From the NCBI GenBank assembly GCA_016875405.1, contig VGRJ01000021.1:1-54720 (forward strand): DNA of 54,720 nt, read 5' to 3'. Shown here piece after piece: positions 1 to 54,720 of this stretch; position 1 is the stretch's first letter; the number at the start of each line of letters is the position of its first letter. The translations under genes and the position numbers were made by a program. The notes below the pieces were generated by a model. That model was not told the origin of the DNA and made no database searches. It saw only the letters and a list, made by a program, of their open reading frames with translations. The stretch is from Deltaproteobacteria bacterium. Lineage in GTDB: Bacteria > Myxococcota_A > Polyangia > Polyangiales > Polyangiaceae.

Positions 1-127
1 GGCCTTCGGCTCCTCGGCCTTCGGCTCCTCGGCCTTCGGCTCCTCGGCCTTCGGCTCCTCGGCCTTCGGCTCCTCGGCCTTCGGCTCCTCGGCCTTCGGC
101 TCCTCGGCCTTCGGCTCCTCGGCCTTC
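1..127. repeat. 15-bp perfect tandem repeat coding EEPKA
   Basis: Eight perfect copies of GGCCTTCGGCTCCTC fill 1-120, and a partial unit extends to 127. On the minus strand each unit encodes EEPKA in frame with the PilZ protein. The array continues beyond the left edge, so the total copy number is unknown. A unit length divisible by three means copy-number change would alter tail length without a frameshift. Confidence 0.97.
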
Positions 128-552
128 TCCTCGGGCGGCGGCTCGGACGCGGCCGGGGCCGTGGAGGCATCGACCTCGGCGAGGCCTCGATCGTAGTTCG
201 AATCGCCCTCGACCTGGCTGGAGACGAGGCGGTCGATGAGGTCGCGCGACTTGTCGTCGAGCTTGATGAACTTGACGCCCATGCCCGCCGGATCCTCGTC
301 CGACTTCGCGACGTCGCGCTTCCACACGACCCGACCGACGCCGGTGAGGACCGAGGCGTCCGCCGCGATGCGGATCTCGAATTTGAGCAGCGTTCCCGCC
401 GCGAACGGAGACGAGGTCTTGATGAAGATCCCTCCGCGGCTGACGTTGTCGCTGTGGTGCTCGACGAACTCGTCGACGGTCGCGCTCTTATAACGGACCG
501 TCATGCTGAGCACCTTCGCTCGTGGGTGGATGCGCTTGTCTGCGTCGGACAT
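1..552 (-). CDS. PilZ-domain protein (TIGR02266 type) with EEPKA repeat tail, partial
   Basis: Read on the minus strand from the ATG at 552, this frame stays open to the left edge (184 codons, no stop), so the C-terminus lies outside the window. Residues about 5-105 look like the myxobacterial TIGR02266 version of PilZ. Both canonical c-di-GMP motifs are visible: RxxxR (R7-R11, RIHPR) and NxSxxG (NVSRGG, residues 36-41), followed by GIFIKT and, further on, GMGVKF. From about residue 143 the protein is a tandem EEPKA repeat. The likely role is a c-di-GMP-responsive effector in motility, secretion or development; this is family knowledge, and no partner is visible here. A TAACAT box sits 12 nt before the ATG with no Shine-Dalgarno, suggesting a near-leaderless mRNA. 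It is divergent from the L,D-transpeptidase gene. Confidence 0.8.
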   Translation of the reverse strand, partial: MSDADKRIHPRAKVLSMTVRYKSATVDEFVEHHSDNVSRGGIFIKTSSPFAAGTLLKFEIRIAADASVLTGVGRVVWKRDVAKSDEDPAGMGVKFIKLDDKSRDLIDRLVSSQVEGDSNYDRGLAEVDASTAPAASEPPPEEKAEEPKAEEPKAEEPKAEEPKAEEPKAEEPKAEEPKAEEPKA

Positions 553-564
553 GGAAGTGGAGGG

Positions 565-594
565 ATGTTAGCGACATTCTGGGACTGCGAACAA
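565..594 (-). promoter_or_regulatory. Promoter of the PilZ gene
   Basis: On the minus strand TTGTTC (589-594) is followed 18 nt later by TAACAT (565-570). The ATG at 552 begins 12 nt past the -10 box, and no Shine-Dalgarno lies between them. Confidence 0.5.
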
Positions 595-621
595 AGTTTC
601 GCGCGAGGCGAGGACTCGCGA

Positions 622-651
622 TTGGCTGCGCGGGGTTGCCTCTGCTAGAGA
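622..651 (+). promoter_or_regulatory. Promoter of the L,D-transpeptidase gene
   Basis: TTGGCT (622-627) and TAGAGA (646-651) are 18 nt apart. The expected leader of about 30 nt contains GAGGGAG roughly 10 nt before the ATG at 689, so this gene appears to use normal Shine-Dalgarno initiation. Confidence 0.4.
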
Positions 652-688
652 CCTCGGTCCCGCGAGGACGCCGAGGGAGCCATCCAAG

Positions 689-2494
689 ATGGGGAGCAAG
701 GGTTCAGGAATTGCCGGGCCGTCCCGCGCCGCGTGGGCCGCGTACGCGCTCGCGACTCGGTGGCTCGCGCCGCTCCTGCTCGTCGGCGTGAGCGCTGCGC
801 CGCTTGCGTACCTGCTGCCGCGCGCAAGCGCGGTCCAAACGGTCCCCGCGGACTCGACGAGCGCCAGCGCCTCGGCGGCGTCGTCGCTCACGGCGCCCGC
901 CGAAGGCTCGCCGACCTCCACCGCGGACACCGCGACGCCCGCAGCCGATAGGCCGCGCCTCGGGATTTTGGGCTTCGCCACCATCGTCTACGAGAAGCCG
1001 AACGAGTCGTCGCGCCGCGTCGGCTACCTGCGCGCCGGCGCCATCGTTGGCCGCTCTGCCGAGCCGGTCGGCCACGCGGGCTGCAAGGGCGGCTGGTACG
1101 CGATCGAGCCCACGGGGCACGTCTGCGCCGAGAAGGACGCGACCACGGATCTCGAGCACCCGTTGCTGCGCGCCACGAGCAAACGACCTCGCTTGGACAA
1201 GCCCCTGCCCTACCGGTACGGGTTCGTGCGCGCGACCCTGCCCCTCTACCTGAAGGTCCCGACGTCGCAGCAGCAGTTCGACTCGGAGATGGAGCTCGAG
1301 AAGCACCTCGAGTGGTACAAGCAGAACCGCCAGGAGGACGCGGTCACGCTCGGCGCGCAGGACCTCGCGATCGACGCGATGGGGCGGGTCGTCCCGGGCA
1401 AGAAGCTCGGCGAGCTGGGCATCGAGAAGAACAGCACGGAGCTCTCGCTCGGCGAGCTCTTCGGCGGTACCTCCGACGAAGACCCGATCCCGTTCTGGCT
1501 CGAGGGCGTCGCGAGGACGATCCCGAACATCAGCGGCTTTGACGTCCCCGAGTCATCGATCTTCGCGGATCGGGCGCGACGTCACTACGGGCTCTCGTTC
1601 GTCGGCTCGTTCGCGACCGACGAGCACCACCTGCGCCGGCGCTTCGGGATCACGAGCGACCTGCGCCTCGTCCCGACGAGCAAGGTAAAGCCGGACTCGG
1701 GCTCGCCTTGGCACGGGGTCGAGCTCGGCGGCGAGCGAGACCTCCCGCTGGCGTTCGTTCGCACGCGCGGAGTGCAAGCGTTTCGCTTGAAGAACGGCCA
1801 GGCCGAAGCCGATGGAAGCCTCGAGAGACGGAGCGTGCAACGCCTCACGGGCAAGGTCGAGAAGGTCGCCGGCGAGCGCTACTTCGAGCTCGCGTCGGGC
1901 AACTTCGCGCGGGCGAGCGACGTCGGGCTCGCGGTCCCGCCGAGCAAATGGCCGCGCGTCGCCGAGAAGGGCGAGAAGTGGATCGAGATCGACCTCAGCG
2001 AGCAGGTGCTCGTGCTGTGGAACGGGAAGAAGGCCGAGTTCGCGACGCTGGTCTCGACAGGGCGCCCCGCGATCGGCGACCCGAACGAGACGTACTCGAC
2101 CATCCGCGGCAGCTACCGCATCTACGCGAAGCACATCAGCGCGACGATGGACTCGGACGAGGGGATGGGGAAGAAGGCCAACGCCGACAAGGGCCTGAAG
2201 CCCGGCGATGAAGGCTACGTCCCCGCCAAAGGCGACGGCGTCTACGGCGTCACCCTGCGACGCGGGCACGGGCTCTTCACGCTGCGCGACGTGCCGCACA
2301 TCCAGTATTTTCACAAGAACTACGCGCTCCACGGCGCGTACTGGCACGACGTCTTCGGGGTCGCGCGGAGCCACGGCTGCATCAACCTTGCGCCTGCCGA
2401 CTCGCTCCGCGTGTTCCAGTGGACGGCGCCGCACGTACCCGAGGGCTGGCACGGCGTCCGCGAGGAGGGCACGACGGTGATCGTGCACAAGTGA
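689..2494 (+). CDS. L,D-transpeptidase (YkuD domain)
   Basis: This 601-residue envelope protein has an N-terminal membrane or signal segment (about residues 24-45), a low-complexity Ala/Ser/Thr linker, a middle region with an SH3-like stretch (about 90-150), and a C-terminal YkuD domain (about 430-595). The catalytic signature is clear: HGAYWHD followed by SHGCINL, with the nucleophile Cys at about residue 564. YkuD enzymes form 3-3 peptidoglycan crosslinks or attach proteins to peptidoglycan in the periplasm. At 601 residues it is longer than simple L,D-transpeptidases; the extra middle part resembles the large myxobacterial and deltaproteobacterial versions. GAGGGAG supports the ATG at 689. 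The thiO-like gene starts 3 nt after its stop, suggesting cotranscription. Confidence 0.88.
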   Translation: MGSKGSGIAGPSRAAWAAYALATRWLAPLLLVGVSAAPLAYLLPRASAVQTVPADSTSASASAASSLTAPAEGSPTSTADTATPAADRPRLGILGFATIVYEKPNESSRRVGYLRAGAIVGRSAEPVGHAGCKGGWYAIEPTGHVCAEKDATTDLEHPLLRATSKRPRLDKPLPYRYGFVRATLPLYLKVPTSQQQFDSEMELEKHLEWYKQNRQEDAVTLGAQDLAIDAMGRVVPGKKLGELGIEKNSTELSLGELFGGTSDEDPIPFWLEGVARTIPNISGFDVPESSIFADRARRHYGLSFVGSFATDEHHLRRRFGITSDLRLVPTSKVKPDSGSPWHGVELGGERDLPLAFVRTRGVQAFRLKNGQAEADGSLERRSVQRLTGKVEKVAGERYFELASGNFARASDVGLAVPPSKWPRVAEKGEKWIEIDLSEQVLVLWNGKKAEFATLVSTGRPAIGDPNETYSTIRGSYRIYAKHISATMDSDEGMGKKANADKGLKPGDEGYVPAKGDGVYGVTLRRGHGLFTLRDVPHIQYFHKNYALHGAYWHDVFGVARSHGCINLAPADSLRVFQWTAPHVPEGWHGVREEGTTVIVHK

Positions 2495-2497
2495 GCG

Positions 2498-3589
2498 ATG
2501 CGTGATGTCGCGGTCGTCGGAGGTGGAGTCGTCGGTCTCGCGAGCGCCCTCGCCCTCGCGCGACGCGGGCTCTCGGTCACGGTGCTCGAGCGCGATCCTG
2601 GCGCGACCCGAGCGGCCTCCCGCGCCGCAGCCGGGATGCTCTCGGCGCAGCTCGAGCGCCATCCCTCGAGCGCGATGGCCGAGCTGTGCCTCGCCGGGCG
2701 CGAGCGGCATCGCGCGTTCCTCGACGAGCTCACGAGCGCGACGGGGCGCGACCTCGATCATCGTGAGGTCGGGGCGCTGCGGGTCGCGACGGACGACGCG
2801 AGCGAGGCCGAGTTGCACGCGCTCGTGGGCGAACAACGGGCGCGGGGCTGGGACGCGCAGCTCCTCACGAACGACGAGGCGCGGCGACTCGAGCCAGGCC
2901 TCGGCGACGTGCGCGTCGCAGGCTGGTTTCCGGGCGAGCGGGTCGTCGATCCGCCGCGGCTCGTCGACGCCCTCGTCGAGGCGTGCGCGGCACGAGGGGT
3001 CGAGCTTCGCGACGGTCACGCGGTGGTTCGGCTCGAGCATGGCGCCGAGGGGGTCCGCGCGCATCTTGACACCGATCAACTCATTGGGGCGAGGCACTTG
3101 GTGCTGACGGCCGGCGCCTGGTCCGGCGTGCTCGAGGGCGCCGAGCTCGCGGGCCTCATCCGCCCGATCCGCGGCCAAATGCTCGAGATGCGCTCCCCGA
3201 CCGTCCCGACGCGCCTCCTCGAGGGGCGGGGCGGTTATCTCTCGCCACGGAGCGACGGTCGGGTGCTGGCGGGCTCGACGCTCGAGGACGTCGGCTTCGA
3301 GCAGGCGACGACCGAGGAGGCGCGACGCGCGCTCTACGAGGCCTCGGTCGCGCTCTTCCCTGCGCTCGCGAGCGCCGAGGTCTCCTCCCATTGGAGCGGC
3401 TTCCGCTCGCGGAGCCCCGACCATCTCCCGCTCCTCGGCGTGACCGCGGCCGGGCTGGTGGTGGCGACCGGGCACTACCGAAACGGCATCGTCCTCTCCG
3501 CCATCACCGCGGACATCGTCGTTGCGCTCGTCTTGGGAGAGCCGCCGCCGGTCGACCTCGCGCCGTTTGCGCCGACGCGCTTCGCGTGA
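2498..3589 (+). CDS. thiO: Glycine oxidase ThiO-like FAD-dependent amine oxidase
   Basis: This 363-residue DAO-family flavoenzyme opens with the FAD-binding GGGVVGLASALAL motif (residues 8-20) and ends with the ThiO-type segment GHYRNGIVLSAIT. ThiO oxidises glycine to iminoacetate (dehydroglycine), which feeds the thiazole half of thiamine in aerobic bacteria. No other thiamine gene is nearby. The gene follows the L,D-transpeptidase by 3 nt and precedes an SDR-like gene and purMN, so its annotation as ThiO rests on sequence resemblance alone. A related amino-acid oxidase or dehydrogenase specificity remains possible. Confidence 0.78.
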   Translation: MRDVAVVGGGVVGLASALALARRGLSVTVLERDPGATRAASRAAAGMLSAQLERHPSSAMAELCLAGRERHRAFLDELTSATGRDLDHREVGALRVATDDASEAELHALVGEQRARGWDAQLLTNDEARRLEPGLGDVRVAGWFPGERVVDPPRLVDALVEACAARGVELRDGHAVVRLEHGAEGVRAHLDTDQLIGARHLVLTAGAWSGVLEGAELAGLIRPIRGQMLEMRSPTVPTRLLEGRGGYLSPRSDGRVLAGSTLEDVGFEQATTEEARRALYEASVALFPALASAEVSSHWSGFRSRSPDHLPLLGVTAAGLVVATGHYRNGIVLSAITADIVVALVLGEPPPVDLAPFAPTRFA

Positions 3590-3635
3590 GCGCTCGCCCT
3601 TGACGTACGGCGAGGGCGGGCCGATCCCGTCGCGG

Positions 3636-4322
3636 GTGAGCGACGCGAAGCCCTCCCTCCTGCTCCTCGGCTCGACCGGCCTCGTGGGGGCTGCGTTCGC
3701 GCGCCTGGCGGTCGCGAGCGGTCGCTACGGCACCGTGCGCGCGCTCGTACGACGCCCGTCCGCGCCAACCCCGCAGGGGCTCGAGGAGCACGTCGTCGAC
3801 CTCGAAGGGCTGCTCGAACCGTCGTCGCCGCTCGCCCGGCAGTTCGAGGTCGAGCACGTCTTCTGCTGCCTCGGGACCACGATCAAGGTCGCCGGCACGA
3901 AGGAGCGCTTCCGCCGGGTCGATTACGAGTACCCGCTCGCCGCCGCCAAGCTCGCGCTCGCCGCCGGCGCCCGCCGTTATGTGGTGGTCACCGCCGTCGG
4001 CGCCGATGCCGCGAGCCCGATCTTCTACAACCACGTGAAGGGCGAGCTCGAGGCCGCGCTGCGAGAGCTCGCCTTCCCCGAAGGCGTCGTCGTCCTTCAC
4101 CCGTCGCTCCTCCTCGGCGACCGTCGTGAACAGCGCACGGGCGAGGCCATCGCCTCGGTGTTGATGCGGGCGACGCGGCCACTCTTCGCGGGCCCGCTCG
4201 AGCGCTACCGGGCGATCCGCGACGAGGAGGTGGCCCGCGCGATGCTGAACGCCGCCTTCGAGCCCAACGCCGGGACGCGCGTCCTCGAGGGGCGCGACCT
4301 CTTTCGCCTCGCGACGCGCTGA
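3636..4322 (+). CDS. NAD(P)-binding atypical SDR / TIP30-like oxidoreductase
   Basis: The likely start is the GTG at 3636 (228 residues), because the Rossmann strand begins only about seven residues later and the upstream in-frame stretch is Arg-rich with no domain. The dinucleotide motif GSTGLVG sits near the N-terminus. CCLGTT, VTAVGAD and YNHVKGELE follow, the last carrying the YxxxK pair of extended or atypical SDRs. The overall pattern resembles the HTATIP2/TIP30-like branch of NAD(P)-binding proteins, whose bacterial substrates are mostly unknown. A TTG at 3600 is an alternative start. The gene lies 46 nt after thiO and 70 nt before purM. No substrate can be assigned. Confidence 0.7.
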   Translation: MSDAKPSLLLLGSTGLVGAAFARLAVASGRYGTVRALVRRPSAPTPQGLEEHVVDLEGLLEPSSPLARQFEVEHVFCCLGTTIKVAGTKERFRRVDYEYPLAAAKLALAAGARRYVVVTAVGADAASPIFYNHVKGELEAALRELAFPEGVVVLHPSLLLGDRREQRTGEAIASVLMRATRPLFAGPLERYRAIRDEEVARAMLNAAFEPNAGTRVLEGRDLFRLATR

Positions 4323-4392
4323 CGACGGGGCGCGGACGCGCCGTCGAGTCTCGACTTGCCGCGACCGAGGCCGCGTGGCACGCGGGACGTCG

Positions 4393-5427
4393 ATGGCGAT
4401 CACCTACCGCGAGGCCGGCGTGGACATCGACGCCGGTGAAGAGCTCGTCCGCCGCATCGGCCCGCTCGCCCGTGCGACCCGCATCCCGGAGGTGCTCGCC
4501 GACGTCGGCGGCTTCGCGGGGCTGTGCCGACTGCCGGGCGGCATGCAGGAGCCGGTCCTCGTCAGCGGGACCGACGGGGTCGGCACGAAGCTCGAGGTCG
4601 CCTTCGCGACCGGCGTCCACGACACGATCGGCATCGACCTCGTCGCGATGTGCGTGAACGACGTCGTGACGACCGGCGCGCGGCCGCTCTTTTTTCTCGA
4701 CTACTTCGCGGCAGGGAGGCTCGAGGTCGACGTCGCCGAGGCGGTGATCCGCGGCATCGCTCGAGGCTGCAAAGACGCTGGGTGCGCGCTCCTCGGCGGC
4801 GAGACCGCCGAGCTCCCGGGGATGTACGAGCCCGGCAAGTACGACCTCGCCGGCTTCGCGGTCGGCGTCGTCGAGCGGGCCTCGATCCTCGATGGCAGCC
4901 GCGTGCGCGAGGGCGACGTCCTCGTCGGCGTGGCGTCGAGCGGCCTCCACTCGAACGGCTACTCGCTCGCGCGGCGCGTCTTGATCGATGTCATGAAGCT
5001 CGACTACGCCTCCCACCTGGCCGAGTTCGGCTGCACGCTGGGCGAGGCGCTCCTTCGCCCGACGCGGATCTACGCGCGCGCCGTCGAGGCCTTGTCGGCC
5101 AAGCTCGGCGACCGCCTTCACGCCCTCGCGCACATCACCGGCGGGGGTCTCGTGGACAACGTCCCGCGCGTCGTCCCGAGCGGCCTCGCTCCGCGGCTCG
5201 AGCTCGCGAGCTACGAGCGCCCGCGGCTCTTCGACCTCATCGCGTCGGGCGGCCCCGTCGAAGAGGCCGAGCTGCGACGCACCTTCAACCTCGGCGTCGG
5301 TCTCGTCGTCGCCGTGCCTCGGGAGGCGGCGGGCGAGGCCCTCGACGCGCTCGCCGCTGCCGGCGAGAGCGCGTGGCTCCTCGGCGACGTCGTGGCATCG
5401 ACGAGCGGGGAGACGCTGTTTACGTGA
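4393..5427 (+). CDS. purM: Phosphoribosylformylglycinamidine cyclo-ligase (AIR synthetase)
   Basis: This 344-residue protein is the normal PurM length when started at the ATG 4393 (MAITYREAGVDIDAG). A GTG at 4375 would add six residues. Diagnostic stretches are VSGTDGVGTKL, the PurM/AIRS-family LLGGETAELPGMY, and the C-terminal HITGGG. It catalyses ATP-dependent ring closure of FGAM to AIR, the fifth step of purine synthesis, in the cytoplasm. purN follows after 52 nt, the common purM-purN arrangement, although other pur genes are not in the window. Confidence 0.96.
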   Translation: MAITYREAGVDIDAGEELVRRIGPLARATRIPEVLADVGGFAGLCRLPGGMQEPVLVSGTDGVGTKLEVAFATGVHDTIGIDLVAMCVNDVVTTGARPLFFLDYFAAGRLEVDVAEAVIRGIARGCKDAGCALLGGETAELPGMYEPGKYDLAGFAVGVVERASILDGSRVREGDVLVGVASSGLHSNGYSLARRVLIDVMKLDYASHLAEFGCTLGEALLRPTRIYARAVEALSAKLGDRLHALAHITGGGLVDNVPRVVPSGLAPRLELASYERPRLFDLIASGGPVEEAELRRTFNLGVGLVVAVPREAAGEALDALAAAGESAWLLGDVVASTSGETLFT

Positions 5428-5458
5428 GCACGCGACGAGGGCAACGGCACGCGACGAG
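5428..5458. repeat. 12-bp direct repeat between purM and purN
   Basis: GCACGCGACGAG occurs at 5428-5439 and again at 5447-5458, so the repeats are 19 bp apart start to start. They fill most of the 52-bp purM-purN gap. A role in expression is not shown; G+C-rich DNA yields some repeats of this size by chance. Confidence 0.6.
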
Positions 5459-5479
5459 CGGTGTCGCGCGAGCGGCGCG

Positions 5480-6124
5480 ATGACCCTCGAGCTCGGCGTC
5501 CTTCTCTCGGGGCGTGGGTCAAACCTCCAGTCGATCCTCGACGCGATCGCGTGCGGGGCGCTCGACGCGCGCGTGCGGCTCGTGGTCTCGAACCGCGCCG
5601 AGGCCCAAGGCCTCGAGCGGGCGCGCAAGGCCGGAATCCCAAGCCTGTTTCTCGATCATCGCGGCTACCCGGATCGTTCGGCTTACGAGCGCGAGCTCGT
5701 TCAGCGACTCGGCGCGGCCGGCGTCGAGTGGGTCGTGCTCGCCGGCTTCATGCGCATCGTCACCCGCGAGCTCCTCGGCGCGTTTCCCGAGCGCGTGGTG
5801 AACATCCACCCGTCGCTCCTGCCAGCGTTTCCTGGGCTCGACGCGCAGGCGCAGGCGCTCGCCTACGGCGTCGCGATGACCGGCTGCACCGTGCACCTCG
5901 TCGATGAGGGCGTCGACCACGGCCCCATCCTCGCCCAGGCCTCGCTCGCGGTAGAGCCCGAGGACACCCGCGAGACGTTGAGCGCACGATTGCTCGACCG
6001 TGAGCACGCGCTGCTCGTCGCGACCTTGCAGCGTATCGCCGAGGGCGACCTCACCGTGAGCCCACCAGCCGATGCCGGCGGACGACCTAGGGTCTCGTGG
6101 CGGGGCGGACCTCCGCGCGCGTGA
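5480..6124 (+). CDS. purN: Phosphoribosylglycinamide formyltransferase
   Basis: This 214-residue protein has the PurN/GART fold signatures: LLSGRGSNLQ at the N-terminus for GAR binding, GFMRI, the folate-site motif NIHPSLLPAFPG with the catalytic Asn-His, and HLVDEGVDHGPI with the conserved Asp. It transfers a formyl group from 10-formyl-THF to GAR, the third step of purine synthesis. It is the last gene of the run. The convergent fumarase gene ends only 7 bp beyond its stop. Confidence 0.95.
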   Translation: MTLELGVLLSGRGSNLQSILDAIACGALDARVRLVVSNRAEAQGLERARKAGIPSLFLDHRGYPDRSAYERELVQRLGAAGVEWVVLAGFMRIVTRELLGAFPERVVNIHPSLLPAFPGLDAQAQALAYGVAMTGCTVHLVDEGVDHGPILAQASLAVEPEDTRETLSARLLDREHALLVATLQRIAEGDLTVSPPADAGGRPRVSWRGGPPRA

Positions 6125-6131
6125 GCTCGGG

Positions 6132-7772
<1,641 letters not shown>

Positions 7773-7820
7773 GGCCGAGGCCTACAACACTTCGCGCGCG
7801 GCTTCATCGCGCGCGCGAGG

Positions 7821-7834
7821 CGACCTCGAGGTCG
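7821..7834. promoter_or_regulatory. 14-bp palindrome in the fumA/FAD-gene divergent region
   Basis: CGACCTCGAGGTCG is a perfect inverted repeat, 49 bp upstream of the fumA start and 58 bp upstream of the flavoprotein start. Its position between two divergent genes fits an operator, but palindromes of this length are not rare in G+C-rich DNA. Confidence 0.3.
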
Positions 7835-7892
7835 ACGGCGATCGGTGGCTACGCTCCACGCCTCCGCGTGATACGACCCTCGGAGCGTCGCC

Positions 7893-9464
7893 ATGCCCTC
7901 GAAGTACTACGACGTGGTCGTCATCGGACGCTCGCTCGGCGCCCTCGTTGCCGCCGCGTTGCTCGCGCGGCGCGACTACACCGTGCTCGTCGTCGGTCAG
8001 GGCCGTCCGGGCGCGAACTACGACGTCGACGGGCGCGCGCTACGTCGGCGCGTCTCGACGATGCTCGCCGGCACGTCGCCGACCTGGGCACGGGTCATGC
8101 GCGAGCTCGCCCACACGCAGACCTGGCGCCGCCGCGCGGTAACCCCCGATCCTCCGCTCCAGGTGCTCGGCTCGACGCAGGCACCGTACGGAAGCGATGC
8201 CAGAGGCCGCCGCCCGCTGCGGCTCGAGATCTCGACGGACGCCGAGCGCTTCGCGCGCGAGGTCGACCGCGAGGTGCCCGAGGTACGACGGCTCGTCGCC
8301 GAGCTCTACGGCGAGCTCCTGCGGGTCACCGAGGCTGCCGACGCGAGCTTCGAGGCCGACGCGATGTGGCCTCCCGGGACATTCTTCGAGCGACGCGAGA
8401 CGAACAAGCTCGTCGCCAAGCTGCCGTTCGCGCGCTCCGAAATGCACGTCGACCTGCTCGGGGAGTTCCCGCGCGACCACGTCTATCGACGGGTCGTCGG
8501 AGAGTCGGTGCGCTTCGCGACGGATCTCGCGCAGCCGCTGCCGGCCTTCGCGATGGCGCGGCTCCATGGCGCGTGGGCCCGCGGCCTCACGGCGCTCGAG
8601 GGAGGCGAACACGAGCTCGAAGAGCTGTTGCTCGAGCGGGTCGTCGCGAACGGGGGCGAGCTCGCGCTCGACGAGCGCGCGACGCACCTCGAGGTGAAGG
8701 GCGGCACTGTCGCGAGCGTCGTCCTCGACGGCATCCCCGGCGGCTTCGGCGCGGGGTTCGTCGTGACCGACCTCATCGGAGAGGCCGTCGCCAACCTGAG
8801 CGGCGGGGTCGGGATCACCGATCATGCGCACCGCGACTGGCCACGCGTCACGCCTTCGAAGGGGCGCTTCGTGACCTCAATCGTGGCGCGCTCCGCGGGT
8901 GTCCCCACCGCGCTCGGGCGAGAAGTCGTTCTGCTCGGCGACGAGCGACGGAGCGGCGTCGAGGGGCGCTCGCTTCACCTCGAGCGATGCGGCGCCGCGA
9001 AGGAGGGCGAGCAGCTCTTCGCGGTCGAGATGCTCCTCGACGAGCGGGACGGGGCGGTCCTCTACGACGCTCGGCGAGCGATCGTCGAGCGGCTCTGCCG
9101 CGAGCTCCCGTTCTTCGCGCAGCACCTCGTCCTCGTCGACTCCGTGCACGACGGGCTACCGCTCTGGCGCTACGTCGACGGGATCCGCGTCGAGGTCGAG
9201 CGGGTCGATGCTCGGTTGTCGGTGCGCGCCGAGCCGATGGAGCGGCAGCTCGAGGTCGATCCCCCTGGATTTCTCGGGCTCGGAGGTGAGCCCGTGCGGG
9301 GCCCGATCGAGCGGACGCTGCTGTGCGGCGCGAGCGTCCTGCCAGGGCTCGGGCGCGAGGGGCGCCTGCTCGCAGCGCTGAGCGCGGTGCGGCTCGTGAC
9401 GAAGAGCGACCGTCGGAAGACCCGCTTCCGACGAGAGATGTGGACGAAGCTCGAGATCGAGTAG
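7893..9464 (+). CDS. FAD/NAD(P)-dependent oxidoreductase, phytoene-desaturase-like
   Basis: This 523-residue protein starts with a beta-alpha-beta dinucleotide fold, VVVIGRSLGALVAAALLARR, where the usual GxGxxG is replaced by GRSLGA. The C-terminus has VLPGLGREGRLLAAL, which matches the second FAD-contact region of phytoene dehydrogenase/amine-oxidase-like flavoproteins. The middle is poorly recognisable and rich in acidic and Arg residues. GGAG about 8 nt before the ATG supports the start. No carotenoid or lipid gene is adjacent, and it is divergent from fumA. The substrate is unknown; the loss of the first Gly of the motif makes FAD use likely but not certain. Confidence 0.65.
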   Translation: MPSKYYDVVVIGRSLGALVAAALLARRDYTVLVVGQGRPGANYDVDGRALRRRVSTMLAGTSPTWARVMRELAHTQTWRRRAVTPDPPLQVLGSTQAPYGSDARGRRPLRLEISTDAERFAREVDREVPEVRRLVAELYGELLRVTEAADASFEADAMWPPGTFFERRETNKLVAKLPFARSEMHVDLLGEFPRDHVYRRVVGESVRFATDLAQPLPAFAMARLHGAWARGLTALEGGEHELEELLLERVVANGGELALDERATHLEVKGGTVASVVLDGIPGGFGAGFVVTDLIGEAVANLSGGVGITDHAHRDWPRVTPSKGRFVTSIVARSAGVPTALGREVVLLGDERRSGVEGRSLHLERCGAAKEGEQLFAVEMLLDERDGAVLYDARRAIVERLCRELPFFAQHLVLVDSVHDGLPLWRYVDGIRVEVERVDARLSVRAEPMERQLEVDPPGFLGLGGEPVRGPIERTLLCGASVLPGLGREGRLLAALSAVRLVTKSDRRKTRFRREMWTKLEIE

Positions 9465-9531
9465 TCCCTCTCGCGCGCGGGTGACGGCGCCCGACGTCGC
9501 GAGGTGACGTCGCATCATTTCTCGCAGCTCG

Positions 9532-9561
9532 TTGCCTCGATGGTTGCACCGCGATTACGGT
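9532..9561 (+). promoter_or_regulatory. Promoter of the PEGA protein gene
   Basis: TTGCCT (9532-9537) and TACGGT (9556-9561) are 18 nt apart. The ATG at 9569 follows the -10 box by 7 nt, which puts the expected transcription start at the start codon. This favours ATG 9569 over the upstream GTG 9560, which overlaps the box. Confidence 0.5.
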
Positions 9562-9568
9562 GTCGGTC

Positions 9569-10741
9569 ATGCCTCGTCGTCCACGGCTGACCACGTCGCT
9601 CGTCCTCGGTGCCGCGCTCGTGCTCGGCATCACCGAATCACACGAGGCGTTCGCCGCACCGCCCGGCCCCGACGTGGTCGCGGTCGCCGTCCTCGCCGTG
9701 AAGAGCGACGAGGCACTCGATCAGGCCGAGGCGCTCACCGCAGCGCTCCGGACCGCGGTGCAGCTGTCGAAGGGCTGGTCTCTCGGCGAGGCCAACCAGT
9801 CGCTCGAGTTCCTCGCGCTCAAGATGAAGTGCGCCGAGCCTATCGACGCCGCGTGCGAGACGCGCATCGCCGACGTGATCAAGGCCGACCGCTACCTGTG
9901 GGCGGTCGTCGACTTCGACAAGACGCGTAAGTCCGTCGTCGGCAGCGTGAACTTTTTTGTGCGCGGCAAGGGCACGAGCACGGCCGACGTCAGCTTCTCG
10001 GCGTCCGCGACGAAACCAGACAAACTCGTCCCGACCGCGACGGACGCCTTCGCGAAGGTCACCGGCGGAGCGCCCCAAGGAGGTGTCCAGGTGTCGACGG
10101 GCGGCATCGCGGGCCAGCTCTACGTCGACGAGCGGCCCCTCGGCGCCATCCCGCCGGCGGGCGCGACGATCCAGCTGCCCGTCGGCATGCACACGATCAC
10201 CGTCAAGGCCCCTGGGCACGACGACGCCTCGATGCGCGTCCAGGTGCAGCCCCTCGGCACCGTGGTCGTCGGGCTGACCCTCGTGGCACGAAGCGAGGGT
10301 CCCCCCGTCGACGGCCGGATGGTCGGTGGATTCGTGAGCCTCGGTCTCGGCGCGGGCCTCGCGGGCCTCGGCACGTGGGCGGCGATCGACGTCAACGCCG
10401 TCCGCAACGACGCCGGCTTCCAGACTTACCGCGATCAATTCAGCCAGAACGACGATGTGTGCGCCGCGGCGCAGGCGGGGACGGCCCCGCTCGTCTCAAA
10501 GCCCGGCGCCGAGCCGCCAGCGAGCGTGGTCTCCCTCTGCGATCGGGCCTCCCGCGACGAGATGCTTCAGGCGATCGCGTTCCCGCTCGCGGCGGTCGCG
10601 ACCGGTCTCGGCGGTTATCTCCTCGGCACGAGCAGCCTCGCGAAGGCGAACGACGAGGTGCCGGACCGCACGAGCGCGTGGACCGTGGTGCCGATGGTCG
10701 GACCTCAACGCCAGACCCTCACCGTGCGCTACACGTTCTGA
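9569..10741 (+). CDS. Secreted PEGA-domain protein with two C-terminal membrane segments
   Basis: This 390-residue protein has a signal peptide ending near AFAAPPG. A periplasmic domain of about 130 residues follows, then a PEGA domain (GQLYVDERPLGAIPPAG ... GMHTITVKAPGH, about residues 185-225). Next come a Gly/Ala-rich membrane segment (about 250-270), a loop with two cysteines and a CDRAS stretch, a second membrane segment (about 335-355), and a short end LTVRYTF. PEGA domains are small beta domains found on bacterial surface and envelope proteins. The topology is shared with the protein at 20678. rsmD begins 3 nt after the stop. The function is unknown. Confidence 0.72.
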   Translation: MPRRPRLTTSLVLGAALVLGITESHEAFAAPPGPDVVAVAVLAVKSDEALDQAEALTAALRTAVQLSKGWSLGEANQSLEFLALKMKCAEPIDAACETRIADVIKADRYLWAVVDFDKTRKSVVGSVNFFVRGKGTSTADVSFSASATKPDKLVPTATDAFAKVTGGAPQGGVQVSTGGIAGQLYVDERPLGAIPPAGATIQLPVGMHTITVKAPGHDDASMRVQVQPLGTVVVGLTLVARSEGPPVDGRMVGGFVSLGLGAGLAGLGTWAAIDVNAVRNDAGFQTYRDQFSQNDDVCAAAQAGTAPLVSKPGAEPPASVVSLCDRASRDEMLQAIAFPLAAVATGLGGYLLGTSSLAKANDEVPDRTSAWTVVPMVGPQRQTLTVRYTF

Positions 10742-10744
10742 GTC

Positions 10745-11377
10745 GTGCGGATCATCGCGGGAGCTCTCGGGGGCCGACGGCTCGTCGCGCCCGCCGGTCG
10801 TGACACGAGGCCGACGTCGGATCGCGTGCGCGAGGCGATGTTCTCGATGCTCGAGGCCGCGCTTCGTCGGGTCGGCGCAGGCGAGGCCGGGCTCGAAGGC
10901 GCGCGCGTCCTCGATCTGTACTCGGGCTCGGGCGCGCTTGGCATCGAAGCCCTCTCGCGCGGCGCGGACCACGCCGTCTTTGTCGAGCAGGCTCGGCCCG
11001 CCCTCACGGCGCTCGGCGGAAACCTTCGGACCCTCGGGCTCGAGGGGCGAGCCACGGTGCTCGCTTCCTCGGTCGAGCGGAGCCTCGAGCGCGCCGCGTC
11101 GAGCGGACCTTTCGACCTCGTGCTGGTCGACCCGCCTTACGCGCAGGTCGCCGATGGCACGCTCGGTGCGACGCTCGCGGCCCTCCTGGAGCGTGCCGTC
11201 CTCGAAGCCCCTGGCCTCATCGTCCTCGAGCACGCGAGCCGAGACGAGGCGCCCTCGCTGCCCGTCGTCGTAGCGGAACGCAGCCGTCGATACGGTAACA
11301 CCACGGTGACGGTGTACGCACGACCGCTCGAGGATCCGGACGACGTCGAACCTCTCGACGACCGCGCCGACGCGTGA
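10745..11377 (+). CDS. rsmD: 16S rRNA (guanine(966)-N2)-methyltransferase
   Basis: This 210-residue protein is a clear RsmD: MRIIAGALGGRRL at the N-terminus, RPTSDRVREAMFSML, the SAM-binding DLYSGSGALGIEALSRGA, and the catalytic VDPPY. It methylates G966 of 16S rRNA in the assembling 30S subunit. The start is a GTG 3 nt after the PEGA gene, so translation is probably coupled. It ends with an acidic tail and is convergent with the CPBP gene, 18 bp away. Confidence 0.94.
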   Translation: MRIIAGALGGRRLVAPAGRDTRPTSDRVREAMFSMLEAALRRVGAGEAGLEGARVLDLYSGSGALGIEALSRGADHAVFVEQARPALTALGGNLRTLGLEGRATVLASSVERSLERAASSGPFDLVLVDPPYAQVADGTLGATLAALLERAVLEAPGLIVLEHASRDEAPSLPVVVAERSRRYGNTTVTVYARPLEDPDDVEPLDDRADA

Positions 11378-11395
11378 GGCCGCAACCGCGCAGGG

Positions 11396-12121
11396 TCAGT
11401 GGAGCACCATCACCCAGATGTCGTAGAGCGCGTGCGTCCAGACCGCCGGAGCGAAGCCGCGAAGGGTGAAAATCAAGGTGAACACGAGGCCGCAGACGGT
11501 CCGGAACACGAACGAGTGCAGGTTCCACGGATCCCCGAGCGGACCGATGTAATGCCAGCCCGAAAAGATCGCTGCGCACACTAGCCCCCAGCCGAGGGCG
11601 AGGCCGAGCTTGCTCACCCCTCCGAAGAACAAGCTCACCGCCACGAGGCCGCCGCCAAACAAGACCACGCGAAACGCGACCTCCTCGTAAAATCCGGCGC
11701 CGAGCGACATGACGAGGCTCGGCCACACGCCAGGAGCCACCTCGATTCCGGCCATGGGGAGCGCGCCGACGGCGTAGACCGCGGCGCTGCGCATCAAGAT
11801 GGCGTAGAAGACCCCCTCGACGCCGACCAGCAGGAAGCGCTTCTTGTTGAAGGCCTCGCCAGCGCCGAGGAGTGACAAGCCGAAGAAGATGGCGGCCCCG
11901 ATGGCGAGCGTGATGCCCCAGTAGACGAGCATGTTGCGCTCGGCCATGACGACGAGCTTCTGCGTGAAGAAGTCCGCCGCGTTTCGGACGTCGAGCGTGA
12001 CGACGCCCAGGTGGTACACGACGAAGATCGGCATCGTCAGGGCGAGGTCCGTCCACAAGTTCGACCGGAACGCGGCGAACAGCGACAGCGGCACGGGCGA
12101 TGGGGCTTCGCTCGAGCTCAT
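11396..12121 (-). CDS. CPBP-family intramembrane metalloprotease
   Basis: This 241-residue protein is strongly hydrophobic with about six to seven membrane segments. It has the CPBP (Abi/CAAX protease) motifs: EExxFR as YEEVAFR, FSGWHYIGP, and the C-terminal HALYD. Family members cleave within or near the membrane (CAAX prenyl proteases, bacteriocin self-immunity proteins). The substrate here is unknown. TAGGTT lies 9 nt before the ATG, with TTGGGG 19 nt further up, and no Shine-Dalgarno is present. The UbiA-family gene lies 63 bp upstream on the same strand. Confidence 0.85.
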   Translation of the reverse strand: MSSSEAPSPVPLSLFAAFRSNLWTDLALTMPIFVVYHLGVVTLDVRNAADFFTQKLVVMAERNMLVYWGITLAIGAAIFFGLSLLGAGEAFNKKRFLLVGVEGVFYAILMRSAAVYAVGALPMAGIEVAPGVWPSLVMSLGAGFYEEVAFRVVLFGGGLVAVSLFFGGVSKLGLALGWGLVCAAIFSGWHYIGPLGDPWNLHSFVFRTVCGLVFTLIFTLRGFAPAVWTHALYDIWVMVLH

Positions 12122-12130
12122 GGCCTGAGA

Positions 12131-12161
12131 AACCTAGCGCATGCGCCGCGGCACTCCCCAA
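12131..12161 (-). promoter_or_regulatory. Promoter of the CPBP gene
   Basis: On the minus strand TTGGGG (12156-12161) and TAGGTT (12131-12136) are 19 nt apart. The ATG at 12121 is 9 nt beyond the -10 box. Confidence 0.4.
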
Positions 12162-12184
12162 TTCACGGCGACGACGCGGCGTGC

Positions 12185-13213
12185 TCAGGTCGGGCGCAGG
12201 CGGTAGACGATGACCACGACCTCGACGATCCAGACGACGAGGTTCAGCATGAAGGGCGTGTCACGGAGCATTTCCTGCGTTGGCGACTCGGCCTTGGTCC
12301 GCGTCCGCGTGAGCTGCACGAAGCGCAGCACGCCGACGAGCGGGTGAAGGCTGGTGAGCCACAACCATCGCTCCGCCCCGTCTTGCGAGCGAAAGAACGC
12401 GCGCGTGTGGTCGTCGAGCGTGTACGCCACGTACGTCGCGACGCTCGCGAGGCCGGTGACCGTCATGGCGACGAGCAAGACCCGCGGAGAGTACCGCTCG
12501 AGCGCGGCGCGCTGCTTGGTCGCGTTGGCGCCGCCGATCTCATGCATGCGCTTGCCGAAGCCGAGGAACAGCGCGAGCGCCGCGGTGCAGGCGATCATGT
12601 AGCCGCTCACGGCGGTGCCCGTCGCGAGGCCGCCCGCGAGCACCCGCAGGACGAAGCCCGTCGCGATGCAGCCGACGTCGAGGTAGGCGACCTTCTTCAA
12701 CCGGAACGAATAGGCGACGTTCAGCGTGAAGTACCCGAGCGCGACCGCGCCGAACGACGGCGGCACGAGCAACGACCCCAGGAGCGCGGCGACGAGGAGG
12801 CCACCTGTCATCGCGCGCGCGAGCGGCATCGGGACGACCCCCGAGGGGATCGGACGTCGCCGCTTGACCGGGTGCACGCGATCGGCCTCGACGTCGACGA
12901 GGTCGTTCAGCGTGTAGACCGCCGATGCCAGCATGCAGAAGACCGCGAAGGCGACGACGCCCCCGCGAATGACCTGCGGGTGAGTGAGCTGCTTCGCGAA
13001 GAAGACCGGCGCGACGACGAAGAGGTTCTTCACCCACTGATGCGGGCGCATGGTCCGCACCATCCCCGCGATGCGGCGCAGCACCGAGACGTCGGCGTCG
13101 GGGCTCGAGGTGTCCGAGTGACGCGGCGCAGCGTCGCCGCCGGAGGTGGGACCGGTGACGTCCTCTGAGGAGCGAGCGCGCTCGTCGTCGGGCATGCGCA
13201 CGGGATCGTTCAT
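12185..13213 (-). CDS. UbiA-family prenyltransferase, decaprenyl-phosphate phosphoribosyltransferase-like
   Basis: This protein of about 342 residues has a hydrophilic, disordered-looking N-terminus and then eight to nine membrane segments. MRPHQWVKNLFV, the polyprenyl-phosphate/Mg site NDLVDVEADR and the RRRPIPSG stretch match the DPPR-synthase branch of UbiA rather than menaquinone or haem prenyltransferases. In mycobacteria that branch makes decaprenyl-phosphoryl-ribose for arabinan. Here the product is probably a polyprenyl-phosphate pentose for surface glycans, by inference. The epimerase partners are not visible nearby. The start is uncertain: ATG 13213 is chosen, but GTG 13246 lies 11 nt after a TATCTT box and TTG 13258 also keeps the frame open. 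Confidence 0.82.
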   Translation of the reverse strand: MNDPVRMPDDERARSSEDVTGPTSGGDAAPRHSDTSSPDADVSVLRRIAGMVRTMRPHQWVKNLFVVAPVFFAKQLTHPQVIRGGVVAFAVFCMLASAVYTLNDLVDVEADRVHPVKRRRPIPSGVVPMPLARAMTGGLLVAALLGSLLVPPSFGAVALGYFTLNVAYSFRLKKVAYLDVGCIATGFVLRVLAGGLATGTAVSGYMIACTAALALFLGFGKRMHEIGGANATKQRAALERYSPRVLLVAMTVTGLASVATYVAYTLDDHTRAFFRSQDGAERWLWLTSLHPLVGVLRFVQLTRTRTKAESPTQEMLRDTPFMLNLVVWIVEVVVIVYRLRPT

Positions 13214-13289
13214 CGGCCGCCGAAGTCCCGGGTCTCGCACAACCACGCGAATCCTCAAAGATAAATGTGAGCCGCGCGGAGCGACCTGC

Positions 13290-13295
13290 TAGCAT
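13290..13295 (+). promoter_or_regulatory. -10 box of the moxR operon
   Basis: TAGCAT ends 8 nt before the ATG at 13304, with no Shine-Dalgarno in the gap. The -35 region is weak (TGTGAG, 18 nt upstream). A leaderless mRNA is suggested. Confidence 0.4.
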
Positions 13296-13303
13296 CCCCG
13301 ACG

Positions 13304-14263
13304 ATGACTTCCGCCGCGACTCTGCCGAGCGACAGCGCGCCCGTTGAGGCGCTGCGCTCGACCCTCGAGGCCGTCCTCGAGGGCAAGCCGGAGGCGGTCG
13401 ACCTCAGCCTGACCTGCTTGCTCGCGCGCGGTCACCTCCTCATCGAAGACGTCCCTGGCGTCGGCAAGACCACGCTCGCGCGAGCGCTCGCGAAGGTCGT
13501 CGGTGGTGAGCTGCGCCGAATCCAGTTCACCTCGGACCTCTTGCCGAGCGACGTCCTCGGGGTCTCGGTGTTCGATCAGCGAACCGCGTCGTTCAGCTTC
13601 AAGCCGGGCGCGATCTTCGCAAACGTCCTGTTGGCAGACGAGATCAACCGCGCGAGCCCGCGCACCCAGTCGGCCCTGCTCGAGGCGATGAACGAGGGGC
13701 AGGTCTCGGTCGACGGGCAGACGCTGCCGCTGCCGGAGCCTTTCTTCGTCATCGCGACGCAGAACCCCGAGGATTTCGCGGGGACCTATCCGCTCCCCGA
13801 GTCGCAGCTCGACCGCTTCATGATGCGGGTCCACATCGGCTATCCGCCCCCACAGGTCGAGCAGCGATTGCTGCTTAACCCGAGCGTCGACCGCGTCGGC
13901 GAGTGTGCGCGCGTGCTCGACCCGCAAGGCCTCGTGCTCCTGCAGCGCGAGATCGACCGCGTGAAGTTCGATCCCGCGCTCGCGACCTACCTCCACGCCG
14001 TCGTCGCCGCGACGCGCACGTCCCCCGCAATCGCGATCGGTGGGTCACCGCGCGCGAGCATCAACCTGTCGCGCGCCGCTCGCGCTCGGGCGAAGCTGCG
14101 CGGCCGCGACTACTGCATCGCCGACGACATCCACGACCTGGCGATCCCCGTGCTCGCGCATCGCGTTCGGCTCGCGGCGCAAACCGACGGCTACGTCCCG
14201 AGCGCCGAGGAGGCCGAGGCGACGATCCGTGATCTCTTGGCTCGCGTGCCCGTCCCGCTGTGA
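13304..14263 (+). CDS. MoxR-family AAA+ ATPase
   Basis: This 319-residue protein has Walker A GVGKTT near residue 52, Walker B LLADEINRA, the MoxR stretch RTQSALLEAMNEGQVSVDG, sensor 1 FFVIATQNP and the downstream LPESQLDRFMM. MoxR ATPases act as chaperones for metal-protein or surface-complex assembly and are usually encoded beside a DUF58 protein, exactly as here: DUF58 follows after 3 nt and a TgpA-like protein after that. It is cytoplasmic and probably works on the two membrane proteins encoded downstream. Confidence 0.94.
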   Translation: MTSAATLPSDSAPVEALRSTLEAVLEGKPEAVDLSLTCLLARGHLLIEDVPGVGKTTLARALAKVVGGELRRIQFTSDLLPSDVLGVSVFDQRTASFSFKPGAIFANVLLADEINRASPRTQSALLEAMNEGQVSVDGQTLPLPEPFFVIATQNPEDFAGTYPLPESQLDRFMMRVHIGYPPPQVEQRLLLNPSVDRVGECARVLDPQGLVLLQREIDRVKFDPALATYLHAVVAATRTSPAIAIGGSPRASINLSRAARARAKLRGRDYCIADDIHDLAIPVLAHRVRLAAQTDGYVPSAEEAEATIRDLLARVPVPL

Positions 14264-14266
14264 GCG

Positions 14267-15451
14267 ATGAGCCGCGCGAAGCAAGGTGAGCCGATCAACG
14301 CGGCGCGCTCTCCTGACCGCGTCGGGTCGACCGAGATGCCGACCTCACGCGAACCGGCGTCGCTCCGCGGCATGCGGGGCGGGCGCAGACCCGCGGTGCC
14401 GCAGCCGAGCGAGGCGCCGAAGGTCGCCGTTCCGCCATCGGGTCCCGTCGAGGAAACGCGCGGTCGCAAGCGCTGGGCTCGCCGACTGAAGTTCACGCGC
14501 GAGGGAAAGTACTTCCTCGGCATCACCCTCGGGGTGGGCCTCGCGGCGATCAACACCGGGAACAACCCGCTCTACCTCCTCCTCGGCATGATGCTCTCGC
14601 TCATCATTGTCTCGGGCGTGATGAGCGAGCTCTCGCTGCGGACCCTCGCGGTCAGGCGACGGCTGCCGAAGCGCGCGCAGGTCGGGCGCTCGCACCTCGT
14701 CGAGATCGAAGTGTGGAACGACAAGGAGCAAGTCCCGTCCTATGCCATCGAGGTCGAGGACCTTCGGGCAGGGCAACCCGCCGACAAGCGCTGCTTCTTC
14801 CTCAAGATCAGCCCACGCTCGACGCAGGTCGCGGCCTACCGCCGCACACCTCAGCGCCGCGGCCTCGAGCACCACACCGGCTTTCGAGTGGCGACGCGCT
14901 TCCCCTTCGGCCTCTTCGAAAAATCGCGTGAGCTCGACGCGAACGAGGAGCTCATCGTCTACCCCGCGGTCGACCCGGTGCGGCTGCCGCGGCGCGGGCA
15001 GGGCAAGACGAGCGGCGACCTCGATCTCGTCGGACGCGGCCAGGGGGAGGAGTTCTATTCGGTGCGACCGATGCGCGAAGGCGACGACCCGCGCGACATC
15101 TACTGGCGAAAGAGCACTATCCCGGGACAGCGCGTCCTCCGCGAGCGCGCGCGCGAACTGCGGCACGACGTCGAGCTGCGCCTCGACGATCACCGCACCG
15201 ACGCCTCGGGCGACGACGCGCGCTACGACGAGGACTTCGAGCGACGCATCCGCGAGGTCGCTTCTCTCTCCGTGGCGCACGTACGACGCGGCGATCGGGT
15301 GACGATCGTCACCACCTCGGGGCGCAGGGTCGCGGGCGATCCGTCTCGCGGCATCGATCCGCTCCTGCGCTTCCTCGCGCTGCTCGAGCAAGTTCGACCA
15401 CAGGTCGCCACGGACGAGCCGCTCGGCGCTCGACCGGAGACGGCAGCGTGA
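14267..15451 (+). CDS. DUF58 domain membrane protein
   Basis: In this 394-residue protein the first 75 or so residues are polar and Pro/Arg-rich. A hairpin of two membrane segments follows (about 84-125), and then the DUF58 region with its hallmark REGDDPRDIYWRKS (about 268-280). DUF58 proteins are the usual partner of MoxR ATPases and have a vWA-like C-terminal part. The gene overlaps the next one by 4 nt (GTGA), so the three products are probably made together. The N-terminal extension is longer than in typical members. Confidence 0.9.
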   Translation: MSRAKQGEPINAARSPDRVGSTEMPTSREPASLRGMRGGRRPAVPQPSEAPKVAVPPSGPVEETRGRKRWARRLKFTREGKYFLGITLGVGLAAINTGNNPLYLLLGMMLSLIIVSGVMSELSLRTLAVRRRLPKRAQVGRSHLVEIEVWNDKEQVPSYAIEVEDLRAGQPADKRCFFLKISPRSTQVAAYRRTPQRRGLEHHTGFRVATRFPFGLFEKSRELDANEELIVYPAVDPVRLPRRGQGKTSGDLDLVGRGQGEEFYSVRPMREGDDPRDIYWRKSTIPGQRVLRERARELRHDVELRLDDHRTDASGDDARYDEDFERRIREVASLSVAHVRRGDRVTIVTTSGRRVAGDPSRGIDPLLRFLALLEQVRPQVATDEPLGARPETAA

Positions 15452-17880
15452 GGTTCGGGCTCGTTCACCGCTTGATGACCGATGCGCTCGCGTCGCTCGG
15501 GGTGCTCGCGCTCATCGTCAGCGGGCAGTTCTCTCGAGCCCTCGACATCGTCCTCATCCTGAGCATGGCCGCGGCCATCGCGCTCCGCGAGCCGTGGCGA
15601 CAGCGCGCGGCGCAGCGACACTTCGACGCTGTCGCGACGGTGCTCCTCATCGTGGTCCAGCTCGCCCGCGGATTTTTCACGCCGGCGAGCGTGCTCGACC
15701 TGCTCATCGAGTTCGCCGTCGGCCTGCAGGTGATCCGCGTGTCGACGCGGAACGGGGCTGCGCACGACCAGCAGGTGATCGTGCTCGCGCTCCTCCACCT
15801 CATCGCAGGAACCGTCGTCGGCGGCGGTCTCGGCTATGGCCTCTGCTTCATCGGACTGATCGTCGTCACGCCGGGTGCGCTCGTGCTGTCGCACCTTCGC
15901 CGCGAGGTCGAGGGGAACTACCGGCAAGGCGCGCGCGACCGGACCGGCCTGCCCGTCGACGTCCCGCGTATCCTCCGAAGCAAGCGCGTCGTCGGGCGCC
16001 AGTTCATCGCGGTGACGTGCATCCTGTCGCTCCCGATCCTCGTGTTCACCGCGGCGCTCTTCGTCATCTTCCCGCGCGTCGGGCTGTCGCTCTTGCTCCT
16101 GCAAAAGCCTCGCGGCGATCGGATGATCGGCTTCTCCGGCACGGTGAACCTCGGGCAGATCGGCACGCTCCGCAGCGACCCTACGATCGCGCTCCGCGTC
16201 GCCATCCCCGAGCTGCCCTCGCCTCCACCGGCCCGCCGCATGATGTACCTCCGCGGCACCGCCCTCGATGAATACGACGGCCGAACCTGGAGCCAGTCGA
16301 CCAAGTCGAACCGGCCGCTCGCGAGCGCGGGTGAGGTCGTGCCGATCTCGGGGACGCCCGCCCCCAACGAGCGCCCTTGGCGCATCGAGCTCGAGCCGTT
16401 CGAGCCCCCGGTCTTGTTCGTGATGCCGACGACCAAGGCCATCGAGCTGACGAAGAGCGGGTCCGTGACGCCTGGTCTCGTCCCGCAGCTCATGGCAGGT
16501 CCCGAGGGCGAGCTCCGCTACCAGGCGCCGAGCGATCGCATCGTTCGGTACGAGATCTACCCCTCGGAGCGCGGCACACCGAACTTCACGCGTCTTCGCC
16601 CCGCCGATCGTGGGCGCTACCTCGCGCTCCCTGCGGAGCTGCCCGCCCGAGTCGGCGCGCTCGCTCGCGAGTGGGTCGGAGACGCCGGCGACGATCTCGA
16701 GCGGCTCCGTAGGCTCGAAGAACGGCTGCGTCGGGACTTTCGCTACGACCTCGCGTCTCCGTCCGGAGATGCGGAGCAGCCGCTCGACCACTTCCTCTTC
16801 GAGTCAAAGCGAGGTCACTGCGAGTACTTCTCGACCGCGCTCGCCGTGATGCTCCGCACCCTCGAGATCCCGAGCCGCAACGTCACCGGATTCGTCGGCG
16901 GAACCTTTAACAAATACGGCCAGTTCTACGCGGTCCGACAGGGAGACGCGCACTCGTGGGTCGAGGCGTACGTCGACGGTCGGGGGTGGCTCACGTACGA
17001 CCCGACTCCGCCCGGCTCGGCCGAGCCGCAGAGTGATGTCGACGGCGCCTTGGCGACGCTACGGGATTTCTTCGAGGCCGTCAGTCAGCGCTGGAACTAC
17101 CACGTCCTCGGCTACGACCTCGCGCAGCAAGTGAGCCTCTTCGACACGATGAGCATGCGCGATTCATCGATGATGCGCGCACTGTCGAGCAACCGACGAC
17201 GGGCCGCCTTCGCGTTCGTCGGGTTCGCGCTGGTCGGTGGCGGGTTGTTCTGGCTTTACCGCAAGCGTCGCCCTGGCTCGCCGCGCGCGCCGTCGTCGCG
17301 GGCGACGCGTGATGCGCTCGTCGCGGCGCGGCTCTATCAGCGGCTCGAGCGCGCGATGATGGTCGCCGGCATCCGTCGGCTCGAGTCCGTGCCTCCGCTC
17401 CGCCACGCGCTCGGGCTCACCGAGCGCGGTCATCCGCTCGGCGACGAGGTTCGCGCCTTGACCGAGCGCTACCTCGCCGCGCGCTTCGGCGAAGCCCCCC
17501 TGTCGGAAGACGAACAGCGCGACTTCACCCAGCGGGCGCAAGCGATCGAACGGACGCCGCCGGATCGCGCCTCGCGGGCCGATGTGCCGAGCGTCGACGC
17601 GAAGAGGCGGAGCGCGCCGCCAGGGCACGACGGCAGGACCCTGACCCGCAGCTCGCGGAGGCCGCCCATCGCCGAGGGAGGTCCGGTCGCGGACGTGGCG
17701 AACGACGATGACGAGCGGGTCGCGGTCGTCGCGGACGAAGACGTGGTCGACAGCGTGATCGCGCCACCGGTCGCGCCGAGGGGCGACGACGCAGAGCGGC
17801 GCACCGCGCTCGAGACCCCGACGATATCCGTGCAGGTGGCCCTCGACGACGAGAGCCCGCTCCCGCCGGAGGTCGACTGA
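15448..17880 (+). CDS. TgpA-like transmembrane transglutaminase
   Basis: This 810-residue protein has N-terminal membrane helices (DUF3488 region, roughly residues 10-215), a periplasmic transglutaminase core and a later membrane helix (about 588-606). A DUF4129-like segment follows, and then an acidic disordered tail. The catalytic triad is visible: Cys at about 458 (GHCEYFS), His about 502 (GDAHSWVEAY) and Asp about 518 (TYDPTPPG). TgpA of Pseudomonas is essential and has the same order of parts. The GTG start overlaps the DUF58 stop. The tail after about residue 700 is extra relative to the core family and looks cytoplasmic. The MoxR-DUF58-TgpA set probably forms one envelope system. Confidence 0.9.
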   Translation: MRFGLVHRLMTDALASLGVLALIVSGQFSRALDIVLILSMAAAIALREPWRQRAAQRHFDAVATVLLIVVQLARGFFTPASVLDLLIEFAVGLQVIRVSTRNGAAHDQQVIVLALLHLIAGTVVGGGLGYGLCFIGLIVVTPGALVLSHLRREVEGNYRQGARDRTGLPVDVPRILRSKRVVGRQFIAVTCILSLPILVFTAALFVIFPRVGLSLLLLQKPRGDRMIGFSGTVNLGQIGTLRSDPTIALRVAIPELPSPPPARRMMYLRGTALDEYDGRTWSQSTKSNRPLASAGEVVPISGTPAPNERPWRIELEPFEPPVLFVMPTTKAIELTKSGSVTPGLVPQLMAGPEGELRYQAPSDRIVRYEIYPSERGTPNFTRLRPADRGRYLALPAELPARVGALAREWVGDAGDDLERLRRLEERLRRDFRYDLASPSGDAEQPLDHFLFESKRGHCEYFSTALAVMLRTLEIPSRNVTGFVGGTFNKYGQFYAVRQGDAHSWVEAYVDGRGWLTYDPTPPGSAEPQSDVDGALATLRDFFEAVSQRWNYHVLGYDLAQQVSLFDTMSMRDSSMMRALSSNRRRAAFAFVGFALVGGGLFWLYRKRRPGSPRAPSSRATRDALVAARLYQRLERAMMVAGIRRLESVPPLRHALGLTERGHPLGDEVRALTERYLAARFGEAPLSEDEQRDFTQRAQAIERTPPDRASRADVPSVDAKRRSAPPGHDGRTLTRSSRRPPIAEGGPVADVANDDDERVAVVADEDVVDSVIAPPVAPRGDDAERRTALETPTISVQVALDDESPLPPEVD

Positions 17881-17888
17881 GCCGAGCC

Positions 17889-18611
17889 ATGGTCCTTCGC
17901 CTTCGCACTCCGGCCCGGCGAGATCCGTTGCGCCGCGCCTTCGAGGCCGTCGACGCCGAGGCGGTGATCTCGGTGCTCGAGCCGCTCTGCACCGACGAGC
18001 GCCGCGAGCGGCTGCTCGAGGTCGTCGGCGGTCGCCTCGCGTCGGTGACGGTGGTGATGGATGCGCCACACGATCCCCACAACGGGGCCGCGGTGATGCG
18101 CTCGTGCGACGCCTTCGGGGTGCAGGAGCTCCACGTCGTCGAGCGCACCGAGGCCTTCGCCGCGGACAACGCGGTCGCGAAGGGCACTGAGCGTTGGGTC
18201 GACGTGCTCCACCACGGGACCATCGAGGACGCGGTGCACGCGGTGCGCGGCTTCATGCTCGTCGCCACCCACCCGAAGGGCAGCCTCACGCCCGGCGAGC
18301 TCGCGATGCTCCCGAAGGTCGCGCTCGTGATGGGCAACGAGCACAACGGGATCGCCGAAGAGCTCCGCGCGGCATGCACCGAGACCGTAAGCATCCCGAT
18401 GCGCGGCTTCGTCGAGAGCCTGAACGTGAGCGTCTCGGCGGCGACGCTGCTCGCGTACGCAACGAGCGGGCGCGCCGGTGACCTGCCCCACGCCCAAGCT
18501 CGGAGGCTCTACGCGAGGTGGCTCGCGCTATCGGTCCCCCGAGCGCTCGACGTCCTCGACGCGCGCGGGATCCCGGTGACGCTCGCCCCCTCCTTGGACG
18601 CGGGGCGCTGA
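17889..18611 (+). CDS. trmH: tRNA (guanosine-2'-O-)-methyltransferase, TrmH-like SpoU family
   Basis: This 240-residue protein shows the three SPOUT motifs: HNGAAVMRSCDAFGV (N and R), VALVMGNEHNGI, and IPMRGFVESLNVSVSAA. This knotted fold methylates the 2'-OH of G18 in tRNA in TrmH proteins, and the spacing and C-terminal extension fit TrmH better than RlmB. It begins 8 nt after the tgpA stop and so is probably in the same transcript, though functionally unrelated. Confidence 0.88.
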   Translation: MVLRLRTPARRDPLRRAFEAVDAEAVISVLEPLCTDERRERLLEVVGGRLASVTVVMDAPHDPHNGAAVMRSCDAFGVQELHVVERTEAFAADNAVAKGTERWVDVLHHGTIEDAVHAVRGFMLVATHPKGSLTPGELAMLPKVALVMGNEHNGIAEELRAACTETVSIPMRGFVESLNVSVSAATLLAYATSGRAGDLPHAQARRLYARWLALSVPRALDVLDARGIPVTLAPSLDAGR

Positions 18612-18622
18612 CGACGCGGCGC

Positions 18623-18650
18623 TTGCCGATCCCCTTCGAGGAGGCATAAT
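18623..18650 (+). promoter_or_regulatory. Promoter of the Ser/Thr kinase gene
   Basis: TTGCCG (18623-18628) and CATAAT (18645-18650) are 16 nt apart, with an AT-rich CTTAA just after. The predicted leader is about 40 nt and contains a strong hairpin just before the ATG at 18696. Confidence 0.5.
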
Positions 18651-18665
18651 CTTAAGGCGCTCGGG

Positions 18666-18686
18666 GGGTGCGCGCCGGCGCGCCCC
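18666..18686 (+). promoter_or_regulatory. Hairpin in the kinase 5' leader
   Basis: The palindrome GCGCGCCGGCGCGC (18670-18683) is extended by GGG on the left and CCC on the right, with one unpaired T. It ends about 9 nt before the ATG and no Shine-Dalgarno is visible, so it could restrict ribosome access. No experimental support is available. Confidence 0.4.
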
Positions 18687-18695
18687 AGCCACGCG

Positions 18696-20594
18696 ATGGG
18701 TCATCCACCACCTCCTCCGCCTCCCAAGCGAGGCGACGCTCCATCCGAGAGTCGCACGCGCACGCTCGAGCCCGGCGACTTCGGGGCAGGCTCGAACCCC
18801 CCGACGCCATCGGCTCCGCCGCCGCTCGCGTCGAGCCCGGGAGCGCCACCGCCGCCGCGGCGGGTCCCCATGCCGTCGATGGTCGGCGCCAGCTACCAGA
18901 TGGTGAACTCGGACCTGACGCGCGCGCCCGCCAACGTGCGCGCGGCCGCGCTCCAGGCTGCGTCAGGCAAGGCCGCGAACGTCACGCCGAGCTACGCCCC
19001 GACGGCCCCCGGTCACGGCGCCGACGAGGCGAGCGAGAAGCACATGGTGGCGCTGCGCTCCGGCACGCTGGTCTGCGGGCGTTACCGCGTCGAGAAGCTG
19101 ATCGGGCGCGGCGGGATGGGCACGGTTTACGCCATCACGCACACCAACACCGGCGAAGAACTCGCGCTGAAGCTCCTCCACCCCGCGCTCGCCGAGAACG
19201 TGGCCGCCGTCGAGCGCTTCAAGACCGAGGCGCGCGCCCCGGTGCGGATCGGGAGCGAGCACGTCGTGCGCGTCGTCGACGCCGACGTGAGCCCCGAGCT
19301 CGACGTGCCCTTCATCGTGATGGAGCGGCTCGACGGGCAGGACCTCCGGTCGGAGCTGAAGCGCCGCGGCGCGCTGCCTGCGGGCGAGGTGGTCCTGCAC
19401 CTGCGACAGGTGGCGCGTGCGCTCGACAAGGCGCACCAGAAGGGCATCGTCCACCGCGACCTGAAGCCCGCGAACCTCTACATCATGAAGCGCGAGGACG
19501 GCACGCCGCTCATCAAGATCCTCGACTTCGGCATCGCGAAGCTGACGGACGACGCGGCGCAGGAGCTGACGGTCGCAGGCCAGGTGTTCGGGACTCCCTG
19601 GTACATGGCGCCCGAGCAGGCGCGAGGCGACCTCGGCAAGGTCGGCCCCGCGACCGACCTGTGGGCGCTCGGCCTCATCGCGTTTCAGCTCCTCACCGGC
19701 CGGAATTACTGGACCGCCGATGGCATGGCGGGCCTCATCGCGCAGATCTGTTACGAGCCGATGGCGCCTCCGTCCGAGCGCGCGCCGCACCTCGGCCCGC
19801 TCTTCGACCTGTGGTTCGCGAAGGCGTGCCATCGCGACGTCCTCCAGCGTTTTACCTCGGCGCGTGACATGGTCGAGGAGCTCGCGAGCTCACTCGGCGT
19901 GATGACCTCGCCGGACGGGACGATGGTCGGGCGCAACGCCGACAGCTCCCTCCAGCTGCAGCTCCAGATGCAGCAATCCCATCCGAGCTCCGGCGGCGCT
20001 CACCCGTTCTCGCAGAGCCAGCCGGCGATGGGTCAGAGCGTCGCGGGCATGTCCGCCTCGCACCCGGCCCTCGGGGACTCGGTCGCCGGGGCAGGCGGTC
20101 GCACGACCGGCGGGGGCAAGCGCTCGAACGGCCTCGCCATCGCGGTCGGGGTCGTCGGCGCGCTGCTCGTGGCGGCGGTCGTGGCCGGCGTGTACGTGAT
20201 GAGCCCCGACAAGGCGGGTTCGGCCGCACCATCCACGGGGGTCGCGACGACCGCACCTGCCGCCACAGCCGAGACGACCGCGGCCGCAGTCGATCCGGTG
20301 CCGGCTCCATCGGCGGAGGTATCGGCCGCGCCGACCGTCGAGGCCATGCCGAGCGACTCCGCGACGACGAGCGCCTCCGCAGCGCCGGCCGCTTCGGCGC
20401 CTCCGGCCGTGAACGCATCGGCGACGACACCCGTCCCAGGCATGCCGACGGCGAAGCCGTTCGGGACGACGGGCACGAGCGTCGGCGGCGCCCGCCCCCT
20501 ACCGGGCCCGATGCCCACGAGCCCCACCAGCCCAACCGGCACGACGAACAAACCCGGCGCTGCGCCATCGTTGAAGAAGCCGGTCACCTTCTGA
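18696..20594 (+). CDS. Hanks-type Ser/Thr protein kinase, membrane anchored
   Basis: In this 632-residue protein a Pro/Ala-rich cytoplasmic N-terminus (1-125) precedes a full kinase domain: Gly loop GRGGMGTVY (about 137), ALKLL lysine, HRDLKPAN (about 252), DFG (about 277) and the APE-type MAPEQ. A linker rich in Gln/Ser/Gly follows, then one membrane helix (about 480-503) and an exported Ala/Thr/Pro/Ser-rich tail with no recognisable sensor. All catalytic residues are present, so it should be active. The start has a leader hairpin and no clear Shine-Dalgarno. The downstream genes encode exported proteins, which could be partners or substrates (inference). Confidence 0.92.
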
Positions 20595-20619
20595 GGGGAC
20601 GCCGGCAGCGGCGCTCCCC
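20595..20619 (+). terminator. Stem-loop after the kinase gene
   Basis: GGGGACGCCG pairs with CGGCGCTCCCC around a short loop, with one bulged G. It begins directly after the kinase stop. There is no T-run, so a rho-independent terminator is only weakly supported; an mRNA-stabilising stem is equally possible. Confidence 0.35.
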
Positions 20620-20677
20620 GCATAGAATGCGCCGAAACTTCCGCCACGCAGCGTGACTCGTGGCATGCTCCGAGGCG

Positions 20678-21739
20678 ATGCGCAGGGTGAAGCGACTCGT
20701 CGCCGTGGCGCTCGTGCTGGGCTCGACCGAGCTCGCGCTCGCGCAGCCACTCGATAAGAATCAGATGAAGGGTCGCGACTTCGCGACCACGGCGCTCGAA
20801 CTCTACCAAAAAGAGCAGTACGCCGACGCGCTCCTCAAATTCACGGACGCCGAGAAGCTCTACCCGACCGCCCAGGTCCTGCGCATGCAGGGGTACACGC
20901 TGATCGCGCTGAAGCGCTACGTCGAGGCCATCGAGGTGCTCGAGCGCGCGCTTAAGACGGACTTCAAGCCACTCCTGCCCGTCGACGCCGAAGACACCGA
21001 AGACCAGTTGAAAGAGGCGCTCAAGCGGGTCGCCTCGCTCACCATCCGCTCGTCGATCGCAAAGGCCACCGTCCGCGTCGACGAGGGCGATCCTCGCCCC
21101 CTGCCTCAGACGCTGCGCCTGCCCACCGGCGCGCACCACTTCGTCGTCGAGGCGCCGAATCACGATCCCGTGGACTTGTCCCGCGACATCCAGGCCGGGA
21201 CGTCGGTGCTCCAGCTCGACCCGACCGCGAAGAAGGTCGAGGTGCCGATCGTCGCGCCGCCCTCGCAGGAGGACAAGTCCAAGGACAGCGGGGCAGGCAA
21301 GCCGCGCAACCTGTTCGGCGGTTGGTTCCCACAGCAGCGCAACGTGGGCTTGGCCCTCGCGGGCGCGGGCCTCGCGGCAAGCGGCACGGCGCTCGGGCTC
21401 GGCATCTACGGCATGAACCTCGAGTCGGCGGTACAGACCAACATCGACGCGCACCGGCAGAACTACGACCCCGCCTGCGCCTCGAACACCGCGCTCTGCC
21501 TCGCGGACAACGCGCTCATCAACCACGACGGTGAGCGGGCGGCCGCCTACCGCAACTCGGCGATGGTGACCGGGATCGCCGGGGCGGGGCTCGCGGTCCT
21601 CGGGTCGCTGTTCGTGGCGTTCGCGCCCGACGGCCCATTCGCGCCCAAGAAGCCTGCCGATGCGACGCCGAAATCCGCCGAGCTCGAGTTTGGCTGCACC
21701 TTCGGCGTGATGAGCGCCTCGTGCGACGGTCGATTCTGA
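20678..21739 (+). CDS. Exported TPR/PEGA-like protein with two C-terminal membrane segments
   Basis: This 353-residue protein, started at ATG 20678, has a signal peptide ending at ALAQPL. TPR-like helices follow (about residues 20-100: ALELYQKEQYADALLKF, YVEAIEVLERAL), then a PEGA-like beta region (ATVRVDEGDPRPLP, LPTGAHHFVVEAPNHD). After that come a membrane segment (about 222-245), a loop with cysteines (CASNTALC) and a second membrane segment. The order matches the protein at 9569, with TPRs in place of its N-terminal domain. Such proteins are common in myxobacteria and usually lack a known function. It lies between the kinase and a lipoprotein gene that overlaps its 3' end by 19 nt. Confidence 0.72.
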   Translation: MRRVKRLVAVALVLGSTELALAQPLDKNQMKGRDFATTALELYQKEQYADALLKFTDAEKLYPTAQVLRMQGYTLIALKRYVEAIEVLERALKTDFKPLLPVDAEDTEDQLKEALKRVASLTIRSSIAKATVRVDEGDPRPLPQTLRLPTGAHHFVVEAPNHDPVDLSRDIQAGTSVLQLDPTAKKVEVPIVAPPSQEDKSKDSGAGKPRNLFGGWFPQQRNVGLALAGAGLAASGTALGLGIYGMNLESAVQTNIDAHRQNYDPACASNTALCLADNALINHDGERAAAYRNSAMVTGIAGAGLAVLGSLFVAFAPDGPFAPKKPADATPKSAELEFGCTFGVMSASCDGRF

Positions 21740-22314
21740 AGCCGCGGCTCGTCGGCGCCGCCAGCGTCGCGCTCGCGTGCGGTGCGTGCCTCGAGCTCCC
21801 GCCTCCTCGGGATGCTGCGGTGACGCTTGAGCCTCGCGACGTCGTCGCGTCCACCATGGCGATGGAGGCAGGCTGCGTCACGAGCGGCGTCGAGCGTTGC
21901 TTCGATGCGCTCGACGACAACTGCAACGGCGTGATCGACGAGGGCTGCGGCCTCGAGACAGGCATCCTGCAGTTCGTGGTCGCCTGGACCGAGCCCGTCG
22001 ACGTGGACCTGCGCGTGAGCGGTCCCGACGGCGCGGAGGCGGCGGTTGGCGAGACGACGCCGTCCGGCCTGCTGAAGGACCGCGACTGCAAGGGCACCGT
22101 GGACTGCCACGGCCAGAACATCGAGAACGTGTTCCTCGCCGACGGCTGGCCAAGGCGCGGCCGTTATCGGGTGGCGGTTCGGCTGGAGGACGCGCGCGAC
22201 GTGGCGCTGCCGGTGAAGGTCCGCATGTCGGCGCGGATCGGGCAGCGAGTCGTCACCGCGGTGGTGGTGCTCGAGGAGCGGCGCGCTGAGAAGAGCTACG
22301 AGTTCACGCTCTGA
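21721..22314 (+). CDS. Lipoprotein with MopE-type motif and YfaP-like beta domain
   Basis: This 197-residue protein has a GTG start overlapping the upstream gene by 19 nt. The signal ends in VALACGAC, an imperfect lipobox. DDNCNGVIDEGC resembles the acidic Cys-containing metal-binding motif of MopE-type proteins. The second half (VVAWTEPVDVDLRVSGPDG) resembles the YfaP/DUF2135 beta fold. Cysteines in DRDCKGTVDCHG could form a further pair. It is probably exposed in the periplasm or at the surface. Its function is unknown; the overlap suggests co-expression with the TPR/PEGA protein. Its 3' end overlaps the convergent methyltransferase gene by 11 bp. Confidence 0.65.
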   Translation: MRRSILKPRLVGAASVALACGACLELPPPRDAAVTLEPRDVVASTMAMEAGCVTSGVERCFDALDDNCNGVIDEGCGLETGILQFVVAWTEPVDVDLRVSGPDGAEAAVGETTPSGLLKDRDCKGTVDCHGQNIENVFLADGWPRRGRYRVAVRLEDARDVALPVKVRMSARIGQRVVTAVVVLEERRAEKSYEFTL

Positions 22315-23545
22315 CTCGCCCCGCGTCAGCACGTCGAAACAAGAGCGCATGCTCGCACCGCGGCCGGCGACGAAACGCGCTCGCCGTCGGCCCGTGAAAA
22401 TGTGGCCGCTCCTGCGACGCGACCGCGGCGAGCGTGAGGCCCGCGCCGCCAGCGAGCTCGTCAGCGACCTCGTCCGCGTAGATGGGCGTCGCGCCGATGG
22501 CCGAGTCCGCGATCAGGAACACCGCCGCGCCGCCGGGGGCGAGCACCCGCCGTGCGGCCGCAAGCACTTGACCGAAATCATCTCTCCAGCGTCGCAGCGC
22601 AGCCGGGCCAAGGGAGTGGAGCTCGCGTCGCGAGCCGATCTCGGACGACGCAAAGCCGGACCCGTCGAAGCCGAGCCAGCGCAACCGCGCCTCGTGTTGC
22701 TCGAAGTAGTCGTAGACGCCTGGATAGGGCGGCGAGGTCGCGAGGAGCGCGATCGAGGCGTCGCGCACCCCGGCGAGCGAGCGAGCATCGCCGAGCTGCA
22801 CGTCGCTCGGGGGTGATGCGGGGCGCGCGAGCCGCGCGAACTCGTCGAGCTGACCGGCGAGCTCCTCGGCGCGACGGCGAAACATGCGCACCGTAAAGCC
22901 GCTGGCAAGGCGACGAGGAGCGACGCCCTCGGCGCTGTCTCCCGGCTTGCGGCTCACCTTGACGAGGATCGACGAGAGCGCGAGCCACAAGGCGTCGCGG
23001 ACGGGAGAGCGCGGCAGCCGCTCGATGCTCGCCCGTAGGCCGTCGAGCTCGAACAGCACGTGAGGGTCGAAGAGCTCGCGGTCGGCCGCACCGTAGTTCC
23101 GCGTCGCCCCGGCCCGCGCCTTGCGGCGCGCATCGGCCTCGTCCGCAATGCGCTCGGCCTCGTGGACCAGCCGCTCGAGATCGCGCGCCGGGTAACGCCG
23201 CGTCTTGGTGGTCGCGAGCGCGACCGCGAGGGGGTTCGCGTCGACGCCGGTCCCGCGGCGGCCGGCGAGCCGCGCCTCGACGAGGACCGTCCCGCTCCCG
23301 CAGAACGGGTCGAGGACCGCGTCGCCAGGCGCCGAGAGCCGCTCGACGAGGCGACGGGCGGTCTGCGGGTGCATGCGCGCGGTGTAGCTATGAAACCCGT
23401 GCACGTGCGCGCGCACGTCGTCCTCGTCGGCTCGGACCGCGAGGGCGTGCTCGAGGCTCCGCGCGTCTTCGTCGTCGCCGTGCCGCGCGACCGCGCCGCC
23501 GACGTTCGTGAGGGCTTTGCGCTTGCCGAGAGGACGGGACGTCAC
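22304..23545 (-). CDS. DNA methyltransferase (N4-cytosine/N6-adenine type), solitary
   Basis: This protein of about 413 residues starts at GTG 23545. The frame stays open further up but would run into the divergent lipoprotein gene. The N-terminal half holds HSYTARMHPQTARRLV and the SAM motif VLDPFCGSGTVLVEA; the catalytic motif TSPPYPGVYDYFEQH comes later. SPPY suggests an m4C-type amino-methyltransferase with motif I before motif IV, a permuted order relative to beta-class enzymes. No THUMP domain is seen, so an RNA (Trm11-like) role is less likely but not excluded. No restriction endonuclease gene is adjacent. TAACGT lies 7 nt before the GTG. Arg-rich composition is typical of the window. 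Confidence 0.75.
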   Translation of the reverse strand: MTSRPLGKRKALTNVGGAVARHGDDEDARSLEHALAVRADEDDVRAHVHGFHSYTARMHPQTARRLVERLSAPGDAVLDPFCGSGTVLVEARLAGRRGTGVDANPLAVALATTKTRRYPARDLERLVHEAERIADEADARRKARAGATRNYGAADRELFDPHVLFELDGLRASIERLPRSPVRDALWLALSSILVKVSRKPGDSAEGVAPRRLASGFTVRMFRRRAEELAGQLDEFARLARPASPPSDVQLGDARSLAGVRDASIALLATSPPYPGVYDYFEQHEARLRWLGFDGSGFASSEIGSRRELHSLGPAALRRWRDDFGQVLAAARRVLAPGGAAVFLIADSAIGATPIYADEVADELAGGAGLTLAAVASQERPHFHGPTASAFRRRPRCEHALLFRRADAGRVRA

Positions 23546-23552
23546 GCGGACG

Positions 23553-23558
23553 ACGTTA
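23553..23558 (-). promoter_or_regulatory. -10 box of the methyltransferase gene
   Basis: TAACGT on the minus strand ends 7 nt before the chosen GTG start at 23545. No convincing -35 box is seen. The position supports that start and leaderless initiation. Confidence 0.3.
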
Positions 23559-23679
23559 GCCGGGCCACGCCCGCGGCGCGAGCGGAGCCGAATGCCACCT
23601 CTCTCCGCGAGGTGAGCCAATATCGCACCTTTGTGAATCAGCCGCGCCGAGGTGCGAATGCCGAAATATGGGTCGCTGG

Positions 23680-23685
23680 TAGCCT
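23680..23685 (+). promoter_or_regulatory. -10 box of the metzincin-like lipoprotein gene
   Basis: TAGCCT ends 8 nt before the ATG at 23694. A -35 box is not obvious. It faces the methyltransferase promoter across a 148-bp divergent region. Confidence 0.3.
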
Positions 23686-23693
23686 CTGGGGGC

Positions 23694-25187
23694 ATGCATT
23701 CGCTCGCCCATCTTGGACCGGTCGCCTTGCTCTCCCTCCTCGTCGCGTGCGGCGGGGACGACTCGTCGGACACGAGCGGCGGTCCTCCGCCGCCCGAGCT
23801 CCTCCCGGCGGACGGCGTGACGATCGAGCGCGTCGCCATGTACCAGGGCCTCGAGCGCGACCTCGCGGAAGGCGGCTCTCCCGTCTTCGACGGGGTGAGG
23901 GTCATCGCCGGGCGCGCCGCGGCGGTGCGCGTGTTCTACCAGACGGACGCCGATTACGACGGCGGTTCGGTGCTCGCGCGGCTCACCGTGCTCGACGGCA
24001 GCGACGCGGGCGGCGGAGGAGGCGCGGGCGCGCCGGCCACCGAGAAGACGTTCGACATCGCCGGCCCGCTCCAGGTCGCGGGCTCAAAGCCGGACGACCT
24101 CGAGAGCACGGTGGTCTTCGACGTGCCCGGGGAGTACCTGACGCCGACGAGCCAGTTCCGCGTCGAGCTCCTCCGAGTCAAGGCGCAGACGAGCGGGACC
24201 AACACGAAGGCCAGCTACCCAACCCAGGGAGACGCCGCCATCGGCGCGGTCTCCGTCGGCCCGCGGGTGCGCATCGTGCTCGTCCCGATTCGCTACGACG
24301 CGGACGGCTCGGGGCGCTTGCCGGACACGTCGCCCGAGCAGCTCGCGCTCTACCGTGACGTCCTCTACAAGCTCTTCCCGACGCCGGAGGTCGACCTTCG
24401 CGTCGCCGAGCCGTTCCCTTGGGGCGGCGCGGTCTCCGGTCAGGGCGCGGGCTGGGGTGAGCTCCTCACCGCGATGCTGACCCACCGCCAGAAGTCGAAG
24501 GCCGAGTACGACGAGTACTACTATGGCATCTTCCGCGCGCGAGAGACGTTCCCCCAGTTCTGCGGCGGCGGCTGCATCGCGGGCCTCAGCCAGGTCGCGC
24601 TCAAAGCCACGAACGATTTCGCGCGCGTCGGCGTGGGCATCGGCTTCAGCGGCCCCGACATCGCGATGACCGCCGCCCATGAGATTGGCCACGAGCACGG
24701 ACGCGGCCACGCGCCTTGCGGGACGAACCAAGGCGTCGACGGCGGCTACCCCCATGCCGACGCCGAGATCGGGGTCTACGGCTTCGACCTCGTGACGAAG
24801 CAGCTCCAGAAGCCGTCGATGAAAGACTTCATGAGCTACTGCGATCCGAAGTGGGTCTCGGACTTCACCTTCGAGGCGCTGGCCACGCGGATGCTCGAGG
24901 TGAACGGCGCCGCGAGGCTCGTGCATCCAGGCGGTGAGCCGAAGCGGAAGAGCTACCAGCGCGTGTCGCTCGGCCCGGACGGAAGCGCGCGCTGGGTCGA
25001 GCCACTCGAGCTCGAGCGGGCGCCCCTCGGCGAGCCCGAGGTCGTCCGGATCACGACGAGCAGCGGCGAGCAGGAGGTGGTCGGACACTTCTTCCCCTAC
25101 AGTCACCTACCTGGCGGAACGCTGTTCTTCGAAGCCCCGGCGGACGCCGCTCGGGCCGTGGTTCGCGGTCGCCAGGTCGCTCGCTGA
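23694..25187 (+). CDS. Lipoprotein with metzincin-like zinc protease motif
   Basis: This 497-residue protein, started at ATG 23694, has the lipobox LLVACGGDDS near residue 20. A beta-rich region follows. HEIGHEHGRGH (residues about 329-339) exactly fits HExxHxxGxxH, and MSY about 41 residues later (Met about 380) fits the Met-turn of metzincins. The C-terminal part (after about 420) has no recognised domain. It is likely an envelope-anchored zinc endopeptidase. I do not recognise the specific family; the N-terminal 300 residues look unlike a classical propeptide. It is divergent from the methyltransferase and upstream of the Fe-S oxidoreductase. Confidence 0.72.
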   Translation: MHSLAHLGPVALLSLLVACGGDDSSDTSGGPPPPELLPADGVTIERVAMYQGLERDLAEGGSPVFDGVRVIAGRAAAVRVFYQTDADYDGGSVLARLTVLDGSDAGGGGGAGAPATEKTFDIAGPLQVAGSKPDDLESTVVFDVPGEYLTPTSQFRVELLRVKAQTSGTNTKASYPTQGDAAIGAVSVGPRVRIVLVPIRYDADGSGRLPDTSPEQLALYRDVLYKLFPTPEVDLRVAEPFPWGGAVSGQGAGWGELLTAMLTHRQKSKAEYDEYYYGIFRARETFPQFCGGGCIAGLSQVALKATNDFARVGVGIGFSGPDIAMTAAHEIGHEHGRGHAPCGTNQGVDGGYPHADAEIGVYGFDLVTKQLQKPSMKDFMSYCDPKWVSDFTFEALATRMLEVNGAARLVHPGGEPKRKSYQRVSLGPDGSARWVEPLELERAPLGEPEVVRITTSSGEQEVVGHFFPYSHLPGGTLFFEAPADAARAVVRGRQVAR

Positions 25188-25202
25188 GGGCGACCGCGAC
25201 CC

Positions 25203-25252
25203 GATGGGCTCGCGGCGAAGAGTCCCTGCGATCCCGGGGAGATGGGCTCGCG
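25203..25252. repeat. 12-bp direct repeat upstream of the Fe-S oxidoreductase promoter
   Basis: GATGGGCTCGCG occurs at 25203-25214 and 25241-25252, 38 bp apart. The second copy ends 22 bp before the -35 box of the gene at 25315. The placement fits an activator site; function is unproven. Confidence 0.5.
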
Positions 25253-25274
25253 ACAGGATTTGGCGCGCATTCGG

Positions 25275-25303
25275 TTGACGCCCACCCTGCCCCCCCCTAG
25301 AAC
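25275..25303 (+). promoter_or_regulatory. Promoter of the Fe-S oxidoreductase gene
   Basis: TTGACG (25275-25280) and TAGAAC (25298-25303) are separated by 17 nt, the best sigma-70-like match in the window. The ATG at 25315 begins 11 nt past the -10 box, leaving a leader of only a few nucleotides and no Shine-Dalgarno. Confidence 0.6.
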
Positions 25304-25314
25304 TTCAGCAGCCT

Positions 25315-27738
25315 ATGCACCCCACGTGGATGTTGACGATGCTGGTCGGGCTGTTCGCCGCGTTCTGCTGGAGCGCGAACCGCCGCTGGCAGCTCTTGAA
25401 GGTCGGCCGTGACGACAACCGACTCGACCAGCTCGGCGAGCGCCTGAAGGGCACGTACGAGTACGCCTTCGTCCAGAAGAAGATGAGTAATTACGCAGGC
25501 GCCGGCCTCGCGCACCAGCTCATCTTCGTCGGCTTCCTGGTGCTGTTGCTCCGCTCGCTCATCCTCTGGGGGCGTGGGTTCGACCCCACGTTCAACCTCT
25601 GGATCTTCGGCCCCACGCCGGTAAACCTTCCGCTGCTCGGACCGGTGCCGATCGGAACGGTGTACGGGTTCGCGAAGGACGTGGTGTCGATGCTCGTCCT
25701 CTTGGGCGCGCTCTACTTCCTCTACCTGCGCGTCTACAAGAACGAGGCGCGCCTGACGCACTCGTTCGAGGCGGTGCTCATCCTCGGCATCATCATCTCG
25801 ATGATGCTCGGCGACATGCTGTACGACGGCGCGGCCGAGGTTCTCCATAAGCGCTATTGGGCGAGCCTCTGCGGCCCCGGCGGCGACGTGGACACCTGCG
25901 CCAGCATCACCACGGTGGTGAGCCACCTCGGCGCGATGCCGACGGCGGCCGAGACGCACTTCGCGTGGCACGCGTACCCCGACCCGGCGGGCTCGCTCTT
26001 CGCGCTGGTCCTCGGCGACTCCGGCCACCAGCAGCTCATCGCGATCGCGCACGTGGGCTTCTGGGTCCACGCGACGCTCGTGATGCTGTTCTTGAACCTG
26101 CTTCCTCACTCGAAGCACTTCCACATCCTCACCGGCATTCCCAACGTGTTCGCGAGGAGCCTCGAGCACCCCGGCAAGCTGAGCTCGATGGGCAACACCG
26201 AGCAGCTCGGTGAGCTCGTGATGGCCGCTGCCGACAGCCCCGACACGGCGGCGCCCGTCGGCGTCGCGCGGATCGAGCATTTCACCTGGAAAGCGATCCT
26301 CGACTTCTACACCTGCACCGAGTGCGGCCGCTGCTCGGACCACTGCCCGGCCCACCGCTCGGGCAAGCTCCTCAGCCCGAAGCAGTTCACGATCGATCTG
26401 CGCGACCACCTCTACGCGCGCGAGGACGAGTTCATCCGTCGTCCTGGTGGGCCGAAGGGCGCCGTCGACGATGGCCACGCGCACGGCGCGCACGGCCACG
26501 ACGCGCACGGCCACGACGCGCACGGCCACGACGCGCATGGCCACGACGCGCATGGCCACGACGATCACGGGCACGACGACCACCACGAGCCCGTCTACCC
26601 CGAGAACCCGATCCCGCTCGCCGACGTGACGAGCGAGCCAATCGACCTCGTCGGCAACGTCATCCACCCCGACGTCCTCTGGGCCTGCACCACCTGCCGC
26701 GCCTGCGAAGAACAGTGCCCGGTGATGATCAGCTACGTCGACAAGATCGTCGACATGCGCCGCAACCTGGTGATGGTGAAGGGTGAGTTCCCCGTCGAGC
26801 TCGCAGGCCCCTTCCAGGGCATGGAGGTCAACGGCAACCCGTGGAACCTCGCGCGCCTCGATCGCGGCAACTGGGCCGAGGGCCTCGACGTCCCGACGAT
26901 GGCCGATTTCCCCGATGCCCCGGTCCTGTTCTGGGTCGGCTGCGCGGCGAGCTACGACGACCGCGCGAAGAAGATCGCTCGCTCCACGGCCCGCTTGATG
27001 AAGGCCGCCGGCGTCGAGTTCGCCATCCTCGGCCAGGAGGAGACCTGCACGGGTGACCCCGCTCGGCGCGCCGGCAACGAATACCTGTTCGCGCAGCTCG
27101 CGGAGCAGAACGCCGCGACGCTGAACGGCTACAAGGAGCAAGGCGGCATCACCAAGATCGTGACGAGCTGCCCGCACTGCTTCAACACGATCGCGAACGA
27201 GTACCCCGACTTCGGGGCGAAGTTCGAGGTCGTGCACCACAGCGAGTACCTCATGAACCTCGTCGACGAGAAGAAGCTCTTCCCGCGCGAGAAGCACGAC
27301 GGCAAGGTCGTCTACCATGACGCCTGCTACCTCGGCCGCTACAACGACAAGACGGAGGAGCCGCGTCGGATCCTTCAGTCGATCCCGGGCGCCGAGCTCG
27401 TCGAGGTGCTCGAGGCCAGCCGCAAGAAGGGCCTCTGCTGCGGCGCGGGCGGCATGCAGATGTTCATGGAGGAGCAGAACAAGGACCGCATGAACAACCG
27501 GCGGACCCTGCAGCTCCTCGACACCGGGGCGAAGACGATCGCCACCGGCTGCCCGTTCTGCATCACGATGATCTCGGACGGCCTCAAGGCACACAACCAG
27601 GAAGACAGCGTTCGCACCGTAGACGTCGCCGAGATGCTCGAAGAGAGCTGCGCGCTAGACAAGCCGGTCGGCCGCCGCGCCGCGATGCCGCAGGATCCGC
27701 CGCGCCGTTCGCCCGCCGCTGGACACGCCGCAGAGTGA
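25315..27738 (+). CDS. Membrane (Fe-S)-binding oxidoreductase, EtfD/HdrD-like, with His-rich insert
   Basis: This 807-residue protein has about five N-terminal membrane segments with conserved His residues (NarI/HdrE-like, possible haem b; about 1-290). The [4Fe-4S] motif CTECGRCSDHCP follows (334-345), then a His-rich repeat (387-424) and a second motif CTTCRACEEQCP (458-469). Two CCG cysteine-rich domains follow (GCAASYD ... CPHC; DACYLGRYN ... CCGAGG ... GCPFC). This order matches proteins that pass electrons between ETF or heterodisulfide-type donors and the quinone pool. AHGHD repeats between the two cluster motifs are unusual. The gene has its own strong promoter and near-leaderless start. 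Confidence 0.88.
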   Translation: MHPTWMLTMLVGLFAAFCWSANRRWQLLKVGRDDNRLDQLGERLKGTYEYAFVQKKMSNYAGAGLAHQLIFVGFLVLLLRSLILWGRGFDPTFNLWIFGPTPVNLPLLGPVPIGTVYGFAKDVVSMLVLLGALYFLYLRVYKNEARLTHSFEAVLILGIIISMMLGDMLYDGAAEVLHKRYWASLCGPGGDVDTCASITTVVSHLGAMPTAAETHFAWHAYPDPAGSLFALVLGDSGHQQLIAIAHVGFWVHATLVMLFLNLLPHSKHFHILTGIPNVFARSLEHPGKLSSMGNTEQLGELVMAAADSPDTAAPVGVARIEHFTWKAILDFYTCTECGRCSDHCPAHRSGKLLSPKQFTIDLRDHLYAREDEFIRRPGGPKGAVDDGHAHGAHGHDAHGHDAHGHDAHGHDAHGHDDHGHDDHHEPVYPENPIPLADVTSEPIDLVGNVIHPDVLWACTTCRACEEQCPVMISYVDKIVDMRRNLVMVKGEFPVELAGPFQGMEVNGNPWNLARLDRGNWAEGLDVPTMADFPDAPVLFWVGCAASYDDRAKKIARSTARLMKAAGVEFAILGQEETCTGDPARRAGNEYLFAQLAEQNAATLNGYKEQGGITKIVTSCPHCFNTIANEYPDFGAKFEVVHHSEYLMNLVDEKKLFPREKHDGKVVYHDACYLGRYNDKTEEPRRILQSIPGAELVEVLEASRKKGLCCGAGGMQMFMEEQNKDRMNNRRTLQLLDTGAKTIATGCPFCITMISDGLKAHNQEDSVRTVDVAEMLEESCALDKPVGRRAAMPQDPPRRSPAAGHAAE
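26491..26580 (+). repeat. 15-bp tandem repeat coding AHGHD
   Basis: There are six consecutive 15-bp units. Three are identical (CACGGCCACGACGCG), then two have CAT in place of CAC at the first codon (the second of them also ends in GAT), and the last is CACGGGCACGACGAC. They encode HGHDA/D. With flanking codons, 16 of 38 residues (387-424) are histidine. The unit length keeps the reading frame if copies are gained or lost. Confidence 0.95.
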
Positions 27739-27749
27739 CGCCGTAGGTT
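27720..27749 (+). promoter_or_regulatory. Promoter of the small zinc-ribbon gene
   Basis: TGGACA (27720-27725, inside the end of the oxidoreductase gene) and TAGGTT (27744-27749) are 18 nt apart. The GTG start at 27757 follows 7 nt later, so the small gene can be transcribed separately and leaderless. Confidence 0.5.
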
Positions 27750-27756
27750 CTCGGAC

Positions 27757-28068
27757 GTGAGCGCCGAGGACGACTGGACGTCTCGAGAGGGGCGGGACCT
27801 CGTGACGGAGGGCTCGCCCCTCGTCGCTTCTTACGCGGCCGATGACGTCGCACTCGCAGCGCTCGCCCGGCGCGTCGAAGAGGAGCCGCCGCGCTGCCAC
27901 GCGTGCGACAAGACCATCTCCGGCACGCCCGCGGGGAGCGGCCTCCTCGTGTGGTCGCGCGGGGATCGTGTCGAGACCGAAGAGCCTCCACTCTGCGCGG
28001 CGTGCGCGGCGGCGATCGGCCTGAGCGCGCTTCGACGCTGGGCGATCGAGGACGACGAAGAGGGCTGA
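27757..28068 (+). CDS. Small protein with two CxxC pairs (zinc-ribbon-like)
   Basis: This 103-residue acidic protein has CHAC near residue 47 and CAAC near residue 85, about 35 residues apart. That spacing suits a zinc ribbon or treble-clef knuckle. The rest has no recognised domain and the C-terminus is acidic. The GTG start is supported by the promoter 7 nt upstream. It follows the Fe-S oxidoreductase by 18 nt. It is not a known family to me; a regulator or assembly factor is only a guess. Confidence 0.6.
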   Translation: MSAEDDWTSREGRDLVTEGSPLVASYAADDVALAALARRVEEEPPRCHACDKTISGTPAGSGLLVWSRGDRVETEEPPLCAACAAAIGLSALRRWAIEDDEEG

Positions 28069-28097
28069 CCGGTCTCTCGAGCGAAGGACGGCGGCGC

Positions 28098-28805
28098 TCA
28101 GGCGACCAGCATGCGGGCGAGCGCCGAGAGGACCTCGGGCGCGATGCCGTGCCCACCCGAGAACGGCACCCACGCGACCGGCACGCCTGCGCGCGCGAGC
28201 TCGTCGCGAAGTCGCTCGGCGAGCGAGAAGGGCAGGATCGGATCCTGCCGGCCATGGCTCACCAAGGTCGGCAAGCCGGCCCGGCCCGGCATGAGCGGGA
28301 GCCACTCTTCCTCGCAGAGCAACGTACCGCTCATCAACGCGAGGCCCGCGAGCGGCTCGTTCGTCCGAAGCGCCACGTCGCACGCCAGCATGGCGCCCTG
28401 CGAGAACCCACCAAGCCAGATCGGCGCGTCGCCGATGGCGAGCATGAGGCGGAGCTCGGCGAGCATCGCGACGACCCGCTCTCGGGCGGCCTCGAGGCCC
28501 TCGGGCACCTCGCGCGACATGTCCCGAGCCTGCCCGGTCATCATCGCCATCTGAAGCCGCATCATGTCGATGTGCCACCACGCGCGCCCCGGACCGTACT
28601 CGCGCGGCAGACCGAGCAAGGCCGCGGGAAAGGCAAAGCGAGGCGCACAGGGCATCCCCTCGAAGGCGTCGGCGAGCCCGACAAGATCGTCCCCCGGCGC
28701 GCCGAACCCATGCAGGAGCACGACGAGCGGACCATCGCCGCCTCCCTCGCCGTCCGTGCCGCCCGTCACCCGAACCGTCAAGCCGCCCAACGTCGTCGTG
28801 CGCAT
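28098..28805 (-). CDS. Alpha/beta hydrolase, phospholipase/carboxylesterase family
   Basis: This 235-residue protein has the oxyanion segment LLHGFGAPGDD near the N-terminus, the nucleophile motif GFSQGA, and the acid and base in SHGRQDPILP and SGGHGI. This matches the cytosolic carboxylesterase/phospholipase (YpfH/EstB-like) family, which hydrolyses short acyl esters. It is 11 nt downstream of uvrC and is the last gene of the long minus-strand run. A TAGGCT hexamer 8 nt before the ATG overlaps the uvrC stop codon and may be coincidental. Confidence 0.85.
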   Translation of the reverse strand: MRTTTLGGLTVRVTGGTDGEGGGDGPLVVLLHGFGAPGDDLVGLADAFEGMPCAPRFAFPAALLGLPREYGPGRAWWHIDMMRLQMAMMTGQARDMSREVPEGLEAARERVVAMLAELRLMLAIGDAPIWLGGFSQGAMLACDVALRTNEPLAGLALMSGTLLCEEEWLPLMPGRAGLPTLVSHGRQDPILPFSLAERLRDELARAGVPVAWVPFSGGHGIAPEVLSALARMLVA

Positions 28806-28816
28806 GGGGCGGGAGC

Positions 28817-30850
28817 CTAGCGGGTCGCGCCGATGTCGTCGTCCCCGTTCGCGCCGGGTGCGCTGCGCCCTTCGACGGGCTCGACGCGCGGTCCCTCGAG
28901 CGACACGTCGATCGCCGCCTCATCCGGGCGACTCGCGGTGTTGCCCTGAGCCTCGAGCCTCGCGGCCTCGGGCCTGGGGATCACGGCCCGCAAGGCCATG
29001 AGGTGTCGGCGCGTGATGCCCGGCACCGCGAGGATCGCGTCGTCCGTCGCCGCTCGGATCTCGCGCATCGAGCCGAGGGTCGCGTGAAGCGCGCGCCGCG
29101 ACGCAGGCCCGATCCCCGCGATCCCATCGAGCTCGGAGCGAAACGTGCGCTTCGCTCCCTGCTTCTTGCGACCGTGATTCGCGAAGCGGTGAGCCTCGTC
29201 GCGGAGCCTCGCGAGCAAGACGAGCGCGCTCGTCGCCGAGAGCGGGATGCCGTTCTTTTGGCCGGGCAAGTAGACGCGATCGACGACGGCCTCGCCGGTC
29301 GGCGACTCACGCTCCTTCGCGAGCGCCACGATCGTGAGATCGTGCAAGCCGAGGTCGCGCGCCGCCGCCAACGCGACGTTGAGCTGCCCGCGCCCTCCAT
29401 CGATGACGAAGAGATCAGGGAGCTCCCAGGCGTCGCCCTCCTCGGCGGCGGCGTCTCGACCACGACGAAAGCGCCGCGCCAGCACCTCGTACTGCGCCGC
29501 GTAATCGTCCCCGTCCGCGGTGGTCTTGATCGTAAAGGTGCGATAGCGCCGCTTGTCGAGCGCCCCATCGCGCATGCAGACGACCGAGCCGACCGCGTCG
29601 CCTCCGCCGAGGTGCGAGATGTCGCTGCACTCGATGACGCGCGGCAGCGTCGGCAACCGGAGCTTCGACTGGAGCGCTTCGAGGCGCGCCTCGACCTCAT
29701 CGCTCGCGCGGCGCTTCTCACGAAAGGCGTGCGCTGCGTTCTCGCTCGCCAGATCGAGCAGCTGCCGCCGCGCACCGCTCCGCGCCGACGAGACGCGGAC
29801 CCGCCTCCCCGCGAGCTCCGCGAGCCACGCCGCGAGCCCCTCCGCCGCCTCGGGGAGGATCGGCACGAGCACCTCGTCGGGCGGGAGTCCGACCGGCGAC
29901 TCTCCCGCGTAGTACTGCCCGACGAAGCCGGCGACGAGCTCGTCGTCTGGGAGCTCGCTGCGCCCAAGCGAGAACGACTGCGTATCGGTCACGTGACCTT
30001 GTCGAACTTGGAGGACGACGACCTCGACCAGATCACCCTCCCGGTAGAGGCCGAGCACGTCCTGATCGATCTTCTGAACGCTGACCACGCGCTGGCCCTC
30101 GCGCACGCTCGCGACCGCCGCCAACTGATCGCGGTACATCGCGGCGAGCTCGTACTCGAAGGCTCCCGCCGCCTCCCGCATGCGCACCTCGACGCGCTTC
30201 GTGAGCTCGTCGTGGCGCCCATCGAGGAAGAGCTCCACCGTGCGAACCTGCTCGCCGTAGAACTCGCGATCGACCTCGTACACGCAGGGAGCCGCGCAGC
30301 GCTTGATCTGATGCTGCAAGCAGGGTCGGCTGCGCGAGCGCATGTCGGTGTCGGTGCAGGTGCGCAGCTGGAAGTGCTTCGCGATGAGACGAAGCGTACG
30401 GCGCGCTCCCGACGCCGAATGATACGGACCAAAGTAGCGGGCACCGTCCGACGTGGGGCGCCGCACGGGCTCGAGCCGCGGCCACTCCGCGCGAACGTCC
30501 AGGCGCAGACACAGAAACTCCTTGTCATCGCGGAGCTTCACGTTGAAGCGCGGTCGGTGCTTCTTGATGAGCTCGTTCTCGAGGACGCTCGCCTCCTTCT
30601 CGCTCGCCGTGACCACGGTCTCGACATCGCCGACGAGGCGCCGAAGGAGCGGGATGAAGTAGCGCCCGTCCGAGGAAGAATCTTGGAAGTAGCTGCGGAC
30701 GCGACTCCGGAGGCTCTTTGCCTTGCCGACGTAGACCACATCGCCGGCCTGATCCTTCAGCAGGTAACACCCCGGCGACGGCGGAAGCGTCTCGAGCTTC
30801 TGTGCGACGAGCGTCGTGAGCTCGTCGTCTCGGCCCTCGATCGAGGTCAT
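28817..30850 (-). CDS. uvrC: Excinuclease ABC subunit C
   Basis: This 677-residue protein carries the N-terminal GIY-YIG nuclease (PGCYLLKD, VVYVGKAKSLRSRV), the Cys-rich stretch CLQHQIKRCAAPC and a UVR segment around residue 210-240. The RNase H-like nuclease part (CSDISHLGG, FVIDGGRGQLNVA) and tandem HhH motifs near the C-terminus (IAGIGPASRRAL, VPGITRRHL) follow. It makes the dual incisions in nucleotide excision repair with UvrAB. It starts 2 nt after the ABC gene. About 40 extra residues follow the HhH region. Confidence 0.96.
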   Translation of the reverse strand: MTSIEGRDDELTTLVAQKLETLPPSPGCYLLKDQAGDVVYVGKAKSLRSRVRSYFQDSSSDGRYFIPLLRRLVGDVETVVTASEKEASVLENELIKKHRPRFNVKLRDDKEFLCLRLDVRAEWPRLEPVRRPTSDGARYFGPYHSASGARRTLRLIAKHFQLRTCTDTDMRSRSRPCLQHQIKRCAAPCVYEVDREFYGEQVRTVELFLDGRHDELTKRVEVRMREAAGAFEYELAAMYRDQLAAVASVREGQRVVSVQKIDQDVLGLYREGDLVEVVVLQVRQGHVTDTQSFSLGRSELPDDELVAGFVGQYYAGESPVGLPPDEVLVPILPEAAEGLAAWLAELAGRRVRVSSARSGARRQLLDLASENAAHAFREKRRASDEVEARLEALQSKLRLPTLPRVIECSDISHLGGGDAVGSVVCMRDGALDKRRYRTFTIKTTADGDDYAAQYEVLARRFRRGRDAAAEEGDAWELPDLFVIDGGRGQLNVALAAARDLGLHDLTIVALAKERESPTGEAVVDRVYLPGQKNGIPLSATSALVLLARLRDEAHRFANHGRKKQGAKRTFRSELDGIAGIGPASRRALHATLGSMREIRAATDDAILAVPGITRRHLMALRAVIPRPEAARLEAQGNTASRPDEAAIDVSLEGPRVEPVEGRSAPGANGDDDIGATR

Positions 30851-30852
30851 CG

Positions 30853-32760
30853 CTACTCCTCCGTGACCAGGGCGTCGAGCGTCGCAGCGACGCGGCGCTC
30901 GAGCTCGCGGCGTGCGTCCTGAAGCCGATAGAGCCGCGCGTAGACGCCTCCGACCGCGATCAGCTCCTCGTGCGCTCCGCTCTCCACCACTCGCCCATGC
31001 TGGAGGACGACGATCCGGTCGGCATCGCGAATCGTCGAGAGCCGATGGGCGATGACGAGCGCCGTTCGGCCCTGCGCCGCCGCGTCCATCGCCTGTTGAA
31101 GCCGCCGCTCGGTGTCGCTGTCGATATTCGCCGTGGGCTCATCGAGCACCAAAATCGCCGGATCGCGATAGAGAGCGCGCGCGAGCGCGATGAGCTGACG
31201 CTCACCCGCCGAAAAGTTGGCGCCACGCTCGGCGACCGACGCGTCGAGGCCCTCGTGTCGACGCTCGAAGAGCTCGAGCGCCCCGATCGACTGGAGCACC
31301 GCGCGCACCTTGTCACGATCGAAGTCGGAGGCGCCGCCGGCCACGTTACTCGCAACGCTCCCAGGAAAGAGAAAGACGTCCTGCGGCACCACCGCGAACT
31401 GGGTGCGGAGCCGGGTACGCTCGAGACTCGCGACGTCGCGACCAAAGACCCGCACCTGCCCCTCGCTCGCCTCGTACAGTCGAAGCAAGAGCGAGGCGAT
31501 CGTGCTCTTGCCTGAGCCCGTCGGGCCCACGAGGGCGATCGTCTCACCGCGCCGCGCCGCGAGCGAGACGCCGCGGAGCACCGGGACCCCCGGCTTGTAG
31601 GCGAACGTGACGTGGTCGAGCTCGAAGGCCGTCGGCTCGCCGGACGGCCAGCTCGCCGGGGGCGCCTCGCAGGCGCGGGCCTCGTCACGCAGATCGCCTT
31701 CCTTCGTGTCGAGGAGGTCGAAGATACGCTCCGCGCCCGACAGCGCCGACTGGACCAGCGTATAGCGCGCCGACAGATCGCGAATCGGACCGAAGAACAT
31801 GTCGATGTAGGCCACGAAGGCGAACAACGTCCCGAACTCGACGGCGGGGACGCCGATCCCGGCCGCGCGCGCGCGTGTACCCACGTACCAGAGGATCGAA
31901 GCGATGCAGACGCTGCCGATCATCTCGATCGCGGCGTCGACAGCGGCCTCGATCACGATGGCGCGCATGTTCGCCGCGCGGTAGTCGCCGTTGATGACGT
32001 CGAACTCCTCTTGACTGCGACGCTCGCGCGCGAACGCCTGCACCACCGCGATGCCGGAGACCTGCTCGTTCAAGAACGCGTTCATGCGCGCGGTCTTTGC
32101 CCTGACCTGCCGATAAGCCGTACGCATCCTGCCGCGCGTCAGGTTGACGAAGAGCGCGATCGGCGGAACGAGCGCAAACGCGAAGAGGCTCATCCGCCAG
32201 TCGAGCGTGAGCATGATCGCCACGATGGCGACGAGCCGCACGAGGTCGCCGACGGCGTTCAGCGCACCCGAGCCAAACATTTCCCCAATCGAGTCGACAT
32301 CATTCGTGACGCGAGTGACGAGCCTCCCGATCGGCCGCGTGTCGAAGAACCCGAGCGCCCGCGTATGGAGAAACCGAAACACCGCGAGGCGGAGATCGGC
32401 CATCGCACTCGCCCCAGCCGTCTGCATCCACACCATCTGCGGGAAGGCGAGGCCCTGCTCGATCACGATCGCCGCGGCGAGCCCGAAGCCGTAGTGGACG
32501 ATGCGCTCTGCGCCCCCGGGCTGCTGAAATCCGTCGAGCGCCGCGCGCATGATGAGCGGCCTCGCGAGGCCGAGGCCCGACATCACCACGAGCAACACGA
32601 GCGAGCCTACGAGCCGGCCGCGGTGTGGCCGGACGTAAGGCCACAGCCTCGCGACGAGCCCCCAGTCGTAGACGCGCTCGAGATCCTCCTCGTCATGAAA
32701 CTTCGCGAGCGCCCGCTCCGCCCGCGTCGCCTTGCGGCCGTCTCGAGATGCGGCGCTCAC
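30853..32760 (-). CDS. ABC exporter half-transporter, consensus-site subunit (MdlB-like)
   Basis: This 635-residue protein has six membrane segments (about 40-330) and then an ATPase domain: Walker A GPTGSGKST, Q-loop VVPQD, Walker B with catalytic Glu (LVLDEPTANID) and the H-loop AHRLST. Its signature motif is degenerate (FSAGERQ rather than LSGGQ). With the partner encoded just upstream it should form an asymmetric heterodimer like MdlAB/TmrAB. Its own Walker A/B pairs with the partner's intact LSGGQ to give the hydrolysing site. Genes overlap by 4 nt (ATGA). The substrate is unknown; MdlAB-type pumps export drugs, peptides or lipids. Confidence 0.9.
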   Translation of the reverse strand: MSAASRDGRKATRAERALAKFHDEEDLERVYDWGLVARLWPYVRPHRGRLVGSLVLLVVMSGLGLARPLIMRAALDGFQQPGGAERIVHYGFGLAAAIVIEQGLAFPQMVWMQTAGASAMADLRLAVFRFLHTRALGFFDTRPIGRLVTRVTNDVDSIGEMFGSGALNAVGDLVRLVAIVAIMLTLDWRMSLFAFALVPPIALFVNLTRGRMRTAYRQVRAKTARMNAFLNEQVSGIAVVQAFARERRSQEEFDVINGDYRAANMRAIVIEAAVDAAIEMIGSVCIASILWYVGTRARAAGIGVPAVEFGTLFAFVAYIDMFFGPIRDLSARYTLVQSALSGAERIFDLLDTKEGDLRDEARACEAPPASWPSGEPTAFELDHVTFAYKPGVPVLRGVSLAARRGETIALVGPTGSGKSTIASLLLRLYEASEGQVRVFGRDVASLERTRLRTQFAVVPQDVFLFPGSVASNVAGGASDFDRDKVRAVLQSIGALELFERRHEGLDASVAERGANFSAGERQLIALARALYRDPAILVLDEPTANIDSDTERRLQQAMDAAAQGRTALVIAHRLSTIRDADRIVVLQHGRVVESGAHEELIAVGGVYARLYRLQDARRELERRVAATLDALVTEE

Positions 32761-34568
32761 GACGCCACCTCCAGCGAGGCGAGCGCATCATCCATCTGCT
32801 GGGCCTCGGCGAAGAGCGCATAGACCCCGCCCTTCGCCATCAGCTCGTCGTGCGTCCCATGCTCGAGGACGCGTCCGCGCTCGAGGACCACGATCTGGTC
32901 GCAGCGACGCGCGGCGACGACGCGATGAGTCACGAGGACCACGGTGCGACGCGACGCCTGTCTTTCGATGGCTTCGAGGATCGCGGCTTCAGTGCGCGCG
33001 TCGACGGCGGACAGCGGATCGTCGAGGACGAGGACGTCGGGCTCGCGAACGAGCGCGCGCGCGAGGGCGACCCGCTGCTTCTGGCCGCCCGAGAGCTGCA
33101 CGCCGCGCTCGCCGACGACGGTGTCCATCCCGTCGGGCAGACGCTCGATGTCCTCGAGCACGAAGGCCTCCTTCGCCGCGGCGACGATGACACCGTCGCC
33201 CTCCGACGCCTCGTCGAGGGCGTAGCCGATGTTGGCCGCGACGGTCGTCGAGAAGAGAAACGCGTCCTGCTGCGCGTACCCGATGCGGGCACGAACGCGC
33301 TCGACGGGGAGGTCGCACACGTCTTCGCCGTCGAGAAACACCGCGCCGCGTGCCACCGGCAAGAGCCGCGGCAAGAGGCTCGCGAGCGTGCTCTTTCCCG
33401 AGCCAGTCCTACCGACGAGCGCGAGCGAGGAGCCCGCGGGTACATCGAAGCTCACGCCATCGAGGACCTTGCGCTCGCCATGGCGGAACTCGAGACCAGC
33501 GACGCGGAGATGACCGAGAAATCGCTCGGGGGCAGGGAGCGGGCCGCTCGCGATGTCGGGTCGCTCGTCGAAGATCGCCTTGATGCGCGAGTAACTCGCC
33601 CGACCGCGCTGGACGATCGCCGCGACGAACCCGACCGCCATGAGCGGCCAGGTGATGCGAAGCAACGCGAGCCAGAACGCGACGAAGTCACCAGTGCCGA
33701 TGGTGCCGCGCGCGAGCTCGACCCCGCCGTACCCAAACACGATGAGGACCCCCGCCGCGCTGACGGCCCCCATCACCGGGCCCATCGAGCCGCGCAGGCG
33801 AGCGAGACCGAGGCTCTTCTCGAGGTACGAGCGGTTCTGCACCTCGAACGCGGCGATCTCCTGCTCTTCCATGGCGAACGAGCGCACGACGCGCACCCCG
33901 GCGAGGCTCGCGAGCACGCGATCGCTCATCGCACCGAGCGCCTGCTGGTTCTCGCGCGTTCGGATGAACATCTTGGTCGAGAAGCTGCGAGCGACGAGGA
34001 ACAGGATCGGGATGGTCGAGAGCGACGCGAGCGTGAGGCGCCACGACAGCTCGAGCATGACGTAGAGCGCGCTCACGATCGCGAGCACCGCGCCGACCAC
34101 GTTCAAGATCCCAAAGCCGAGCAACAGCCGGACCTGCTGCAGATCATTCGTCGCGCGGCTCATGATGTCGCCGGTGGGGTTGGCGCGAAAGAACGACGGA
34201 CCGAGCTTGTGGATGTGCGCGAGGAGCTCGCTTCGGAGCTCGTACTCGACGTTGCGTCCCGCGCTGAACACGGTGACGCGCGAACCAAGCCGCGCAGCCA
34301 TCGACAGCACCGACATGACCAAGATCAAGACTGCGCTCGTCGCAGCAGCGTCGGCCTCTCCGAGGCGGATCGCGTCGATCGCTGCCTTCACGAGGAAGTC
34401 GCGCTTCGCGAGGAGCAACTGCTGACCTGTGAGCATCACGCCGCCGAGGACGTAGAGCCCGCGGTTTCGCCGGAGCTGCGCGCCAAGCTCGGTCGGGACG
34501 GGCCCGCTCGGGACTCCCGCGATCCGGTCGACGAGTCGCTGCCACCCCGTCCCTTCGGGAGCGCTCAT
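32757..34568 (-). CDS. ABC exporter half-transporter, degenerate-site subunit (MdlA-like)
   Basis: This 603-residue protein starts at ATG 34568, which overlaps the HAD gene stop by 4 nt; a longer open frame upstream lies inside the HAD gene and is rejected. Six membrane segments precede an ATPase domain with GRTGSGKST, Q-loop YAQQD, an intact LSGGQKQR signature and Walker B LVLDDPLSAVD. In the last, the catalytic Glu is replaced by Asp. This is the complement of the next protein: its Walker B site is expected to be slow or inactive. That split is known for heterodimeric type IV exporters. Confidence 0.9.
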   Translation of the reverse strand: MSAPEGTGWQRLVDRIAGVPSGPVPTELGAQLRRNRGLYVLGGVMLTGQQLLLAKRDFLVKAAIDAIRLGEADAAATSAVLILVMSVLSMAARLGSRVTVFSAGRNVEYELRSELLAHIHKLGPSFFRANPTGDIMSRATNDLQQVRLLLGFGILNVVGAVLAIVSALYVMLELSWRLTLASLSTIPILFLVARSFSTKMFIRTRENQQALGAMSDRVLASLAGVRVVRSFAMEEQEIAAFEVQNRSYLEKSLGLARLRGSMGPVMGAVSAAGVLIVFGYGGVELARGTIGTGDFVAFWLALLRITWPLMAVGFVAAIVQRGRASYSRIKAIFDERPDIASGPLPAPERFLGHLRVAGLEFRHGERKVLDGVSFDVPAGSSLALVGRTGSGKSTLASLLPRLLPVARGAVFLDGEDVCDLPVERVRARIGYAQQDAFLFSTTVAANIGYALDEASEGDGVIVAAAKEAFVLEDIERLPDGMDTVVGERGVQLSGGQKQRVALARALVREPDVLVLDDPLSAVDARTEAAILEAIERQASRRTVVLVTHRVVAARRCDQIVVLERGRVLEHGTHDELMAKGGVYALFAEAQQMDDALASLEVAS

Positions 34569-35362
34569 GCGCCACCTCGCTGCCCCGCGAGGAGGGCCTC
34601 GACGATCTCGGCAAAGCCGGCCCCCTCGCTGCGCTGCGACACGAAGCGCGGCGTCCGTCCGAGCTGCCGAAGCCACTCGCGGACGTTGGCGACGGCGAAG
34701 GTCGTGGCGAACGCCGAGAAGCACGCCTCATCGTTGGCGCTGTCACCGATGAAGGCGTAGCGCGCGAGGGCCGACGTCGAGTCGACGCCGAACGCGCGCG
34801 ACAAGAAGCGGACCGTCCCGGACGCCTTGTCGTCCGTCTCGAGCGTGACGTGAACGTGGATGCTCGACTCGAAGGTCCGCGCTCCGAGCGCGGCCGCGGC
34901 GCGACGAAGCTCGGCGACCCGCGGCGCAGGCGTCGCCATGCTCTCGCGGACGTCGAAGGTGGTGTCGGTTCGGCGCGCTTCGTTGTCGTCTGCGAGCGGG
35001 ATGTCGGCGAAGGACGCGCGGAGCTCTCGGACGATCGACGCGAGCCGGTCGCGCCGCCGCTCACGAGTCGAGGCGTCGACGCCATCGACCAACTCGAGGC
35101 GATCACCCGCGCGTCGATGCGCGACGGCCCCGTTCTCCGAGATGGCGAGGTCGAGCGGCCACTGTCGCGCGAGGACGGCCCCCCAGCCAGCGGGCCTGCC
35201 GGTGCTGGCGACGAGCTCGAGGCCGCTCGCGCGGAGCTCGTGAAGCGCGCGGTAAGCCTCGAGGGTGAGCGCCCCGCGGGTGAGGACCGTCCCGTCGAGG
35301 TCGAAGACGACGCCGCGAAGCGTACGCGCCTCGTCGCTCGAGAGCGCGGCCAGGCTCTTCAT
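34565..35362 (-). CDS. HAD-superfamily phosphatase (Cof/IIB subfamily)
   Basis: This 265-residue protein has HAD motif I VFDLDGTVL with both Asp, motif II in ASTGRP, SENGA and motif IV GDSANDEACF. The IIB cap fits Cof-type or mannosyl-phosphoglycerate-phosphatase-like enzymes that hydrolyse sugar or cofactor phosphates. The substrate is not deducible. It overlaps rlmI upstream and the ABC gene downstream by 4 nt each, so translation is probably coupled along the run. Confidence 0.85.
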   Translation of the reverse strand: MKSLAALSSDEARTLRGVVFDLDGTVLTRGALTLEAYRALHELRASGLELVASTGRPAGWGAVLARQWPLDLAISENGAVAHRRAGDRLELVDGVDASTRERRRDRLASIVRELRASFADIPLADDNEARRTDTTFDVRESMATPAPRVAELRRAAAALGARTFESSIHVHVTLETDDKASGTVRFLSRAFGVDSTSALARYAFIGDSANDEACFSAFATTFAVANVREWLRQLGRTPRFVSQRSEGAGFAEIVEALLAGQRGGA

Positions 35363-36630
35363 GGTTCGTAGACGCGCGCGACGAGGACCTTGAGGTAGGC
35401 GCCCTCGGGGAACGCGGCGGGGACCGGGTGATCCGCGCCCTGGAACAGACGCTCGACCACCACCGCGCGTCGCCCAGCATCCCGCGCACCGAGCGCCAGC
35501 GCGCGCTGGAGGGCCTCCGCGCCAATGGCGCCGGAGCAGCTGCAGTAGGCGAGCAAGCCCCCCGAGCGGACAGCGGAGGCGGCGCCTGCGGCGAGCTTGC
35601 GATAGGCACCGAGCGCCTGGTCACGCGCCTTTCGTCCGGTCGCGAGCTTCGGCGGATCGCAGATGACGATGTCTGCACCACCCTGCTCGGCCGTTCGGCG
35701 CCACGCGAGGCTCGCGTCGAGCGACTCGTACGAGGCGAGCTCACCGAAGCCGTTGTGCGCAGCCACTTGTTCGGCGATGAGCACCGCTGCCGCGCTCTTG
35801 TCGACGCCGTGCACATGCTTCGCGCCACCGCGTGCGGCCGCGAGACCGGTCGCGCCGACGTAGCAGAACGCATCGAGCACCGTCGCGTCCCGGCTCACCC
35901 CGGCGAGGTACGCGCGGAGCGGTCGCTGGTCGAAGTAGAAGCCGGTCTTCTGCGCGAGCGCGAGCGGGATCTCGAAGCGGAGGCCGAGCTCATGAAAGGT
36001 GAGGGCCTCGGGGCGCTCGCCGTGGAGCACGCGCAGCTCGTCGCCGGTGTCGTCGAACCCCTCGGCGCGCGCGAGCGTGCGAGGGGTGCGATCGAGGATG
36101 GCGCGCGGCGCGAGGAGATCGACCAACGCGAGGACGATCGCTTGCTCGCGGAGCTTCAGGCCGATCGTCCCGAGCTGCACGACGAGCACATCGTCGAACA
36201 CGTCGACGACGAGGCCCGGCAACGAGTCCCCTTCGCCGTGAACGAGGCGATAGCCGGTGGTCTCGGCCCCTTGACTGCGGTTCGGCAAGCCCGCGGCGCG
36301 TCGAAGCTCGAGCGCACGCGCGAGGTGCTCCCGGACGAGGCCGTCGTCGATCGGGCGAGTCCCACGCGACGTGAACATGCGGACAGAGAGGGCGGACCGC
36401 GGCGAGTAGAGGCCCCGGCCGAGGACCTTCCCGCTCGGGTCGAGCACGAGCACGTCCGCGCCGGGAGCTGGGTCGCCGTCGATGCGCTCGATCGCTTGCT
36501 GGAACACCCACGGATGACCGGCCCACAGCGGCTGAACATGACCTGGGCGGATGGTCACGGTGGCTTGCGCTGCCGAGGACTCGGTGGTCGACGGGGCGGC
36601 GGTCGGGGTGGCGGTCTCGGTCGCTGTCAT
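35359..36630 (-). CDS. rlmI: 23S rRNA cytosine methyltransferase, RlmI-like
   Basis: This 423-residue protein starts at ATG 36630. About 25 Ala/Thr-rich residues precede a PUA domain (RPGHVQPLWAGHPWVFQ). The RlmI central domain and the SAM fold (VLDAFCYVGATGLAAARGGA, ICDPPKLA, LAYCSCSG) follow. RlmI makes m5C at 1962 of 23S rRNA; the family also includes related rRNA methylases, so position specificity is inferred. It heads the minus-strand run rlmI-HAD-ABC-ABC-uvrC-hydrolase, whose genes overlap or lie within 11 nt. Confidence 0.88.
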   Translation of the reverse strand: MTATETATPTAAPSTTESSAAQATVTIRPGHVQPLWAGHPWVFQQAIERIDGDPAPGADVLVLDPSGKVLGRGLYSPRSALSVRMFTSRGTRPIDDGLVREHLARALELRRAAGLPNRSQGAETTGYRLVHGEGDSLPGLVVDVFDDVLVVQLGTIGLKLREQAIVLALVDLLAPRAILDRTPRTLARAEGFDDTGDELRVLHGERPEALTFHELGLRFEIPLALAQKTGFYFDQRPLRAYLAGVSRDATVLDAFCYVGATGLAAARGGAKHVHGVDKSAAAVLIAEQVAAHNGFGELASYESLDASLAWRRTAEQGGADIVICDPPKLATGRKARDQALGAYRKLAAGAASAVRSGGLLAYCSCSGAIGAEALQRALALGARDAGRRAVVVERLFQGADHPVPAAFPEGAYLKVLVARVYEP

Positions 36631-36735
36631 GGGATGTGCAGCGAGGGCTCGTCGTCCGCCGCGGCGCGCGGAGCATACACGGGCACCTAGGTCCGCGCGA
36701 GGCACGGAGCCGACGGACAACGGCGGCGCTCAGGC

Positions 36736-36763
36736 TTGTCGCAGGTCGTCCGTCTGCTACGTT
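36736..36763 (+). promoter_or_regulatory. Promoter of the outer-membrane protein gene
   Basis: TTGTCG (36736-36741) and TACGTT (36758-36763) are 16 nt apart. The ATG at 36772 begins 8 nt after the -10 box; the gap is T/C-only, with no Shine-Dalgarno. Confidence 0.5.
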
Positions 36764-36771
36764 TTTCCCCC

Positions 36772-37923
36772 ATGAGAGTCGTCTCCCTCGCACTCGTCGG
36801 TCTCGTCACTACCCTCGGGGTGTCCGCCTTCGCTCAACCGAAGCCGGCGGCCCCGCCTCAGGTGCCAAAGGCCGCGGCGGCAAAGCCCGCCCCGAAGGCC
36901 GCAGCGGTGAAGCCCGCCCCAAAGGCCGAGCCTGCCGCGCCCGCCGTGACGCCGCCCGCACCGGTCGCAGAGGACGCCGCACCCGCGAGCGCTGCGCCAG
37001 CGGTCGAGGCTGCGAGCGCACCTCCGGCAGCGAGCGACGCGACGCCCCCGTGCCCGCCTGGCGCGGTGTGCGAGTCGGCAGTCCCCGCGCCGCCTGCGCC
37101 AACCGAGGCCGCGAGCGAGGACGCGAGCCACTCGCTCGACGTCGCCGCGGACGGCACGATGACGCTTCAAATCCCGCCGCCTCCGCCCGGCATCGACGCA
37201 CGCAAGCCGCGCGTGGTCGTCCTTCTGCCCGCGACGGGGGACAAGCCGGAGCGCGCCATCCTGCTCGAGGACACCGACCTCGAGAACCTCGGCACCTTTG
37301 ACGAAGGTCAATTCGAAGAGCAGGAGGAGCCCGAGTACCCACTGCGTCGGAGGCGTCTCCCGCCGCTACGCCTCGAGTCGACTCGCTGGGGGATCGCCGC
37401 CCGCGGCGTCGGAGCCTACATGTCCAGGAACGGGGTCGCCGCGTCGACCTCGGGCGTCGGCGGCATCGGCGGCAGCCTCCGCTATCGCCCCATCCTCCCG
37501 GTCGCGTTGGACCTCGGCATCGACGTGTTCGGCGGCATCGACGCGAATGGCTGGGCGCGCCGCGAGGTCCCGCTCTCGGCGAGCGCCCTCGTGTACCTCA
37601 ACCCGAAGAGCCGCGCGCAGTTCTATCTGGTCGGCGGAGTGAGCTACACCTTCGCCGCGGTGCAGAGCAACGTCGCGCTCGAGAACCTCGCGGGCGGTAC
37701 GTACGACGAGTACAACTACGCCGGCTTGCATGCGGGCCTTGGGTTCGAGTTCCGACTCTCGACCGCGATCGGCTTCCACCTCGAGGCGCTCGGCGTCGGG
37801 CGAACGCGGGTCGACAGCGACGGGAACGGCCGCTTCACCGAGTACTACGACCCGCAGACGGGGCTCGCGTCGAACACCTCGGCGCTCGGCCTCGGCCGCG
37901 CCGGCGTCTCGATCTGGTGGTGA
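36772..37923 (+). CDS. Outer-membrane beta-barrel-like protein with Ala/Pro-rich linker
   Basis: This 383-residue protein starts at ATG 36772 with a signal peptide ending at SAFAQPK. Residues 25-130 are a Lys/Ala/Pro-rich linker with KPAPKAA-type repeats, which could span the periplasm or bind peptidoglycan. From about residue 200 the sequence alternates in beta strands (RWGIAARGVGAYM, HAGLGFEFRL) and ends in VSIWW, an aromatic C-terminus typical of barrel proteins inserted by BAM. A short Cys pair CPPGAVC lies at the linker end. lnt starts 31 nt later. No known porin or receptor family is recognised. Confidence 0.7.
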   Translation: MRVVSLALVGLVTTLGVSAFAQPKPAAPPQVPKAAAAKPAPKAAAVKPAPKAEPAAPAVTPPAPVAEDAAPASAAPAVEAASAPPAASDATPPCPPGAVCESAVPAPPAPTEAASEDASHSLDVAADGTMTLQIPPPPPGIDARKPRVVVLLPATGDKPERAILLEDTDLENLGTFDEGQFEEQEEPEYPLRRRRLPPLRLESTRWGIAARGVGAYMSRNGVAASTSGVGGIGGSLRYRPILPVALDLGIDVFGGIDANGWARREVPLSASALVYLNPKSRAQFYLVGGVSYTFAAVQSNVALENLAGGTYDEYNYAGLHAGLGFEFRLSTAIGFHLEALGVGRTRVDSDGNGRFTEYYDPQTGLASNTSALGLGRAGVSIWW

Positions 37924-37954
37924 AGCGGCGGGGAGACCTCGGGACCCTCGCCTC

Positions 37955-39538
37955 TTGACATCGATCCATCGCCTCTCGAGAGCGCTCGAGGCACGTCGCC
38001 CGCTCGCGGTAGCCATCGCGAGCGGCGTCATGTTCGCGCTCGCGACGCCCCCCCTCGATCTCTACCCCACCGTGCTCGTCGGCCTCGCGGGGCTCGCGTG
38101 GGCGCTTGCCCATTCGCGGCGCGCGCGCGAGGGATTCGGGGTGGCGCTCGCCTGGGCGGCGGCGGCGGGCCTCGTCGGCATGCGCTTCGTGCCGACCGTG
38201 GTCGCTCGATTCACGCCGCTCGGGTGGCTCCCGTCGCTCGCCGCGCTCGGCTTGCTCGCGCTCGCCCAAGGGGCAGCCTGGGGCATCGGCGGCGCGCTGG
38301 CGGTCGTCGCGCAGCGCAAGCTCGGGGCGCCACTCCCGCTCGCGGTCGCGCTCGCGGCGCTCGTCGGCGTCACCGCTCCCACCGTGATCGCGTGGACTCC
38401 AGCAGGCTTGCTCTCGCCTTGGCCCGCGCTGCTCCAGCTCGGAGAGGTGGTGGGTGAGCGTGGCCTGTCGGTGCTCCTCGCCGCCTTGGCGGGCATGCTC
38501 GCGCATGCATTCGAGGTCGCGCGCACGTCGAGCACGCGAGCCGCGCTCCGGCCGCTCGTCGCGACGTCCCTATGCCTCGCCCTCATGACGCTCCACGGCG
38601 CCTGGATGCTCGACCGGCTGAGCCGCGAGACGGCCTCGACCATTCGGGTCGCGCTCGTGCAGGGCGCGACGAGCCCCGAGGCGCGCTGGCAATCAATGAG
38701 CTGGCCGCTGCAGCTCGCGACGCTCCGTCAGGAGACGGCCCTTGCCGAGAACGCAGGCGTCGAGCTCACCATCTGGCCGGAGGCCGCTTACCCGTACCCG
38801 CTGCGCCGCGACACCCGCGTCATGCCACGCGGCCAGCGCGAGATCCTCGGAGGCGCGATCGACGGTCCCGTGATGTTCGGCTTGCTCGCGAGCGCCGCGC
38901 CGTCGCGAGATCCGGGCGGCGCGCCGATCCAGGACACCTACAACTCCGCGACGATCGTGCTGCCCGACCGGAGCCTGTTGCCCACGACGGACAAGGTCGA
39001 GCTCCTCGCGTTTGGCGAGGCGGTCCCGTTCGGTGAGGCGGTCCCCGCCCTGCGACGCCTCTTTCAGCGAAGCGGAGGGCTGCGCCCAGGGGAGGCTCCT
39101 CGAGCTCTCCAGCTCGTGCGCGAGGAGGGCGCTCCGCTGCGCGCGGGGGTGCTCAACTGCTACGAGGACACGCTCCCTTCCTACGGGCGTCGCCTCGTCC
39201 GAGAGGTCGCGCCGAACGTCCTCGTGAACCTCACGAACGACGCGTGGTTCAGCGGCACCGCGGCGCCCGAGCTCCACCTTCGCCTCTCGGCGCTCCGCGC
39301 GATCGAGCATCGCCGGGATCTCGTTCGCTCCGTGAACCTGGGTCCGAGCGCCTGGTTCGACGCGGGGGGGCGCCTCCGCGCGGTGAGCCGGTCCACGGAA
39401 CCGAGCTACCTGGTCGTCACGCCGACGCTTCGCGAAGGAGAGACAGCGTACGCGAGGCTCGGGGACGGCCCGCTCCTTGCGGTCCTCGGCGGCGCGCTCG
39501 CGGCGTCCTGGGCCCGCCGTCGACGCGCCAGCGCATGA
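37955..39538 (+). CDS. lnt: Apolipoprotein N-acyltransferase
   Basis: This protein of about 527 residues takes TTG 37955 as its start, because the first membrane helix (LAVAIASGVMFALATPP) needs it. The next ATG (38030) would cut that helix. Six to seven membrane segments precede a nitrilase-like domain with the catalytic set Glu about 276 (WPEAAYP), Lys about 347 (TDKVELLAFGE) and Cys about 402 (LNCYED), then NLTNDAWF. A final helix follows. Lnt adds the third acyl chain to lipoproteins in the inner membrane, which fits the many lipoproteins in this window. It is convergent with the Cys-rich gene, 6 bp apart. Confidence 0.93.
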   Translation: MTSIHRLSRALEARRPLAVAIASGVMFALATPPLDLYPTVLVGLAGLAWALAHSRRAREGFGVALAWAAAAGLVGMRFVPTVVARFTPLGWLPSLAALGLLALAQGAAWGIGGALAVVAQRKLGAPLPLAVALAALVGVTAPTVIAWTPAGLLSPWPALLQLGEVVGERGLSVLLAALAGMLAHAFEVARTSSTRAALRPLVATSLCLALMTLHGAWMLDRLSRETASTIRVALVQGATSPEARWQSMSWPLQLATLRQETALAENAGVELTIWPEAAYPYPLRRDTRVMPRGQREILGGAIDGPVMFGLLASAAPSRDPGGAPIQDTYNSATIVLPDRSLLPTTDKVELLAFGEAVPFGEAVPALRRLFQRSGGLRPGEAPRALQLVREEGAPLRAGVLNCYEDTLPSYGRRLVREVAPNVLVNLTNDAWFSGTAAPELHLRLSALRAIEHRRDLVRSVNLGPSAWFDAGGRLRAVSRSTEPSYLVVTPTLREGETAYARLGDGPLLAVLGGALAASWARRRRASA

Positions 39539-39544
39539 CAAAAC

Positions 39545-41530
39545 TCAAGATCCGCTGCCGCAGGGCGCCGAGGCGATCCGCACGTCGTCGAGGTTCCACA
39601 TGCCGAGCGGGTAGGCGCCGGTCTGCCCGATCTTGTAGCCGAAGCGCACCTGGAGCTTGGCGTTCTTCCAGGGCGTGAGGTCGTGCTTCACGTGCGTCCA
39701 TGCGCGGTCGCGGATGAGGCCGCCGAACACATCGCTCATGCTCATCGGCTTCTGTTGCTCCCACACAATCTGCCAGGCGCTCCCGTCGAACACCTCGATC
39801 CGGTTGGTCACGAAGTCCGGGTAGTCGCTCGTGAGCCAGCGCCAGAACTCGAGCGAGACAGTCGGCGCCTTCGAGACGTCGATGGCCGGGCTCGTCAGCC
39901 AATAGAAGTCGTGGGGCACTGCCGTCGAGACGAGGCCTCCGAGCAACACCCCGGCCACCCGGTTGTCGCTCGTGACGGAGTGGTCGTCCGCCGGATCGTT
40001 GAGCAGCATGGGCGACTCGCCATCGACGATGAAGGACAGCGATTCGACGGCCGATCCGATCTGCCACTCGGGGCCAAGCGTCCAGCCCGGAGCTGCGCCC
40101 GAGAAGTCCTCCTCGAGGTAGACCACGGCGCCCGGCGGCTCGGCGGGAATGACGCAGGAGCCGGCGACGCAAGTCCCCGCGGCCGTGCATGCCCAGCCGT
40201 CCTGGCAGGTCTTGCCTTCGAGCGAGGCGCAGAACCCATCGAGCAGCGCGCCTTTCTTCATGCTGCAGGCGCTGCAGGGGCCATCGCACGGAAGGTTGCA
40301 GCAGACACCATCGGCGCAGCTGCCCGACTCACAATCCTGGTTGCGACCGCAGGCGCGCCCTTGTCCGCACTTGGCGCAGTTCACGCCCCCGCAGTCGACG
40401 TCGCTCTCGTACTTGTTCTTCTGCCCGTCGTTGCAGCTCGGTGCGTCGCACATCCCATCGGTGCACGAGAAGCTCGCGCATTGATGCGGGGTCGTGCACG
40501 CGCCCGCCACCGCGGCAGGCAAGCACTGCTGCGTGAACGGAAAGCAGTTCGCCCCATCGAGGCAATCGAACTCGCCAAAGCAAATCCCCACGCAGACGTT
40601 CGAGAAGCCGCTGCACGCGTGCGAGCCGCAACCCTTCCCAGCGGTCCCGGCGGGGACGGTCGCGCAGGTCCCCTCGAATCCCGGCACGTCGCAGCGCTCA
40701 CAGCCTCCGGCGCAGGGCGTGTTGCAGCAGAATCCGTCGACGCAGTTGCCCGTCGCGCAGTCGCCTCCGCTTGTACACTGCTGACAGGTCGCGTACGCCC
40801 CGTCGCAGGTGAGCCCTGGCAGGCACGCGAAGCCCGCAAGCGGCGCGCTGCCGGCCGGCAAGAACGAGCACGTTCCGACCTTCCCCTCGAGCTTGCATCC
40901 GCCGCACGCGCCGGACGGGCAGTCGACGTTGCAACACACACCCTCCACGCAGAGCCCGCTCGAGCACTCGAGGGCCTCGCCGCACGCCTCGCCGTTCTTC
41001 TTGCGTGGCCGGCAGACGCCCTCGACGCAGACCGCGTCACCGAGCGCCGCGCAGTCGGCCTCCATCGTACAAGCCTTGCAGAGCTTCTCCGAACAGAGCC
41101 GTGAGGCGCAGTCGGTCGTGTCGGCGCAAGGCTCACCATTGGCACAGACCGGACACTCACCGCCGCCACAGTCGACGCCGGTCTCGGCGCCGTTCTTCGC
41201 CTCGTCGCTGCAGGTCGGAGGGACGCACGTCCCCGCGCCGTCGCACGCGCCACTGGTACACGCCTCGCCCCTCTTCGCGTCGGTCGTCGCGCACGCCCCA
41301 TCGACGCACGAGAACGAGCGACAGTCGGTCGACACGCCGCAGTCCGCGGCCACGAGGCACGCCACGACGATCGGGTCCGCGGGCGCGTTGACGAGCGTGC
41401 ACGCCGCGACGAACGCGACCATCGCGCTCAGCATCGCCACGCCGAGCTTACGCCGAGGTGCGGGCTGACTCCTGGTCGCCTGGCTCGTCCGCACTCCGCC
41501 CTGCCCTTTGCTACCGCCTCGATGCCTCAT
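39545..41530 (-). CDS. Large cysteine-rich lipoprotein with modular repeats
   Basis: This protein of about 661 residues starts at ATG 41530, preceded by GGGGGAAG. An in-frame start at 41572 would add 14 residues. The lipobox is FVAACTL near residue 45. The next 430 or so residues are Cys-rich modules of two kinds. One contains DGxCCNxPCxGxCxxC followed by a short spacer (three copies). The other contains a DCGGxxCxxCxxGxxC core after CxDxxKNxxExxVD (two copies). The last 190 residues form a beta-rich, Trp-containing domain resembling a MAM/jelly-roll module (FYWLTSPAIDV). Such proteins are frequent in myxobacteria and of unknown function, probably surface exposed and disulfide bonded. Confidence 0.78.
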   Translation of the reverse strand: MRHRGGSKGQGGVRTSQATRSQPAPRRKLGVAMLSAMVAFVAACTLVNAPADPIVVACLVAADCGVSTDCRSFSCVDGACATTDAKRGEACTSGACDGAGTCVPPTCSDEAKNGAETGVDCGGGECPVCANGEPCADTTDCASRLCSEKLCKACTMEADCAALGDAVCVEGVCRPRKKNGEACGEALECSSGLCVEGVCCNVDCPSGACGGCKLEGKVGTCSFLPAGSAPLAGFACLPGLTCDGAYATCQQCTSGGDCATGNCVDGFCCNTPCAGGCERCDVPGFEGTCATVPAGTAGKGCGSHACSGFSNVCVGICFGEFDCLDGANCFPFTQQCLPAAVAGACTTPHQCASFSCTDGMCDAPSCNDGQKNKYESDVDCGGVNCAKCGQGRACGRNQDCESGSCADGVCCNLPCDGPCSACSMKKGALLDGFCASLEGKTCQDGWACTAAGTCVAGSCVIPAEPPGAVVYLEEDFSGAAPGWTLGPEWQIGSAVESLSFIVDGESPMLLNDPADDHSVTSDNRVAGVLLGGLVSTAVPHDFYWLTSPAIDVSKAPTVSLEFWRWLTSDYPDFVTNRIEVFDGSAWQIVWEQQKPMSMSDVFGGLIRDRAWTHVKHDLTPWKNAKLQVRFGYKIGQTGAYPLGMWNLDDVRIASAPCGSGS

Positions 41531-41585
41531 GGTCTTCCCCCAGCGTCCGCGCAGGGGCCCCGCACGTTCCACGTGCGCGCAGGCC

Positions 41586-42110
41586 TCAGCGGCGAACGAC
41601 CTTCTTTCGCGCCGATCTCGTCATCGACGCAGCCGAACGGTGCCGCGCCACCGCAGCGGCCTCGAGCTCGCGGGTCTTCGCGGTCATCACCTTCTCCTCG
41701 GCCTTGGTCGCGTGATCGTAGCCGAGCAGGTGCAAGAGGCCATGCGCCACGAGCATCGTCACCTCGTCGAGGACGGAGCGCCGACGCGCCGCAGCCTGAC
41801 GGCGCGCGGTCGGGATGGACACGATGACGTCCCCGAGCGGCTCCTCGTCGACCGGCGCGAACGCCTCGCCCTCGCGGAGCGCGAACGCCAGCACGTCGGT
41901 CGGCTTGTCGTAGCCGCGGTAGCTGCGGTTGAGCTCGCGCATCGTCGAGTCATCGACGAGCGCGACGCTGACCTCGACCGGGCCAAGCTCGAGCGACGCG
42001 ACCATCTTCTCGGCCCTCCGACGGATCGTCGCTGTGAAGACGCCAGCGTGCGGGCCGCCCGTCGTCGTCACCGCGACCTTCGCGTCAGCCTTGCGGGATC
42101 TTCTTCGCAT
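41586..42110 (-). CDS. ybeY: Endoribonuclease YbeY
   Basis: In this protein of about 174 residues the zinc site [11 protein letters not shown] and the KPTDVLAF segment are diagnostic of YbeY, which matures 16S rRNA 3' ends and takes part in ribosome quality control. The ATG at 42110 lies inside the tal-like gene (26-nt overlap). A GTG at 42071, preceded by GAAGG, is an alternative that would remove most of the overlap. The C-terminus is basic and about 20 residues longer than the minimal family. Confidence 0.9.
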
Positions 42111-42732
42111 CGTCGAGGAACTTCGCGAGACCGAGGTCGGTGAGCGGGTGCTTGAGCAGCTGCTTGATCACAGCAAAGGGGACCGTCGCGACGTGCGACC
42201 CAACGAGCGCCGCACGGACGAAATGCACGGGGTTGCGGACGCTCGCGGTCAACACCTGCGTGCCAAAGCCGTAGTTCTCGTAGATTTGCACGATCTGCTC
42301 GACGAGCTCCATCCCGTCGGCGCCCGCGTCGTCGAGGCGCCCGACGAACGGCGAGATGTAGGTCGCACCGGCCTTCGCGGCGAGCAGCGCTTGCGGCGCC
42401 GAGAAGCACAGCGTGACGTTCGTGCGGATCCCCTCGCCCGCGAACACCTTCACCGCCTTGAGGCCTTCGGCGATGAGCGGCACCTTCACGACCACGTTAC
42501 GGTGGATTTTCGCGAGCTCTCGGCCCTCGCGCAGGATCCCGTCGGCGTCCGTTGCGAGCACCTCGGCCGAGACCGGTCCGTCGACGAGCTCGCAGATCGC
42601 GGCGATCGCTTGCCGAGTCGGCCGTCCTCCCTTCGCGAGCAGCGAGGGATTGGTGGTCACGCCGTCGATCGCGCCCATGGCTTGGGCTTCACGGATCTCG
42701 TCGAGGTCGCCGGAGTCGATGAAGAGCTGCAT
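42085..42732 (-). CDS. Transaldolase-family protein, FSA/TalC-like
   Basis: This 215-residue protein has the short TalC/FSA length. It starts with [16 protein letters not shown] and has GVTTNPSLL, the Schiff-base Lys in [34 protein letters not shown], and [10 protein letters not shown] near the end. Members act as fructose-6-phosphate aldolases or short transaldolases; which reaction applies here cannot be told from the sequence. It lies 33 bp downstream of the kinase gene and overlaps ybeY. A 12-bp palindrome sits just upstream of its start. Confidence 0.9.
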
Positions 42733-42738
42733 GACGAG

Positions 42739-42750
42739 GGGTCATGACCC
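42739..42750. promoter_or_regulatory. 12-bp palindrome between kinase and tal-like genes
   Basis: GGGTCATGACCC is a perfect inverted repeat filling much of the 33-bp gap. It is 6 nt upstream of the tal start and 15 nt downstream of the kinase stop. It could be an operator or part of an mRNA stem; chance is also possible. Confidence 0.3.
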
Positions 42751-42765
42751 GGTGACGACCCGCCG

Positions 42766-44562
42766 TCAAAACTCGATTTTCTTCGGCGTGGAAGCGCCCT
42801 TCGACGACGGGCTCGGGGCGGCTTCTCCAGGAGGCGTGACGGCCGTCGCGGTGCCGGAAGGAACGTGCGGCACGCCGGCCTCGAGCGGCACGACGACCTC
42901 CGATGGGATGGGCCCCTTCTCGGTGAGCACCACCTGCTTGATGGTCGGGCTCGCGCCCCAGTAGACGGCGACCGTGTGGCTGCTGTTCGGCGCGCCGTCG
43001 ACCACCACGAAGCCTTCGGCGTCCTTCTCGACGGGCTTGCCATCGACGAGCACGCGCGCCGTCTGCGGCACGACCCGGACGCGGTTCGGCGAGGTGGCTG
43101 GGGCCGCAGTCGCGCCGCTGGTCGGGGCGGCGAGCGCGACCGGATCGCTCGGCGGTGCGGAGGACGACGGGGCGGCTGCGAGGGCGGCGCTCGAAGGCAT
43201 CGGGATCGCTTGGTTTCCCGAGTCGGCAGGCGGCTTTCGCTTCGCGAGGAGGACGATGGCGACGACCCCGAGCACGATGCCGAGCCCGAGCCCGACCACG
43301 AGCCGCACCGCCGAGCCGGCTCGTTTGCCGGCAGCGACGGGAGTGTCGCGCCGAACCTGGGACGGGACGCTCCTACCCCGCGCGCCCGGGCTCTCGAGTA
43401 TCGACGGCTCGACTGGGCCCGCCGCGCTCTTGGAAGCGAACGCCCCTCCGGCAGCTCGCCCCGTGAACGGCAGCGACGCCCCGCTCGCCCCCTCCGAGTC
43501 GAGCGCCAGCGTCGCATCTTGCTCCGCGCTTCCGGTCGCCGGGCTAGGCCCGACGGGCATCGCGAACGCACCCGCGTCGATGGCGACCGTGGCGATCTCC
43601 TCGGAGGCAGGCGCCGCATCCTCGTCGCCCGGCCGGGCCGCGCGCTGCTCGTCGGTGAGGCCGGTGAGCATCTGCTGCGTGAGGTGCCCGCTCGCTCCGG
43701 GCGGAAGACAACCGAGCAGAGCCTCACGGAACTCCCCCGCAGACTGGTAGCGCGCGTTCGCCGGGAGCTTCAGCGCCCCGTGCACGACACGCTCGAGCTT
43801 TGGTGAAATCCAGGGCGCGCGCTTGCGAAGCGACTGCGGCTCTTCCGAGCAAATCGTGATGATGAGCTCACCGACACCCTCGATCCCGGCGTGCGGGGTC
43901 TTCCCCGAGAGGAGCTGGTAGAGCACGACGCCGAGCGACCAAATGTCGGCGCGGTGGTCGATCGTCTTGAGACCGCGCGCCTGCTCCGGCGACATGAACA
44001 TCGGCGAGCCGAGCACGCTGCCCGTACGCGTGAGCCCCTCGGCCCCGTCCTCGGTCGCTTGATCCATCTTGAACTTCGCGACGCCGAAATCGAGCAGCTT
44101 CACGACCCGCTCACCGCCGTCGCTCTCGCTCAAGAACAGGTTCGCGGGCTTGATGTCACGGTGCACGACCCCGACCGCGTGTGCCTTCTCGAGCCCGAAG
44201 CAGGTCTGAACCGCGATGCGCAGCGCCAGGTCTGGCGGGAGGGGACCGAGCTGCCGCAAGAGGCGATGGACGTTCAGCCCGACGAGCAGCTCCATCACCA
44301 TGTAGGGATGGCCCGTCGCCGCGTCGTGCCCCGCGTCGAGGATCTCGACGATGTGCGGCGAGCGCACCTTCGCCGCAGCCTGCGCCTCGCGCTCGAAGCG
44401 AGCGATCAAGAGCTCGTTGCGCGCGACGTCATCCCTCGAAATCACCTTGAGCGCCGCGAGGCGGCCGGTGGTGCGATGGCGCGCCTCGTAGACGGCGCCC
44501 ATGCCGCCCTCGCCCACGAGGCGCAGGATCTCGTACTTGCCGTCGACCACTTGGCCTAACAT
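42766..44562 (-). CDS. Hanks-type Ser/Thr protein kinase with PEGA-like exported tail
   Basis: This 598-residue protein has the kinase domain at the very N-terminus: Gly loop GEGGMGAVY (about 17-25), HRDIKPAN (about 132), DFG (about 158) and SPEQARG. An Ala/Ser-rich linker follows, then a single membrane helix (about 410-430). The exported C-terminus begins with a Pro/Ala-rich stretch and then a small beta segment (VRVVPQTARVLVDGKPV) that resembles PEGA. Catalytic residues are intact. A TAGGCT box 9 nt before the ATG suggests a leaderless mRNA. It is divergent from an unknown membrane protein and upstream of tal-ybeY. Confidence 0.92.
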   Translation of the reverse strand: MLGQVVDGKYEILRLVGEGGMGAVYEARHRTTGRLAALKVISRDDVARNELLIARFEREAQAAAKVRSPHIVEILDAGHDAATGHPYMVMELLVGLNVHRLLRQLGPLPPDLALRIAVQTCFGLEKAHAVGVVHRDIKPANLFLSESDGGERVVKLLDFGVAKFKMDQATEDGAEGLTRTGSVLGSPMFMSPEQARGLKTIDHRADIWSLGVVLYQLLSGKTPHAGIEGVGELIITICSEEPQSLRKRAPWISPKLERVVHGALKLPANARYQSAGEFREALLGCLPPGASGHLTQQMLTGLTDEQRAARPGDEDAAPASEEIATVAIDAGAFAMPVGPSPATGSAEQDATLALDSEGASGASLPFTGRAAGGAFASKSAAGPVEPSILESPGARGRSVPSQVRRDTPVAAGKRAGSAVRLVVGLGLGIVLGVVAIVLLAKRKPPADSGNQAIPMPSSAALAAAPSSSAPPSDPVALAAPTSGATAAPATSPNRVRVVPQTARVLVDGKPVEKDAEGFVVVDGAPNSSHTVAVYWGASPTIKQVVLTEKGPIPSEVVVPLEAGVPHVPSGTATAVTPPGEAAPSPSSKGASTPKKIEF

Positions 44563-44571
44563 CGCGGCGGG

Positions 44572-44577
44572 AGCCTA
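44572..44577 (-). promoter_or_regulatory. -10 box of the second kinase gene
   Basis: TAGGCT on the minus strand ends 9 nt before the ATG at 44562; the gap is C/G only. A -35 box is not clear. Confidence 0.35.
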
Positions 44578-44668
44578 CACCATTCACGACGAAGCCGGAG
44601 CGCCGCAAACGTCGCCGCCCTCGCGCGCAGGCGACCCCTCCGCCACCTCCTCGCCCCCGCCGGGAGGC

Positions 44669-45754
44669 ATGGCGCGCAGGGTGCCCTCGGCTCGTGAGGT
44701 CGCGCTCGACCTCCTCGTCGCCTCGCTCGCGAGCGCGCTGGCGTACGTCGCGCCGCCGCAGGTCGGGCTCGCGCGCATCCCGCTCCTCGTGCTCGCCCTG
44801 CTCCACGCGGGCGCGGCGTGGACCGCACGCGCACGGCCGACCACCTACCCGCTCGCGCGGCGGGCGCTGGGGGTCGTGGCCGTCGCGTGGCTCGTGGTCG
44901 GCGGCTTCCAGCTAAGCGCGCTCGCCGTGACCGCGCGCGCCAGCGGTCGCCTCGAGCGGCCGCTCGTGGTCGGGCTCGCCATCGGGGCCGCAGTGCTCCT
45001 CGTAACGGGGCTCCCCGGCGTCTTACGTCGCGAGCCCGAGCGCACCGTCACGACGAAGACCCGCTTCCCCCTCGCAGGCCTCGGGGTGCTCCTAGCGCTC
45101 GCGGCCTTGCGGCTCTACACGGTCGACGTCGCGGTGCGCGGCGACGCTGGCCTCACCGCCTTCGACGTCGACATGCTCGTCACGTCGCTGTCCTCGGACC
45201 CACCCGTCGACGAGCTGCCGCGCCCACCCCGCGGCGTGGTCTACACCCTGCGCTCCGCCGAGCCCATCCTCTGCGCTCGCCCGCCCCGTGAAGCACCGAC
45301 GGTGTTCGTCCGCTACCTCGCGCGCGAGCACGCGGCAGCGCCGGTCGCCGTGTCGTGTGTGCAGTCCGAGACCGAGTCGTCACTCGGTGATGCGCTGCGC
45401 GCCGAGCTCGGGAAGCGGGCAGCTCGCGGCCCCCTTGAAATGACCATCGTCAAGCGCATTGCCGCCCTGCCCGCATCTCTGCTGAGCGCGGCCGTGGCCC
45501 TCGCGCCGCGACGCGACGCCGTCTGCAGCGAGGCGTCGTGCCTGCTGCCCGCGCAGCTCGAAGCGCTCGGCGCGCACACGCAGGTACAGGTGTCTGCCTT
45601 CGGCGCCTTCGCGCTCGGCGCCGCGCCCACGACCCTGCTCGGGTGGCTCGAGCCGCGCCGTCGAGGCTCGCGCGACGCGCCGCTCTACCGCCTCGAGACC
45701 ATCGAGCTTGCGATGGCCGCCGACGGGCGGCTCATCGAGCCCGCGCGCCCCTAA
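44669..45754 (+). CDS. Unknown membrane protein with exported C-terminal domain
   Basis: This protein of about 361 residues starts at ATG 44669 or GTG 44681. GGGAGG is close to the first and 13 nt before the second. Five membrane segments occupy roughly residues 8-165. A soluble domain of about 190 residues with few Cys follows, ending IELAMAADGRLIEPARP. I recognise no family. Motifs such as RRDAVCSEASCLLP and VSAFGAFALG are seen but not assignable. It is divergent from the second kinase (106 bp between the starts) and convergent with secA. A kinase target or sensor is only speculation. Confidence 0.6.
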   Translation: MARRVPSAREVALDLLVASLASALAYVAPPQVGLARIPLLVLALLHAGAAWTARARPTTYPLARRALGVVAVAWLVVGGFQLSALAVTARASGRLERPLVVGLAIGAAVLLVTGLPGVLRREPERTVTTKTRFPLAGLGVLLALAALRLYTVDVAVRGDAGLTAFDVDMLVTSLSSDPPVDELPRPPRGVVYTLRSAEPILCARPPREAPTVFVRYLAREHAAAPVAVSCVQSETESSLGDALRAELGKRAARGPLEMTIVKRIAALPASLLSAAVALAPRRDAVCSEASCLLPAQLEALGAHTQVQVSAFGAFALGAAPTTLLGWLEPRRRGSRDAPLYRLETIELAMAADGRLIEPARP

Positions 45755-45769
45755 CCGAGCGAACGCACG

Positions 45770-48826
<3,057 letters not shown>

Positions 48827-48838
48827 CGGAGCGGCGGA

Positions 48839-48867
48839 GTCGTAGCAGGCAAAAGGCGGGCCGTACA
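48839..48867 (-). promoter_or_regulatory. Promoter of secA
   Basis: On the minus strand TGTACG (48862-48867) and TACGAC (48839-48844) are 17 nt apart. The ATG at 48826 is 12 nt further. The -35 match is modest. Confidence 0.35.
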
Positions 48868-49000
48868 GGGATTGCGCCGCACGCGCGGCCCCGTCCGGCC
48901 GGGGGCAGCGACGCCCCTGGCCGAGCAGGCGGGCTCGCTCGCGCGCGGGCCGTCGAGCACCTCGCCGACCGCGGCTCGCTCCACGGCGAGGCCTTCCGTC

Positions 49001-49029
49001 GTGACGGAACCTCGCGCGGCGGATACGGT
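49001..49029 (+). promoter_or_regulatory. Promoter of the ArsB-like transporter gene
   Basis: GTGACG (49001-49006) and TACGGT (49024-49029) are 17 nt apart. The GTG start at 49036 begins 6 nt after the -10 box, exactly where transcription should start. Confidence 0.5.
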
Positions 49030-49035
49030 CCTGCG

Positions 49036-50304
49036 GTGACCATCGGCGCCATCCTCGTGCTCGTCGCGCTCGGTCTGCTGGTGGCGGTGGTGGCATGGCG
49101 TCCTCACGGGGCCGGCCCCGCGCTCGGCGCGCTCGCGGGCCTCGTCGTCGCCTCGCTCGGCGGCGCGATCGGGCCGAGCGACGTCCTCGCCGCGCTCGGG
49201 GCGCAGTGGCGGGCGTTCCTCACGCTCGGCTCGGTGATGCTGATGACGACGGCGGCCGAGCATCTCGGGCTGCTCGAGCGCCTCGCCGCGAGGATCGAGC
49301 CTCGGACACGAGGCCCCGTGCGGCACGCGTTTCGCCTGACCTTCGCCCTCGCGGCGCTCGTCGCCACGGTGTTCTCGAACGACGCGGCGGTCCTCCTCCT
49401 CACCCCGACGGTGCTCGCGCTGCTCCGCACGGTCTACCCGAGGCGGCACCCGAAATTCCTCGTCCCGTTCGCGTTCGCGATCTTTGCCGCGGCCGGCGTC
49501 GCGCCGCTCGTGGTGTCGAACCCGATGAACCTGATCGTCGCCGATCACCTGGGCCTCGGCTTCAACCGCTACGCGCGCGTCATGATCCCCGTGGCGCTCG
49601 CGAGCTGGGCCTCGACCTACGCGCTCCTCGCCTGGACGTTCCGCGACGTCCTCGCCGACGATGCACCCGCCCTCGGGGCCTGGCCAAACGCGCGGCCCTC
49701 GCTCTCGCGCGCGGGGCGCGTCGTGCTCGTGACGGTCGTGGCGACGCTGGTCGCGTACCCCACGATGGCGGCGCTTCGGCTTCCGCTGTGGCCGGTGGCC
49801 GTGGTCGGCGGTGTCGGCGCGTCGGTCGCATGCCTCGCGTCTGGCGCGCGGCCCATGACTCTGGTTCAGGGGGTGGCGTGGCCCATCTTCCCGTTTCTCG
49901 TCGGGGTGTTCGTGCTCGCCCTCGGGCTCGAGCGCATCGGCGTCGTCGCGTGGCTGCGTGAGCTCTACGCACGAAGCGACCATCCGGTCGCGACGATCGG
50001 CGCCGTGTCGGCGCTCGGCTCCGCGCTCTTGAACAACCACCCGATGTCGGTGCTCAACGTGTTCGCGCTCGAGGCGCGCCGCGCCAGCGACGTCGAGGCC
50101 TTCGCGGCGCTGGTCGGCGGGGATCTCGGACCGCGCCTCTTGCCCGTCGGCTCGCTCGCGTCGCTCCTCTGGTTCGACGTGCTGCGCAAGCACGACGTCG
50201 AGGTGCGGGTCGCGACGTTCGTTCGCGTGGGCCTCGTCCTCACGCTGGCCCCGCTCGCCGTGTCGCTCGCGGCGCTGGCCTTCGTGGCGCGCCTCGTACC
50301 GTGA
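49036..50304 (+). CDS. ArsB/ion-transporter-superfamily membrane protein
   Basis: This 422-residue protein has about ten to eleven membrane segments. FSNDAAVLLLTPTVL, NPMNLIVADHLG, LNNHPMSVLN and GGDLGPRLLPVGSLASLLW match the two repeat halves of the ArsB/NhaD-like ion transporter superfamily. True ArsB exports arsenite. No arsR, arsC or other ars gene is nearby, so the substrate could equally be another anion or a cation/proton exchange. The GTG start is fixed by the -10 box 6 nt upstream. It is convergent with the dehydrogenase gene, 29 bp apart. Confidence 0.82.
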   Translation: MTIGAILVLVALGLLVAVVAWRPHGAGPALGALAGLVVASLGGAIGPSDVLAALGAQWRAFLTLGSVMLMTTAAEHLGLLERLAARIEPRTRGPVRHAFRLTFALAALVATVFSNDAAVLLLTPTVLALLRTVYPRRHPKFLVPFAFAIFAAAGVAPLVVSNPMNLIVADHLGLGFNRYARVMIPVALASWASTYALLAWTFRDVLADDAPALGAWPNARPSLSRAGRVVLVTVVATLVAYPTMAALRLPLWPVAVVGGVGASVACLASGARPMTLVQGVAWPIFPFLVGVFVLALGLERIGVVAWLRELYARSDHPVATIGAVSALGSALLNNHPMSVLNVFALEARRASDVEAFAALVGGDLGPRLLPVGSLASLLWFDVLRKHDVEVRVATFVRVGLVLTLAPLAVSLAALAFVARLVP

Positions 50305-50333
50305 GCGACACGCGACCACCTCGCGCCGACGAG

Positions 50334-51290
50334 CTAGGCTGGGTCCGGGAGGAGCGCTCCGTAGCTCACGCCGGTGAGCGCCTCCGACTCGCGCCAGAGC
50401 CGCGCGGCGAGCTCGGGATCGCGCGAGCGACGGTTCGACGTGACCTTCACCGGGTGACCGAAGAGCTCGAAGAGCCCGCCCGGGCCGATGTAGTCACCGC
50501 CTTCGACGTCAGGGGCGACCGCCGCGTACAGCGTCGGCAACGCGCCCATCGCCGTCGACTGCGCGACCGTCCCGTTCACGAGCTGCCAAAGCCGCTCGCG
50601 AAACCGCGCGTCCTGCATGCGCGCGGCTCCCATCTGCAGGTTCGTATTGGCGTAGCCGGGGTGGCACGCGACGCTGAGGGACGAGCGATGCGCGGCGGCG
50701 AGACGACGCTGGAGCTCGTAAGCGAACAGCAAGTTTGCGAGCTTCGCTTGACCGTACGCAAGCCATGGGCGGTAGCTCCGGTCGCCGTGCAGGTCGTCGA
50801 ACCGAATCGCGCCGAAGGTGTGCGCGAGGCTGCTGACGGTGACGACGCGCGAGCCCTCCGTCGCGAGCAGCCGCTCGAGCAAATGCCCCGTCAGCGCAAA
50901 GTGCCCGAGGTGGTTCGTACCGAGCTGCATCTCGAAGCCGTCCGCCGTACGTCGGTGGGGCAGCGCCATCACCCCGGCGTTGTTGATGAGCACATCGAGC
51001 CGCGCGTGGCGTTCGGCGACGAGGTCGGCGAACCGACGCACCGAGGCGAGCTCGGCGAGGTCGAGCCGAACGAGCTCGAGGGAGGCGCCCGGGTGCTTCT
51101 CGCGGATCGCGGCGAGCGCTTCGGCGCCGAGGGCTTCGTTGCGACACCCGAGGACGACGTGCGCGCCGGCGCCAGCGAGGGCCAGCGCGGCCTCGAAGCC
51201 GATGCCGCTGTTCGCGCCGGTGACGACGACGACGCGCCCGCGGAGATCGGGCAGCTCACGGACGGTCCATCGAGAATCACGCGCGCTCAT
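50334..51290 (-). CDS. Short-chain dehydrogenase/reductase (retinol-dehydrogenase-like)
   Basis: This 318-residue protein starts at ATG 51290, which has the clearest Shine-Dalgarno in the window (AGGAGG, about 7 nt upstream). Cofactor motif TGANSGIG, NNAG, the Ser in VTVSSLAH and catalytic YGQAK are all present. The pattern fits the NAD(P)-dependent branch near retinol dehydrogenases and WW-domain oxidoreductases, which mostly act on lipophilic alcohols and ketones. The substrate is unknown. It is divergent from the M16 pair, 302 bp away. Confidence 0.9.
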   Translation of the reverse strand: MSARDSRWTVRELPDLRGRVVVVTGANSGIGFEAALALAGAGAHVVLGCRNEALGAEALAAIREKHPGASLELVRLDLAELASVRRFADLVAERHARLDVLINNAGVMALPHRRTADGFEMQLGTNHLGHFALTGHLLERLLATEGSRVVTVSSLAHTFGAIRFDDLHGDRSYRPWLAYGQAKLANLLFAYELQRRLAAAHRSSLSVACHPGYANTNLQMGAARMQDARFRERLWQLVNGTVAQSTAMGALPTLYAAVAPDVEGGDYIGPGGLFELFGHPVKVTSNRRSRDPELAARLWRESEALTGVSYGALLPDPA

Positions 51291-51592
51291 CGGCAACCTC
51301 CTCGTGCGGGTCCGGCGCGAAGAACGCTGCCGCCCGCGTCTTTGCTTGGGCATTCACCGTACCACCCAGAGAGCGGTCGCCGAGAGCTTCCGAGAAGGAT
51401 GGCGCGCCCGTGCTCAGGGCGCCGGCCCTCGTCGCAGGCTCTTCGGAGCGAACGCTCCACCGCCTCGCCCGGCGTCACACCGTCGAGCATCGGCACCCGC
51501 GAGGTCTGTCATCGGCTGGCGCGCTCCCTCTCCGTCACCCTTTCACCTCCTTCGTGGACAGCCGCGCGCTCGCGGACCAAGCTGAAGTCCAC
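51291..51592. other. 302-bp intergenic region between SDR and M16 genes
   Basis: This divergent gap separates the SDR start (51290, minus) from the M16 start (51593, plus). Frames cross it, but none shows a domain. A TACGGT hexamer on the minus strand near 51356-51361 could belong to an SDR promoter, but it has no convincing -35. I see no terminator, repeat or RNA structure that stands out. Confidence 0.5.
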
Positions 51593-53089
51593 ATGCACTC
51601 TCGACTCGCTCTCGCGGTCTCGCTGGTCGTGGGCCTCTCCTCCATGCCCGCCGACGCGGCCGAGCCCGCGGCACCCGCTCGACAGGAGAACCGCGCCGCC
51701 GTGCTCGACATCCCGTTCACGAAATTTCAGCTCTCGAACGGCCTCACCGTCATCTTTCACGAGGACCACACCCAGCCGCTCGTCGCGACGAACCTCAGCG
51801 TCAATGTCGGGTCGCGCGACGAGCCTGCGAAGCGCACCGGCTTCGCGCACCTGTTCGAACACCTGATGTTCATGGGCACGGACCGCGTCCCCGAGAAGAT
51901 GTTCGACGCGTGGATGGAGCAGGAGGGCGGCTCGAACAACGCCTGGACGTCGAACGATCGCACCGTCTACCACGACGTCGCGCCGAGCCACGCGCTGCCG
52001 CTCCTCTTGTGGATGGAGGCCGATCGCGTGAGCACGCTCGGCCGCCAGATCACGCTCGCGAAGCTCGACGCCCAGCGCGACGTCGTCAAGAACGAGCGAC
52101 GCCAGACGAGTGAGAACGAGCCCTACGGCAAGGCCGAGCTCGTGCTGCCAGAGCTCCTCTTCCCCGAGGGTCACCCGTACCATCACCCCGTCATCGGCTC
52201 GCACGAGGATCTCACGGCGGCCTCGGTCGACGACGTGCGCGGCTTCTTCGCGCGCCACTACGTCCCGCAGAACATGTCGCTCGTCGTCGCGGGAGACTTC
52301 GATGCCGCCGCCGTGAAGCCGCTCGTCGAGCGCTTCTTCGGTTCGATCCCACGCGGCCCGGAGCCGGGCGCGCGCCCCACGGCACCGCAGCCCAAGCACG
52401 ACGCCGATCGCCGCCAGACGATCGACGACAACGTGAGCCTGCCGAAGCTCATCGTCGCCTGGCCGAGCCCCGCGCACCTCGCCCCAGGCGACGCCGAGCT
52501 CGATCTCCTGTCGCAGGTCCTCTCGGCCGGCAAGGGCAGCCGGCTCTACAAGACGCTCGTCTATGAGAAGAAGCTCGCGCAGTCGGTCGAGGCCGCGCAG
52601 ATGTCGATGGCGGTCGGCTCGTACTTCACCATCGAGGTGCTGCTGCGACCGGGCGTCTCGTTCGAGACGATCGAGCGTACGCTCGAGGGGGAGCTCGACC
52701 AGATCCGCGCGACCCCGGTGTCGACCGAGGAGCTCACGCGTGCGCGAAACGCCTTCGAGTCGCACTTCGTCGAGCGCCTCCAGTCGGTCGCGACCCGGGC
52801 GAGCCTGCTGAATGGCTACTTCGCCGAGACCGGCGATCCTGGCTTCATCGCCAAGGACCTGCGCCGCTACCAAGACGCGACGCCCGACGCGCTGCTCGGG
52901 CTCGCCAAGACCACGCTCACCTCGACGGGCCGCGTCTTGATACGAATCAAGCCGGCCGGCGCGCCCGACCCGGTCGATGTGCCGCCCGAGCCGAAGAGCG
53001 AGCCCCAACGAGGGCCGAAGGGCGGCGCGACGAAGAGCGTGCAGGCGCCGGCCGGTCGCGCGACGACGAGCGGAGGCGCGAAGCGATGA
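51593..53089 (+). CDS. M16 peptidase, catalytic subunit
   Basis: This protein of about 498 residues starts at ATG 51593 with a signal peptide ending near ADAAEPA. The inverted zinc motif HxxEH is present (HLFEH, residues 86-90), with a downstream Glu ligand likely at about 168 (NERRQTSENEP). The second M16 half has RLYKTLVYEKKLAQSV, where the Arg is kept but the Tyr of the usual R/Y pair is absent. It is therefore a zinc protease half that needs a partner. The partner gene overlaps by 4 nt (ATGA). The pair likely works in the periplasm on peptides or misfolded proteins. Confidence 0.9.
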   Translation: MHSRLALAVSLVVGLSSMPADAAEPAAPARQENRAAVLDIPFTKFQLSNGLTVIFHEDHTQPLVATNLSVNVGSRDEPAKRTGFAHLFEHLMFMGTDRVPEKMFDAWMEQEGGSNNAWTSNDRTVYHDVAPSHALPLLLWMEADRVSTLGRQITLAKLDAQRDVVKNERRQTSENEPYGKAELVLPELLFPEGHPYHHPVIGSHEDLTAASVDDVRGFFARHYVPQNMSLVVAGDFDAAAVKPLVERFFGSIPRGPEPGARPTAPQPKHDADRRQTIDDNVSLPKLIVAWPSPAHLAPGDAELDLLSQVLSAGKGSRLYKTLVYEKKLAQSVEAAQMSMAVGSYFTIEVLLRPGVSFETIERTLEGELDQIRATPVSTEELTRARNAFESHFVERLQSVATRASLLNGYFAETGDPGFIAKDLRRYQDATPDALLGLAKTTLTSTGRVLIRIKPAGAPDPVDVPPEPKSEPQRGPKGGATKSVQAPAGRATTSGGAKR

Positions 53090-54576
53090 GCCCGCGGCGA
53101 CTCGCCCTCGCGGCCGCATGGCTCGCTTGCGCCTGCAGCCCAACGACCTCGACCACGAAGCCACCGGAGACGTCCGCCGCGATGCCGTCCATCGATCCAC
53201 TCGACACCCGCCCCACGCTCGGCGCGACCCTCCCCTTCAAGCCGGTGCACCCCGAGACCTTCGTCACCGCCGAGGGCCTGACGGTGTGGCTCGTGCCTCG
53301 CCCCGCGCTGCCGCTCGTGTCGCTCACCTGGATGGTGCCGACAGGCTCGGCCGACGATCCGAAGGCTCGACCGGGCCTCGCCTACCTCACGGCGGAGATG
53401 CTCGACGAGGGTGCCGGCGAGCGCGGCGCGATCGCGATCTCCACCGCCATCGAGGACCTGGGGGCGCGCCTCTCGAGCAAGGCCGGCCTCGATGGGTCGA
53501 CGGTCTCGCTCACCGTGCTGAAGCATCACCTCGACACCGGGTTCGCGATCGCAGCCGATGTCATCGCGCGGCCGCGCTTCGAGGAGGCGGAGTATCGCCG
53601 GGTGAGCGAGCTCTGGCAGAACGCCCTGCGGCGCCGTGACGACGATCCGCAGAGCGTCGCGCGCGTCGTGCGTGCCGCCGTGCTCTTCGGGCCCGACTCA
53701 CCCTACGGCCACCCGACCTCGGGCCGACTCGAGGTCGCGAAGTCGCTGACGCTCGGCGAGGTAAAGCAATTCCACGCGACGCATTACCGACCCGATCGCG
53801 CGACGCTCGTCGTCGCAGGAGACGTGACGCGGGCCGAGCTCGACGCGCTGCTCTCGAAGCACGTCGCGAGCTGGAAGCGCCCGGCCTCGCCGCTGCCGAC
53901 GCGCGCGACTCCGACCGCGCCGCTCACCGAGCGACCGCGCCTCGTCGTAGTCGATCGCCCCGACGCGCCGCAGTCGGTGATCACGTACATCGCCCCGGGC
54001 GTGCGCGCCGAGGACCCGGCCGCGGCGCTGCTCGAGCTCGTGAACTCCGCGCTCGGCGGCTCGTTCATGTCGCGGCTCAATCAGAACCTCCGCGAAGATC
54101 ACCACTGGACCTACGGCGCAGGCTCGAGCTTCGTCGAGACGCGCGGCGTCGGACCTTTCGTGGCGCAGGCCGCGGTCGTCACCGACGCGACCGTCCCCGC
54201 GCTGCGCGAGCTCGTCGGCGAGCTCATGAAAATGCGTGACGGCGGCCCAACGGACGACGAGTTTCAGCGCGGGCGCGCCCGCGATCTCACCGAGCTCATC
54301 CAGACCCAGGAGACGCTCGGCCACTTCGTCGATCGCCTCGCCAAGCTCGCCGAGCTCGGCCTGCCTCCGGACGACGACGCCCGCGCGAGCCTGGCGCGCC
54401 AACGCACCTCGCGGGCGGAGCTCGCGTCGCTCGCGAAGGCCCACCTCGAGCCGGCCCGCGGCAGCGTGGTGGTCGTCGGGCCGCGTCGCGTCCTCGAAGC
54501 CGAGGCGTCCGCGCTCGGCCTTGGCGCGCCCGCCGCCTGGACCGCGCAAGGTTATCCCGAGCCCGCCGCCCGCTGA
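53086..54576 (+). CDS. M16 peptidase-like lipoprotein, non-catalytic partner
   Basis: This 496-residue protein has a signal/lipobox WLACACSP near residue 15, so it should be a lipoprotein. At the place of HxxEH it has AYLTAEMLDEG, with the first His replaced by Tyr, so it cannot bind zinc there. The second half keeps RLNQNLREDHHWTYGAG with both Arg and Tyr. This is the usual division in heterodimeric M16B proteases: one subunit supplies the metal site, the other the R/Y substrate pair. It is translationally coupled to the catalytic subunit and probably anchors the complex to a membrane. Confidence 0.88.
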   Translation: MSPRRLALAAAWLACACSPTTSTTKPPETSAAMPSIDPLDTRPTLGATLPFKPVHPETFVTAEGLTVWLVPRPALPLVSLTWMVPTGSADDPKARPGLAYLTAEMLDEGAGERGAIAISTAIEDLGARLSSKAGLDGSTVSLTVLKHHLDTGFAIAADVIARPRFEEAEYRRVSELWQNALRRRDDDPQSVARVVRAAVLFGPDSPYGHPTSGRLEVAKSLTLGEVKQFHATHYRPDRATLVVAGDVTRAELDALLSKHVASWKRPASPLPTRATPTAPLTERPRLVVVDRPDAPQSVITYIAPGVRAEDPAAALLELVNSALGGSFMSRLNQNLREDHHWTYGAGSSFVETRGVGPFVAQAAVVTDATVPALRELVGELMKMRDGGPTDDEFQRGRARDLTELIQTQETLGHFVDRLAKLAELGLPPDDDARASLARQRTSRAELASLAKAHLEPARGSVVVVGPRRVLEAEASALGLGAPAAWTAQGYPEPAAR

Positions 54577-54648
54577 GCCAGCCTCTGCGGGCATGGGCGT
54601 TGCTTGGATGCGGTCGGCTCCACCGAGCCGTGCCATCATGATCCTGCG

Positions 54649-54720
54649 ATGACCCTGCTTCGCTCCCTCGCCTCGCTGTTCGCTACCTCTCTCTTGCTCG
54701 CGGCCTGCGGCGGCGGTCCA
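54649..54720 (+). CDS. Lipoprotein, N-terminal fragment
   Basis: The ATG at 54649 opens 24 codons to the right edge. The product is a signal peptide with a strong lipobox, SLLLAACGGG. Only the signal is inside the window, so the function is unknown. It lies 72 nt after the M16-like lipoprotein gene and could belong to the same operon. Confidence 0.55.
   Translation, partial: MTLLRSLASLFATSLLLAACGGGP

Follow-up and report, generated by a model that had tools for sequence, protein, structure and literature searches.

The His-rich segment that separates the two [4Fe-4S] motifs of an 807-aa EtfD-type membrane Fe-S oxidoreductase from a Polyangiaceae genome is interpreted here as a slippage-expanded, disordered and clade-specific surface loop, which would serve as a variable linker rather than as an essential metal device; a probability of about 0.6 is assigned to this interpretation. 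The insert would represent the clade-specific, repeat-expanded form of an inter-motif loop that all EtfD-type sequences examined possess, and slippage of GC-rich repeats may lengthen and shorten it. In the host enzyme as well, the loop would be disordered and surface-placed, bulging out of the ferredoxin-like module and staying clear of the electron wire, and selection would chiefly keep it soluble, unfolded and nearly free of Lys and Arg. His mixed with Gly, Ala, Asp and Glu would be one solution to that requirement, and metal binding by the loop, if any, would be a weak side property. Since the family tolerates many polar fillers as well as very short forms, the segment is regarded as a disordered loop first and as a possible metal binder second.

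The host enzyme, its loop and its neighbourhood

The gene was delineated on the forward strand at positions 25315-27738 (stop codon included) of the window, the whole stretch of 54,720 bases that was analysed, by means of its ORF, phmmer and Pfam matches, and cofactor residues. Two stretches of the protein matched CCG (E=1.1e-33), and Fer4_8 and Fer4_10 also scored above the Pfam cut-off, a Fer4 dicluster part and two CCG domains being united in one chain. No NCBIfam model matched at its own cut-off, and the top partial match was TfrB, the fumarate reductase (CoM/CoB) subunit. The best solved-structure match was PDB 9ojn ("Iron-sulfur-binding reductase", phmmer E=2.5e-134), which is M. smegmatis EtfD, MSMEG_0690, according to PMC13083937. 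The 26 cofactor-site residues of 9ojn named there, comprising two heme His, three heme Arg, two quinone-site Phe and 19 residues at clusters D1-D4 (17 Cys, one His and a Thr replacing an Hdr Cys), were transferred through the phmmer alignment. All but one of the 26 could be aligned, and the 25 aligned residues were all identical; heme Arg150 of 9ojn lies outside the aligned part, and heme Arg137 and Arg306 match. The heme b His pair corresponds to His67 and His270, and the quinone-site Phe pair to Phe74 and Phe259. The ligands of the linear [3Fe-4S] cluster D1 (Cys543/578/619/622, with Thr579 in place of the Hdr Cys) and of the noncubane cluster D2 (Cys671/708/709/746/749 and His621, which is His583 in 9ojn) are present, and both the Thr and the His that distinguish EtfD from Hdr are identical. 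An initial, sequence-only reading had placed the protein among EtfD/HdrD-like membrane oxidoreductases, and the structural match and the cofactor residues bear this out. An antisense ORF (25297-27594) and an ORF in another frame (26322-26786) were taken as by-products of the high-GC coding sequence.

In the host genome, a 99% complete draft, one match to ETF alpha was detected (PF00766, E=7.2e-31) and none to the ETF-QO Fe-S domain PF05187, a search whose control was positive in 3/14 genomes. Together with the cofactor residues, these results indicate that the 807-aa protein is the likely ETF-to-quinone route. Judging from its family, the enzyme most likely passes ETF-derived electrons to quinone, and the fatty-acid electron flow of the host probably depends on it.

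The two CxxCxxCxxxCP motifs, aa 334-345 (26314-26349, forward strand) and aa 458-469 (26686-26721, forward strand), align with Cys301/304/307/311 and Cys412/415/418/422 of 9ojn, respectively, and their Cys residues at aa 334-344 (Cys334/337/340/344) and aa 458-468 (Cys458/461/464/468) correspond to the D3 and D4 ligands. Between them, where the sequence-only reading had located the insert, translation gives a His-rich run at aa 388-424 (26476-26586, forward strand) with the pattern HAHG-(AHGHD)x5-DHGHD-DHH; the 16 His then counted were recovered, in a run of 37 residues instead of 38. The proposed origin in 15-bp repeats was also found, as Tandem Repeats Finder (TRF) reported at 26482-26578 (forward strand) an AHGHD-encoding tandem array of CACGACGCGCACGGC with a period of 15, 6.5 copies, 92% matches and a score of 152. 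On its 3' side the run is followed by the segment EPVYPENPIP (26587-26616, forward strand), defined by the NPxP comparison described below. A sequence search with the His run alone retrieved nothing among solved structures at E up to 1. The host assembly is a draft of 218 contigs, so that assembly may have affected the exact number of repeat copies. The His-rich loop as such is genuine, since His-rich loops of different patterns occupy the equivalent position in the four other genomes of the genus.

According to PMC13083937, cluster D4 of 9ojn is held by Cys301/304/307 and Cys422 and cluster D3 by Cys311 and Cys412/415/418, and residues 348-373 of the inter-motif loop were left unmodelled. This ligand layout implies that the loop exits one side of the two-cluster module and returns to the other side. 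The unmodelled residues, LESTPEGGLGEKARGEKHEQKHAHDH, align with aa 381-418 of the 807-aa protein in a register that is loose owing to low complexity. In M. smegmatis EtfD the unmodelled loop is closed by a short His-containing stretch, KHEQKHAHDH, and for this reason, the earlier statement that the ferredoxin part of such proteins was not known to contain a His-rich loop has to be softened. From the unmodelled loop of the homologue and from composition, we infer that the loop is disordered in the host protein. An AlphaFold2 prediction from five sequences (that of the window and L032-L035), made on a shallow alignment, gave a mean pLDDT of 40.6 and a pTM of 0.32 and was not used.

As a chance control, the window and 60 stretches of 20 kb (1,254,720 bases, 25% of 5,024,321) were scanned, taking from each of 6,913 ORFs (all six frames, minimum length 100 aa) the best 40-aa window by His count. 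The EtfD run, with 16 His, was the most His-dense 40-aa stretch within the scanned 25% of the host genome, and the next two ORFs reached 11 each; one of these (L258) had no Pfam match and reads like a wrong reading frame. The idea that the host genome is generally rich in His tracts was unsupported in the 25% scanned. TRF rows with a score of at least 120 numbered 36 in the same sequence, 32 of them with a period that is a multiple of 3, in a count made on period and including overlapping rows. Arrays of this kind are thus commonplace and the His density is not, which suggests a common mutational source with an uncommon His-rich outcome. A second 15-bp array, perfect and of 8.5 copies, was observed at positions 1-127 of the window, within a minus-strand ORF (1-552) open at the contig edge, where it gives a PilZ-domain protein (PilZ E=6.5e-11) EEPKA repeats in its tail; 15-bp in-frame expansion is hence not special to EtfD.

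Among five neighbouring ORFs, Pfam matches were above cut-off for DNA methylase-like, alpha/beta hydrolase and UvrC proteins and below it for M66-like and DUF7576-like ones, and a metal-handling match was found neither in these ORFs nor in the host protein. The gene weakly resembling DUF7576 (27757-28068, forward strand; tblastn, Pfam) starts 18 bases downstream of the EtfD stop and encodes 103 aa with two CxxC pairs. It was detected by tblastn in 36/58 loci (duplicate genomes included) and was not found by tblastn in the His-rich L012, L018, L021, L083 and L092. A tie between the His loop and this gene was rejected, as it accompanies His-rich and His-poor EtfD alike; its product is a possible partner or maturation factor. 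Upstream of EtfD, a 511-aa protein (23652-25187, forward strand) shows a weak Peptidase M66 match, below cut-off, that spans HEIGHEHGRGH; it occupies this position in 4/5 congeneric genomes and also in g64, g24 and g56, every one of which has a His-rich loop.

Loop variation and history in Polyangiales

Matches to the protein were found in 59/59 genomes of the relatives search and in 108/108 genomes of the family, two sets that overlap and that include a few weak matches. The spacer between the motifs was read in 124 sequences from 123 Polyangiales genomes, namely 102/108 genomes of the family plus 22 sequences from 21/22 other genomes of the order. The family genomes omitted were G030 and G116 (weak matches only), G080 and G086, G105 (split over contigs) and G079 (no motif pair in one frame); elsewhere in the order, G051 (split) was omitted and G057 gave two sequences, other paralogues being outside the count. 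Spacer length ranged from 44 to 132 aa over the 124 sequences. This range agrees with the length-variable linker that the sequence-only reading had offered as one option and, together with the differing repeat patterns in five genomes of the genus, answers with yes the question it had raised, whether the insert and its copy number vary among orthologues.

His-rich spacers were found in 16/124 sequences belonging to nine genera, and the other 108 had 0-6 His in the variable core. Within the family, 16/102 sequences contained 8-19 His in this core and the remaining 86 contained 0-3, and the 22 sequences of the order outside the family contained 0-6. The His-rich genera were g1 (5/5), g56 (2/2), g23 (2/2) and g64 (2 read of 3), together with g4, g30, g24, g16 and g15, represented by one sequence each. 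Many of the His-poor spacers consist of Ala/Glu/Ser/Gly low-complexity sequence, and in a few, hardly any sequence separates the conserved ends; no conserved motif was seen within the variable part of the spacer. The occurrence of His-poor spacers across the family indicates that the enzyme family does not require His. Short spacers, of 44-52 aa, belong to L126, L144 (a long branch in the quick tree described below), L047, L134, L112 and L114, and suggest that the extra loop length is dispensable. A phylum search, with some match in 95/112 genomes, and a plasmid search, with matches in 108 records, were also performed. In an outside set of 38 sequences, made up of one further Polyangiales sequence, 32 from other parts of the phylum and 5 from plasmid records, a His-rich spacer was found in none, the maximum being 5 His per 40 aa.

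Two individual loops are of a different kind. In L014 (G013:C53), a SASASE-type Ser/Ala/Glu repeat makes up the loop, having expanded separately at that site. The 130-aa spacer of L137 (G076:C336:8140-10710) contains two hydrophobic, membrane-helix-like stretches that its congeners L133, L119 and L147 lack; a transmembrane hairpin inside the Fe-S module would be odd, and the stretches may reflect either a genuine insertion or a faulty assembly.

The history of the His-rich state was traced on a careful tree of 53 sequences, from which the variable core was excluded and in which g14 and g19 were cut to two sequences each. The His-rich label changed four times on this tree (3-4 times over bootstrap trees, with at least two changes forced by the starred branches), and the 16 His-rich sequences all fell inside one group of 22, whose support was weak (83/79). 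The same group contains the His-poor g19, g66 (Minicystis rosea, to whose gene that of L034 is identical) and g32 with g14. A quick tree of all 124 sequences also gave four changes, with g23, g16 and g15 apart from the main group. One gain and about three losses would fit these topologies best, two gains being also possible. The motif NPxP follows the loop in 16/16 His-rich sequences, in 6/6 of the His-poor g19 and in 1/102 others, and its retention in g19, which is without most of the His, suggests that this genus probably descended from a His-rich form and then lost His. Indeed, His has been lost and the enzyme retained in six genomes of g19, in Minicystis rosea and in the genera g32 and g14; four state changes, with His-poor lineages nested in the His-rich group, indicate that His can be lost.

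Loop composition and a possible role of His

In five genomes of the genus, the regions flanking the run are 78-90% identical in protein and 50-63% identical at fourfold-degenerate sites (10 pairs). The repeat patterns differ across these genomes (e.g., AHGHD, EHGHD, GNGH, GAGHDHGDGHDH), and despite this the share of His in the run stays at 31-43%. On the wider scale, His is kept in 16 sequences of nine genera amid repeat turnover and is gone in nested lineages. The His codons of the 16 sequences comprise 163 CAC and 37 CAT; among codons one step away, CAA/CAG occur 3 times and CGC/CGT not at all, and 14 Asn codons and many Asp codons are present, in a count that for L009, L010, L012, L082, L084 and L085 takes in some non-repeat flank. 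Lys and Arg account for 9/815 residues in His-rich cores versus 186/2690 in His-poor cores, a difference whose Fisher p of 7e-13 is overstated because the sequences are related. The codon and His-fraction data look like selection for His or against an Arg neighbour, not mere tolerance, and count against the preferred linker reading; so does the presence of a single tract of such His density in the scanned 25% of the genome, which is unexpected from a general slippage process. The composition of the loop as a whole points to selection for His, against positive charge, or both.

These patterns bear on the view that the insert arose by pure neutral slippage, as a chance repeat expansion with no effect whatever. 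The near-identical copies of the 15-bp array are compatible with it, as is the frequency in the genome of arrays whose period is divisible by 3. Nevertheless, the His-rich state has been maintained in 16 sequences of nine genera, and within the genus the His fraction is stable, with zero CGC/CGT, where fourfold sites are down to 50-63% identity. This explanation appears highly improbable.

The same data bear on the idea of a true metal-binding device, in which Ni, Zn, Cu or Fe would be bound near the enzyme, either to keep toxic metal off the Fe-S clusters by buffering or to contribute iron to the four Fe-S clusters of the enzyme itself. Sixteen His per 37 aa, the maintenance of the His fraction during repeat-unit turnover, the excess of synonymous CAT (37) over CGY (0) and CAR (3), and the status of the run as the sole tract of such density in the scanned part of the genome all argue for it, as does the expanded His-rich cytoplasmic loop of the nickel exporter RcnA, which is possibly nickel-related according to PMC11247825. 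However, several close lineages lost His and kept the enzyme, the five neighbouring ORFs lack a metal-handling match, and the His-rich insert is absent from 37 homologues outside the order. Metal buffering or delivery is less well supported in view of the loss of His in close relatives that keep the enzyme, and such a device is considered unlikely. In its most specific form, a metal buffer would be built into the central ETF-to-quinone enzyme of a Polyangiaceae lineage as a self-renewing His array beside the Fe-S wire; the array would shield the clusters from metal attack or supply iron to them, and selection would fix the His count while slippage reshuffles the units. We regard this form as unlikely.

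The scarcity of Lys and Arg in His-rich cores (9/815 versus 186/2690) could also be accounted for by a docking or tethering segment tuned to pH or charge, for instance for ETF or for a neighbouring membrane complex, in which composition would matter over sequence. From an AlphaFold3 model, the authors of the EtfD structure suggested that ETF interacts with another disordered part of that enzyme, its long C-terminal tail (PMC13083937); the host protein has just 24 aa beyond the end of the 9ojn match. No conserved motif was seen in the variable part of the loop, no partner was found, and short or His-poor loops occur among the sequences; docking is considered quite unlikely.

The disordered variable linker is thus the preferred explanation, with a His-specific role of the loop as a further possibility, as His is kept while repeats turn over. 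The family offers a natural series of one enzyme in which the loop is very short, free of His or endowed with up to 19 His, and what an insertion between two Fe-S motifs does to an electron-transfer enzyme can therefore be tested directly. If His matters, a respiratory Fe-S protein, and not a metal-handling one, would here contain a metal-binding insert.

Comparison with known systems

By title and abstract, the open-licence literature searched yielded no paper that deals with His-rich inserts in proteins like EtfD, and the terms his-rich, histidine-rich, zinc and nickel have no occurrences in PMC13083937. The host protein resembles M. smegmatis EtfD in its heme b membrane domain, two [4Fe-4S] motifs, two CCG domains and a loop at the equivalent place. 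The unmodelled stretch of the mycobacterial protein, in contrast, has 26 residues with 4 His and no comparable repeat array, and its disordered C-terminal region of about 30 kDa, as given in PMC13083937, contrasts with the 24 residues past the match in the host. Ferredoxin-like and CCG modules are also shared with HdrC and HdrB, and HdrC chains were matched at E 4e-6 to 5e-4 (phmmer). Unlike Hdr, Thr579 and His621 of the host follow the EtfD ligand pattern reported in PMC13083937.

In its His density and low complexity, the loop recalls HypB, SlyD, CooJ and Hpn-like proteins. These His-rich proteins handle nickel, whereas the Pfam matches of the host are to Fe-S and CCG families only; lacking a metal-handling Pfam match in itself or in its five neighbours, the host protein is not a member of a metallochaperone family. 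A parallel in kind is found in the RcnA-type nickel exporters of cable bacteria, where a His-rich loop in a membrane protein has likewise undergone clade-specific lengthening, so that His-rich loop expansion within a membrane protein is already known (PMC11247825). RcnA is a metal transporter, whereas the host is an electron-transfer enzyme some of whose relatives are without His, and the two are likened by description, not by sequence.
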